NCBI GenBank assembly: GCA_020152595.1
Contig: JAIGNY010004483.1
Span: 124,001-188,000, forward strand
Length of the DNA: 64,000 bases
Source of the DNA: Chiridota heheva
Lineage: Eukaryota > Echinodermata > Holothuroidea > Apodida > Chiridotidae
Reading direction: 5' to 3'
Shown: in pieces, positions 1-64,000 of the stretch
Position numbering within the stretch: position 1 is the first letter of the stretch
Layout of the letters: the number at the start of each line of letters is the position of its first letter
Made by a program: the position numbers and the translations under genes
Notes under the pieces: model-generated
What the model saw: the letters and a program-made list of their open reading frames with translations, nothing else
The model's database searches: none
What the model was told of the DNA's origin: nothing

Positions 1-1727
1 AAGGGTGGAGGTACGGTAATGCTTTGTCAGGGGTCCGTGTTTTTGTAGGGGTTGTGTTTATCTTAGGGTTGGTGTTTGTTTAGGGATATCTTTATGACTG
101 AGATAATCAATTCTTTTCAAACTGTGTTCAATGTTCAAAGTGATGAGGTTAAATAATGTGTCATTGCATTTTTGGGTAATTATCAAGTGTTTTGTTTACC
201 TGGGCCATTTCCATGATGTTAAAGCAAAATAAACATGGAACTTAAAAAAAAAGAAAACAGTTGTTAGTCATTTGTGGGCTGTAGTATGTGGTTAAAAATA
301 ATACTATTTTCCAAGTATAGATGCAATTTGTTTAGTTCTATAGGCTAAAATCCTTTAAAGGTTAATGTTCTTAAACTCTTTACAAGATAATTAACATGAT
401 GTGAAGATAAATAATTACATTAAAATTGAATTATTACAAATTTCAATTTATGTGCAGTTATGTAGCAACATACAGTACTATACTTCAATCCTATAAAGAT
501 ATATATATTTTTTAGCTGGATTTAAAGAAAGAAAAAAAATTGTTTAGAAAATCACTGACATTTCCTGTTTCTGATATTTGCTACCTGACTTTTTCAAAGA
601 CAGGAAAGTGATGGACATCTGATGCAAAATGACAGCCAGTAACAAGAATCTGTAAAAAAAAAATGTTTGACACAGACACAGATCCACAATATATGCACAT
701 CTTAAGTGTATAGTGTACAACCTACAGTAGGGCTTCTTATCGACACCATTTTGCTGATATAACCTGGTGCCTGACAATTGATGGACAGACATTAAAGGAT
801 TAGTTCAGTGGTCAAGCAAGCTTATCTTACATGAAAGAGGAGTTTAATACAAACAAAATATAGAAACAAAATGGTGAAGAAAGCATTCAAAAATCTCATT
901 GTGATAAGGAGATATTTGAGTTAAAGTTTGGTACCATTTGTGTAGAAACGACTGAAATTGGACTAAATGTAATATCATAGCCTCAGATTCCTCAAAGTCT
1001 TTATGTATTCTATCATATTTTGTTTTGCGATTTTGTGGCCTTAAAGCCATGGGATATGTCAAAAAAGTAGTAAAACTGAATCTAGGAAGGATATTTATAA
1101 TATGTATTTATAATATACCACCTGAAGAAAGTTTGAGGAAAAATATTATAAATAGTGAAAAAATCGAATAAGCTTTCTTTAAAATACATAAAGACTTTGA
1201 GGAATCTGAGGCTGTGACATCACAACTAGTCTGATTTCAGTCGTTTCTACAGAAATAATACCAAACTTTAAACTTGAATATCTCCTTAACAGAATTAGAT
1301 TTTTGAAGGCTATTTTCACTATTTTGTTTCTTTTGAAGTCCTCTTTCATATACGATAACCATGCTTGCCTAGTGAACTACTCCTTTAAATTGTAATTCAC
1401 ATGACTTGTCCTTCTCCTTAAAAATTTGTTCCAGCAAATCATAACCACAAACTTACTGTAGCAAATAGTGAGACCACTTTATCTTAATTAAAATAACCAC
1501 ACAATAAGGACTTCATCCATTGCCAATATGATACTCAGCACCAACTTCTACAACAACTAAGGTTTTCAGAATAAAGAAAATAAAGAGGACAAATCTGACC
1601 CGACCTGGTTATGTATCAGGTCGGGTCTGACTGTTTGAAACTTTAAGGAGCAGAACAACTAATGAGCTTTCTATTGGTAGCCAGTGGAGTTGTACAATTA
1701 TAATATTTTCAATATTTATTTCTGCAG
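1..1727 (+). other. Intron or upstream part of the LAR-type gene
   Basis: This is the sequence before the Ig1 exon. It holds a family A foldback element (792-1388) and otherwise AT-rich DNA with no recognisable exon. A signal-peptide exon is expected upstream, outside the window. Nothing coding is seen in 1-791. Confidence 0.6.
792..1388. mobile_element. Family A foldback element, full copy
   Basis: It starts TTAAAGGATTAGTTCAGTGG and ends with the inverted equivalent (…ACTCCTTTAA). The left and right ends are inverted repeats of roughly 200 bp, including the paired blocks around GTGATGTCA/TGACATCAC and CTCAGATTCCTCAAAG/CTTTGAGGAATCTGAG. The unpaired centre contains GATATGTCAAAAAAGTAGT. It encodes no protein. 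TTAA at both edges is either the target duplication or part of the end. Confidence 0.8.
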
Positions 1728-2015
1728 ATCCTCCTGTCATTACAACACCTCTCAAAGAAGAAAAGGGCATTGAATTCGGAATCATCGCATTTGTTTGCGA
1801 GGCTATTGCCGACTCAACAATCACATTTACCTGGGAGAAAGATGATTCAAGGGTACCGGCTAAAAGAGCCAAAATCTATGATTATGATGACGGACATGGT
1901 TCTGTGCTCCGCATTGATTACTTGAGAAAACCCAAGGATGTAGGAATATACAAGTGCATTGCTACGACAGACGATGGAGAGAGCAGATCTCAAGCATCGT
2001 TGTCCATTTATGCTG
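1728..2015 (+). CDS. LAR-type receptor tyrosine phosphatase, exon encoding Ig-like domain 1
   Basis: This single 288-nt exon encodes one complete I-set immunoglobulin domain of 96 residues. The acceptor is TTTATTTCTGCAG and the donor is G|GTGAGT, both phase 1, so the exon is a symmetric module. The first codon is split across the intron. Visible Ig landmarks are Cys24, Trp36, the Leu-Arg-Ile strand at 61-63, and the Asp-x-Gly-x-Tyr-x-Cys motif at 71-77 (KPKDVGIYKC). The order of PPV at the start, GSVLRI and LRKPKD in the middle, and a GE-containing end matches the first Ig domain of LAR/PTPRD/PTPRS/PTPRF, which faces outside the cell and binds glycosaminoglycans and synaptic organisers. The basic loop after Trp36 is replaced by EKDDSR. 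The family call rests on this exon together with the Ig2 exon downstream. Any single I-set domain could belong to another cell-surface protein. Confidence 0.82.
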
Positions 2016-2429
2016 GTGAGTAGTAGTTAGATTCACATATTTATTTGCTTGTGGGAGGGGGAGGGTGTCGAACTGTACTTGCAGGATTTGGCAAGATGGC
2101 TTTTTTGGTGGTTTCAGAAAGCTGATGTAAGCATGTCTAAATTTGACCTATAAACACTTTTTTTCTCCAAATGTGTGTTGACATGGATGTGGGAAGAAGC
2201 ATGACCCCAGCTTTTCAGAAAATCCAGATCCCCACATACCTTTTCTTTTTCTTCTTCACACAAACCCAAGTTCTGTCTTAAGAGCAAAATCATGAAAAAG
2301 AAATGAAGATGAAAGTATTTAAGGGTTTGCTTCCCATCTCCCCACTCAAAAACATTTTTTTGGTATCGTTGTCAATAGTGTAGATGCTTTCATACAGAGC
2401 ACTATAAAGGTGCTTCCCCCATCCCCATG

Positions 2430-2760
2430 CAGTTTCTTTTTTGCACTACTTTCATAGTGCAGGTGTCTTTCTTTCTCTATAACAAAAATTGTCTTTTTTT
2501 CATCATTTTCGTAGTGCAGGTCCCAAAAAATAAGGCTTTACTGTATTAATATTGTACTGCTGGTCCATTTTTACAATTTTTTTGTTGAATACTCATACTG
2601 CAGGTATCAAAATTGACTTCTTTCATAGTGCGGATATCCAAATTGTATAATTTCATACTGCAGTTACCATAAAATCCAGTCATTCTGTGGGTATGTTTTT
2701 CGGTTGGTGGGCTGCACTCCTACCACTTTTAGTATGAAGTTCCCCCTACCTCTCCCCACC
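2430..2760 (+). repeat. Family F dispersed repeat with internal CATACTGCAGGT-like units, copy 1
   Basis: Degenerate units of about 30-50 bp, each holding TTTCATA(G/C)TGCAGGT followed by TATCAAAATT-like sequence, run from 2444 to about 2680. The last part (CTACCACTTTTAGTATG, 2717-2735) is also found after the array at 35.5-35.8 kb, so this is a dispersed element with a repeat array inside it. No coding function is seen. Confidence 0.6.
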
Positions 2761-3504
2761 TTCCTTCTCCTCCCTTGCCTACATGTAGATGTCAATTTGC
2801 AAATTAAAGCTTCTGTTTGATTCATTTTACAACAAGAGGTCAGCAGTGTTGCAAGTATCCACTTTCATGCTTTCACTACTGCAGAAAATGCACCCTTGAA
2901 ACCCATTTGTGCTTTACACCAAATTTGAAAAATCAATAACTAGCTTTATTGTTCCATGGTATTATTTGTATTGGTCATCCCCAGTGTACAGGAATAACAA
3001 CTCTGGTATTAGTCATAGCTGTCGCCAGTGCCCACTTAGTGGACAAATGGTAGAGGACAAATAAGGTTTAATGAGTGGTCAGCTGATAATTTTAATACTT
3101 TACAAACAAGAGTGAATTAGGTTGTTACTCTGAACAGAACAAAGTGAGAGATAAGAGTATGACTAATAATAGAGGGCTCCCATGCAGTATGATGAATGAT
3201 ACTAATTAAGTATTAATCTGTTGGGTCAAAATGAAAACTCCAGTATAATAAAGAGGCTCAATATATATGTCTTGAAATGCTGCTATTTTACGAAGGAACG
3301 AGCTCAAAATATTGGTAAGTGTACCAAAGGAACTTGTCGGAATAGTTAATATATTATGAGGCATCAAAATTAATGCATAAAAGTTGAAAACGCTGTAAAA
3401 TGGTTGATTTTTAACTGATTCTCACATAATTTTTGGCTCCTTCACGGTTTTGATTTAAATGCGCAATTTAGCTATTATTGCCTCTGCACATCTTCAGACC
3501 TAAT

Positions 3505-3575
3505 ATAACCCTCACTCTACCACACGGAGATATTATCGTCGTTTTGGGTGCCCCATCTTTTACTCCGTTGCGGCA
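3505..3575 (+). mobile_element. Partial copy of element D
   Basis: ATAACCCTCACTCTACCAC and the following GTCGTTTTGGGTGCCCCAT match the left part of the complete element at 3700-3794, about 195 bp further on in the same orientation. The right inverted end is missing here. Confidence 0.5.
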
Positions 3576-3609
3576 AGTGTGTTAACTCAAAAAATATATG
3601 CTGCATGAT

Positions 3610-3630
3610 CCCGGTGGGCGGCCCACCGGG
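3610..3630. other. GC-rich perfect hairpin
   Basis: The arms CCCGGTGGGC and GCCCACCGGG pair perfectly over 10 bp with one central G, in an otherwise AT-rich neighbourhood between the two D element copies. It could form a very stable stem in DNA or RNA. Its function is unknown. Confidence 0.7.
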
Positions 3631-3699
3631 TCACTGAAGCTGAACGAGCCGGACTCTGCTGCTTAGGAGACAGAGGACCCTTCAATGTTTAGCCTGTGC

Positions 3700-3794
3700 T
3701 TAACCCTTACTCTACCACGTCGTTTTGGGTGCCCCATATTTGACTCCGCCTCCCAAACGTGTTTTTAAAAAAGTGCTGGTAAAGTAAGGGTTAA
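3700..3794. mobile_element. Element D, 95-bp piggyBac-like miniature element
   Basis: TTAACCCTTACTCTACCA (3700-3717) and TGGTAAAGTAAGGGTTAA (3777-3794) are inverted repeats matching at 17 of 18 positions. A TTAA site followed by CCCT is the hallmark of piggyBac ends. The interior (GTCGTTTTGGGTGCCCCAT) has no open frame. Confidence 0.6.
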
Positions 3795-5164
3795 AGAGAA
3801 GTACAGGTATGCAGAAAAACCTTATTACATTTTGCAGTAAAAAGAAGATCAGAAATTCAAACTTCAGTTGTCAGGAACACAAAACGTCTTGTCCTATTTT
3901 CTGAATGAGAAGTTGCCAGTGATGAGAGCCTCATTTGGAATCGATATCATTGAATTTGGAATACAAGTTCATTGTAGGACCTCTCATTGGTTATGCCAGG
4001 TACAAAGTGGAAAATCAATAAAGATGAAATTATCAAGGATTGCTGGAGGAAAAGAAAATATAGAGAATGAAAGGAAGGAGATAGAATGAAAGGAAAGAGA
4101 TAGGGAGTCAAAGCACATCTCTAGGTTGTAGTAATATTGATTAAACGTTCTTGGTTTATGAATCCGGGAATGGAGATGATAACTGCATGCCTTGTTGGAG
4201 TGTTAAGGTGGAAGATAGCTTTCTTACAAGTGCATCTTGCACCCAATTGAAGATTACGATTGTCTCGGGGGGCTTCTTCTGGCACAATTGAAGAAACGAA
4301 TTAATCTTGTACAGTATATATCGTATGATAGATCTTGCTGAACTTTAATCACCATCTCATATTAATAAAGGGAGATCATAATATAGTGTTTCTTTGATTT
4401 ACATTTTTCCTCTCAAAGTGAAAATAACATCTACCCTGGGTCTGATTATCGCCTAATTTGAAGAAATAAATCGGAATAGTTTTTCCCGATAAACTTCTCA
4501 GTTACTCACAGATCCGAGTTTGATGAAAAAGAAATAAATATTTGGTTGCGTTGCAAGATAAAGGGAAGGAGTAGTAATGAATTGAGTTGGGAAAAATCGT
4601 AATTTTTTTTTTTTTTTTGTGCGTTTCCAATATTTCCTATGGGGACATGTGGGTCATTAATTTCTTTTCATTATTTATTTTACTGGCTGCTAAATCCTCT
4701 CTCATTAGGTTGATGAGATGGTTATAAATATTTTGGTTAAAATGGAAGAGAATGGATAGCATTCGTCACAGTGTGTGGTAACATTTTGCATTTCATGATC
4801 TTGCATGTCGTAGTTCTGGCATGATAATGACAAATGTTTGTTATTTTATTCCAGTCTTTCTGGATGACTACGTGCACTATCATTTCAGATGTAGCAATTA
4901 TGTTCTCATGCTGTTTGAAAACAGTAGCAATTAGTGATAAATAACTCATTTTAATGTCATACTTATTCTCTTATTAGGAGTAGATATGAAACATGGTAGT
5001 TCACAGGTGTCTGCTGGTGACGCCGCTTAAGATGTTTTATGACGTAATTAATTTTTATTCATCATAATGTCTGGGTTTCATTTCAAATGATAGCTGTGAG
5101 AACATCTTAACTGAGCATATCTGTTAACTGCAAGAAATTAATTTAAACAATAAGCGTTCCAAAA

Positions 5165-5405
5165 TGCCAGTCCATGAAAGAGGATAAGAGATGGAACAAA
5201 ATGGGTAAAAAGTTATCCTTTATGAAGGAAATAATCATCTTCTATCATGTATGCAGAGAAGTGACTGAAATCAGACTACTGTAGAATCAAAATAAAAACC
5301 CACAAAGGTCAAATTTGTGTATCTTGAAATATTTTCTGAACCAGAAACTTTGGATATGTCAGAAAGTACTAACTAAAACAACAGACAAGTGAACTATTAC
5401 TGAAG
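5165..5405. mobile_element. Highly decayed family A-like segment
   Basis: CATGAAAGAGGA, AACAAAATGG, GTGACTGAAATCAGACTA and GGATATGTCA appear in the order seen in family A, with large gaps and no clear ends. It is probably an old copy. Confidence 0.35.
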
Positions 5406-6126
5406 ATATTTTGAAGAAAAGAAAAACAGAATTTGGTTCCGATTTGTAAAGTATTACGTGGAATCAAATTTTGATACAATACATGCAAATGTTGAGGGTG
5501 TGACAGACAACAACAAGCATTTGAAACAAACTTTGCCAGTGTGTTGCAAAGTGACCTTGCAGTGTAAAATGTGATGTCATATGGGCAGAAAGACGATTCT
5601 TACATATTTTTATAAAACGAAGAAATGTTTTTCTATTACTGTAGAATGTAAGGTTCATGTCATGGGCAAAACGTGTCCTTATAAAGTATATGTTATACCC
5701 CATCTCAGTAAATGAACAAAAAATGTCTTTCAGTAATTTAGGAAGAGGCAATTTATTTTCAAAGAAATACAAAAAATAATACCAACTTGGATTAGCCTGT
5801 ATGAAATCACACTGTACACTGTGAGGTCGCTTTTCAACACACTCGTGTAGTCTTGATGAAATGCAATAACTCCTAAACGGAAAAAAAAAAAGACATGGAT
5901 TTTATCCAAATTGTTTCTTTCATAGCTATAATTCAAAATGATAAGTCTCGGGAACATTCCTTTAAATTACGTAACGTAAAAAAAATAGGAACTAATATGC
6001 CTAGGCTATAGGAATAATATGCTTAGTTAATTATTATGGGGAGCTGAATAAAAGCTCTCTGTTCCTACCCTTGGTCACCTTTTAAGCAGTCTAATTTCTT
6101 CTTAAAGTTCATTCAGTCCTAACTGA

Positions 6127-6732
6127 TTAAAGGAATTTTCCCATGGATCTTCATTTTTTTTCAAACATGATAGAAAACAATTTTTGAATCAAAGTGGTGA
6201 AAAAAGTATGTTAATATCTTATTCCGTTTAGAAGTAATGAAATTTCTAATTATTTTTGAATTTGGAAAAAAAGTGACTGATTTGGCAACATCTGTGATGT
6301 CATAGAGATAATTTCAACAAAACGTCTTTTGTATAAACTTTCTTTTGTATTTCTTTAAAAATGATTTGGATTTTTTCTTATTGTAAATGTGATGTACATC
6401 AAGAAAAAACAAATAATATGTTTTCTTGTAAATTATATATTCCACACTATCTCTATCTATAATGAACCAAAAATGCTGTTTGAAAATGTAAAAAAAGTGT
6501 GATTAAATTGATAAGAAATACATAAGAACTGTGCTGGAAGTGCCTTGATGATATCACCAGGCTGAAGGACATAATACCATACGAGGTGTTTTAAGAACAT
6601 TTTTCAACTCTTTAAATTGTTTAAACTTTTAAAAAGAAAAAGATATTAACATCGTTTTTTCACCACTTTGTTTCTACAAATTTTCTCTATCATATATGAA
6701 AAAATGAAAATCCATGGGAATATTCTTTTTAG
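6127..6732. mobile_element. Diverged family B foldback element
   Basis: It begins TTAAAGGAATTTTCCCATGG and ends CCATGGGAATATTCTTTTTA, with a TGTGATGTCATAGAGA-like centre shared with family B. It is more diverged than the copies at 7.9, 38.4 and 59.8 kb, and the right TTAA is lost. Confidence 0.55.
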
Positions 6733-7103
6733 AAGTCGGCGGTTATTCCTTGTCCCTTGGGGCATGATACTTCAGAGAGAGAAAAAAAAAAAAGCACTGG
6801 AAAAACAAAACAGATATATATCTGCCCTGGATTGTGGCAGGTCTGCTTGCTAGTGAGTTGCTGGTTTCTTCCAGGGTCAATAAAATATGAGAAGTAAATG
6901 TCAAATACATCCTTCTGTTGAAAGTTGACTTATTTATTAGTATTTGGGATGGTGTGAAAGAAATTAAGCCGTGTACTCACTCACTTATATCCGGATCATA
7001 GTTTTCCTGATGATAAACCAGCTCGATAATTGTAAAAAGATTGTCACTTGTTCTAACCTGAGTGTGAGCTTGTGATGAGACCATGTAGTACTGGTGATCT
7101 GTT

Positions 7104-7145
7104 CAATCAATCAATCACTGATATTTATAGAGCGCCAACCTCCCC
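7104..7145 (+). repeat. CAAT repeats next to an AGAGCGCCAA motif
   Basis: TTCAATCAATCAATCACTGA is followed by TATTTATAGAGCGCCAA. A similar AATCAATCAATCAATG plus TTTTAGAGCACCCAA occurs at 38329-38361, and TTTATATAGCGC at 27461. This looks like the end of a short dispersed repeat. Confidence 0.4.
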
Positions 7146-7743
7146 CCCTCTCTCCCCTCAAAAAATAAAAATAATACAAAATAAATTAATAGATAAAAAA
7201 TAAAATAAAGAAATCACTAAGATACTATACAACTAAGAACAAACTGCAAGAAAAGTCAATAAAAATAGATGGAAAATATAAAACACAAATATGGTAATTA
7301 AAAATATACCTCACTGACTATGAGTATGAGTAAACTGCAAGTGGAAAGGCGAGTTATTGAAATAACCTAAAAATGTAACAGAGCAGGCTCTCTGTTCAAG
7401 TGAAATGAACAAGCTGTAGCAGGAGACTGATCTTAATGCATTTACAGATGCTATTATTTATTGGTGGAGATGATTGTCTGCTTCGGATTATGATCCTATG
7501 AATCAAGTGAATGTGATCAGATTCAGCGATCATTTTCACAGAAAAAAAGAAAACCCCCGGATCTGATCGTAAGCTTGTACTTAAGTGAGAACACGCTTGT
7601 AGAACCAAGAGTAAATTCTGTCCTGGTTTATTTTTGGAGAAAATACCTTCATCATAATGATCCTGTAACCAGAAACCTGCTATCAATATCAAGTTTAATT
7701 CTGGGTGCCTGGATAACATACTTTCAGCCACCCACAAAGATTG

Positions 7744-7904
7744 GGAGGGAGGGTGTATTGGGGAGAGGGGGTGTATTGGGTAGGGGGGTGTGTTGGGTAG
7801 GGGATTATTAGGGAGGGTGTATTTAAGAGGGTAGTATTGGGGAGGGGGGTGTATTGTGGAGGGGTGTATTAGGGAGGGGGTGTATTGGGGATGGGGGAGT
7901 GTAT
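7744..7904 (+). repeat. G-rich GGGTGTATTGGG minisatellite
   Basis: Irregular units of about 18-24 nt containing GGGGTGTATTGGG abut the left end of a family B element. The many G3-G6 runs on the + strand could form G-quadruplexes. Open frames across it are by-products of the repeat. Confidence 0.75.
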
Positions 7905-8474
7905 TTAAAGGAATATTCCCATGGTTTTTTGTGAAAAAAATATTTGAAAGTGCATACATCTAGAGCCAATTTGGTACAAAAATCAGGTTGATATCGTATT
8001 CCATTCAGGAGATATGGATTTTTAAAGATTTCCCATTGGCATTTTAAAGTTTTTGTACAGTATGATGAATTTGTGTTTGATGATGTCATAGAGACAATTC
8101 TATTGCAATTGTTGATGTATTTGAACGTTAATTAGTTGTTTCTGTATGATTGGAAACAATTTTCCAAAAGTTGTTGAAGTAGGGCATATTTGGCAATGTA
8201 TATCAATACCTAACTTTCATCAATTTATTTTTTAAAGCAGGTTTTACTAATAAAAAAGGATGATAGATTTTTTATTGAAATAATCAACTTTGTGGGAGAT
8301 TGTGTTGCTGTGATGTCATACTGAGCCTTTCCTATTCGTTTATTGGCATTTTTTGTGAACCTTAAAATTTGAATATATCCTGGTAGGAATAACATATCAA
8401 CATGATTTATGTACTTAATTTTTTTTTTTTTTGCTTATGAAAGGTTATGAAAAAACATGGGAATATTCCTTTAA
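7905..8474. mobile_element. Family B foldback element, full copy
   Basis: It begins TTAAAGGAATATTCCCATGG and ends CATGGGAATATTCCTTTAA, with TTAA at both edges. Inside, TTTGATGATGTCATAGAGAC and TGTGATGTCATACTGAGCC mark the two halves. The terminal 20 bp pair well and the inner arms are more diverged. There is no coding frame. Confidence 0.75.
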
Positions 8475-10039
8475 TGGAATTCATGGAGCTGTTAAGTGAA
8501 AGGAACATTGGCTATAACATTTCAATTTGACTTTAAAAGCGAGCATTTAATATGTTGGAAGTAATTATTATGTATGGCGATGTTTGGGGTTATTACAATA
8601 TTTTTATCATCCTCTGACAAATTACTGGAGGATGTAGCTGAGAGGAAATTAGCTGTATGAATTAAATCAATTAACTGTCCATTTCCCTGAAGATGATGTT
8701 TTAGAAGTAGGAACCCCCCCCCCCCCCTCCTCTCTTCCTTTGTCCACCCCCAGAGGCTTATAGGGAAAATCATAGATGGGCCACAACATTGGATAATTTG
8801 GAATGTCAAACTTCAAGGTAATGGTTACAAACTTATATTATTGATGAATTCCAATTTGCACATATGTATTTTGATTATTGAAGAAAAAAAGAAGTGAGTT
8901 ACCTCCTTTCGCCACCCTTTAATCAAGGCTATGTCATACTCTTGTCAGAACCAACAGTTTGTGGCTGTTACCACAGGTAAATAGAATTGCTTTTTCAATG
9001 CTCATCTTACTTTTTCAAATTTGTCTTCCTTATTATTGCAATTAGTCTTTTCCCACAAAAATATTTGATGACTGGTATACTGTCTGTCATGTCCACTCAA
9101 TCAAGGATGGTACATTCCTTGACTAACATGGATTGCTTTACACTAGCATTGATAGCACTCCAAAGAAAGAGATTGTTTGCGATTGTGAAGAGGCTATTTT
9201 TTCTCTCTGGCAGATTCTTTCCTAATAGTCCACACATCCCCTTGGGCCCTCTTTGTAACTCTCACCGTGAAACGGCGCTTTGTGTCTCCTCTCTTTATTC
9301 TTGAAGTAGATAAACTGTAAAATCTGAAAGAAGAAAAAAAAAAAAGCGAGCGCTAGTGCCGCTTGGGTTATTTGCATATCTCCGGAATGGCAATTAGGAC
9401 ATCATTCTTTATGCATGATAGACCGAGCACTTCACTGGTGCTTTGGGTTTTGTTTTGGTAAGCTATTAAAACCGCATATTAAAGTTCTTAAATTTCACGT
9501 GGAGATGATCGGGAGTTGTCATGTGAGGTGCAGAAAATCCGTAAGTGGCTATGAGGTTCGTTTTCCTCTTTTGTTTCAAGAAAATGGTTACGAAGAACGC
9601 TGATCTCCACTTAAAAAAAAAAGAAGAAGGGATTTTGCATTTTCAGATTAGGGTTGAAAGTAGATTTCATGATAATTGTCAATCATTTATGCCAAAGTTC
9701 TATTGTGATAAATACTTAGAACTCCGGGTATTGTTTCACTGCTAAGTACTGTGTGTAATTGTTTGAACTTACTTTGATTACTGTCCTTTGGAAGAGTTGC
9801 AAAAGAAATGCAACGAAAAGTTTGCTAATTGAAAGTGTCAGATTTTCAGTGAAATGGTATTTATTTAATTGTCTGATCATGGTGAGTGATTGTTGGTTGT
9901 GAAGGCAAAAAATGGAGAAAAAACTTTTACAAATGTGCGTCATGAATTGATTTCAATCATTGACTAGTATGTCTTATTTCATTATCTCAGCACCCACATA
10001 TACATTCATGTGGGGATGAGATATTGTTGTCATTTTGCT

Positions 10040-10063
10040 GTATAGGCAATTAACTGCCTATAC
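10040..10063. other. Perfect 9-bp hairpin
   Basis: GTATAGGCA and TGCCTATAC pair fully around a six-base loop, just upstream of the GGTCA-rich tandem array. Its function is unknown. Confidence 0.5.
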
Positions 10064-10289
10064 CTCCCACACTACATGGCCACCCCTTTGATATTAGGGG
10101 GCTGGTGGATCCACCAAAGGGTCTCATATGATGACCTCATATTAGGGGTTATAAGTTTTTTAAATGGGTCAAAATTGTGTGATTTTGGCATATATCTGTA
10201 TGTGTGTGTGTGTGCGCACGCGCAGGCACATATGCAACAATTATTTTTGTGTCTTAGAACTCAAAAACGAATACACACATGAACCAAAA

Positions 10290-11370
10290 TTGGTGGACGG
10301 GTACCCCTGGCCCGGAACTTTTGTGTCCAAGTTTTTGGCTACAAAGGTCACAGGTCAAATAAAAAAAGTTTTGGGTGATAGCTGTATCTTTTGAAGGAAT
10401 TACTTGGTGTCTTTACACGTTGCATATGTGGGTAAAGTTTAACATTTTAACAAAAAATTACTAATTGGAGATCAAAGGTCAAATAAGTGCTTCTTATGCA
10501 AAATTTGGTGCCATTTTAAACTCAAATAGTGCAAGACCTATACCAACCCTATGTTGTGCCATAAAGCTGTTATCCCAGTTAATAGCTCCATGGTTGTACC
10601 ATGTTGCCTTGGTACATAAATTTGTGTCTTGTAGACTCCGTGGTCAAAAGGTCAAAGGTCACAGAGCTATTGACCACTTCACCATTTCCCCTTATAGTTT
10701 ATGTAATGGTAAGTGTGACGTGAGCATGAATGGTGTCATACAATAGAGTACGATTATTGTGCAAAATTTCATAAGTTGGTTCAGTGCTTAGGGTCAAGGT
10801 TCAGAGGTCAAACATGTGATTATTAGGGGTATTTTGTACTAATTTGTACATTTTTGTGGGACTTTGAATTCTGATAGTGCATGACCTACACCAATCCTTT
10901 GTTTGTATTATGATACTGTGGTACATGAACTTGTGTCCCGTAAACTCTGGGGTCAAAAGTTTAAAGGTCATAGAGCCAGTGACCCCTTTTAACCACCACC
11001 CCCCTCCCCTCCCATAGTTTTGGAATGTAAGAGTGATCTTAGCGTGGGTGGTGTCATATAGCAGGGTAAGATATAAATGCCACATCATTTCAGATATTGT
11101 TTTGGTGGTTAGGTTCAAAGTCAAATATGTGATTTTAGGGGGTAATTATGTGGTAAGTTGTACAATTTAGAGTACCACTTTAAACGCCAAGAGGGCAAGA
11201 TCTGTACCAACCTTATGTTGTACCATGACACCTTGGTACATGTACTTGTGTCCTGTAAATCTGGGGTCAATTGGTCAAATGCCACAGAACTAGTATCCTG
11301 TTGCCTCTGGAGTCACAAGGTCAAAAGTTAGAGCTATAGTGACCCTGTTAGCTATTTCCTCTACTGTGCT
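10290..11370 (+). repeat. Diverged ~330-bp tandem array rich in AGGTCA half-sites
   Basis: Three diverged units can be aligned by the shared block AAGACCTATACCAACC / TTGGTACATAAATTTGTGTC / GGTCAAAGGTCA at about 10525, 10873 and 11189. A perfect AGGTCA-A-AGGTCA direct repeat, the DR1 site bound by some nuclear receptors, lies at 10649-10661. Other GGTCA pairs lie at about 10345, 10474, 10796 and 10966. No open frame is conserved between units. Confidence 0.6.
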
Positions 11371-12208
11371 GTATGCTTAATTAAGGTGATGAGATCAGTA
11401 ACTCCATGGACTGCTTTCTTGTTGATTTACCTTCCCACCCCCCCCCCCTTTCTTTCCCCCCCTCCCACCTGGCCACACAATATTCTCTTCTCTGAAAGGC
11501 AGTTTAATCAGTATTATGGGCCTAGTGCCTCAGAAGAGAAATGTCCCTTAACTCCTAGTTTTTTTTTAATTGTTTTTTTAAGCTGGATAGCTGCGTACTC
11601 CAGCAACGCAAAAAAGAAAAAGAAAAAAAGACTGGTGCGTGTAATGTACATGGTCAAACAAAAAATGGAGTAATTTAAAGTGTACCGTTTGGCTTTGTTT
11701 GATTAACAAGAAATTCATTTATTCATATTTACAGCCTAAGGACGATTTCTCAATTGTCTCGGAATCTTTTAACCCCTGTTGGGCACGGAAACTTATTTCA
11801 TTTATTGTATTTCTGTGCCTAATTACCACTTTGATGAACGCTAAGTGCCTCAGATTAAGTGGCATGTCTGTTTTTATTGTGATTCGTAGTTAAGTGGCAA
11901 ATTTGGTTTGAGGTCATTACACATACTTGGTAATGGATTATTGATATTGAGATTAACCAAAAGATGAACAATGATTTTTTTTTTTTTTTGCGAGATGTAA
12001 ATGATTCTTTACACTTCTGGCGAAATGAACAAAAAGGTCACCTGTCGCAGAAGGACTTGACAATGAACTTTTGATTGTACTCCCAGCGAACTGGCAAGGT
12101 GTATAGTTTAGATCAAATGCAATTGAATATTGAGGAAGCAATTTATATTCATAAAAACCTAATGAGCTATCACAGTTTTTTTGTTGTGAAATTTGCATTC
12201 AAATGTTC

Positions 12209-12608
12209 TTAAAGGATTAGTTCAGTGGTCAAGCATGTCCATCATACGTGAAAGAAGACTTTAAAAGAAACAAAATGGTGAAGAAACCATTCAAAAATCT
12301 TATTCCGTTAAGGTGATATTCAAGTTTAAAGCTCTGTCTTATTTGTGTAGAAATGACTGGTGTAGTAAGTCTACTATGGAAGTTTGGTACCTTCATCCTC
12401 ACATTTTTAACAATTGTTAATGTATTTTAAAGAAAATATATTACAAATAGTCTGATTTCAGTCATTCCTACAAAAACGATATCAACTTTAAACTGAAATA
12501 TTTCCTTAATGGAATAAGCTTTGTGAATGCTTTATTTACCATTTTGTTTTCTTTGAAGTCCTCTTTCATATAAGATGGACTTGCTTTACCCCTAAACTAA
12601 TCCTTTAA
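12209..12608. mobile_element. Family A foldback element, internally deleted copy
   Basis: Left end TTAAAGGATTAGTTCAGTGG and right end AAACTAATCCTTTAA are intact with TTAA on both sides, but only about 400 bp lie between. The central GATATGTCA block is missing. The block GTAGTAAGTCTACTATGG joins the arms and is also the insertion target in the copy at 41.5 kb. Confidence 0.75.
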
Positions 12609-13302
12609 CTTGGAATGGATCTTCTAAGCATTATTTTTGAGATTTCATAGTTAGATCTTTGGACATATAACAACAACTTGTGCTTGCTTGGAAGCTAATC
12701 TGCCATAAACCATGAAAATAGGTAAATGTTTTGTCAAAATTAGTTTAAAAGTGACCATTTTACATGGTGTTTGCACTGGGTACAAAAATCGGACTGGGTA
12801 CCGGACCTGCATTTCAGTTGGGCATCTGGGTATCGGACGTGCGAACAAGGAACAAGGCTTTTTCTAGGTTTTCTATGTTGAGGATAGGCTGCTGCCTTCC
12901 ACACACCACTGGCCATCAGCGACCGATGCATATTTTTGACACTCCCAGACTTCGCGAGTCATGGGGAGGACATAATTGAAATCTACCCTCGTACTGAAGA
13001 TAGTCTCACGGAGACCTCGGCCATCCTGGACTTTACACAAATCCATTTATGAAAGCCAGAAGAGAGATTTCTAGCCGTGAAGGTGATAGCACTTTCCTCC
13101 TTTCACTGCGAACGTTCGGTTTGACTGTAATCAGGAGTGGTTTACTATTTTATAGTAGTTCCTATTTAGAGGTTTTGTCGTCCTTAAGAGGATACAGATT
13201 CTAATCCTTAAAGTAGGATTAAGCTAGTGCAAGTCTTTGGATTAGCCTTTGAAAATTCAGTTTCGGCCTAAACTTCCTTCCTTCCGTTCCTCGGTTGCAA
13301 TC

Positions 13303-13618
13303 TGATTGCATATTTATAGCCTGGAAGGTAAGGTATAACTTAAAAGTAAATTTACCCTGCTAAGCAAAGCGGGGATATTTACGAGAGTTATACTTACCTT
13401 CCATGCATCCTGGTCCGCCTCCCCTCTCATTCAGGCCTCAGTTGAATGTTAAATGAGGTATGTTAGAGGTATCAAGGAGGTCAGGGCCGGGCTGGTAACT
13501 ACGTTTTAAGGTCAGTTAGGAGTGCGTTAGAATCAGGTCATGGACCAGATTGCATAATTATAGCATGGAAGGTAAGTATAACTCTCATAAATATCCCCGC
13601 TACGCTAAGCGCGGTAAT
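13303..13618. mobile_element. Foldback element with 39-bp inverted repeats
   Basis: The segment 13368-13406 (AGCGGGGATATTTACGAGAG… to …CCTTCCATGC) is the reverse complement of 13563-13601 with one mismatch. A third, more diverged arm at 13323-13360 makes the left end itself a hairpin. The outer bases ATTGCATATTTATAGC and ATTGCATAATTATAGC recur on both sides in direct orientation. There is no open frame. It abuts the 20-bp minisatellite that starts at 13679. Confidence 0.65.
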
Positions 13619-13678
13619 TATGTTTCGAGTGAATTGTCCTTTTTCCCTTAATAACTGACATAATTTTTACAAATGCTT

Positions 13679-14092
13679 TAATGGGAAAACAAGCTGTTCC
13701 ATGGGAAAACAAGCTGTTCCATGGGAAAACAACCTGTAAAATGGGGAAACAACCTGTAAAATGGGAAAACAACCTGTTCCATGGGAAAACAACCTGTTTC
13801 ATGGGAAACCAATCTGTTCCATGGGGAAACAGCCTGTTCCATGGGGAAACAACCTGTAAAATGGGAAAACAACCTGTAAAATGGGAAAACAACCTATAAA
13901 ATGGGAAAACAACCTGTAAAATGAGAAAACAACCTGTAAAATGGGAAAACAACCTGTAAAATGGGAAAACAACATGTAAAATGGGGGAAACAACCTGTAA
14001 AATGGGGAAAACAACCTGTAAAATGGGAAAACACCTGTAAAATCGGAAAACACCTGTAAAATGGGAAAACAACCTGTAAAATGGGAAAACAA
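13679..14092 (+). repeat. 20-bp minisatellite, about 20 copies
   Basis: The unit is ATGGGAAAACAACCTGTAAA. A subtype with CTGTTCC in place of CTGTAAA is concentrated in the left third, which suggests regional amplification. Long frames on both strands through this array are repeat artefacts. Confidence 0.95.
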
Positions 14093-14689
14093 GTATATAG
14101 TTTGATGCAGGCATCAGAATTTTCTTTATTGGCTAGAATCCACGGGGATGAATAAAATTATCACTGAGTTAATACGCCCACTATATGTCAGTGTTTTAAT
14201 CAATATAGTCGTACATTTAAATCTGACAGATCTGTTACATTTTATTCTGCATCGATCATGATCGCAATTCTTTGAGAAAATCAATGTCTGTAATTTAGAG
14301 CATGAAAGAAATAAAATAAATGCCACAGAAAATCAAATTTGAATCCATTGATAGGCTCAGAGTCCCTGGCAATGTCAATTCTGGTCTTACTTTTTGTTGT
14401 CCATTGTGGAAACCAAATGTTTAACGAGTAATGCTGAGGGATTAGTCTTGTTGTAAATCTTAAAATTATGTTTCAGGGATTTCTGTGCAGGTTCAGAGGC
14501 TTGACAAATTGAATGTGAGTTACTACAGTCCGGCAGCATGCCTATCAAAAGGAACATTTATATAACACATGAGTATATCAAAGTCATGCAGCCATATTGT
14601 TCAGATGTTGCGATAAAATGTCATAGTTTCTAATTGATGTATTTGAAATGTTAAAAATTATTGTCTTGAAAAACAATTCATTTGCCTAA

Positions 14690-15470
14690 TAAGAACTGAC
14701 ACTTTCATACACAGTATGCTCAATCAGGGACTGTGATAGCTAGGATGAGACTTCTTATGGATGTTATGTGGGATACGGGGTAGGATGCCATGTTCGACAT
14801 GGGGTTGGATGCCATGTGGAAAAGGGTGGAATGCCATGTAGGATATATGGTGGAATGCCATGTGGGACATAATGTGGAACGCTGTGTGGGAAATCAGGTG
14901 GGAAGCCACTGATGCGGGATATAAGGTGGGATGCCATGGGGGACATAGGGAGAGATGCCATGTGGGACACAGGGATAGATGCCATCTGGGACATAGGGAG
15001 GGATGTCATGTGGTACATATGGTTGGATTAATGTGGGACATACATGTAGGATGGGATCCATGTGGGACAAAGTGGGATGTCATGTGGCTCATATGGTGGA
15101 CTGCCATGTGGGACATTTGGTGGGATGCCATATGGGACATATGGTGGAATGCCATGTGGGACAAGGGATGGGATGGGATGTCATGTGGGACATGGGGTGG
15201 GATGCCATGTGGGTCATATGGTAGAATGCCATGTGGGACAAGAGGCGGGACATGGGGGTGGGATGCTATGTGGGAGATATGGTGAAATGCCATGTGGGAA
15301 AAGGGATGGGATGGGATACCATGTGGGGACATGGGATGCCATGTGGGACGTAGGATGCCATGTGAGACTTCGTGTTAGATGCCATTTTTATAATTGGCCG
15401 GATCATGTGATATGGGTGTCAATTTGCATGGGCATGCAAACCATGACAGTATTTACCGTTCTAGTTTCCA
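14690..15470 (+). mobile_element. Element G copy 1, dispersed element carrying a GCCATGTGGGACAT minisatellite
   Basis: The left flank (GAACTGACACTTTCATACAC, then ATGCTCAATCAGGGACTGT and AGCTAGGATGAGACTTCTTA) and the right flank (GATGCCATTTTTATA, GGGCATGCAAACCATGACAG) both recur around the similar array at 53.9-54.8 kb. Between them, about 620 bp of irregular 18-30 bp units hold GGGATGCCATGTGGGACATA. The shared flanks show that the array moved as part of a larger unit. The encoded Met-Ser-His-rich frames are artefacts. Confidence 0.75.
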
Positions 15471-16301
15471 ATTTGTTTCTACAATAATCATGTATTATAT
15501 GCACATGAAACACCATCGGAATTTCTGTTGAAGTTGTTTAGTGAATTTTAGTATAAAGCATCATCGTGGATAAGAAAAAAAATCTATATTCAAATGAATA
15601 CATCTTTGGTTGTATTCCTTCTGCAAATCACTTTGTTTGAAACAAAAACTATTGACTTTACAGTAATGTTAAGGGCATTGACTTGCAGTGATAAAACCCT
15701 GAATAGCTTGTACTTTTTACAATGCTTGATGAACACAACTTGTATGCATTTTGTGGTTAGGGTCGATAAGCATGGTATTTATTTTTAATTTAAAGTTATC
15801 CACTGTTCTTTTTACGGTATTGTTGTGTTTCATAGTGGTTTGAGAACCCCTTTAAATTGTTTGATTAAATGTTTACCACAAGCCATTCAGGCCTAGCTCT
15901 GGAATCCTTTTATCTGTTTTGGTGAAATGGTGAAATTGGGGTGTACTCGCACTCCACAGAGTTGATAAAAACCATAAAGAATGCAAATTTTGACCACCAG
16001 TTCGTGATGTATTCATCATTTTTTGGCAGTTTTTGTTTTGGGAATACTGATAATACAGTTTAACAACTTTTTTTTTTCTTCAAAAGATGTCATGATTCAT
16101 GAATATAGTCAAATAACTTGGTAATCATGTGATACTTGACATTCCAAATTTCTCCTTCATGTAATTTGGAAGTGTTTTGATTATATTTTGATTGAATATG
16201 AAAGTATTTGTTTTTTAAATCAGAAAAAAAGCACTGCAAGGAACAGTAGAAAATTCTGGGTTGTGTAAACTCAGCTGCAACATCTTTTTTTGCATACACG
16301 T

Positions 16302-16885
16302 GTAATGGATAAGTTCAGTGGTCAAGCAAATCTATTTATATGAACAAGGACTTCAAAATGAACAAAATGGTGAAGAAACCATTCAAAAATCTTATTCCAT
16401 TAAGGAGATATCAAAGTTTAAAGTTTGGTATCATTTGTATAGAAATGAATGAAATCGGACTAGTTGTGATGTCATAGCCTCAGATTCCTCAAAGTTGTTA
16501 TGTATTCTATCATATTTTGTTCTGCGATTTTGTGGCTTAAAAACCATTGGATATGTCAAAAAGTTGTGAAACTGAATCTAGGAAAGGTATTTATAACGTA
16601 CCACCAAAAGAAAGTTTGAGGAAAAATGATTTAAATAGTAAAAAGATTAAATAAACGTTCTTTAAAATACATTAACAATTGCTAAGAATGTGAGGATGAA
16701 GACACCAACTTACCATAGTAGACTTACTACACCAGTCATTTCTACACAGATAGGACAGAGCTTAAAACTAGAATATCTTCGTAACGGAATAAGATATTTG
16801 AATGGTTTCTTCACAAATTTTGTTTCTTTTGAAGTCCTCGTTCATATAAAATGGACATGCTTGACCACTGAAATGATTCCTTTAA
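16302..16885. mobile_element. Family A foldback element, near full copy
   Basis: Left end TAATGGATAAGTTCAGTGGT is mutated in its TTAA. The right end …ATGATTCCTTTAA is intact. The centre includes GGATATGTCAAAAAGTTGTG. The right arm carries the variant block AGGATGAAGACACCAACTTA also seen in the copies at 12.4 and 42.7 kb, a subfamily marker. Confidence 0.75.
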
Positions 16886-18000
16886 GAAAAAGAAAAAAGA
16901 AATGTTGGTCATAACCAACATTTCTTTGAAAATGGCTCAAATCCCACCCTTGCCCCTGCTGTGCCCATCCTGCTTCTGCCCCTCTTCCCCTTCCCCTACC
17001 TTCCTGCCCCTGCCTTCCTGGACATTGGGGTGGTCCAATCCCCATCCCCTGTTCTCCACTGCTCATACTCCACTGCCCTGTTCATTGTTGTCTGTGAGTG
17101 ATAAAATGGTCTGTTTAGGAAAGAAAAACATACCAGAGCATGAGAAAGTACTGATAGTTCCATCAGTATACATTAAATAGGTGAGAGGTTTTCCACAGTA
17201 TATTGTCCCAGATCTTTGTTTCTTTAAATTCATCTATTCAAGATGGCTTCTTCTATTCGTGTAGTTGACTTACAATTGTGTTCATTCTGAACGGATTTCC
17301 CAATATTGCTTGCAATTTTCTTCAATGGGTTAAAGCATAAAACAATATCCATGTCCTTACTCTAGATCTACAGTAGTATTGCAAAGCTTTGACCCTCTGT
17401 AATTTCTGTCAAACTTTTCAACAAATGTTCGTAAGTGAGTTTGGAGGACCTAGCTGCCATTCTCAAGAGCGGAATTTGATTGCTTCATTAGACATCTATT
17501 GAGGGATCTATCATTTTCTTGATGGTTAACAATAAATATAAAATGACCTTTACAACCGACCTGCCAATTGGACGCTATTTGTCCTTAAAATATTTTCAGT
17601 CAAATTGCGTCTCCTCTGAATGAAGTTGATGCGTAATTTGATTTGATGTGTGACTTTGGTCTTAGAATTTGGATTCCTTGCATTCGCAAGATACAGTTGA
17701 CTTCAGAGACGGGAATTTTATTCAAATTTGATAAATCTTTTCCAGAAGAAAACAAAATGAAGCTACCAATTGTAGAAGGGGGATAAAAAGTTTGCTGATG
17801 TACAAGAAGATATTTTTGTGTGATTGCCTTTTTAAAAGGAGCAGCAGAACCCGCAGAGAGCAATAACTAGATTGCTCTAACTAGCAACGAGAGGGAAAAT
17901 TTGTATCATACATAAGTGGACAAAATTTGACCTAGTTTTACAATTTTAAAGCTTTAGTAACATTTGTGATATTATTGGTTTATTAAGTATACTGATAAAT

Positions 18001-18348
18001 GCAAATGATTTGAGAGGTTTATGTACATGTAGCTAAATTGCTGTAAAATCTGTTTAAAATAATGAGGCATGAGAATAGCCTTAAAGGGGGAAAAACAAAA
18101 ACACAAAAATTGGTTAGAAACTGAGACCATTTTACAGCATTATGAAATCTCAGGCAATTTTTTTGCAAATGGTTTAAGAGGTATTTGTACATGTAGCTAA
18201 ATTGCTGTGAAATCTGTTTAAAACAATGAGGCATGAGAATAGCCTTAAAGAAAAAAAAGAAGGAAAAAAAAAAACACACACAAAAATTGGTTAGAAACAG
18301 ACCATTTTACAGCATTATGAAATCTCAGGCAATTTTTGTAATGCAAAT
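18001..18348 (+). repeat. Tandem duplication, ~164-bp unit, two copies
   Basis: The two copies start GCAAATGATTTGAGAGG (18001) and GCAAATGGTTTAAGAGG (18165), and both contain TACATGTAGCTAAATTGCTG and AATGAGGCATGAGAATAGCC. They are slightly diverged. Confidence 0.8.
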
Positions 18349-18562
18349 TTGGGAGGTATTAAAGAGCGACATTACTTTCTTTTGCAAAACCTTTGTTTTT
18401 TGTAAATGTCTACCATAATTCTTTGTCAATATCTGACCAGAAATTTTTGAATCTTTACCATATACATGTATGCCCATTCTAGACTTTCCCGTCATTTTCG
18501 AACTTAGATTTAGGGTATGAATATAAAGAATTACAGAGCCATCCGTCCAGAGACGTACTACA

Positions 18563-19134
18563 TTAAGGATTAGTACAGGGGTCAGACATGTCCATCTTAT
18601 ATGAAAGAGGACTTCAAAGAAACAAAATGGTGAAGAAAGCATTCAAAAATCTTATTTCGTTACGGAGATATTTAAGTTTAAAGTTTGGTGTCATTTGTAT
18701 AGAAACGACTGAAATCAGACTAGTTGTGAAGTCATAGCCTCAGATTCCTCAAAGTCTTTATGTATTCTATCATATTTTGTCCTGCGATTTTGCAGCTTAT
18801 AAACCATAGGATATGTCAAAAAAGTAGTAAAACAATGTAGGAGAGTATTTATAATATACCACCTGAAGAAAGTTGGAAGAAAAATAATTTAAATAGTGAA
18901 ACAAATTCAAACAAATTTTCTTTAAAATTTCCACATCAACTTTGTGAGAAAATGTGTTGCTGGGATATCATACTGAGCCTTTTCCTATTCGTTTAATTGG
19001 CGTTTTTTGTGAACCTTAAAATTTGAATATCTGAATAGCATATCAACATGAGTTTTGTACTTAATTGTTTCTACAGAAATTCTCTTTTTTGTGAAAGGTT
19101 ACAAAAAAAAAAATCATGAGAGTATTTCTTTTAT
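18563..19134. mobile_element. Chimeric foldback element: family A left half joined to family B right half
   Basis: From 18563 (TTAAGGATTAGTACAGGGGT) to about 18930 the sequence follows family A, past the central GGATATGTCAAAAAAGTAGT. From about 18935 (ATCAACTTTGTGAGAAAATG, then TCATACTGAGCCTTTTCCTA) it follows the family B right arm, ending ATGAGAGTATTTCTTTTATA. The two ends therefore do not pair with each other. Confidence 0.75.
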
Positions 19135-19894
19135 AGTTTTCATATTTATTTGTACACTTTTTAAAATCCTGGTAGGGAGTTATAAAGAAGTAAACTTGAT
19201 TGATACTGACTATGAAAAATAGTCATCAGCATTTGAATCTATCAAAATCTATCTATTTTGGTAGAGACCAAAAAATGTTTGGGCAAAATTTGCCTATTCT
19301 TACATCACAGATGTGCATCCAAACTTACAACGTGACCCTTGATAGTTGAAAAATCTGTAAATTGTTAATGTTTAACCCAATTTTGGTGAGGTTAGTGTAT
19401 TCTTTGATGCTTTTCAATAGATCTCAAAGTGATTGACGTAATATTGACCTATTATTTTCAATGTAAAAAGTATGCAAAGTTTTCCATATTTCACCTGCCC
19501 TTCAATGCAACACATGCTTCCTTTTCTCCTTGTATTATCTTTTAGATTGCACCCTCTTTAAACATATTAAGATGGTTAACTTAGGATTCACTGTCAAAGA
19601 TTGCTCGCATGGATGCAAATACCATTCCATCTGCTGCCCTGGAAAACAAAGATTAAATAAAAAAGTAGAGATGCTGAACTTACAGAAATCACTCGCACTG
19701 TATTGCTTCGAATACAAGTTCCTTGACAGCCGTTTTAAGCTGTCAAGAGGCTAGTGGGGCAAATAGCAGAATCCTGGTTTAACATTATTTAAATATTCTT
19801 TTAGCTTTCTGCTACATACAAAGGAACTGTGACAAATTCTGTGGGTCATTTTCGATTATTGACCCTGATATTTAGAACTTGAGAAGCCTTACAA

Positions 19895-21330
19895 TTTTTG
19901 GTTCCGATGCCCGTCATGCTTGCGTATGTGTATATATGTGTGTGTCTGAAACAGCAAGCTTAAAAGCACAATATCTCAAAAGCGATACACCGGATTCATG
20001 TCTTATGTGGTACACATATAGCCTATGGTTCATAGATGTGCCCTATTGATTGTTTTGGGGGGGGATGTCATGCATATTAATGAGTAGGCAGGGCTTAATG
20101 TAACTATCTTGAAATACTCATATTTTAACAACAGCATGTCTGCTTTGTTTCATATTTGTCATATTTATGTTGTTAGATCATGTGTACATGTATGTACATA
20201 TTCATGGTACAAAAAATGTTGAATTTCAAAAATGGCCGGCTTAACATGATTTTGTTGAAAAAGAGCTTGTAAGCATGATATCTCAAGAACAGTAAACTGG
20301 ATTCATGTCATATTTAGTACATAGGTAGCCCATGATCTATAGATGTGTCCTGTTGTTTTTTGGAGGTGATGTCATTCATATTAATAAGAAGGTGGGGCTT
20401 AATGTACAAATTTTGAAATATTCATGTATTTTAACAAACACATGTCTGTTTTGTTTCATATTCAGTATTATGTTGTTAGTATTTATGTGTTCATTGTATG
20501 AAAATGTTGAATTTCATTAAAATGTGTAGTAGGCGGAGGCTTAATGTGATTTTGCTTAGAGATGTTGTAAATACAATATCTCTAGAACAAACTGGATTTA
20601 TGTCATGTATGGTACACAGATAGCCTATGAATGCAGATGTGTCCTATTGGTTTTGGTGGTAATGTCATGCATATTTATGAGTAGGCAGGGCTTAATGTAA
20701 CATTCTTGAAATCTTTCATATTTTAAAGTACCGCATGTCTGTTTTGTTTCATACTCGGCTTATTTATGATATTAGCTAGTTTGTACATGTTCATTGTATC
20801 AAAACTTTGAATTTCATTAATATACATAGTGGGCAGGCCTTAATATGGTTTTGCTGAAAAGACCTTGTAAACATGGTATCTCAAGAAGGATATACTGGAA
20901 TCATGCCATGTGCTGTACACAGATAGCCCATGGTATGTATATGTGCCCTATTGCTTTTGGTGGTGATGTCATGCATATTAATGAGTAGGCAGAGCGTAAT
21001 GTAAAAATCTTGAAATGCTCATATTTTAACAATCACATGTCTTGTTTTGTTTCATATATACTAGAATTATGATGTAAGCTAGTTTGTACGTGTTTATTTG
21101 ATTAAAACATTGAATATCATTAATATGCGTAATATATAGCTTAATATGATTTTGCTGAAAAGAGTTTGTAAACAAAGATATCTCAAGAATTCATGTCATG
21201 TCAAATGTTTCATTATATGCAATGACATAAACAGGTAGTACAAAATCAATCAGCATGGAAGAAGAAAAAAAAATCTATCAGAAATACAAAACCTTTTGGT
21301 CCTGGTTAAAGCTTGAGATATGCAGGAAAT
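19895..21330 (+). repeat. Family E diverged ~300-bp tandem array, four to five units
   Basis: Each unit holds ATATCTCAAGAA, a TGGTACACA.ATAGCC block, GATGTCATGCATATTAATGA and CATGTCTGTTTTGTTTCATA. The first block recurs at about 19971, 20278, 20575, 20876 and 21178. A single unit with the same left flank occurs at 30583-30830, and a right-flank fragment at 28470-28585. No conserved frame is present. Confidence 0.75.
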
Positions 21331-23146
21331 TTGTTCATTTTCTGTAAATTTTCTGTTTTTGGATTTTAGAAATATGCAATCTAATAAATTCATAATTCTT
21401 AGACAGTTGCAATCTCAGACTATGCATCCATAACATTTTCAAAGGTGAAATGATGGATAAAAGTGCGTTCTGTTTGTTTTCCTTATGTTTTTGAGCTTTT
21501 CTTTCATAATGTGTTGAATTTAAATTTCAATGTGTTTCCTAGAGAACCTAATCGCAAACAGTGGTTACTGTGCAAATGTGATAATTGTTTCACGTGTCAA
21601 AACATATGGGGTTGTACCTCAAGTATTTACCTACCACCATTGTGGTGAAGGTGTTAAGGCTTGATGAGTTTTTAGCCATTGAAAAGTGTTTTCGTATTAC
21701 CGCTATAATGGTACACATTGTTGCTTAATAGTTCCATGTAAAAAGTGCAGATGATCCCCTTTCAATTAGGCAGTATTTGAAAATTCGAAGGAAAAAAAAA
21801 AAAAGTACAGGGGTCACAGAAATATTTAATATTTTATTTTTACGAAGGTGTCGGACACCTGAGGATTGAGGAAAGGCAAAGGTACTATATTACTCCATTT
21901 CATACTTGGTAGGACAAAAGCCATTTAAATAATAAATTTGTGATTTTTGGTCTTGAAAGGTAAGGGGGACAAAGGGTTAGAAAGGTTGGAAGCAAAATTG
22001 GGAGAAAGGTAAAGATTTTCAAAGAGGCCTTTTCCAGTGTACTTTTTTCCCTGACACTATTGATCTATTGATATGATTGTGCAACAGGCTGAAGGGATAA
22101 ATCAGCTTAATCAGCTTAGGAAAATATGTACCTGTGGCGAAACAGATCTAGAGCAAACAAACCTAGGCTGGTTCCAGCACCTTTCTTGTATTTGTAGGTA
22201 AGTCAGAATGTGACGATAACAAAAGGCAGTGAAATACGATCAGGTATCATTTCTATTCAGTCATAATGTCATATTTTCTAAGCCAAAATTGTTAAATTGA
22301 TCCTAGGAAATATTAACCAGTGATGCAGAATTTGGTTGTTCTGCAAAATTGAAAGAATTCTCCTGGGATCCTGGGGAGATCGGTTTCAGCCTGTGTTTTT
22401 TTTTTGTTTTGATGGGAAAATTGAAAAGTGAAAATTGATGGTATTAGCTGGAATAAAGGTGGTACCGTCTTTGATATAATTTGTGTGTGTGTGTGATAGG
22501 TGAAAGATTAATTCCCAGCATAAAAAAGTTGGTTTTTCCTTGAGAACATTTTTTTAGGGAAGAAAATAATAAAATAAAACTTGAAAATCATTGATATCAT
22601 TAAAAGACCTGAAGAAATATATGTTCAAAGTTTGTTCAAAACAGGAAATTGGATAATTAAGCTTTGATAGGATATGGGCAGTATAACATGTGGTTGCTTT
22701 TGATGCCTACAATGAATGACAGCTTAAAAATAGTGAGAATTTTTTGGAAAAAAATGTTGCTCATATTGCCTTTGCCCCACCCCACCCCCTTTTATATAAC
22801 CCACTCATTTCTTCACTTTGTCCTTTAGAAATAACTCTTCCAATAAATATCTGCATTCACTTATGTTGTGGTTTGAGATTTTCATGGATGTTGGAAATGG
22901 GTATGATTCCGAGAATATTCACCCAATCATGGAGTTCCAAGCTGAAAGACCTAGTCTTTGGTCCTCCCACATTTGTTCGGAGAGTTGTTGAATTGATTGA
23001 TTTATGTCTGGTTTCTTTTTATAAAAATGGTTAATTCTATGTAGAGAAAACTTTTGGAGAATTGAGATTTGAAAAAGTTTTGAAATCATTTATGGTAGTT
23101 GATGTCCGTTTTCAGATGAACTTGAGATTTTCTTACATTGCATTGA

Positions 23147-23490
23147 TGCAGGCGTGCAGGCGCTAAGCTTGCCCCCAACCTCCTCCCTACCCCATGTCCC
23201 AAAACCTTTTCTGACATCAAACCATTTATTACCTCCCTTGTTTGTAACCGCCGGCAAACCTCATGGGACTCCCAAATTAATAACAAACTCCACATCATCC
23301 AGCCCACCATTCCGATCAAACCCACCATCCACAACTTCTCTCGTGTCGACAATGTTCATATTACCCATCTTAGAACAGGTCACATTCACCTCACTCACTC
23401 CCACCTCCTTATTGCTTCCCCCAACCCCTGTGCAACAATTGCCATTGCTCCCTCACAGTCCATCACGTTCTCCTTGCTTAAAGAATGTTT
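23147..23490 (+). pseudogene. 3'-terminal coding fragment of a Jockey/CR1-type non-LTR retrotransposon
   Basis: An uninterrupted frame of about 115 codons ends in family A sequence. It reads SDIKPFITS, then WDSQINNKLHIIQPTI, then HITHLRTGHIHLTHSHLL and NPCATIAIAP. This is the familiar C-terminal tail of non-LTR retrotransposon polyproteins, after the reverse transcriptase and around the RNase H region: a D-x-K-P-x-I motif, a Trp-Asp…Asn-Asn-Lys-Leu block, Leu-Arg-Thr-Gly-His and Leu-Thr-His-Ser, then a Cys cluster. Only the first Cys of the cluster is retained. The fragment is 5'-truncated, has no poly-A tail, and is cut off by the element starting near 23487. The exact clade is uncertain. 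Confidence 0.75.
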
Positions 23491-23845
23491 ATTTCATTTT
23501 TTCACCATTTAATTTATTTTCCCTCAAACTTTCTTCAGGTGGTTTATTAAAAATACCCTTCCTAGATTGAGTTCTACTACTTTTTTAACATCCCATGGTT
23601 TTTAAGCCACAGAATCACAGGACAAAATATGATAGAATACATAAAGACTTTGAGGAATATGAGGCCATGACATCACATCTAGTCTGATTTCAGTCGTTTC
23701 TTCACAAATGACACCAAACTTTAAACTTAAATATCTCCTTAATTAATGGAATACGACTTTTGAATGCTTTCTTCACCATTTTGTTTTTTTTGAAGTCCTT
23801 GTGTATATAAGATAGACATGCTTGACCACTAAACGAATCCTTTAA
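23487..23845. mobile_element. Family A foldback element, right part only
   Basis: It starts in the middle of the family (GTTTATTTCATTTTTTCACC) and runs through CATCCCATGGTTTTTAAGCC and GAATATGAGGCCATGACATC to the right end AAACGAATCCTTTAA. The left arm is absent, and the retrotransposon fragment joins directly to it. Confidence 0.75.
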
Positions 23846-24065
23846 ATTTCTGGTTAAACTTCCTTGACAATGACCCACCCTCTGCTGCAAAAACTATTCA
23901 TAGAGAGCCTTTGTTGTGATAAGTATGCTGCCAGATGTGAATAACGGAACACAGGTGCTGTTCTCTCTGCTATGCAAACGTGCACATTGACAGAAAGTAG
24001 GGAAAACTTTTGTCAGAATCTGAAGGTATTAATTGGAGCACTTTCGAAGTTAGGAGCTTGTTGCA

Positions 24066-24225
24066 GAGTAGGGTAGGGAGGGCATGATTGTGAGTGTGCT
24101 AGGGCATGATTGTGAGTGTGCTAGGGCATGATTGTGAGTGTGCTAGGGCATGATTTGTGTGTGAGTGTGCTAGGGCGTGATTGTGAGTGTGCTAGGGCGT
24201 GATTGTGAGTGTGCTCTAGAGCTGT
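24066..24225 (+). repeat. GGGCATGATTGTGAGTGTGC minisatellite, left array
   Basis: About six to seven units of 22-26 bp (AGGGCATGATTGTGAGTGTG and a variant with GGGCGTG). The same unit resumes at 25212 after about 1 kb of different sequence. Confidence 0.9.
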
Positions 24226-24437
24226 GATTTGGGATTTTGTAAGTGTGCACGCCAAAAAAAGCGGCGGGCGTGATTGTGAGTTTGTACCGTAATTTTTGGA
24301 AATACACCAAAATTGCTCCAAAAATACGAGGCGAAGTAAAAAAATCGCGCAACCAGTATGGCAAAAGTACTGACTGCATTGCCCAAATAGACGCTGAGTT
24401 TTGCTTTCCAAATCATAAAAACTGTACTTCTACAGTA

Positions 24438-24549
24438 TAAATCATCATTTTTATAGAAAATATGCATAGAAATTCAGTTTAGAAAGAACAGAAATTATCA
24501 TTTTTATAGAAAATATGCATGGAAATTCAGTTTAGAAAGAACAGAAAAC
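24438..24549 (+). repeat. Tandem duplication, ~55-bp unit, two copies
   Basis: TATCATTTTTATAGAAAATA, TGCATAGAAATTCAGTTTAG and AAAGAACAGAAA occur twice in a row with one main difference (ATAG versus ATGG). It lies between the two flanking minisatellite arrays. Confidence 0.8.
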
Positions 24550-24720
24550 TTACTTTCAATGTCATTTAAACTCAACATCGCGTAACTTTTTGTCCTATTC
24601 GCTCACGGCTTTTAAAGTTCTGTGAAAATCTTGCATATTAGGCCTATGATATACCTCGCTGTAAAACATTTCAAAACTACGCCACCACCACCAGGAAATT
24701 CTGAAATATCGGTCCTTTCG

Positions 24721-24743
24721 AAAAGATGGCCGCCATCTTTGCG
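24721..24743. promoter_or_regulatory. Inverted pair of AAGATGGC (YY1-like) motifs
   Basis: AAAGATGGC and GCCATCTTT form 9-bp arms around one C. AAGATGGC is the core of YY1-type binding sites, which often sit near animal transcription starts. A cluster of CpG-containing words lies nearby (24570-24740). That this is a promoter is only a guess. Confidence 0.25.
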
Positions 24744-25211
24744 AAGCATGCAGAATTTCAGCTCTGTTAAAACCTTTTTCTGTTTGTTTATTATGCAATA
24801 TTTTTTCTTTCTTGCAAAATTTATTTGACTCATCAGGTAATATTTACATGTAAATGTGTGATTGTCACGATTCAATTGTTTTTGGTTGATAAAACGGGCC
24901 TTGATTGTAGGTTTTTTAAGCTTTATGGCTAACGTTAGGCCTGATTGTTTTCACTGTTTACTGCTGCACATTCGTGGTGCATTTTGTTAAATTTCAGATT
25001 GTGTGAAATGTGCATAATATCCCCATTCATTGTGTGATTACTGGGCATTTGTGATTCGACATTTGATTATCCTAATCGGGTTTACAGTTTGTAAAAAGTC
25101 ATTGATTGTCATGAATTTGTGTGTGATTTGAATCATGAATATTGATTTTCAGTGTGCAAGACACTATGATTGTGAAAACGATTAGGGCATGTTTTGTAAA
25201 CGTACAAGATT

Positions 25212-25690
25212 TTGAGTGTGCTAGGGCGTGATTGTGAGTGTAAACGGTCACGTTTGCTCTAGTGTGCTAGGGCATGATTGTGAGTGTGCTAGGGCATGAT
25301 TGTGAGTGTGCTAGGTCATGATTTGTGTGTGAGTGTGCTAGGGCGTGCGTGATTGTGAGTGTGCTAGGGCATGTTTTGTGTGTGAGTGTGCTAGGGCGTG
25401 ATTGTGAGTGTGCTTGGGCATGATTTGTGTGTGAGTGTGCTAGGGCGTGATTGTGAGTGTGCTAGGGCATGATTTGTGTGTGAGTGTGCTAGTGCATGAT
25501 TTGTGTGTGAGTGTGGTAGGGCATGTTTTGTGTGTGAGTGTGCTAGGGCGTGATTTGTGTTTGAGTGTGCTAGGGCGTGATTGTGAGTGTGCTAGGGCGT
25601 GATTGTGAGTGTGCTAGGGCATGATTTATGTGTGAGTGTGCTAGGGCATGATTTGTGTGTGAGTGTGCTAGGGCATGATTTGTGAGTGTG
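25212..25690 (+). repeat. GGGCATGATTTGTGTGTGAG minisatellite, right array
   Basis: About 20 units alternate between a short form (GGGCGTGATTGTGAGTGTGC) and a longer form with an extra TGTG (GATTTGTGTGTGAGTGTGC). The array is interrupted once near 25236-25260 by AACGGTCACGTTTGCTC. Confidence 0.9.
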
Positions 25691-26394
25691 GTACTTGAGA
25701 CATTGTGCATGCGGTATTCTTATTTCACAAAAAGTGACAAATCTTCATCTGAGACTTAAACGTGCCTTTTGAGATGTTGACATATACACAGTGAGTCAGA
25801 TTTTGACTAGAAGTGTACAACACATGTTGATTTATAGTTTTTATGTCAATTTCTAATTTGCTAAAATTGTAGAAATTCAACCCCTCCTAATGGATGTGTC
25901 TTCCTCTTCCGTGACAAGTGCAAACTTCTTATTTCGCATTTTGTAATGACATTGTCAGTTTAGTGTAAACATGTCCTTGGTGTTTGTGCAAACAAGAGAC
26001 GTATTGATTGGACAAGCTGACATATCTTTCCGACATGTCCGCAACATGAAAGGGAAGGAAAAGCCTTGATAGTAGAATTCATGCCTGACAGGTTCTTCAA
26101 ATTTATCAATTATTTGTCTAAGTGTTCCTCCCAGGCAAATTGGTTTAATACTTCTATCAGCTGGATGGGTTTATTTATAATTTGGTGCCAGTTATAGAAT
26201 ATATTGTTTTTCCGTGAATAGTTTTTGTCAATGAATTTGAAATTACAGCAAGTTCACAGTCTGATTGATATTGTTTCAATCGTATTATATTAGGACAGAG
26301 TACATTTGTATTTCTCAGATTGAAAGAGATGCATTTTGATGCATTTTTTTGTGGGTATGTATGTGAGTGGAATGTTTTAGGAAGTGAGTGTGGC

Positions 26395-26518
26395 TGGAAT
26401 ATGGTAAGGGTAGGTGGGATGGGGTGGGGTTAGGTTGGATGGGGTGGTGGGAGGTTGGATGTGATGGGGGTAGGTGGGATGGGGTGGGGTAGGTGGGATG
26501 GGGTGGGGGTAGATGGGA
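26395..26518 (+). repeat. G-rich GGGATGGGGTGGGGTAGGT minisatellite
   Basis: Irregular units of about 18-20 nt with four or more G-runs each on the + strand have G-quadruplex potential. The proline- and histidine-rich minus-strand frame is an artefact. Confidence 0.85.
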
Positions 26519-28089
26519 AGTTTCAAGCCAAGTACAGGAAGTATAAGGCAATAGGACCTAGAAGTTTAGAATCAGGCATTGCCTTTAATGAAAAGGCAAA
26601 TTTTCCCTTATAACAACAAAGTTTTTAAATTGCCAATACTCTTGAAAAGTAATAAAAACAAAACAAAACAGGTTATTGCCACATAAATTGTCAGAAATTA
26701 TCAAGAAAAGAAGTCCTTTTTGCTCAACTGAATTGTGCTATACTCTAAAAGGTATCTGCCCTCTTATTGTTTAGAAAGGGAAAACTTATGAAATACTGTA
26801 GAGTAGGAAACTCACATTTTATTAGTCTAGCCAAGGCAATATGACCTGTCACAAGACAAGGCATAACATAGGGTAGCATGGAAGTCATTATTTCCCCCAT
26901 TGAAGTCTATGATGAAACAGTCCAGTTCAAGGTCCTTTTTATACCAGAATGTTATAGATTTGGGATCTTTTGTGATGTTTTCTAAAAAGTACTATCTAAT
27001 ATCTCTCGGATGAGGTTACTTCCAATAGGGGGTCATCAGAGGTTTTTCCCCCTTCCCCCGCCCCCTTTTTATTGGCTGAAGTAAAGAGGTATTATACACC
27101 CTCAACAAATCACTCAATTTTTGGTGTGGGTCAATAGTAAAATAGTTTTTTATGAATCTTTTACTAAAACAGATCTCGTCAAGTTTGGATATGCATAGTC
27201 AAGACCTATCCTTTCTCTACCATTCCTGAAATGTTTTAACTTCTCAGCTTTCTGTCCCACGAAATGGGACCTCTCTAAAGTATTTTTTATTAGCCTTTTC
27301 TCTGAGGGGTCTTATTTTTAGATGGCGGAGTGATACCTAAATAGTTCTGTGCCACCAGCATAGTACATGCAAGCCTAAGCTAGTTAAACAAAGGAGAGTA
27401 TCCTAGATAAGTTAGTGTTAGGTTTTAAATCTGAAAACAATAAAAATGATATTCAGTTTTTTATATAGCGCTTTAAATACCTTTTGTCCAATCGTAAGAT
27501 TCTTATACTCATGTAAATGGTGCTCATTAGTGGCTCCAGGCATTGACTTTTACTTGCAATTTGTGAATACCACAAACCCTACCAAAGCCAAAAGAAACCC
27601 TCCATTGCTTCCAATTTCAATAAATTATTCCAGTCTTGAGTTCAAGTACCAAATTGTGGCTGCAAAGGTTATTAATTGTCACTAAATAAATTTGAATTCT
27701 CTCTCTTAGTATGTTTAAACGACATTAATCAGTTAATGGCTATTTCTTAGAAAGGAATTTGTAATAAAAGATAACAAGTTATTTATTGTGTAAAGTTTTA
27801 GTCAGTAGGTTTGCTAGTTAGGTGCAGTGGGTCTGCTGGTCAGGTGCACCTTTTGATAACAGTAACCCTTTGTGTATACTGTTCTTTCTTCTCAGATTTA
27901 TGTGCGAGTCAGGTGTTTGTTTGTTACAGTGATAGAACGTAAATCTGCAAAATGGCAAGCTATTTTGACAAGGTGCTCAGTGTTTGGGATGATGTTCAGT
28001 TTTTTTTAATTGGTTGATTTAATCATTTAAACCAACTTGTTCATCAATAAAAGCAGAATTTAAATATTTCAAAACATTTGTACCTGTTA

Positions 28090-28335
28090 ATTACTAAATG
28101 TAGTCGTTGATTACTAAATGTACTCGCTGATTACCGAATGTACTCGTTGATTACGGAATGTACTCGTTGATTACCGAATGTACTTTTTGATTACCGAATG
28201 TACTCATTGATTACGAATGTACTCTTTGATTACTGAATGTACTTGTTGATTTACTGAATGTACTCGTTGATTGCCGAATGTACTCGTTGATGACTAAATG
28301 TACTCGTTGATTACTGAATTATTGATTACTGAATT
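28090..28335 (+). repeat. 20-bp minisatellite TTGATTACCGAATGTACTCG
   Basis: About 12 units, mostly 20 bp, with variation at TTACTAAAT / TTACCGAAT / TTACGGAAT. The array decays at both ends. Confidence 0.92.
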
Positions 28336-28469
28336 GATTACAAATTGTTAAAATGGATAAATGAGCAACAGTTTTTGCATTATACTTGCTATGATAATGT
28401 TATTAGTTACCGTGCAAATGCTAATGTAAACATTTTTATTGATTTGTATGGTGGATGTGGCTTATGAAT

Positions 28470-28585
28470 GAATATCATGGAACAAATATTTCATGATATG
28501 CAATGACATGAGAGTTGATACAAAGCTCACAAATTAATCAGCATATGAAAAAAGCAATGGAACTACATCACCTTTTGGTTCTGGT
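28470..28585 (+). repeat. Right-flank fragment of family E
   Basis: TTTCATGATATGCAATGACA, AATCAATCAGCAT-like sequence and CACCTTTTGGTTCTGG match the sequence after the tandem array at 21195-21315. Confidence 0.5.
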
Positions 28586-28749
28586 AATTTCGAACTGTAA
28601 GTTTGTTGACTCTCATTGTCAATATTTTGTGTAAGTCTTTGAGGAAATTTGGTTAAGTCATATGCTAGTTATTATGCATAAGTATGGTGGAAACTACAAT
28701 CCCAACAGATTTAATGAAGAAAAAAAAAAAGCATGTGTTAAAACAGCGC

Positions 28750-28935
28750 ATACTCCCACTTTACAGACAAGAGGTCATGTCCTCCCACTGTATGGACAAG
28801 AGGTCATGTCCTCCCACTGTATGGACAAGAGGTCATGACCTCCCACTGTATGGACAAGAGGTCATGTCCTCCCGCTGTATGGACAAGAGGGCATGTGCTC
28901 CCACTGTATGGACAATAGGCCGTGTTCTTCCCTTT
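28750..28935 (+). repeat. 29-bp minisatellite with GAGGTCATGTCCTCCCACTG
   Basis: Six units. The boundaries at 28772, 28801, 28830, 28859 and 28888 give an exact 29-bp period. Since 29 is not a multiple of three, the open frame across it is not evidence of coding. Confidence 0.93.
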
Positions 28936-30004
28936 TTAAATAAGAATTACAACCCTGGTAACGATGGTAGTTTAATTAGACCCGCTTTGTACTGTTAGAG
29001 ACCATGAACTGTTTGTGTTGTTTGAAACTATTTTCTCACTTCTTACACAACGGTTGAAATGGACAGGTTTCAGCACAAAAAGCAATTAAAAATCTCTACC
29101 TGTCCTGTGTATAACTTTGAATTAAAGAAAATATATGTTCAAAGTAATTCATTCATTTAGGAGTGACTAGCTTTCTTCCTCATAACAGGCTGCATGTGAG
29201 GCTGGTAATGAACATGAACCACCTCCACAGGGGGTGCTTTACCACTTTTTATCTTTTTTATTTTAAGCTCACTTAAAACCACAAAGGTGTAGAGGTGGGG
29301 TTCATTTCGTGTTAATGACTCCCCTTGAAGCATGTTCTATTTATTTTGGCACATTTATGTTATGATTTCCAGACATGGTAACCTTGTCACCAGGTGGAGT
29401 TAAGTAAATGTAGAGGTCACCTAAGGTCAAGTTTGTCAAAGGCTTAAACTTGTTTCTTCCTCTTCATACCATGTTTTTGTAATTCATTCCGTGAGACAAG
29501 GAACCCATTGTTCCACAGAAACTTGATCTTCACACTTTAATATAGAGGAGATGAAAATCAGGGAAAAACTCCTGAACAGGTGTGCTTATTTTTATCCAAA
29601 CATGGTTTCCATTTATTTCTGAGTCAATTCTTTGTGGTTGAAAGTAAGAGTATATGCAAATATTTATTTGGATAATTCCAACACATTAATAGAAATATAA
29701 TTGAATGACTTTTGCAAAATGTTTTGTTTAACCCTGTGTCACTGTTATTGTTAGTGGTTTAAGAGGAATTGGATTATACACAAATCATTTTATTATCTGA
29801 TTCATTTATTGTCCATTGGTGTCTAGATTATATTAAATTCCACTGTAGAGAAAAAAGAAAGAAAAACAAATCTGGATTGTCTCTTTTCAGATAAGGAAGA
29901 ACATTTTTTATTTATAGTTGATATGTTGTAGAAGGTGGGAGTGGGGTTTGATTTATTTCTGACATATTAATAAACAAATCATGGAAAAATATTCAAACTT
30001 TGGA

Positions 30005-30130
30005 TTGTAGTAGTTCAATGCTCATGCAAGTCAATCTTATATGAAAGAGAACTTCAAAAAAAAAAAAAAACATTGTGATGTCATTTCTATACAAATGAGA
30101 CATAACTTAAAATTTGAATGAATATCTCAA
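30005..30130. mobile_element. Truncated family A left arm
   Basis: AGTAGTTCAATGCTCATGCA, AATCTTATATGAAAGAG and AACTTCAAAA match the A left end. After an A-run the copy decays into TGTGATGTCATTTCTATAC and TTTGAATGAATATCTC. Confidence 0.5.
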
Positions 30131-30189
30131 TCTCAAATGTAACATCACTTTTAGGTATTAGCCAGGGAAAGCATGCAAGTCACAATGAC

Positions 30190-30365
30190 TTGTTTTCAGT
30201 GTGTATCTGATGAATTTGCCAAGATGGAGAAGTATTCAGAGAACCAGGCAGAGGTGAAACTCCTACCATCGGGACCATACGTCCCCTCAAACCTGGGACC
30301 TCGAGCATATCAGTCGTACACTCAGTCGACTGAAGTACCTGCCTCTGTATGAATATTCTTGGACA
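30190..30365 (-). mobile_element. Possible tRNA-derived SINE remnant
   Basis: On the minus strand a tRNA-like stretch reads GGCAGGTACTTCAGTCGACT (box A-like) and then GTCCCAGGTTTGAGGGGAC, where GTCCC and GGGAC can pair as a T-arm around a box B-like loop. It is degenerate, and no target duplication or tail is seen. It could be chance. Confidence 0.3.
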
Positions 30366-30582
30366 GTAATTGACGGGCACTTTTCATAAATAAAAAAAAG
30401 GGGGGCACTTATGTCAGTTTTTGAAAAAGTGGAGGAATATTGCCTCCTGGCCCATGGTTCCTACTTATATGGTTTAAACATATGCAGAATTTAAGAGAAG
30501 CAAGGGGGAAATTTTCCAACCCCCACTATTTGTCCAAATGGATACAATTTTTATGGTGATGTGTTGTATTTTAGCATGATTT

Positions 30583-30830
30583 TTGGTTCTGATGCGATAA
30601 GTTCAGGAACCTGGCGTGTGTGTGTGTGTATGTTTGTGACAGCCAGCTCCTAAATTCGATATCTCAGGAATGATACTCTGGAGTCATGTCATATGTGGTA
30701 CACAGATAGCCCATGGTCCGTAGATGTGCCCTAGTGTTTTTGATGGTGATGTCATGCCTATTAATGAGTAGGCGGAGCTTAATGTAAAAATTTAAAAATG
30801 TCCATATTTTAACGCATTAGTTTTAGTTTT
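30583..30830 (+). repeat. Single unit of family E
   Basis: It has the same left flank as the 19.9 kb array (TTTTTGGTTCTGATGC, then a TG run and ACAGCCAGC), followed by one unit with GATATCTCAGGAATGATACT, GGTACACAGATAGCCCATGG and CTATTAATGAGTAGGCGGAG. Confidence 0.7.
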
Positions 30831-30990
30831 ACACATCAGTTATTAGACTTTTCTGAATGTGAACTAAAGATATTCTTGTGAAGAGTCAAATAGTGTTTCT
30901 GCAGAAAGTTGTTACTTTGAGCTCCGTGCTTATTAACACTGGTGACTTTGAAGGCACTAACTGAAAAATTATAGCTGGTTTAATCCAATT

Positions 30991-31012
30991 GGGCTATATG
31001 GGTATATAGCCC
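30991..31012. other. Hairpin GGGCTATAT / ATATAGCCC
   Basis: A perfect 9-bp inverted repeat around GGGT, within a 150-bp zone where TATAGCCCA and GGGCTATA words recur in both orientations (30975-31150). Confidence 0.5.
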
Positions 31013-32708
31013 ATTTAGGTTATTTAAGTTTTAAAGCTTTAGTTTTTAATGCAAGTTATAGCCCAAGCGAGCTATCAACTACAAGTGCTATGCCCCAATT
31101 TGGCTATAGTGTAGGACAAAGCTCAAATGGGATATTATACCCAATTGGCACATCAATGCAGCGTTCTTTATCTTTCTGAAATGTTTGCTGGCCCTTCCGA
31201 GTAGTATGTTATAATATATTCTAAATTCATTTGGATCGCGCTGAGCGAAAACCGAATTGTGGAGTCGTTTTTGGTGAGATTTGGAATGCAAAATTCTTTA
31301 AAACTATGCACTAAATACAAAGTGTTGTTGCATCCATGGATCGATCTGTATGTACGCAAACACGATGACACAGCAAAATGTCGAATAAACACTTAGGATT
31401 AGATCATATGCTGCCAAAATCCGAACGAAAATCTGGATTTGGGGCTAGTGTTGCTTCAGCTCAAAATTCCGTAAAAGGGATGTTGAGCTAAAAACAAGAG
31501 ATTTCAGGAAAACAAATCACTAAAAATTCGTCTGAAAGAGGATAGTTAAGATATTCTGATTGAAATCTGACACGTTGAAAGTCAAATTGTACTCTTTTTC
31601 ACCTCATCCTGTCCTTACAAAACTGAGATCGAAAAGATCTGACCTCTGTGAAGTAGTTACTGGAGGTTATACCTCTATGCTGTAATAGAGGAACATTAAT
31701 GTAGTCAAAATATGTGCATTTCATAGAGGATAATACATACCTGTGACTTGGAGAAAAGCCATTAAACTGATTCACCTAGTTTATACAGTATCTTTCTTTC
31801 CTGTCAGTCTCATAATCTTAAAACTACTGTACCGTAATCTGATTGCAACCTAATAAAACCAAAAAACAGTTGATGGATGATGAATTGAGATTTTATGTCT
31901 GGTAGATTTACCTGGAATTTTATTTCTTATTTATTGTTTTATTGAATTATTATGTTCAAGCTTTCTACTTACATGTCTTAAATGTCACATTAAGTATCAA
32001 TATTTGTGATAGAATCTGACTGTTATCAAGTTAATAGAACTGTGTGATGAACATTGTTTCCATGGAGTTGAATGAAACGACCTGGTTTTGGCTAATGTAC
32101 GCTGCTGTGATTAAATGCCTTGTAGCGTTGTATTTTTCATTTAGGTGGAAACTATTTTTAGCTGTTAAATTATTGCTTAAGACCTTGCTTTTTGAAATTA
32201 CTTTTTATATATTTTTGCTCATTATTTTGTCAAGAGTCTTTAGGATGAAATTGTAAAAGGAGATTATGGGTCTTTTGTCCTATTTTCCAGATGAATTTTA
32301 ATCAGACCTGGATAAAAAAGGCACAGTTATGTTGGTTTTAAAGAAGGGAAGAATGCATGTTGTATGGGAAAAAAGGCAAAAGAGAAAGACCAATAATAAA
32401 GATGGTTGCATGGTGCATTTTCCATATGGTATCTTCACCTTTTGAAATAGAGGAGAAATGTGGAAACTAAATTTTTCTCCATCTTAGGTTTACAAATAAT
32501 CATTACAGCATAACAGCAGTTTAAATGCAAGCTTTTTCACCAGCTATGTCCACTTTGTGTGGCAAAAGCTTATAAAAGACTAATCTTTATTCTTTTAATA
32601 ATGAATATTTAAATTATATTTATATTAATATTCTAATTGTGTATATTTAATTATTTTTGTCTCCATTTTTTTCATTGAACAGCCAACAGCCTTCCTGCCG
32701 GTTTCCAG

Positions 32709-32864
32709 AAATCACCACATCCCCTACCGTGACAGTTGTAGAAAAGTATCGCCCAGCTCGAATGGACTGTGCCGGAGTGGGGAATCCCGATCCGCAGATT
32801 ATATGGTTTCAAGACAATATCCCAGTTGATCTTGATGATCCGCGAATAACAGTTCATTCTGATT
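32709..32864 (+). CDS. LAR-type receptor tyrosine phosphatase, exon encoding the first half of Ig-like domain 2
   Basis: The frame shows Cys21 and Trp33 of an I-set domain and the stretch GNPDPQIIWFQDNIPVD, which closely resembles the start of Ig2 in vertebrate LAR-family receptors. The donor is GATT|GTAAGT, phase 1, and it cuts Ig2 at the point where vertebrate genes place mini-exon A. The start is ambiguous. The acceptor TTTCCAG at 32707-32708 gives 156 nt and keeps the frame of the Ig1 exon. The acceptor TTGAACAG at 32681-32682 would add codons reading LPAGF, matching the family linker, but that frame meets a stop (TGA) unless one base is restored near 32705. I therefore mark the in-frame start. 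The rest of Ig2, the other Ig and fibronectin domains, the membrane segment and both phosphatase domains are not in the window. Confidence 0.8.
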
Positions 32865-33705
32865 GTAAGTTTTTTTGGTTTGATCATTTCATCTCTCCTT
32901 TCTATACCTTATCTGTCTCTTACCTTTTTTCCTTTCTTATTTAAGTACAGAATATTACTGCAAAAAGAGAAGTGGATTTGCAAAGGTTTTGATTTCTTCA
33001 ACATTATTCATTTGCATACAAAAAGTTGCAAACCCCTTGTATTTCTGTCTCTAAAAATAGATTTCAATGAATCCTCTGCATTATAAATTAATTAAGCTAT
33101 TCCCATGCTTATATTTTTAAATTGTAAATCTCAAAATAATTTTATGTATGAAAACCTGTTTTTTTGGGGTTTTTTTTTTTTTTTGTCAGAAAAGTGTTTA
33201 TAACAATATTTTGTAGGGTTTAGATGTTACAAGGACATTAAACTTTTTTATGGCTCTGATATTACTGATGCATTTAACTCCCAAAACTGTTCAAAATAAT
33301 TCCAAAGATATTTGACCTAACAACTTCACTAAATTTGCTAGAAGGATTGTTATTGCTATAAACTGATAGTGATGCTTTTGTTTGCAGCTTTGACCCTTAA
33401 CCCACCCCCATCACTTGTAATTGAATTCAGCACCATGCTACTTCAATCTGTACAGGCTTTTACCCCACAATTGTTTAAGGCAAATGTTTCATGTTTATTT
33501 AGGAAGTGCTGCAATGGTAAAACAAAGATATATAAAACTTGTTTATATCCCCGGCATAGTATTTTTTACTCCCACCCCCTACTTCCTTCCTATCTCACAC
33601 TCACCTCTCCTCCCTCATGTTGCATGGATAAAGCTAATGATAGCAGAACTTTGCTTTGGAAAAAAATTAATAATAACCATCAAAATCCACCCTTGATAAT
33701 ATTAT

Positions 33706-33785
33706 CTATTATTTCCCTTTTGAGGGTTTATTTTCTATCATTCCCCTTTTGAGGGTATATTTTCTATTATTCCCCTTTTGAGGGT
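33706..33785 (+). repeat. 31-bp repeat with CCCTTTTGAGGGTATATTTT
   Basis: Three units share TTCCCCTTTTGAGGGTATAT, followed directly by the 116-bp duplication. Confidence 0.8.
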
Positions 33786-34012
33786 ATATTATCTCTTTTA
33801 AGAGAGTATATTTTTAACCAAAGGAATTATATGCTTAATTGCTTCAAATGTTTAATTCAGCTATCAGAAACACATCTATCTTGTGACTCTTGTTTGGGGT
33901 ATATTATCTCTTTTAAGAGAGTATATTTTTAACCAAAGGAATTATATGCTTAATTGCTTCAAATGTTTAATTCAGCTATCAGAAACACATCTATCTTGTG
34001 ACTCTTGTTTGA
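33784..34012 (+). repeat. Perfect 116-bp tandem duplication
   Basis: The block beginning GTATATTATCTCTTTTAAGA at 33784 is repeated from 33900 and is identical for about 112 bp, ending GACTCTTGTTTG. The identity implies a very recent event or an assembly duplication. Confidence 0.9.
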
Positions 34013-34033
34013 TAAAAGATGATTTTTTTTTTG

Positions 34034-34600
34034 AAGATTAGTTCAGGGGTCAAGCATGTCCATCTTATATGAAAGAGGACTTCAAAAGAAACAAAATGGT
34101 GCAGATAGCATTTAAAAACTCTTATTCTGTTAAGCAGATATTCAAGTTTAAAGTTTGGTATCATTTGTGTAGAAACGACTGAAATCAGACTAGTTGTGAT
34201 GTCACAACCTCAGATTCCTCAAAGTCTATGTATTTTAAAAGAAGTTTATTAAAAAATTTCACTATTTAAATTATTTTTCTTTAAAACTTTCTTCAGGTGG
34301 TATATTATAAATGCCCTTCCTAGATTCAGTTTTACTAATTTTTTTTGACATCCCATGGTTTTCAAGCCACAAAATCACAGGACAAAATATGATAGAGTAC
34401 ATAAAGACTGACGAATCTGAGGCTGTGACATTACAACTAGTTATGATTTCAGTCGTTTCTACACAAATGATACCAAACTTTAAACTTAAAAATCTCCTCA
34501 ACGGAGTAAGATTTTTGAATGCCTTTTTTGCCATTTTGTTTCTTTTGTAGTTTTTCTTCATAAAAGATAAACATGCTTGACCACTGAACTAATCCTTTAG
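34034..34600. mobile_element. Family A foldback element, full copy
   Basis: Left end AGATTAGTTCAGGGGTCAAG and right end CACTGAACTAATCCTTTAG. Both arms and the centre (ACATCCCATGGTTTTCAAGC, right-facing order) are present. Both terminal TTAA sites are mutated. Confidence 0.75.
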
Positions 34601-34712
34601 TTAAATCAAAATGGGGGAAAATTTTAAGAAAAGGGTGTCCTTGTTGCAAATGGGTCACATCAAAATAGTTAAAAAAGTGGACATTGTTTCTCAAACTTAT
34701 CCTTCTTGGTTT

Positions 34713-34723
34713 TTGTCTGTCTT

Positions 34724-34761
<38 letters not shown>

Positions 34762-34762
34762 A
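34713..34762 (+). repeat. CTGT microsatellite
   Basis: About nine CTGT units, with a short interrupted block before them and a GT run after them. Confidence 0.95.
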
Positions 34763-35170
34763 ACTTGTGTGTGTGTGTACAATACCTTTACAATGTTATT
34801 TCCCCTGGATTTGGTATTTATAAACATGAAACATGATTTGATTTTGGTGGTGGGCTGATAGGATTAATCCGGAAATCTTTTAATGCAGGGCTGAAAAATG
34901 ATCCAAATGTTAGGAATATGATTTGGGTGTGACCATTTATTATATAACAGCGTGTAATGGAAAACCCAGTTGTCAGAAATGAGGGCAGGTGGAGAGTCAC
35001 ATGGTTCTGGGTGCCCTCTTAACTGCCCCAAAAGCATTGATGAATTATCTCCCAATACCTTCCACACTTTGAGGTGCAAACAGGACTGGAATTGGATCCG
35101 TCTGTATTTTTCAGCCCTGTTTTCATTGAAGTCCAGTGTGAATGACTATTTATATCCATCCTTTTTCTAG

Positions 35171-35197
35171 TTACTCCCGGTCAAGGGAATCGTAGAG
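35171..35197 (+). CDS. Candidate 27-nt microexon, equivalent to LAR-family mini-exon A
   Basis: A strong acceptor (TATCCATCCTTTTTCTAG) is followed by 27 nt and then the donor GAG|GTAAAT. Entering in phase 1 from the Ig2 exon at 32864, it reads F-T-P-G-Q-G-N-R-R and leaves one G for the next codon, again phase 1. Inclusion or skipping therefore keeps the frame. Vertebrate PTPRD and PTPRS insert a 9-residue mini-exon at this position in Ig2, containing Gly-Gly-Thr-Pro and ending in Arg before a Gly codon, and it tunes binding to postsynaptic partners. Length, position, phase and a Pro/Gly/Arg-rich peptide all agree. Because 27 nt carries little information, RNA evidence would be needed for certainty. 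Confidence 0.55.
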
Positions 35198-35499
35198 GTA
35201 AATTTTCAATTTTGATTCTCCACTTTGGTAGAACAATTCTGACATGTTCGCTCATACATTGCTTGCTAAAGTGTATGGACACAATATGGGATTTCTTTAC
35301 TGTTGGCTCTTTCAGTTTCTTAAATGACTCATTTTGGGCAAAACATACCCTTTTTGAAAACTTAATCAGTGTGGTCAAAATAATGTTTGAAGGTGCCAAT
35401 GTGGTTCTCGCTTTTTTCTGGGGAAATTTTGTTTTGAAGGAGGGGGGGCACTACCACTTGTGAGGTGTATACATGTGCCGCCCGAGCAGTTGCCTTTTT

Positions 35500-35805
35500 C
35501 AGAATTTTCATACTGCAGGTATAAAAAAAAATCCAATCTCTCATACTGCTGGTCTCAAAATAATTGCATATTTTCTAATTGCAGGTATCAAAAATCACTT
35601 ATTTTCGTACTGCAGGTATTCAACCAAAATCAACTATTTTCTTACTGCAGGTATCAAAAATCACTAATTTTCGTACTGCAGGTATCAAAATCATAAACTG
35701 TCATACTGCAGTTACCAAAAAAATCTCTCACTCTCATACTGCAGTCCAATTTAAAATTCTCGGTGGCACATACCTACCACTTTAGTATGGAAGTGACCCC
35801 ATAAC
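35500..35805 (+). repeat. Family F dispersed repeat with CATACTGCAGGTATCAAAA units, copy 2
   Basis: About eight units of 28-33 bp containing TACTGCAGGTATCAAAAATC are followed by CTACCACTTTAGTATGGAAG, the same closing block as copy 1 at 2.4-2.76 kb. The open frames across it are by-products of the array. Confidence 0.7.
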
Positions 35806-36273
35806 CGGGGTTTTGTCATGAAGAAATGGCGGAACAATTGGTAAAGAAATTCCGAAGGTGGTGTCCATATATTTTTAAGACAGTGTTATTTATTGCTTTA
35901 CCCTTTCAGTTCTGCTGCAGTTGACATTTTGTTTTCGTTTATTCTTTTATATTCTTCTTTTGTTTGTAGTTTGTCTAGTTCACTTCAACTCACATGAAAC
36001 TCATAGGTCAAGGTTCATGGACAAAAGAGACAAAACAAAAAAACCTGCAAATTTTTTTTGCTTACATAGATCTTAAAATTGTGGTATTGGAATAATTGGG
36101 TCATGAATATTCATTTTCAAATTTGGATTGATGTCATTGGCTTGATATAGTTGCAATGCTGGAAATAGTCACCTCCATGTTGCTTTGTGAAATTCATCTC
36201 ATTAAGATTATTTGTGCGATTTATTTGCTTTATATGTGTAATGCTTTGAAACATCACCAAAATGTGATATCTT

Positions 36274-36611
36274 TTACAGAAATATTAGCTTGTAGCAAGC
36301 TTGCTGCACGCTTGCGACAAGCCAACAATTTTTAGCTTGCCCAAGCGTGCTGCAAGCCTGCCCAAGCATGCTGTAAGCTAGTATTTGGAACAAAATAGCT
36401 TGCGCAAGCTTGCAAAAACTATCTGCAAGCTAGCCAAATTTTCTGCAAGCTTGTGCAAGCTAACAAATATTTTGTGCTAGCTTGCGCAAGCTAATGTTTG
36501 CTTGCACAAGCCAGGAAGCTAGTATTTGTTCCAAATTTTAGCTTGCAGCACGCTTGCTGCAAGTTAATGAAATGCTAGCTTGTTGCAAGCTGCAAGCTAG
36601 AATTTCTGTAA
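36274..36611. mobile_element. Foldback element built from AGCTTG / CAAGCT words
   Basis: The ends TTACAGAAAT (36274-36283) and ATTTCTGTAA (36602-36611) are perfect 10-bp inverted repeats. Between them the hexamer AGCTTG or its complement CAAGCT occurs some twenty times, often as AGCTTGCGCAAGCT or GCAAGCTTGC. The sequence can fold on itself in many registers. It is unlike families A-D and lacks TTAA ends. There is no open frame. Confidence 0.65.
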
Positions 36612-36916
36612 GGGATGTGCTGCAGTTGTGAGGAGACATTACAAACTGAATTTTGAACTATTTCTCAAACAAACTGTCATACATAAAAATGATTATTTCA
36701 TGGATGACTAAAATGCTATTTACCAATGCATACACACAATTTTCTACAGGGATTTTGTTTGTTTTTATTTTTCAATAATATTTTGAAAGGTTATTCAACT
36801 TGTCCATGCACCTTACCTTCTTAATTTTTGTATTAATCTCACTTTATATAAATGCTGAAGCATCTGTACACAAACTTAGACATTATGCAAAATGTTATTC
36901 ACAGCTATAAGATGCA

Positions 36917-37175
<259 letters not shown>

Positions 37176-38427
37176 CCAAGGGTTGCCATACCTCGTAGAA
37201 CAAAACACCAATATATTATTCTAACGAGCCCTAACAAGCTATTCTTGAAAAGAAGTATGCGATCTCCATTCTCTCACTCTCAACTTAATCTAATTACCAG
37301 TGAGTCAGAGAGTTTAAAATTGATTCAGAACTTTTGGAGGGAAAATATGGAGAAAATTGATATTCGATCATCATCTCTCCCGCTTCTGGATGAAGTCCCT
37401 GGAGTATTTAATAGAGTTTTTGGACCCAAATAGCTCTCAAGGGTTTAAGAACCTGAGGTATCACATAACAGTGAAGGGGTTGGAGTGCTTAAGACGGTAA
37501 TGTAGTGGTTAGGCCGCTGTGAAGAGTTGTATTGATGCCTGCCCGGTCTGGATGGAAGGATGGTTAAATTTTTTAATAAAAGTATTCCCAGGTGCAAATG
37601 GAGGTTTTGAATCATTATTGCTGAGAGGACCTAAACTGTAATTGGTAGAGATAATATAAGGTTATTAACTAACCCTAAAGGAATGACAGATGAGGCTAAA
37701 ATGAGCAGAAAATAGGGTATTGTTTTAAAGACTTTTTTTTTTTTCTGGATGTGGTGAAATGCTGATTCACATCTAGTTTGAAGGAATTAGTCATCGCCTG
37801 TCTGCACAATTTAAAATATGACATTTCTCATCAAAAGGATTATTGTTACATGCCAGACATATATTTAGAGTGTGTAAGAGAAGTTCCCGGGTGATTTTGT
37901 TTTGATGAGTAAGGCTGCATAAAAATGAGCTTTAATTAGACTTTTTTTTAAACATTTTTTTTATATCAAAAATAAAACAAATATTGCTTGTTTTCTTGAA
38001 AACCGGTCATGATCATTATAGCATACTTCTTCCATATACCACTGATTTCAGTGGGAGATGTTTTTAATTACTTTAAGGCACTGTATATCCATTAATTGTT
38101 TTGAACCTCAATGAAATCACAAAGAATTACCAGGAAAGAAATTCACGCTTGGAAGGATTTTTATCAAATTATTTTAAAGAAAAACGCAGCCGTAATTTTG
38201 CATGTATATACTTGCACAGCTTGCAAACTAACATTGAATATTTTATATTGGTGAGCACGTAAGTGGCTTAACAATCCTTCAAATGTGTAACTGGTTGTAT
38301 ATATTGCACTATTTATTATATATTGATAATCAATCAATCAATGCCATTTTAGAGCACCCAAATTGTATGTGCTAAAAATGATAGGCTGAGCACAGTATGT
38401 ACTGTTGGATGTGTTGTTTGTTATTTG

Positions 38428-39007
38428 TTAAAGGAATATTTCCATGTTTGTTTGGTTTTTGTAAAATTTTATTTGAAAGAGCTTACTTTTAGAGCCAATT
38501 TGTTACAACAATCAGGTTGATATCATATTCCGTTTCAGGAGATTTTTAAAGATTTCCCAATTGCATTTTAAATTTTTTGCACAGTATGATGAATTCGTAT
38601 TTGATGATGTCATAGGGACAATTCCATTGCAAATGTTTATGTATTTCTTTGAACGTTAATTGCTTGTTTCTGTTTGATGAGAAACAATTTTCCAAAAATG
38701 ATTGAAGTAGAGTATATTTGGCAATGTATATGAATAGCTAACTTTCATCAATTTTTTTTCTAGCAGGTTTTACTAATAAAAACGGATGATAGATTTTAAT
38801 GAAATACATAAACTTTGTGGGAGAATGTGTTGCTGTGGTGTCATACTGAGCCTTTTCCTATTCGTTTATTGGCATTTTTGTGAACCTTAAATCTCCTCGT
38901 AGGAATAACATATCAACATCATTTTTGTACTAAATTGTTTCTAAAAATATTCTTTTATGAAAGGTTATGAAAAAAACTAAAACAAAAATATGGGAATATT
39001 CCTTTAA
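38428..39007. mobile_element. Family B foldback element, full copy
   Basis: TTAAAGGAATATTTCCATG begins the left arm and GGGAATATTCCTTTAA ends the right arm. The inner landmarks TTTGATGATGTCATAGGGAC and GGTGTCATACTGAGCC match the 7.9 kb copy closely. Confidence 0.78.
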
Positions 39008-39077
39008 AAACAAGGGAATATTTTTTTTAAACATCGGAATATTCCTTTAAAATTATTGGAATATTCCTTTAAAGGTG
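38990..39077 (+). repeat. Fourfold reiteration of the family B right terminus
   Basis: GGGAATATTCCTTTAA is followed by three further copies of the same end (GGGAATATTTTTTTTAAAC, GGAATATTCCTTTAAAATT, GGAATATTCCTTTAAAGG), spaced 20-25 bp apart, with no interior sequence. Confidence 0.75.
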
Positions 39078-39374
39078 ATATTTAAGAAAGATGAAACTTT
39101 GGAACAAAAAGGAAGAAAGGAAGAATTTAATTAGATAAAATTAATTTGAAAAATATTAATAATAAGTACATGAAATAAAACAAATGGCATTAGATTGGTA
39201 GCTTGAGAAATAGATATGGAAGGAAAATTGGATGAAAATGAACAAAGAACAAACATGGGAATAGGCTGTAAAGATGTGAGTGTTTGAAAAGTGTGTGATT
39301 CAATTGTTGTATTTTGTTCATAATAAAAATCAACATTGCAACTTCTTTTTAGCTCCATTTCCTATATAATGTTA

Positions 39375-39500
39375 GTTTTAAATAAGGAATAAAAGCCGGG
39401 CTGATTTTTAGGAGAGGGTTTAGGGGGCTGAGCCCCCTTGTTCTTGTTAAAAATTGACCTGATATGGGGGCACCCCCCCTTCCCCAATTTTTTTTAATTT
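39375..39500 (+). repeat. Fragment of a GGGGCTGAGCCCCC-type dispersed repeat
   Basis: GGGTTTAGGGGGCTGAGCCC resembles the GGGGTCTAGGGGTGAAGCCC block at 62945-62970. GGGGGCTGAGCCCCC is itself a short hairpin. It is only a fragment. Confidence 0.35.
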
Positions 39501-40824
39501 TATAAAATTTCTATAAAATCAAATGACTGTGATTGAAATGATAAAAAATGTTCCGAAAATCAAAGAAAATTGCCTGAAAATCAAAGATAATTGGCCCTCT
39601 TTTGTGAGTTCCCTTGGTAATTTTTTTAGAAATCAGCCCTGGATAAAAGTCACCACTCTTGCATTATATAGTAGATTTTGAGGTGTTCTTTGTATGTTAG
39701 ATGCAAGTGGCTACATAATACATAATTATTGTTATTATTGTGATTTATTAAGAGCATGAAAATCAAGACGTTGTGAACAAGAAGCAGTAGTAAAAATTGG
39801 TTAAAATGCTGTTTCGTGTGATTAAATGGAATAACCACTGATACCTTCTGTGTAATATGAAAGCATGACAAAGTTTCTAATGATCTCTAACAATTTGCTC
39901 TTTGTGCATATTCTTGCCATCATATCGTTAAAATACAAAAAGATAATGGCATGATATTTCAGATAATAAAATGTCTTTCATAATCTAGCTCTTGTGTTGA
40001 AAAGCATGAAAAAGTTGCCAAACTAATTCTTATCTTCTGCTGTAATGTTACGCTCTGTTAAAAGAAAATACTGGAATTAACCACATTACATTATGTTAAA
40101 TAATAGGAAGAAGTGGTTGATATTGTAGTGAATGTTGCCTTTGGGCACATAAATGTTGCCTCTGGGCACATGAATGTTGTATTTCAAGTATGCTGATTGG
40201 TTTGTTATGAACTGAGGTAGAATGGAACTCAAGGGAATGGGAGATAGTGCAGGGTGCTCAAAAGTAGGATGTGTGTCACTACTGCAGGTCAATTTTGCTG
40301 TGCATTGGCAGTGTAGTCTGTGGATAGGTAATGGTTTGCAGAAAAGTAGGAGAGGGCCCCCTCTTTGCTCTGCGTTGTGGCAACCCATGAAGAGTTAGAG
40401 ACTCATGAATATAAAGGAAGCAAACACCACTGCATGCAGATTTGTTTTTTTGAGTCTCCTTCATGAAGTATTTTGTTGCATGAATAATTCAAGAAAGAAT
40501 ACTCTATTCATGCAGATCAATTAGTTGAGGAAATTTGGTATTGAATTTGTCAATTTTTCTTGTCTTAAGTTTGGTCAAGTAGTATAAGCAAGATTTTCAA
40601 GGTAGGATACTTTAGCTGACTATGGTTTCTATTATCCCTTAATAGAGAAGAATTTATTTCTATCGTCCATGCACCTGTTAGAAAAAGATTGCCAATACCT
40701 GCAATACTGGTGAAGGAAGTGACTGTTACTACTTGAAGCAATTTTCCCTCACAAAAATCTGACCCCCCCAATTACGCTTTACATCTGCTTCCACACCCCT
40801 TCGCATTCACCTGGGAATTAACCA

Positions 40825-40957
40825 CTCAACTCTTTCTGTAGACCCAACTCTTCCTGTAGACCCAACTCTTCCTGTAGACCCAACTCTTCCTGTAGACCCA
40901 ACTCTTCCTGTAGACCCAACTCTTCCTGTAGACCCAACTCTTCCTGTAGACCCAACT
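40825..40957. repeat. 18-bp minisatellite CCCAACTCTTCCTGTAGA, seven units
   Basis: Six identical units (40843-40950) follow one variant. Because 18 is a multiple of three, the minus strand stays open through the array and would encode repeats of Leu-Gly-Leu-Gln-Glu-Glu in a 69-codon frame (40818-41027). No start context, splice sites or homology support a gene. Confidence 0.95.
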
Positions 40958-41543
40958 TGTTCATCATAACGCTCTCTGCATTAGCTTCTCTGTATGGAGG
41001 TGTAACCTGCAGCTTCAGCTGGATCATCTACTGAGTTTATCATAGGTCCTTGTTGAACTGTGCTTCAAATTTGTAGGTGAATTGTTCTGCTGCTCTTTTA
41101 TATTTGATTTGATTTTTTAAATCTCAAATATGGTGAACATATCCCTCCAGTCTCATGGGACTGGGGACACAATCATTCAAAATGGGTTAAATATGCTTGC
41201 CCCCTCCCATCCCCCTCCCGTGAGTAATTTCCTCCAAAATGAAAATAAGATGGCAGATATCACCACCACTTTGATAATAACCATTAATGTGAGTTACAAT
41301 GTTTGAAAAACAGCAGGTAGAAGAAAAAGAACAAGTTTGTCAGCAACTTTCGATCTGAGCCTTCAAAGGTAAGCTGAAACAATGGATGTAATTGCCTGAT
41401 TGAAATTAACATCTGTTGCTGAAAATGACATTTACACATGTCCCTCAGTATTGACCAAAAAGTACTACTTTGATCATTTAGAATTGTCGAGTAAGAATAG
41501 TTGTACTGGCAGCCATTATTTGAAAGGTGAGTGGAATTTGTAC

Positions 41544-43103
41544 TTAAAGGATTAGTTTAGTGGTCAAGCATGTCCATCTTATATGAAGGAGGACTTGAAA
41601 AGAAACAAAATGGCGAAGAAAGCATTCAAAAATATTATTCCGTTAAGGAGATATTCAAGTTTAAAGCTCTGTTTATCTTTGTAGAAATGACTGGTGTAGT
41701 AAGTCTACTATGCAGTTCGGGTAAAGGACTAAAAGGAGGGTGTTGCAATTTGATCTAATACACATCGTTTACTTAGTGACAGACGCAGATTTACACACAC
41801 ACACATGCTAGCTATTTTCAATTTGGTAAATGCATACAACTCACGACAACCAGACGACTACACAAGCACTGCACACTAGTGTGTACATGAACTGCACACT
41901 GTACGTATAGTGTCTACATGAACTGCACACTACCACCTGACTGTACGCGCTGTATATTAACCGAGTGCGTCAAGTGAGATGGGCCTACCTCAAAAGTCTT
42001 ACAGTTACAGACAGACATAAATGTTCATATAAAAAGTAATCATGTGGGTCTACTAAAGGCCTATTATTCTAACATGAGGGAGATGCAAACTGCAGTACTT
42101 ACACAAGTTACAATGCTTCGGTAACGTTTTAAATTCACACCACACAACGTTTGGTCATCACAAAACTCTAGCAAATTTACAACGAAACTACGTTTCATCA
42201 ACATTAACTTGGTTTGAATGTGTTCTCGAAAGGATACGACAGAAACAACAAGTTTTACGTGAAGAACAAATACAAAAACCAAAATGTAAAAAAAATTACA
42301 GGAAATAATCACTTCAATTCATCAATCAACTTGACTGTCGAACGTGCGACAAAATACACCACCGATGTAAGTTGTACGATCATTCTAAAGCATGGGGCGG
42401 GTCAAAGAAAGGTCAATGCATATATTTCCTTTGTTCTCAGAAACAGACCAGTGAACATAGGAAATGGTACTGGATAAAAGTTAGCTTACATGATTACCCA
42501 TAATTCCATTCGCCTCCTGCACTTCAGCAAACACAAACGAAGTTCACAAAACAGTGTGAAGTCTTAACACTACAAAGTGTATGACGGGGAAGTTGCATGA
42601 TGGGTAATGGCTGCCTCCTTGGGCAAATTAAACCTTCATTTGAGTGTTTCTAATGAGGACTAAATGCAGGGCTTCTCCCAGACTGCTAAGGAAAGTTGGT
42701 GTCTTCATCCTCTCATTCTTTACAATTGTTAATGTATTCTAAAGAAAGTTTATTTGATTTTTTCACTATTTTAATTATTTCCCTATGAACTTTCCTTAGG
42801 TGGTATGTTATTTATACCCTTCCTAGATTCAGTTTTACTACTTTTTTGACGTATCCCATGGTTTTTAGGCCACAAAATTGAAGGACAAAATATGATGGAA
42901 TTCATAACTAAGGAATCTCAGGCTATGACATCACTCACAACTAGTCTGATTTCAGTCGTTTTTGCATAAATGATATCAAACTTGAACTTGAATATGTCCT
43001 TTAGGGAATAAGATTTTTGGTATGCTTTTTTCAATAACCAATGTGTTTCTTTTGAAGTTCTTTCATATGAGATGGACTTGCTTGATGTTTGAACTAATTC
43101 TTG
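41544..43103. mobile_element. Family A foldback element split by a nested insertion
   Basis: The left arm runs from TTAAAGGATTAGTTTAGTGG to GTAGTAAGTCTACTATG (41712). The right part resumes at 42686 (CTAAGGAAAGTTGGTGTCTT) and ends near 43103 with GAACTAATTCTTGA. The flanking halves line up with the uninterrupted copies at 12.4 and 16.7 kb. Confidence 0.75.
41713..42685. mobile_element. 973-bp DNA element nested in family A
   Basis: The insertion begins CAGTTCGGGTAAAGGACT and ends with the imperfect inverted complement …AGACTG, about 12 of 18 positions matching. It is flanked by CTATG on the left and CTAAG on the right, a possible 5-bp target duplication with one difference. An inner inverted pair GATTACCCAT / ATGGGTAAT lies near its right half (42491-42609). 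There is no convincing frame. The ends recall hAT-like CAG termini, but an 8-bp duplication is not seen. Confidence 0.5.
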
Positions 43104-44487
43104 AAACAAATCTGATGTCGTTTTCTGAATTGTGTTTTATTTTGTGGGCCGTAAGAAGAACACAGACATATGGGTCATGTTGTCTCAGCTTTTCTTCTTG
43201 GAAAAGAAAAAGTGATGTTGGGAAACAAACTTAATGAAAATGTTCAAAGAACATGTTGCCATAGCAATATCCTTTTCTTTGTCACATACATCTTAATCGA
43301 GCACGAGATGTCTGCCATATAGGTTTAGGACAAACTTAACGCTCTTAAATTGAATGCTTGTAAGTCCTTTTTATTTTGATAAAGCTCATGTGTTGAAAGC
43401 ACTTTTTCAAGTGGCATGCAGATTTGGTAATTATTTTGTTTCAAGTGGAGAATCGACTTCGTAAGCTTGGACTGCGGAAAAGTAATATTTGACTGGGATT
43501 TAGAATCGTTAACTGTGTGCTTTGAATTAAAAGCATGACTGTACCCTACTTCTGTTTACAGGGGTTGTTAATGGGACACACTTACAAAAGCTAAGACTCT
43601 TCAAAATCAAACATAGGTATTATATCATACTGATTCTTTGCGGTACGTGCAGAGAGGTTATAAGAATGAGTTACACACGTATAGCATAATGTCAGTGTAC
43701 ACTCAATAATGCTATACTTATTTAGCATGAAAATAGCAGAAATTTGTTTTATTGATTTGCAGATCAGACAGAATTGATACTTTTCAAGAGTGTAGGGTTT
43801 TTCCCCCGAAACGTATAATTTAAGATTCTAGAAATTTTCAGGTTACTCTCCCAAGTTTTACTTGAAAAGGAATTGGAATTTTGAAACAACTCTTACATTT
43901 AATTCAAAATTGATCAGCTTGCGGACATTTGTTGTTTAATGTCATTTAAGTTCTCAGGGCATACCTGATGTTTGGAACGTGTATATCAACTTAACGATAC
44001 TAAGAATCTGGATATTCCATATGCAGTTTCACTTCTGTTTACAATAAAGCAGAATTGGGTTCTCGTTAAACAATACGTTTTGGCGTCACAAGAACATTTA
44101 TTAACGTCGTGAAGCCTCCTGAGGCAGAAAACATTTGGATCAAGTAAAGGAGAAGTATCTGTGTTTGAAATTGGGTTTACGAGTTAATAGGCTTTAAATT
44201 CTTACATCTGTTTCTACACCTCTATTTCAATGAAATCCAAGATCGATGGGAGCTAAAGATTACTTGCTTCCTCTGGAATCTCCTTGTGGCAGTAAAATAA
44301 GTTGCCAAGCAGTCCTTGTAAATGTCCGATGTATTTCATGTTTGACCTGTTTAAAAGAACAGTTTGCCTCTGGCAGTGAGAAGTTCAGATATCAACTCTC
44401 TTTTAAAAAGTAACTTGAAATAGATTTCAATATATGGTTGAGCTGAGGTGGTATAATGATAATCTATAACAGAGCCTTTAAAGTGTG

Positions 44488-44630
44488 GCTAACCTTGTTA
44501 AATGGGCCTCATCTCAAGTCATTTCATAAAAGTTAGTCAACAAACACTAAATTTCATGCTAACCTTGTTAAATGGGCCTCATCTCAAGTCATTTTTGAAA
44601 GTTAGTCAACAAACACTAAATTTTATAATA
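44488..44630 (+). repeat. 70-bp tandem duplication
   Basis: GCTAACCTTGTTAAATGGGC and AGTTAGTCAACAAACACTAA occur twice with a 70-bp period and small differences. It adjoins the 3' end of the retrotransposon fragment. Confidence 0.88.
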
Positions 44631-44639
44631 ATAAATAAA

Positions 44640-45125
44640 AGTTACAAAAAAAAAAATTGATATAGTTGTGTACTTATTGATAACATAACATAACAAGATT
44701 ACAGGCTAAGAAGGGTTAGTCACCCCATAAAAAGCCCAAACTAACGCCACAATAAAAAAATAAAAAATTACAAACAAAAAAATCAAAGACGCCTACAATT
44801 AGTAAATAACTTATCAATGTTAACCTCGAAATTGTGAACAGAATTGGAGTTAACTACCCACTCAGGCAAACCATTCCACTCATTTACAACTCTGTGAAAA
44901 GCTAAAACGCCGAATATCTATCCGTGAGAACTCTGGTCAACTTTAAACTGTTACCACGTTTCACATGAGGATTAGCTGAAACATGCAAGAAATAACAGGA
45001 AGTCAAAGCATTACTACCAGATAGGAACTTGAAAACCTGAATCATATCACCACATACTTTTTTCAACTCGAGCGAGGTCAAATCAAGAATTTGCAAAGAG
45101 ATTTCTTTAACGTTGGAATTCTGAG
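44640..45125 (-). pseudogene. 3' end of a non-LTR retrotransposon: reverse transcriptase C-terminus and 3' UTR
   Basis: Read on the minus strand, LTSLELKKVCGDMIQVFKFL-type sequence (45065-45005) leads to KRGNSLKLTR and then, after two single-base insertions in T-runs near 44905-44915, to FHRVVNEWNGLPEWVV and SVHNFEVNIDKLF, ending in a TGA (44783-44785). Leu-Glu-x-Arg/Lys…Gly-Asp-Met-Ile…, then Arg-Val-Val-x-x-Trp-Asn-x-Leu-Pro, is the typical tail of non-LTR polyproteins. About 140 bp of 3' UTR ends in a T/A-rich tract at 44648. The 5' truncation near 45125 fits incomplete target-primed insertion. The frameshifts make it a relic. Confidence 0.82.
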
Positions 45126-45202
45126 TAATTACGGAATAATTTGAAATGAATGTTTTTTATATTGTTATAATTCACATTAAAGAAGTGACATAAGATTGAA
45201 GT

Positions 45203-45403
45203 TTAGTATATTGATTGAGTATTATTAGCAATTTCCATGAATACTTCTGGCTCTAATAACCAGTATCCATTCCATATTGAAGATGGAAATTTATCAACTA
45301 TTTTTGATTTTGAAAAATCAGAAATGATTTGTTTTCCATGATGAAATTGATTTTTTGCCATCATTTCATATCTGCACTTTCTGCAAATTGTTTTTTCGAG
45401 CAT
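45203..45403 (-). other. Unrecognised coding-like open frame with a Cys-x2-Cys pair
   Basis: The minus-strand frame starts MLEKTICRKCRYEMMAKN and ends with EPEVFMEIANN before a stop. Its composition (Trp-rich segment SSIWNGYWLLEPEV, paired Cys, balanced charges) looks more protein-like than the AT-rich noise around it. It has no repeat structure. I see no splice acceptor of good quality at its 5' side and cannot name a family. It may be an exon of a decayed gene or a mobile-element fragment, since a retrotransposon remnant ends about 80 bp away. Confidence 0.25.
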
Positions 45404-46077
45404 TTTAAGTGTTTCTCAGCAGTAGCGTAAGTGTAGTGAGTTTTAATCTCACCATTTTGCCTTGTTGGAACTCCAATCTTGTATTATACAGATGTGATTA
45501 CCGGTGGTCTGATAACGTTGTCATCTATCTAGCGAAAATCATGCTTCACTAATAGAATAAAAGCCTGTGCCTGAAGAAGGATTCCCCAGTATTGGCAATC
45601 TTGCTCCCTCTCAAGTTAACTACCAAGTGTCAAGTCAACTATACCATGATCGCTGTACGCTTTACTGCCTTAAGGCTTAATAAGCTATTTTCTTTTCCCT
45701 TTTATTTCTCACTAGAATTATTAAAAGATTAAACTGCCGTAGTGGTTTCTAATGAATGATTCACCTTTTTCGTCATTGATTCATCCGTAGTATTTTTTCT
45801 CACTGTGAAGATAAAATTAATTAGCCAAGATGGAACAGTTGTAAAAGATCTCTAGAGCATATATGAATGAAGAATTCCCAAGTTGCGATTATATATGTGA
45901 ACAGCCTTGGCAAATATTTCCCCAGTCTTTCCCTTGATAATATTTGATGAACGTAAGTAACGTAAATCTTAGTGTGAATGTTTCGGCGCTTAAAGGTTTT
46001 CTTATCTATCAAACGAAGGAGTTCATTTACCCATTGTCAGGTTTAATATGAACATTTTTGCTCAAAGTTTTTTTTCT

Positions 46078-46335
46078 TTAAAGTATTAGTTCAGTAGTAA
46101 GACATCTCTTACTTTTTTGATAGATACGGAATAAAGACAAGCAAATGGCGAAGAAACTACTTTTTAATTCAGTAGATACAGTATCACATTTTAAATATTT
46201 GAAAATTATACTATAAAATAGTGACATCACATCTTCACTTTTACAATTTTTTAATGTTTTTTTATTTTGAATTTTAATCTTAATGTTTTAGCCATGTTCA
46301 AAAGATTTTTTTTTTTCTTTCTTAGATGGTAAAAT
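46078..46335. mobile_element. Decayed family A-like left half
   Basis: TTAAAGTATTAGTTCAGTAG begins like family A. CAAATGGCGAAGAAACTAC, ATTCAGTAGATACAGTATCA and TAGTGACATCACATC follow in the expected order, but the identity is low. Confidence 0.45.
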
Positions 46336-46419
46336 CACAGTAACATCACTTTAGACCTTGTTGTAGTTTAATTGACATATCAATTTGTGGACAGCTAGTA
46401 CTTTCAGGCCCTTTGCAAA

Positions 46420-47095
46420 ATATGCTTTGAGGCCCATTGCAAAATATGCTTTGAGGTCCATTGCAAAAAGTGCTTTGAGGCCCACTGCAAAAAGTGCTCA
46501 GAGGCCCATTGCAAAAAGTGCTTTGAGGCCCATTGCAAAAAGTGCTTTGAGGCCCATTGCAAAAAGTGCTTTGAGGCCCATTGCAAAAAGTGCTTTGAGG
46601 CCCATTGCAAAAAGTGCTTTGAGGCCCATTGCAAAAGTGCTTTGTGGCCCATTGCAAAAAGTGCTTTGATGCCCATTGCAAAAAGTGCTTTGAGGCCCAT
46701 TGCAAAAAGTGCTTTGAGGCCCATTGAAAAAGTGCTTTGAGGCCCATTGCATAGGTGCTTTGAGGCCCATTGCAAAAAGTGCTTGAGGCCCATTGCAAAA
46801 GTGCTTTGAGGCCCATTGCATAGGTGCTTTAAGACCCATTGCAAAAAGTGCTTTGAAGCCCATTGCAAAAAGTGCTTTGGTTCCCATTGCAAAAAGTGCT
46901 TTAATGCCCATTGCAAAAAGTGCTTTGAAGCCCATTGCAAAAAGTGCTTTGATGCCTATTGCAAAAAGTGCTTTGAAGCCCATTGCAAAAAGTGCTTTGA
47001 TGCCCCATTGCAAAAAGTGCTTTGAAGCCCATTGCAAAAAGTGCTTTGATGCCCATTGCAAAAGGAAAAAGTCCTTGGAGGCTCATTGCAAAAAG
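46420..47095. repeat. 24-bp minisatellite GCCCATTGCAAAAAGTGC, about 28 units
   Basis: Each unit is about 24 bp: GAGGCCCATTGCAAAAAGTG plus CTTT. The central block is nearly uniform. The right third carries alternating GAAG/GATG variants, a higher-order pattern of about 48 bp (for example 46915-47045). Because 24 is a multiple of three, long frames open on both strands. They are artefacts of the array. Confidence 0.96.
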
Positions 47096-47268
47096 TATTT
47101 TTTAAATTGTATGCTTATGATTTTATCCTTTAATTCATTGCTTCAAAGTCCTTGGTAATGAATGGTATCTACTCATAGGAGTGCCTTCCAGGTTTTGCAG
47201 TTCATACCATGTTTTGTCTTGGTATTAATTTTTAATCTTTGCTTTCCTCCCCTGTTACATTATCTAAT

Positions 47269-47426
47269 TTAAAGGCCATCTATCGTGTGGTGGCGTACAT
47301 TTCATTCCAAAACGATACTGATTGGACTCAATTTAAGTGTACATTGTACCATTGTGTTTCGACCAATCAAAACACAAGAATCAAAATTTATTTTCTCCGC
47401 ATAATAGAGATGAAGCTGTCCTTTAA
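47269..47426. mobile_element. Possible small TTAAAGG-ended element
   Basis: TTAAAGGCCATCTATC on the left and the inverted GCTGTCCTTTAA on the right give weak inverted ends with TTAA, resembling families A-C in the first 7 bp only. Confidence 0.3.
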
Positions 47427-48427
47427 TATTCCCAGTCTACTACTGATCTGGTTTAAGTTGACTTAATCTACACACATCATAAAACTTTTCCAAGTGGCCT
47501 TTTTTGTGGTAATAATATTATGATGATTTCATGATGTTCAATGATTAATGAGACCACTTAGAATCCAAAAAAGAAGACTTTATACATATATATTTTTTAT
47601 CTCACATCATTAATGAGCAATGCAATGCAATTCATGATTGATTTTTGTGCGCATTGCCGTCATAATCATCCCGTCTCCGATTTCCTCTTGCATTTTTTAC
47701 ATGGACACAATCCGACTGGAGAGAATGTGATCATGATTCACCAGCGCTTGATGATATTTCTATATGAAGGACTTGGAACCATAAAGAACATAGAGTATCA
47801 TATCGAGTAATCAGATTATGGATATGTTAGCCAGAGGCCTGGCAGAAACAAATGTCAACAAAATGTGAATCATAGATGTAATTGATTTTTCTTCAGCTCA
47901 GGAGTCAAACACGATCCGGGTTCGATAGCTTGTTAGAATTATTATACTGCCTCAGTGCATGCTTTCTGGTTGGTTTTCCAGTGAGTTTCTTAGTAAAAAG
48001 TGACCTCACCTTATAACCACCTAACCTCTCATAGAATTAACCCATTTCAAACATGGTAGAATGAAATTCAAGCTGTGCGAGTCAAAAGGTGTGATACACC
48101 GAATGTAAATTCTCACCACCTCTGATGTGAAGTACATGGAATTCAAAATACATGCATAAATTGCTTTCGATCCTGGCTTTTAAAGTAGATTGTAAATTTT
48201 CTAATTATGAGAAAGATCAACTTGTTCCAGATTTTTTATACTTGATTGGAAATTAAAGAATATAAAGCTTTGGTAGTGGTAGAATATGCTCAGAGCAGGA
48301 ATATTCATGAGGCTCTATGTTGAGTAGATAAACTTTGCTGGTTTACTTTCTATCACAAAGAGGCTGAAATGCTGAGTAGAACAGTATGTATATTTGGAAA
48401 ATACACTAGCATATTCAGGTTTGGGGT

Positions 48428-48708
48428 TGATCAAAGTATTTTGCTATTTCGGTTGATTAAAGTATTTTGCTATTTTGGTTGATCAAAGTATTTTGCTATT
48501 TCGGTTGATCAAAGTATTTTGCTATTTCTCTTGATCAAAGTATTTTGCTATTTCTGTTGATCAAAGTATTTTGCTATTTCTGTTGGTCGAAGTATTTTGC
48601 TATTTCGGTTGATCAAAGTATTTTGCTATTTCGGTTGATCAAAGTATTTTGCTATTTTGGTTGATCAAAGTATTTTGCTATTTCGGTTGATCAAAGTATT
48701 TTTCTATT
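48428..48708 (+). repeat. 26-bp minisatellite GATCAAAGTATTTTGCTATT
   Basis: About eleven units, varying mainly at the TTTCGGTT / TTTTGGTT / TTTCTGTT join. Confidence 0.95.
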
Positions 48709-49394
48709 TCATTGCTCTTTTGATTTTTAAGCAGATTCTGACGTTTCCTTTCCCTAATCATGCATCTTTAAATAACATTTACACTTGGTTTTATTCAAGC
48801 AATATTGGAAAGTTTTAAAATGTCTCCTTGTAACCTTATAAATTGCCCGAGGCGTTTTTTTTAAATATGACAATTGCCAAAGAAAATTACAAAGTTTTCA
48901 TCTTTTAGTTTTTTTCTTCATCAAATATCATTGGTAAGAGCTAATATTGACACCTTCTCTTTGGAATTTTACATCAAAGATGTCTAAAAATTCAAGAATT
49001 CAGCTACATCCTCCCTTTTTCTAAATTGATCAATTGTACGGTAACTGATAGAAAACCTATAAGGTGACGAAAGGCCCCTTGCTTGAATGAATCAAATCTC
49101 AGCGGACATTTGACAACTAAATAGAGTTGTGATCTGATGAATGAAACCGTACTCGACATAAAGCTATATGCTTTAATAGCACGATGTTCGATGAAAGTCT
49201 TACACTATGATTGTACAGATTTTGCACATGGTGTGACATATGAAAGGCCTCTTCTCGTGTCAATGTGGAGAATACAACGAATTCAACGTGTCTGATTGGC
49301 AGATCAAATTTACACAAATACTGACAAGCAAATCAGAAACAATAGCGGAAGTGATGTCGCCGGTATGTATCAGATTTACTGGTGCTGTGTCAAA

Positions 49395-49795
49395 GCCTAT
49401 TCATTCCATTGAATGCATTATAACTTATGACTTTTTTTCCCCTTCGCCTCCCCGCCTATTCACTCCATATTATAACACACGACCCCCCCACCCTCCTCCC
49501 CGGGGGCCTGTTCACTCCATGGAATGCATTATATCGCATGGCTTTTGTTCATGAGTTAGGGGGCCTATTCACTCCATGGAATGCATTATATTGCATGGCT
49601 TTTGTTCATGAGTTATGGCCCCGCCTATTCACTCCATTGAATGATTTATAACACATGACCCCCTCCTCCCGGGGCCTATTCACTCCATGGAATGCATTAT
49701 ATCGCATGGCTTTTGTTCATGAGTTAGGGGGCCTATTCACTCCATGGAATGCATTATACCGCACAATTTTTGTTCATGAGTTATGGAGCTTTTTA
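49395..49795 (+). repeat. ~55-60-bp tandem repeat with CCTATTCACTCCATGGAATG
   Basis: About seven units, each reading GCCTATTCACTCCATGGAAT, GCATTATATCGCATGGCTTT and TTGTTCATGAGTTA. Two subtypes (with GGGGG or CCCCGCC before CCTATTC) alternate. Confidence 0.9.
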
Positions 49796-50837
49796 ATTGT
49801 GAAAGTGTTAAGAAATACAGTATAAATGCTATCGACCTATCAAGGCATTATTTTGAAACAAACCGTGTGATACCTAGTTTCACTTCTTAAACTCCTGTTG
49901 AATAATGTCATGGATAAAGAGAAACAGTCTTCGTTAATAAGATAACTTCTTCTAGAAATGCTTCAAATAAGTACTTTAAAGAAGAAGAAAACTAATGTTA
50001 GTCTAGTTCTCATCAAGTGCTAAATTTGCAGCTAATTTGCATATCTGTTGTCTGATGACATGCTTCTCAAATGATTGCAAATGCATCTTTGAAGCATTTG
50101 TAGATCGAAATGAAAAACTTTGCTAATATGGAATGACCTCCAGGCTCGCCCAAGATCAAAAGAATCAAAAGATTTTATAGCAGTTGGTCAAGTACAGTTT
50201 GTCATTATTGTTTTTCCTTTCCATTTTTGCGGCGGCTGTTTTCTGTGATGTACCAACCGTGACTAATTACCGTTATTGTTTGATGCCTCTCATTTTTGGC
50301 ATCATTTTGTAGTAGCCTTGAACCTTCAATTCTAACCAGTAGATCAACATGTGTTACGTTTTGACGTCAGGTGCCAGAGTTCCGTTCCATACTTGAAATA
50401 TTGATTCAGCTCGTAGTGCATCTCTCTTTTGTTCCTTACATTTTGTACTCTCCCTGATTTGAGTTTCTATTGATTCTCAACAATAGTGGTGCCATTCAAA
50501 AAATTTAATTGCGGATATTTTTGTTGCGTTATCTGGCAGCTTTCGTGATTTCCTTGGCTTCTATCGAAGGTTAATGATTTCAACAGGATTAATTGCTGGT
50601 CGTTAGTGCTGATTATGACTACATGAAGCTATTGTATGTGGAAGAGGCATAATTATTTAATCAATTGTATGACCTTCAGAACAGGGTGAAACTTTGAGAT
50701 TATTTATTTGTATTATAATTCAGATTAAAAAACCTCACTATTTTTGTAGTTTAATACTGTAGGAAGAAAACATGTTGATTTGGCTATTTCTATTTTGCTT
50801 ATATCTTTGTGAGTTCTGTGGGATTTCACCTCACACC

Positions 50838-51079
50838 TAGTCTCTTCAGGCCTCTCGGCCCATAAGGCTGCAGTGCACTCTCTTCACTAGACTGTTATTT
50901 GCAACTTGTCTGGCTTCTGTCTATGAGCTCCATCCCATCACTTTCCTCTCCTTCTTGACTGTCCCTCTCCAGGTCATTTTAGGACCGACCAACTTTCCTT
51001 CTCCCCTCTGGTTTCCATGTCATAGCTGTCACACATTGCTTAATAGTGCTCATGCGCATCACATGACCAATGCACCTCT
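50838..51079 (-). pseudogene. C-terminal fragment of an RTE-like endonuclease/reverse transcriptase retrotransposon
   Basis: On the minus strand the reading begins CIGHVMRM, continues WKPEGRRKVGR, shifts frame to PKMTWRGTVKKERKVMGW, and after a stop gives EARQVANN and a closing stretch. Gly-His-Val-x-Arg-Met, Pro-Glu-Gly-x-Arg-Lys-x-Gly-Arg-Pro, Thr-Trp-x-x-Thr-Val and Ala-x-x-x-Ala-x-Asn in this order form the well-known C-terminal tail found in RTE-type and related non-LTR elements. At least one frameshift (near 50965) and one stop show it is dead. The 3' UTR is not recognised. Confidence 0.75.
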
Positions 51080-51584
51080 TATCTTTTTACTTCAGTGCTG
51101 ATTTTGTCATGTTTAGTGGTTCTCAGTATTTCATGGTTAGATATGACATATGGCCATCTGATCTTCAAAATTCAGAATGGGTCAAGTAGCCAATGGATTT
51201 TTTTCATATTTCTTTTATATGCAAATTTAATGAGATGGAAAAATGACATTTTTTTGCCATTGAGTGTAAATGGAACAATTTTTGTCCCTCTTGCAAATTA
51301 CGATGCTATATTTGTAATCTTCAATTTGTGTAATCCACGGGCCCACACTAATTAAGCTATATATGGAGTGCAATACAGGAAGATAAAGTTTGAATGTAAA
51401 AGAGGGAATCTCGTCTTTAGAAAACAGATTGACACATCACCTTGCGATACATACTAGTGACTTTATTTGTGCAGCTGTAGTGATTGGCTTGTCAGTATTT
51501 GTGTCAAAATTTCGACCAATCACAAACGATGAATTGTATATTTATCTCTAAGCTCGGGCCGTATGTTGAGATTTCGACATTGAC

Positions 51585-51690
51585 TGATATTAATATGGCA
51601 GATATTGATATGGCCGATATTGATATGGCAGATATTGATATGGCCGATATTGATATGGCCGATATTGATATGGCCAATATTGAGTTCCAA
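51585..51690 (+). repeat. 15-bp minisatellite GATATTGATATGGCC, six to seven units
   Basis: Units alternate GATATGGCA and GATATGGCC. The 15-bp period keeps an open frame (Ala-Asp-Ile-Asp-Met repeats) with no sign of a gene. Confidence 0.93.
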
Positions 51691-52093
51691 GGGGAAAATC
51701 AGTGTTATGTTCTGGCTCAGAAGATAATACACCATACATGGACTACTAAAAAAGAAACCATGTAAACAGATATTTTTTTAGCAGTGATTTCTGTTGATTT
51801 TTACACAAAAAATTATTTGATTTTTTTTGTGCTGAGATGACCTTGTACAGAACAGTAATTGAAGAATGACATCATATAATTTGCATATCGATATTTTGAT
51901 TATATCTATATTTTTTAGGCGATATATCGCTCTAGTATAATGTTCAATATCGCCTAAGCTTATTTATCTCCACACTAACATCCTAAATGGCCTTCTAAAG
52001 GATAGTTCAGACAATGGACAATTAGGCTTATTTAACATTAGTTGAAAATTACTATATTTAACATTCCCTTAAAAAAATTAGCTTATTTTTAAA

Positions 52094-52471
52094 CATTTAT
52101 TTTTCATCTGATGAATCCATGTCTAAGACACTCACATATGTAGATATATTTCACTTGCTAGTTGGATTATTGTGCAAGTAACAAGCCCTTCTCCCCTCCC
52201 ATACCCTCAAAGAATTATTACCGGTTATTTTCACCACATTTATTTTTCATCTGATAAATCCATGTCAAAGACACTCACATATGTAGATATATTTCACTTG
52301 CTAGTTGGATTATTGTGCAAGTAACAAGCCCTTCTCCCCTCCCATACCCTCAAAGAATTATTACCGGTTATTTTCACCACATTTATTTTTCATCTGATAA
52401 ATCCATGTCAAAGACACTCACATATGTAGATATATTTCACTTGCTAGTTGGATTATTGTGCAAGTAACAAG
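52094..52471 (+). repeat. 143-bp tandem repeat, 2.6 copies
   Basis: CATTTATTTTTCATCTGAT starts each unit at 52094, 52237 and 52380. Copies two and three are identical where both exist, and copy one differs at two positions, so the last expansion is recent. Confidence 0.95.
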
Positions 52472-52927
52472 ATATAATGCAAAGAATTTTGAATATTACT
52501 TCATGCCCAGAAGGAATGTTCTGTAAAAATAAAAGAAATGTTTCATCTTGGCTCAAAGAATATCCCAAGATTTGATTATGAGAATTCTCCAACTTCCAAA
52601 CTTTTTATTCCAATTTTCAAGTAGAAAATAATCAAATCTTACATTTTTTTCTTTTCTTTGCCATACCTATCTAATTGTCTCGTAAACCTAGAAATACAAT
52701 TTTCAAGGTATTTTTTTTTTCTTTTTTTCCGGCTGGAGGCTTTGAAAACAGGTGAAAAAATTGGATTATTTCATTTTGTTGCATATGGGAATTTCAATTA
52801 GCTTGGAGAATAAGTCTTCAAGGAGGTAAAAACTGAATGACACATTGGTGAAAATATTATATTAAAAATAAGAGAGATTTGAAAACTGTATTAGTGAGGA
52901 GTTAAGAGGAGTTACATAAAATACAGT

Positions 52928-53240
52928 TTAAAGGATAAGTTCAGTAGTCAAGCATGTCCATTTATATGAAAGAGGACTTGAAAAGAAACAAAATGGTGAA
53001 GAAAGCATTCAAAAATCTTATTTTGTTGAGGAGATATTCAAGTTTAAAGTTTGGGGTAATTTCTGTAGAAACAACTTAAAATCAGACTACTTTGTGATGT
53101 CACAGCCTCAAATTCCTTTCAAAGTGTTTATGGATATTATAGAAAGTTTATTTAATTTTGTTCACTATTTAAATGATTAATCTTCAAACTTTCTTCAGGT
53201 GGTATATTAAAAATACCCTTCCTAGATTCAGTTTTATTGG
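52928..53240. mobile_element. Family A foldback element, left half and centre, truncated
   Basis: TTAAAGGATAAGTTCAGTAG opens the left arm. CACAGCCTCAAATTCC follows, and the copy stops after CCTTCCTAGATTCAGTTTTA at about 53237. Confidence 0.75.
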
Positions 53241-53639
53241 TTCGCATGTGAAGCATAATGCAAACCCATGTAATGGCAGTTTCGTCTGGCCGTCCACTGT
53301 TTTTCCTGAGATTTCAGAGATGTTTTTGATAATTTCTCAGAAAATGTTAAAGTTTCTTGAGAGTTCCTAAGAAAAAGTTTTTTCAGATATCCTTATGGGA
53401 GGTTAGATTTTCCTTACAAAATATTAAAGTTTTTTAGAGACACTTAAGACAGATTGAAGACTAGTTTCCTTAAAAAGTCTCCAAAACATTTAATATTTCT
53501 TTAGAAGATAACTGTAAAATGATATAATTTTCTAATATTCTTCAGAAATCCTCAAGCGTCTCTCTCGTAGCACTGGAGATTTAAAATCCTTAAAATTCTT
53601 TTTATTAAAGTATTTGGTCATCAACATTTGTATCTCAGG

Positions 53640-54845
53640 CATGATTATTAAATTCCGCCTTTATTATTGTGGTTATTTGCATAAAGTTGCTACAGTATAT
53701 GAAATGACCAAACTTTTTTTTTATTTAGTATGCTTAGTCAGGAAGTGTGACAGAATGTGACTACACTGTATGGACATGCCATGTGGGACAAGGATGGGGG
53801 CCAGGCGGGACATATGATATAATAAATACCATGAGGTATACACCAAGGGCTATATCAGGCATAATTATTAGCCTGCCCTTTTTGTTCTTATTCAACAAAA
53901 CATTTGCATATAAGTTATTTTATGAACTGACACTTTCATACATAGTATGCTCAATCAGGGACTGTAGGTAGCTAGGATGAGACTTCTTATGGAGTGTATG
54001 GGACATGTGGGACATGGGGTGGGATGCCATGTGGGACATAGGGTAGGATACCATGTGGAACAGGGTGGAACAGGGTGGAATGCCATGTAGAATATATGGT
54101 GGAATGCCATGTGGGACATTGTGGAATGCCATGGAATGAAATGTCATGTGGGACATGGGATGGTTTGGGATATCATGTGGGACACGGGGTCCCACCCCAA
54201 TTTAACAACTCATTTGCATATAAGTTATATGAACTAACACTTTCATGCATAGTATATGGGTCATAGGGTAGGATGCCATGTGGGACATGGTGGAATGCCA
54301 TGTGAGACACATGGTGGAATGCCATGTGAGACATACTGTATGGTGGAATGCCATGTGGGAGATATGGTCAAATGCAATGTGGGACATGGCATGGGATGGG
54401 ATGTCATATGGGACATGGAGCGGGACTTATGTGGGACATGGGATGGGATCCATGTGGGACAAGGGGTGTGATCCATGTAGGACATAGGGTGGGGTGCCAT
54501 GTTTGTCATAGGATGGGATGTCATGTGGGACATGGTGGAATGCCACATGGGACAAGGGATGGGATGGGATGTCATGTTGGACATGGGGTGCCATGTGGGA
54601 GATATAGTGGAATGCCATGTGGGGCAAGGGATAGGATGGGATGTCATGTGGGACATGGGGTGGGATGTCATATGGGACATGGGATGGGGTGCCATATGGG
54701 ACATGGGATGCCATGTAGGACATGAGGTGCCATGTGGGAGTTAGTGTGAGATGCCATTTTTATAGTTGGCCTGGTCATATGATATGGTGTTTTGATATAG
54801 TGTTTGCATGGGCATGTGAACCATGATGGTATTTACCATTCTAAA
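53640..54845 (+). mobile_element. Element G copy 2, with partly repeated flanks and a minisatellite
   Basis: The left-flank words (CATTTGCATATAAGTTAT, GAACTGACACTTTCATACAT, GTATGCTCAATCAGGGACTG) occur fully at 53885-53990 and in degenerate form at 53690-53780 and 54205-54255, so the flank itself has been duplicated within the array. About 750 bp of units with GGAATGCCATGTGGGACAT follow, then the right flank GATGCCATTTTTATAGTTGG and GGGCATGTGAACCATGATGG. It corresponds to copy 1 at 14.7-15.5 kb. Confidence 0.72.
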
Positions 54846-54847
54846 TA

Positions 54848-55112
54848 CCTTTTTTGACATATCCCATGGTTTATAAGCCACAGAAGTGCAGGACAAAACA
54901 TGATAGAATATATAAAGACTTTGAGGAATCTGAGGCTATGACATCACAATTAGTCTGGTTTCAATTGTTTGTACACAAATGATACCAAACTTTACACTTG
55001 AATAGCTCCTTTACAGAATAAGATTTTTAAATGCTTTCTTCAATATTTTGGTTCTTTTGAAGCCCTCTTTTAGATAGGATAGACTTGCTCCACCCCTGAA
55101 CTAATCCTTTAA
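54848..55112. mobile_element. Family A foldback element, right part
   Basis: It begins in the central block (GACATATCCCATGGTTTATA), continues TTTGAGGAATCTGAGGCTAT and ends CTGAACTAATCCTTTAA. It joins directly to the right flank of element G. Confidence 0.75.
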
Positions 55113-55166
55113 GCAATTGCATCATGGAATAAAACCGAACATCTTTCGTGACATTCAAGCAGAATA

Positions 55167-55481
55167 TCATTTCTTCTGAGCAGATGCATATCTCCTGTGA
55201 GCCTCTCTGTCTAAGCTCCTCATCATTTGCAGCCAAATCCATATTTTCTTGGTTGGATGACCTTTCGTTGCTCCAGATATCCTTTTATACCGTTTGTCTC
55301 TTCTGGAGCGCCATCTTCTTTTCTGTCTCTTCATTATGGGTTTTTGAGCAGGGCTAAAAATATCCTTACATATTCTGCAGGTGGTGTGCATTTCTCCTTC
55401 TTGATACATGTTCCATATGGCCCTGGAGGTACAGGATCTGCATGCGATCATCTTCTTCACCGAAGCAATTTGTCCGACCAA
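55167..55481 (-). other. Unrecognised basic open frame with two Cys-x2-Cys pairs
   Basis: The minus-strand frame of about 104 codons contains IACRSCTSRAIWN, then HTTCRICKDIF 18 residues later (Cys-x2-Cys-x18-Cys-x2-Cys, a zinc-ribbon-like spacing), and then a strongly basic stretch (RQKRRWRSRRDKRYKR). It is not repeat-derived. A stop precedes it in frame and no ATG is evident at its start. It may be an exon or a transposon-protein fragment. I cannot assign a family. Confidence 0.25.
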
Positions 55482-56246
55482 TCATGCGTTAGCTTCTGCT
55501 ACGTTGAATTCATCTGATTCCAGGGGACTTGAATGTGAAATTATATTGGCTACACTGACCTTCTCATTTGTCAGAAATCAGGTCATCTCAACTTCCATTT
55601 TTTTAATTCTTCAAACCTGAAGGTTTCTAACATCTTTATGAACAATTGAAGACCGCCTACAAAACACTCCTAAATTTTGTTATCTGTAAGACATCTTTGT
55701 GGAACATGAAGGTTAAGATATTTTATCCATATACATGAAAATAAGATTTTGAGAAAAATCTTCGGAGTCATTTTTTCTGCATGGTAAAAGAAATCTGTAT
55801 TTAGACTGTGCCCCTGGCAATGTGTAGAGTGGTAAATATTTTTTCCATATATAACAGGAGATAATAAGAGGGAAAGGGGGAAGAAATTTTTCTCCGTTCA
55901 TTTTATGTTGGATGTGTTTGCTTTTGAAAATAGGACTGGATGTGAAAAATTGGATCAGATGGGTTTCTTGCTATAAAATATAGTGTCTATTTTCTGCTGA
56001 TCGCCCAATCTTTTTGAGACAGAGTCTTTAGATATAATTCTATCTTGTACTTATTTTTGGAAAGCTGCCTTTTCCCCGACAATTCCAAATTCTTTTATTA
56101 ACTTGTTTGAAATGTCATAAAGGTCTATTTTATGCCTGCAGATAAACTGCAGAAAAGTCTTTTTCAACAAAAAAAGAGTTCACCAAGTCTTTGATTATTG
56201 AAAGTAGCATATTCAGTTTCGGAGTTTGACTGATCCAAGTTTAGGT

Positions 56247-57264
56247 TTAAAGAAATATTCCCATGGTTTTTTTGGAAATCTTATTTGAAAGATCATACTT
56301 TTAGAGCTAATTTGGTGCAAAAATCAGGTTGATATCATATTTCATTCAGAAGATATAAATTTTCAAAAATTTTCCAATTGCAGTTTAAAATTTTTGTACA
56401 GTATGATGAATTCGTATTTGATGATGTCAAAGAGACAATTCCATTGCAAATGTTTATGTATTTCTTTGAATGTTAATTGGTTGTTTCTGTATGATTAGAA
56501 ACAATCTTCCAAACATTATTGAAGTAGGGTATATTTGGCAATGTATATAAATACCTAACTTTCCATCAATTTATATTTCTAGCAGGTTTTACTAATAAAA
56601 AAGGATGATAGATTTTTTTCATATTTTGTCCTGCAATTTTGTGGATTAAAAACCATGAGATATGTCAAAAAAGTAGTAAAACCGAATCTAGGAAGAGTGT
56701 TTTTAATATACCACCTGAATGAAGATAAGTCTGAGGAAAATTAACAATTGTTAAGAATGTAAGATGATTTTGCCAACTTTTCACAGTAAAGTTACTACAT
56801 CAGTCATTTCTACACAGATAAGACAAGAGCTTTAAACTTGAATATCTCCTTAACAGAACAAGATTTTGAATGGTTTCTTCACCTTATTGTTTCTTTTGAA
56901 GTCCTCTTTCATATAAGATGGAGAGAGAGAGTTGAACACACAATTACAATGACGGGGTCGTCGCCTGCGTATTCGGTTATGATAGTACAAATGCTATCAC
57001 GAAACCCTTAATACGACCCGGACGAGAACACAGGTACGACGTACGGACAGACATAACATCGACAACCAAGTCAATGTCCACGGCATTTGATAACCAGTTG
57101 TGGTGCACTGGCATGTCTACCCACCCCAGGATTGAACCCGGGGCCTCGTGGTCTGTTGACTGGTATGTTAACCGCTACACCACAGTAGGTAGATATAAGA
57201 TGGACATGCTTGACCCTCTTTTATATAAGATGGACATGCTTAACCACTGAACTAATCCTTTTAA
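56247..57264. mobile_element. Chimeric foldback element: family B left half joined to family A right half, carrying a SINE
   Basis: From TTAAAGAAATATTCCCATGG (56247) to GGATGATAGATTTTTTTC (about 56616) it is family B. Then CATATTTTGTCCTGCAATTT, GAGATATGTCAAAAAAGTAG and the A right arm follow, ending CACTGAACTAATCCTTTTAA. A SINE interrupts the right arm at 56922-57192, and a short piece of the end (TATAAGATGGACATGCTT) is duplicated after it. Confidence 0.75.
56922..57192 (-). mobile_element. tRNA-derived SINE with 11-bp target duplication
   Basis: ATATAAGATGG at 56911-56921 and 57193-57203 is a perfect target duplication. On the minus strand the element starts CTACCTACTGTGGTGTAGCG, giving box A (TGGTGTAGCGGTTAACAT), then CCCCGGGTTCAATCCTGGGG with an exact GGTTCAATCC box B and a pairing T-arm. 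About 170 bp of unrelated body and a CT-rich tail follow. The box spacing (about 40-45 nt) suits RNA polymerase III transcription of the SINE RNA. The perfect duplication suggests a fairly recent insertion. Confidence 0.85.
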
Positions 57265-57445
57265 GTTTCTGTTGTTCACTCTCATTAAGCATAAAATACG
57301 TCCAAAGAGGATCATATTTGGATGTATGGCATATCTTTTTTAGGGCAGGAACTGGAATGGTTTAGGGTATATTCCTCCAGGCCTTGAGGGGCAGCAGAGA
57401 TGGGGACAAGAAAGCAAGGAGGGGGTAGGGCAAGTGTAATTCCTA

Positions 57446-57686
57446 TTAAAGGAGTACTAGACCATTAAGTGAGGGCATATTTTAAGGGGGTTCCCCAAAA
57501 ACTCAAATGCTCATCTATCACGCAAGAGTATAGCAATTTTCTGGTAAATATGAATATTCAAGTGACCTTAGCCCTCACGTCGTCTGTGGGCTATGGAGGC
57601 ATGAAGTTGATCTATCTGTTGTGGATAATATTTTCTGAAATTCGCAAAAACGAGCATCCTCACTTTTCGGTCTAGTGCTCCTTTAA
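57446..57686. mobile_element. Family C foldback element, 241 bp
   Basis: TTAAAGGAGTACTAGACC, then AAGTGAGG, on the left pair with CCTCACTTTTCGGTCTAG and TGCTCCTTTAA on the right. TTAA lies at both edges. The frame inside (57469-57675) includes both arms and is unlikely to be a gene. Confidence 0.75.
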
Positions 57687-58364
57687 TGTCCTTCGTGCAG
57701 GGGTGCTTTTGTCTGTGTGAAGTTTATCTTTCACAAAGGAAATTTTAAGATTTTCAAAGTAAATTTTTGCAATGTTCTTATCAAATTCAACAATTTGATA
57801 CTTTGTGGGGATATGCTATGAATTTGACAAACATTCAGTGCACTTTTATTCTCTGTAGATTGAAGAAGTTAAACATCGCTCTTCCAAATTATAGTCACTT
57901 CTAATGCAATTCACAAAATCATTACAAAATCAATAATCCGCTTGTGATTCGACATAAACTCAATTATTTGGCACCTTTCACGAACTCTTGTCCTAAATGT
58001 GCTGCAATATTTCAAATTAAAAGGCAAGCAAAAGTGAGTGTTGTACTGAATTTTACCATATTTTTCCTGTCCTACTTAACCTAATATCCGTTCAGATTTA
58101 TATAAATGAAATTAGATAAGGGAATAAAATGGTCAAATGCAAAAAGGTATCTTTTAAAAAAGCACTTCAAATTAGTGATGTATTTTGTAAAATAATTTTT
58201 GAACGAATCAAACATTTCTTTATATAATTTTATTTGGAGGGCAGTAGTTATAAGGTTGAATGACTGAAACATAAAAGGGATTAAAGATACAATGTACTGA
58301 ATCATTTCCCTCCATTAAAAGGGCTAAAATCAAAGATATGTTTCCTCTCTCCTTCATTCATTAC

Positions 58365-58480
58365 CCCCTCCCAAACACCCCAAATACCCCCAAACACTTC
58401 CAAATACCCCCAAAACACAACCCAAAACACTCCCAAAACACAACTCAAACACCCCGACCCCCAACACCTCCAAGCAAACA
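58365..58480 (+). repeat. C/A-rich CCCCCAAACAC tract
   Basis: Irregular 8-12 nt units of CCCCAAACAC type. The minus strand has regularly spaced G-runs. Confidence 0.8.
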
Positions 58481-58545
58481 ATTTTCCCCTAGAATTATGT
58501 CAGTTTGTTCATTCACCTATTGCCTAAAACAACAGAATTGTATAT

Positions 58546-58626
58546 TGAAGGGGAGAGAAAGGGGGAGGAAGAGGGAAAGGGAGGGAGGAAGAGGGAGAGG
58601 GATGGAGGGAGAGGGAGGGAGGGAAT
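58546..58626 (+). repeat. Polypurine GGGAGGAAGAGG tract
   Basis: About 80 nt of nearly pure purine on the + strand, broken by one T, in the form GAGGGAGGAAGAGGGAGAGG. Such tracts can form triplex (H-)DNA or G-quadruplexes. Confidence 0.9.
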
Positions 58627-58830
58627 TAAAATTGCACTTTTCAGTGTTTTTCAACAACAAAAAAACAATTCCATTCCACTATAAGGGTCTTTCAGCTGAC
58701 GTCATGAGGTCACTTGACTTTGTTTGCATCGCCATTTTGTCGGGCAAGAACGATCGTCTGCTGCTGTGCACTCATTTAGACTTACAAATGCTTGCATGTT
58801 GTTATACAAGATAATTTTTGTAAGAAAATT

Positions 58831-59010
58831 ATGCCGGAATCTTGCTGTGCCATTGGTTGCACTAATAGGCGTATGCCAGGGATTAAAATTACATTTTCTC
58901 GATTTCCATCTGATCCTGATTGACGTTCAAGTGGGTTTCTGCTGTACGATGCAACGTCTTTCAAACTTTAGTATAGGATTTGCAGTGAGCACTTTACACC
59001 AGGTTTGTAG
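58831..59010 (+). pseudogene. Decayed THAP zinc-finger domain
   Basis: An ATG at 58831 opens MPESCCAIGCTNRR followed by ITFSRFPSDPD. After a stop (58921-58923) a neighbouring frame gives KWVSAVR (58929-58949), and the first frame resumes as ICSEHFTPG before a final stop. Cys6-x3-Cys10 … Cys51-x2-His54 is the C2CH zinc signature of THAP domains, DNA-binding modules of P-element and Kolobok-type transposases and of THAP genes. Two frame changes and two internal stops (58921 and 58969) show the copy is broken. No downstream transposase or coiled-coil region is recognised, so it may be an isolated first exon or an element fragment. Confidence 0.78.
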
Positions 59011-59161
59011 GCTTTGTCTGCGTATAATGAACAATCAGATGGCGTTCATGTAAAAGTTACTCTACTATATACACAGTGAATATATAAAATGTTAGGAAAA
59101 TATGAAGTAAAATCGCCACGTGATTAAAAACAATCACATTCGCTGAACTGGTACTGGTACA

Positions 59162-59581
59162 GACCCCTAGCTTGATTTAAAAAGGGGCAGGGTGCTAGAC
59201 TTGTTGAGGGGCACATTAATGTGCGTGCAAAGCACTGCATCTTTTTGGCATGGTGTACTAGGGCCTCCCTAAAGGCTCAATCCCATTGTGAAGAAGCTCT
59301 GGGATTTTAGCTATAATCATACCCAAGAATGAAACTATTCTGATTGATAAGGACCAAAACAGGACAATTGCTTACTATGCTATCATTCTGTGTTCTGTAT
59401 CCATGTAAGGTATTCATTTATGACAGTAATTAAGATTGTTTAGAAAAATATATATAAATATAGATTTTTTTCTCATGAGGGGCAGGGCGGACCCCAGGGG
59501 CAGGGTGGACCTCCAGGGGGAAGGGCAGGCCCACGGAGGGGCAGGGTGGGCCTCCCCTGTAAAATAGCAAAGCTAGGGGTC
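59162..59581. mobile_element. 420-bp element with 12-bp perfect inverted ends
   Basis: GACCCCTAGCTT (59162-59173) is the exact reverse complement of AAGCTAGGGGTC (59570-59581). The right part holds four imperfect GGGGCAGGGCGGACC-type units (59463-59550). No frame and no clear target duplication are seen. Confidence 0.5.
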
Positions 59582-59809
59582 AGCTGGTAGGTTAGCAGGC
59601 AGTATGTTTGTTGTACATATGATGTGAATGAGCTGTGTGAAGACGCGTGAAACGCAACAACGCTTGTCTGGCGAAATGGCTCCCAGATGAGTTAAGAGTC
59701 ATGTGATGAAATTCCTCTATTGCTGACCATCTATATAACTCAGTTCTAATGGGTCCTGATGATGAGAAGTGTAGTAGCTATGAATATCAAAATTACAATT
59801 AAGTACATT

Positions 59810-60394
59810 TTAAAGGTGTATTCCCATGGTTTTTTGTGAAAAAAAAAAAATTTGAAAGAGCATATCACTTTTAAAACCAATTTGATACAAAAATGAGGTT
59901 GATATTATATTCTGTTCAGGAGATATGAATTTTTAAAGATTTCCCAATTGCATTTTAAAGGTTTTGTACACTATGATGAATTCATATTTGATGATGTCAA
60001 AGAGACAATTCCATTGCAAATGTTTATGTATATCTTTGAATGTTGATTGGTTGTTTCTGTTTGATTAGAAACAGTTTTCCAAAAGTTGTTGAAGTAGGGT
60101 ATATTTGGCAATGTATATAAATACCTAACTTTCATCAGTTTATTTTTGTAGCAGGTTTTACTAATGAAAATGGATGAAATTTTTTAACGAAATACATAAA
60201 CTTTGTGGGAGAATGTGTTGCTGTGATGACATACTGAGCCTTTTCCTATTCAATTACTGGTAGTTTTTGTGAATCTTCAAATTTGAATTTCTCTGGTAGG
60301 AATAACATATCAACATGATTTGTGTACTTGATTGTTTCTACAATTTTTCTCTTTCTTACGAATGGCTATGGAAAAACATGGGAAAATCTTTTAA
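59810..60394. mobile_element. Family B foldback element, full copy
   Basis: TTAAAGGTGTATTCCCATGG opens the left arm and ACATGGGAAAATCTTTTAA closes the right. The landmarks TTTGATGATGTCAAAGAGAC and CTGTGATGACATACTGAGCC match the 38.4 kb copy. TTAA lies at both edges. Confidence 0.75.
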
Positions 60395-61020
60395 AAGTAG
60401 AAGGCAATAATTTATTCATGATGTTGAACATTAACATTTCGAGTTGATTTCTATTTATCTTGAAAAAATTCAATATGCAAGTCTGCCAAACACATTGTTT
60501 TTCTTCAAAAAACACTGCAAAAGCAACGTTAATATTCATTGCTAACAAACCAGTATTATGTTCGCATTACCTTTTGAAGTCAAAGAAATGTTCTCTCCGT
60601 ACTAGTTTTTATAAATTACCTAAGTACTATTACTTAACTTATTGTGTTTATTAAGTCCCACAGGTCACTAGCGAAAAGTCCTTAGTCAGATTTCATTACA
60701 CCTGAAGGTAATACGATTAACTTAAGGAGTTTTACGTTCTCCACCATGCCTCTTGTATAAAAAAAGGAAGAAAAAATAAAAAATAAAATAATTAAGCGGT
60801 GCTGGATCTAGGTCATTGTTCCAGTTTCCACCAATTCCGCACACATTGGGAACAGAACATGATCGTACATTAAGTACCTTACACTGGGCACCACCGAATA
60901 GTTTATTGTAAGATTGTCACGCTGTGTTTTTAATACAAGAAGAAAGAGAACAAGTGCTTCCTTTGTCAGATTAAAACTCTTATTGGAAACGGAATTATGC
61001 TTGGATGATCCCCGATCTAT

Positions 61021-61109
61021 TTTTCCACTTGCTGTAAAAATATTCTCCTATTTTCCACTTGCTGTAAAAATATTCTCCTATTTTCCACTTGCTGTAAAAA
61101 AATTCTTTC
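61021..61109 (+). repeat. 30-bp tandem repeat, three units
   Basis: TTTTCCACTTGCTGTAAAAA followed by TATTCTCCTA, at 61021, 61051 and 61081. The first two units are identical. Confidence 0.95.
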
Positions 61110-61744
61110 CAAGATTGTTCACACTACTTGTTAGCATTTTTGAAACTCTGAGCACATTGTAACACAAAATTGTAATCTCTTTCCTAATTAAGGGCTCTTG
61201 ATGTCGTTCGCAGAGTTGATGTCTTTTTAAAATTCCAAAGGAGCTGTTGCATATAGTATATACCCTCTTTTAACCTATTTTGCCCTCGTTTTGCATTCAC
61301 TACAATATCATGTTTAAAGTAATTCCCCAAAGAGCAGAACACCTTCAACTTGTTTAACATTGATTAAAATTGTTCGTCTTGAGAGTCCTGGAGAGGCGGT
61401 AGTGTTGGGTTTTATGTTGTTCTGAGAGAGAGAGAGGGTATGGATAGGTAGTAGTGCACTATGTGACCTGCTGTCATGAGGCAGAAAAAAAAGGAAGGAA
61501 ATATAAATAAAAAAATTGTCGATCATAGTTGATGGCAGTCAGATGAAATAGATTATAGCTCCTAGCTAGACATTGCAACATTTAAAGGAGTTATGGTACT
61601 GAGGAACAAAATAGGTAAGCAACAATTTACTTTACCAAAATCAGATCAATTTTCAAAGGTTGACCATATCATCAGCGATGTCGGAACCATGGAGGTAAGG
61701 GGGGGTGGATTCCCCCTTACCCTAGCGTAAGGAGGCGTAGGGGA

Positions 61745-62050
61745 GCAGGAGGTGCCCTTTTGAAAGATAGAGCGGACGGGGCAGGAGGAGCCCTTTTGAA
61801 AGTTGAGGGGGGACAGGACTCGGAAGGTGCCCTTTTGAAAGTGATGTGAAATTGTTCTAGGTTTACCTAAACACAAAATCACGCTAAGATTCAAACATTC
61901 ATCATGCAAACGTGATACAGTCAAAGTGCCCCACTTCTTTTCAAAGTGCCCCACTTCTTCGAAAACTAACAAAAGTGCCTTCTTTAAAAATAAAAGTGCC
62001 CCTCAATTACTGTCAAAGAAGTGCCCTCTCTTGATTTTTATGCCCTCTTG
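61745..62050 (+). repeat. Scattered AAAGTGCCC / GTGCCCTTTTGAAAG words
   Basis: GTGCCCTTTTGAAAG or close variants occur at about 61753, 61788, 61828 and again at 63390. TCAAAGTGCCCCACTTCTT occurs twice at 61921-61958, with further AAAGTGCCC words to 62040. It looks like a degraded tandem array. Confidence 0.5.
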
Positions 62051-62800
62051 CCCAGAGCTCCTTCCGACACCCCTTCATATAATTATATATAAACCCAATA
62101 TGTACAGCACTGTACACTGAGGATTGTGTCGTACTTGGTCTGTGCCTGCTCCTGTCATCTAGCCCCCGTAGCTCCCTGCCTTTCTGATTAATATATTCAA
62201 TAAGCATATCATCAAGTTTTTATCTTTCGTAACCGATATTAGTATTTTTTATGTCCAATTTTTCTCTTCAAACCATTGTAATGTTTGTCTTAAAAATCAT
62301 TTCGGAACCCACTTTGTGGAGCCTTTAGGCCAAAGCTTGTTGTTGTAATTTGGATTGTGATTAGACCTGTGCGTGTTTAGAATTTGCCTGTATTTTTTCC
62401 CTTTATTTTCAAAGAAAATTCCAATTTTCAAATCTTTAAAGTTTTATGGCAGGAAGTTAGATCATAAATGCATACTTTACGTAATGAAGATAGTCTTTCA
62501 TTGGTCTTATTTTGTGGATTGCCAGGATTTCAAATATGCTTGACCCAGTTGAATGCAATTTGCCGTGAGGTTATAAGTACACAGAGACAATATTTTTTTT
62601 TTTTTTTTTATATTTGGTTTTAAACACCCACATTTTTAGCATCATTTCTTCTCCTAAGAAATGGAAAGTTTTGATGTTCAATTTTGGTCAGGTCTTTGAC
62701 TAGTTCAAGTTCTCCTGAAATTTTGATTTGATTATGAAATTGAAACTTGAGTGTTTAAACAGTTTTTTATTAAGTATATTAATATTCTTGTAGAGAACAC

Positions 62801-63010
62801 AGTGGCGTAGCTAGGATTTTCATATGGGGGATTTAATTGAACCGACACGATATTTAGTGGTGTACTTGAGGTGACAACAATGTCACTTCAAGCACAAAGT
62901 GCTCGATTTCTTGGCGTGGGGTCCAGGTGCCCACTTAAGGGCCCCTGGTAGGGGTCTAGGGGTGAAGCCCCCAGGAGCTCTCACAAAATTGACATTTCAA
63001 GGGCAAAAAC
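62801..63010 (+). repeat. CAGTGGCGTAGCTAGG dispersed repeat
   Basis: ACAGTGGCGTAGCTAGGATT and CATATGGGGG lead to a GC-richer body (GGGGTCCAGGTGCCCACTTA, GGGTCTAGGGGTGAAGCCCC). I recognise the opening as a repeat common in marine invertebrate genomes, but that is from memory. Its ends are not defined here. Confidence 0.45.
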
Positions 63011-64000
63011 GTATGTCACGACGCATAGTAAGAAGGTGTATTATACAAGTCAATATTCATGTCAAAGAGAGCTACAGTATAATACACCATATACAAAACA
63101 CAAAATCATGAAAACGCATAATGTGGAAATATGTTTTATTGTTTATGTTTGTACATGGTTAGTTTTATCGTCACACTTTGAAAAATATGGGTTGTCTAAA
63201 AGAAAGTTTTCAATAATTTACTACAAACTTGTGTAAATGTTGTCAAGCTTTTAAAATGAGCCTGTTCCGTATCACGTGCACTCGGACACCCTCTCCCCCC
63301 CCCCCCCCTCTCTGTCTTAGTTCATGTATTTGAATACAAAATCGCACAAATGTTTGATATATTATTACCAAGAAAGTTTTCTGAGAAAGTGCCCTTTTGA
63401 AATCTAGAAATTAATAACCACCTGGAATGTCAAAGCTTGTTGAACCTACTGCACCAATCTGAACCGACGGATTAAAATCTGAAGCAACTGAGATGACACA
63501 AAGAAAAACTGACATAACTGATATCTTCCTCATAATAATAACACACTTTTGTTCACATTTCACATCAGGAATATCCTTCAGTACTACTGCATGCAAAAAA
63601 AGAAGTTAGATATATGTGGAACTCATGTTATGTATCTTGAAGTTGATTATGTTGAAGATTCTCAGCTTCCTCATTTATTATAATCAGTATCCGAGCTGGT
63701 TGATTATAAACTTGTTCATGAATATTTTACCTGTTGTATATACAACTTAACATCCTGTAAACAATTCCATGAATTCATGATATCAACAACCTAAAGGAAC
63801 TATTGTGAATTCATCCATCTGTTCGTGTGTCTTGTGTTATATGGTTGAAAAGGGCAGCTCTTTCTACTGCAGGGTGAAAAGACATTTGTGAGATGGAACA
63901 CTAAAGCTATATCAAGGGATGTTGAAGCAGATTAGAGTATTATTGATGTCATACGCTATCCCAAAATCTTAAGACAGTTAAGTCCTTACTTCAAGGGAGG

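Follow-up and report, generated by a model that had tools for sequence, protein, structure and literature searches.

A candidate 27-nt microexon near the mini-exon A position of an apparently non-vertebrate LAR-type receptor tyrosine phosphatase gene

The closest described system is mini-exon A (meA) of the vertebrate LAR-type receptors. In the literature cited here, meA of PTPRD consists of two microexons of 9 and 18 nt (PMC8711739, PMC4423211), with meA3 encoding ESI and meA6 encoding GGTPIR (PMC8711739, PMC4423211, PMC7821500), and its coding sequence in mouse lies in exons 15 and 16 (PMC7265247). Binding of IL1RAPL1 by PTPRD requires meA9, or meA6 together with meB, and Arg196 of PTPRD contacts IL1RAPL1, the R196A replacement lowering affinity 11-fold (PMC4423211). 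In PTP-sigma, meA has been placed in the D-E loop (PMC4239663). For PTPRS, meA was reported as absent from developing mouse brain cDNA (PMC4423211), as barely expressed in the examined regions with the exception of the olfactory bulb, and yet, in a meA1+meA2- form, as predominant in some mPFC-projecting neurons (both PMC10883964). Mice that lack meA reproduce the biochemical, synaptic, and sleep effects of deleting PTPRD (PMC7265247). The original prediction for the locus described below held that PTPRD and PTPRS use a nine-residue mini-exon at this site; the nine residues agree with meA9 of PTPRD, but they are encoded by two microexons, and the PTPRS papers differ among themselves.

According to PMC8797185, conservation of neural microexons drops quickly outside vertebrates, and the eMIC-dependent microexon programs of fly and mouse show near-complete rewiring: only four fly eMIC exons lie at positions shared with mouse, and convergence was favored for three of them. 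An open-licence literature search yielded no invertebrate meA-like exon that we recognized among the matches listed. If a true insert occupies the same site in a non-vertebrate, either this switch was in place before vertebrates arose, or splice inserts have appeared in the D-E loop repeatedly.

The window, that is, the whole stretch of 64,000 nt that we analyzed, carries on its plus strand a portion of a gene for a LAR-type receptor tyrosine phosphatase (LAR-RPTP, type IIa), judging from the encoded protein. An Ig1 exon of 288 nt, phase 1 to 1, is located at 1728 to 2015 (PTPRD Ig1 in a PDB phmmer search; Pfam I-set, 7e-10), and the first half of Ig2, a match to PTPRD Ig2, is located at 32683 to 32864 and ends in phase 1 after RITVHSD at the vertebrate meA site. 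The top PDB matches of the two joined pieces were PTPRD, PTPRS, and PTPRF chains, with E values down to 4.3e-39, and fly Lar was matched at 4.8e-23; Pfam called an immunoglobulin domain in both pieces. These matches, together with the by-eye alignment of the split described below, agree with the original assignment to the LAR family and to the mini-exon A site on the upstream side. When the Ig2 half was searched alone with the microexon peptide attached, ROBO chains came top by summed domains, and the best single domain among the matches listed was PTPRD Ig2 (41.7 bits versus 23.4 for ROBO1). Of 95 residues in Ig1, 33 are identical to human PTPRD, as are 24 of 54 in the first half of Ig2, a level that suggests a non-vertebrate animal. 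Ig1 is followed by an Ig2 of LAR type, visible up to the split point, and the remaining LAR domains (Ig3, FNIII repeats, and the D1-D2 phosphatase) are expected past the window end. A scan of genome contigs with an Ig1 pattern returned 141 pattern matches with no relative among them, and the exact 27-mer had no match in viral contigs; neither outcome is surprising for a gene of animal origin. In the window itself, neither Rfam (gathering) nor a bacterial-code tRNA scan gave any match.

The Ig1 exon has an acceptor of 3.9 bits and a strong donor at 2015 (6.8 bits), where it stops in phase 1, whereas the Ig2 half opens in phase 2 if it starts at 32683 or, with lower likelihood, in phase 0 at 32690; its acceptor and its donor (ATT/GTAAGT) score 2.4 and 1.5 bits. 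Because of this mismatch, it seems that either an exon of length 1 mod 3 is missing in the 30.7 kb between them or an alternative weak donor at 2019 (-6.9 bits) is used. The phase at 32864 is unaffected, since it is set by the Ig2 reading frame itself. A 7-nt candidate microexon at 29189 to 29195 (GCTGCAT; sites of 6.0 and 4.4 bits), with TGCATG across its donor, has a length of 1 mod 3 that would reconcile the two phases; an equally good candidate of 4 to 31 nt appeared in 25 of 150 shuffles.

The upstream exon closes with CAT TCT GAT T/GTAAGT in phase 1 and stops at RITVHSD, seven residues from its Arg, and PTPRD has RIKQLRS, also seven residues, then ESIGGTPIR and then GALQIE. By eye, the upstream side aligns with the split RIKQLRS/G, the site of the meA insert between strands D and E. 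The stretch from GNP to the split spans 28 residues in this gene, compared with 30 in PTPRD and 27 in fly Lar, and the Arg residues of RITVHSD and RIKQLRS line up only when a gap of two residues is opened upstream. The automatic alignment placed no such gap and ended two residues short of the split. The earlier claim that the exon stops exactly at the conserved split point draws on the by-eye pairing, which the automatic alignment does not reproduce.

The candidate microexon begins 2,307 bases farther on (35171-32864), in line with the 2.3 kb originally given, and its coordinates on the plus strand, 35171 to 35197, proved exact: 27 nt between an acceptor and a donor. It reads CATCCTTTTTCTAG/TTACTCCCGGTCAAGGGAATCGTAGAG/GTAAATTTT with its flanks and CTTTTTCTAG/TTACTCCCGGTCAAGGGAATCGTAGAG/GTAAAT with its acceptor and donor. 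Together with the leftover upstream T, it encodes F-T-P-G-Q-G-N-R-R without a stop and leaves one base (G) over, so that by its own arithmetic it has phase 1 on both sides; the Ig2 exon end and this arithmetic agree with the phases first proposed, but a downstream partner exon was not found in 35198 to 64000. The polypyrimidine tract with AG acceptor (35156 to 35170; 4.0 bits) is within the top 2.0% of 3,464 AG sites on the plus strand of the window, for which "strong" is a fair word, and the previous AG, at 35135 to 35136, leaves an AG-free distance of 34 nt. The donor GTAAAT (35198 to 35203; 3.5 bits), without a G at +5, ranks in the top 1.7% of 3,802 GT sites on that strand. A possible branch-point A (aTGAct), proposed by consensus only with other UNA motifs also present, is at 35145, 26 nt before the exon start. 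An internal AG at 35184 to 35185 (acceptor 1.9 bits) could give a shorter form of 12 nt, WNRR(G), at 35186 to 35197 with the same donor. The G+C content of 52% and two CpG are exon-like, and 1.6% of intron 27-mers reach both.

Like eMIC (SRRM3/4, Srrm234) neural microexons, the candidate falls within 3 to 27 nt, keeps the frame, and belongs to a synaptic gene. Unlike them, by the eMIC features given in PMC8797185, it has no UGC close to its acceptor (the nearest upstream is at -96), and its possible branch point reads aTGAct, where fly eMIC exons have CUAAY. GCAUG is also absent from -300 to about +330 around the microexon; the motifs typical of microexons under eMIC or RBFOX control are therefore lacking. 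The 27 nt are single copy in the window at up to 3 mismatches, and a 701-base query around them matched only itself in the window and, in a 200-kb sample of the same genome, gave only a 61-base alignment at the far downstream end of the query. A repeat origin is ruled against by the single window copy and by the lack of any repeat over the microexon in that sample. A MITE-like inverted repeat, with 29-nt arms (34871 to 34899 and 35106 to 35134) that are 76% complementary and 206 nt apart, ends 36 bases before the microexon and does not include it.

How unusual is such a stretch? Splice sites were scored in bits with position matrices, and candidates were counted as in-phase, frame-keeping (3n), stop-free acceptor-donor pairs, with strict thresholds equal to the microexon's own acceptor and donor scores and relaxed thresholds equal to those of the Ig2 half-exon's own sites. 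In the 31,136 visible bases of the intron, the microexon ranks first by summed score among 451 frame-keeping pairs of 3 to 30 nt and is the only in-frame stop-free pair of 3 to 51 nt at its thresholds; at relaxed thresholds, only the microexon and one 3-nt candidate remain among pairs of 3 to 30 nt. Local second-order shuffles of the intron produced a 27-nt pair with both sites at least as good in 1 of 200 cases, and in 6 of 200 when the summed score was the measure. A pair of any 3n length to 30 nt arose in 27 of 200 shuffles, and one of any to 51 nt in 34 (114 by summed score). First-order simulations (30 runs) gave means for 27-nt pairs of 0 with both thresholds and 0.03 by sum. As a same-genome control, 20 pieces of 10 kb from one contig (C1), both strands, covered 400,000 strand-bases and held no 27-nt pair at either threshold, with 3 pairs of 3 to 30 nt at the strict (0.23 per intron) and 18 at the relaxed thresholds (1.4 per intron). 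Three control tracts (this intron read in antisense, and the Ig1-Ig2 intron on each strand) contained 0, 0, and 1 pairs of 3 to 30 nt at strict thresholds; relaxing the thresholds gave 3, 3, and 1, and no pair had a length of 27 nt. Across the whole window, a summed score at least that of the microexon was reached at 3 to 51 nt by three pairs on the plus strand, of which only the microexon lies in the intron, and by four on the minus strand. With 60 perturbed matrix sets, the microexon took first place 17 times, second place 25 times, and third place 8 times, and it fell below that with the other 10 sets (worst rank, 20). By the shuffle and same-genome counts, the exact 27-nt match is unusual, and the occurrence of some microexon-like stretch is only moderately so.

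Compared with meA of PTPRD, the candidate shares the gene family, the site (by eye), a net gain of nine residues, and, as the last residue before strand E, an Arg that is the counterpart of Arg196 in PTPRD. Its 27 nt form a frame-keeping, stop-free insert within the meA sizes of 3, 6, or 9 residues. It differs in being one exon instead of two microexons of 9 and 18 nt, and in encoding FTPGQGNRR instead of ESI-GGTPIR. No 9- or 18-nt candidate occurs among the intron candidates listed with a summed score of at least 4. A 9 + 18 split of the microexon was also considered and rejected: a GT follows its first nine bases (CCG/GTCAAG), but without A or G at +3 and G at +5. The peptide scores -3 against ESIGGTPIR in BLOSUM62, with 2 of 9 residues identical without gaps, and 8.8% of random stop-free intron 9-mers and 9 of 84 donor-anchored ones score at least as well. 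The terminal Arg is found in 4.1% of random intron 9-mers and in 4 of 84 donor-anchored ones. Alternative use is established for vertebrate meA, whose inclusion is neuron-biased, and is a prediction for the candidate here. Because the exon number and the peptide differ, we would set the microexon apart from meA, although by analogy it would work like meA. Drosophila Lar Ig1-Ig2 (PDB 2yd1, 3pxj), another non-vertebrate LAR Ig2 with a similar half-domain, differs in that the fly crystal constructs run RYSLKDGFLQIE with no insert, a comparison limited to the PDB chains.

The host intron, 32865 to 64000 on the plus strand, is apparently longer than 31 kb by motif scan and tblastn. The exon for the second half of Ig2 was not found in 35198 to 64000 by a motif scan or by tblastn with PTPRD and fly Ig2b queries, and tblastn with a PTPRD Ig3 query after 35198 showed no Ig2 second half among the matches listed. 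The Ig2b queries gave 14 plus-strand matches after 35198, none judged Ig-like in context, the best with an E value of 1.9 (seven residues at 47347). The residue right after the split is Gly in both human (GALQ) and fly (GFLQ). In PTPRD, the codon of this Gly would be divided after its first G. The last base is T in the upstream exon and G in the microexon, so if the next exon completes a Gly codon, that codon can form only when the microexon is included, and a message that skips it would have Cys, Trp, or a stop instead. Hence, provided that the next exon keeps this Gly, the microexon may be the default form and not an optional insert, unlike vertebrate meA.

On balance, the reading that we favor, and consider somewhat more probable than its negation, is that 35171 to 35197 is a genuine frame-keeping LAR-RPTP microexon of a non-vertebrate animal, working most likely as meA does. 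It is backed by the LAR identity of the gene, by where the stretch lies, by the phase in which the upstream exon ends, by the splice signals, and by how rarely such a stretch turns up in the controls. Spliced in between the two Ig2 halves, the microexon would make the D-E surface loop longer by nine residues, FTPGQGNRR, and bring an Arg to the beginning of strand E; the longer loop with its Arg could change the binding partner of the receptor, by analogy with meA. We infer that the stretch is spliced, that its use would be alternative, and that it would alter binding. It is rather unlikely that the stretch is a chance decoy, intron sequence that resembles a 27-nt exon and is never spliced. Such a decoy would fit a candidate whose donor lacks the +5 G, whose surroundings lack the regulatory motifs, and whose Ig2 second half does not appear up to 64000, and 3n candidates to 30 nt do arise in shuffles (27 of 200) and in the same genome (0.23 per intron). 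However, the exact length foretold by meA9 is rare in the shuffles (1 or 6 of 200) and absent from the 400,000 strand-bases, and the exon-like G+C and CpG and the first rank among 451 also speak against a decoy. Less likely still, the exon is real but constitutively included, giving this lineage a longer D-E loop in place of a switch. The upstream T and the G of the microexon would make inclusion necessary for Gly if the next exon starts with GN, but the junction codon depends on that exon, which was not found in the window, and LAR-RPTP microexons are alternatively spliced in the papers cited.

Another question is the age of the insert. The original prediction that the insert, if real, predates vertebrates would require homology: the likeness of the peptides is not clearly above chance, the fly Lar chains lack the insert, and PMC8797185 favors convergence in three of four cases. 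One possible reading, though short of an even chance, is that the exon is real but has an independent origin at this intron, being neither ancestor nor descendant of vertebrate meA. Besides the fly Lar chains, a peptide not recognizably related to meA and one exon in place of two would suit an independent origin, as would the rewiring between fly and mouse and the convergent exons at equal positions described in that source. Against it, the site, the net nine-residue length, and the terminal Arg are all the same as in meA. Surface loops also lose sequence similarity fast. In a competing scenario, a nine-residue insert in the Ig2 D-E loop predates vertebrates as a single 27-nt exon, and in vertebrates it later came to be encoded by two exons, meA3 and meA6, as the loop peptide changed along with its binding partners but retained the terminal Arg; we regard this as distinctly improbable. 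Convergence is at least as likely as descent from a shared meA.

Several other features were seen in the window. A repeat family of about 520 bp (862 to 1391, 16347 to 16882, and 34029 to 34547) has 81 to 87% identity to one place elsewhere in the same genome (L007). Related tandem repeats about 39 kb apart, at 14724 to 15487 and 53920 to 54759, contain, on both strands, long open frames with the pattern MWD..GCH(V/M)GH, and another tandem repeat, at 46346 to 47158, encodes (IAKSALRP)n and (FLQWASKH)n in several frames. The segment from 36280 to 36610 is dense in AGCTTGC/GCAAGCT words.
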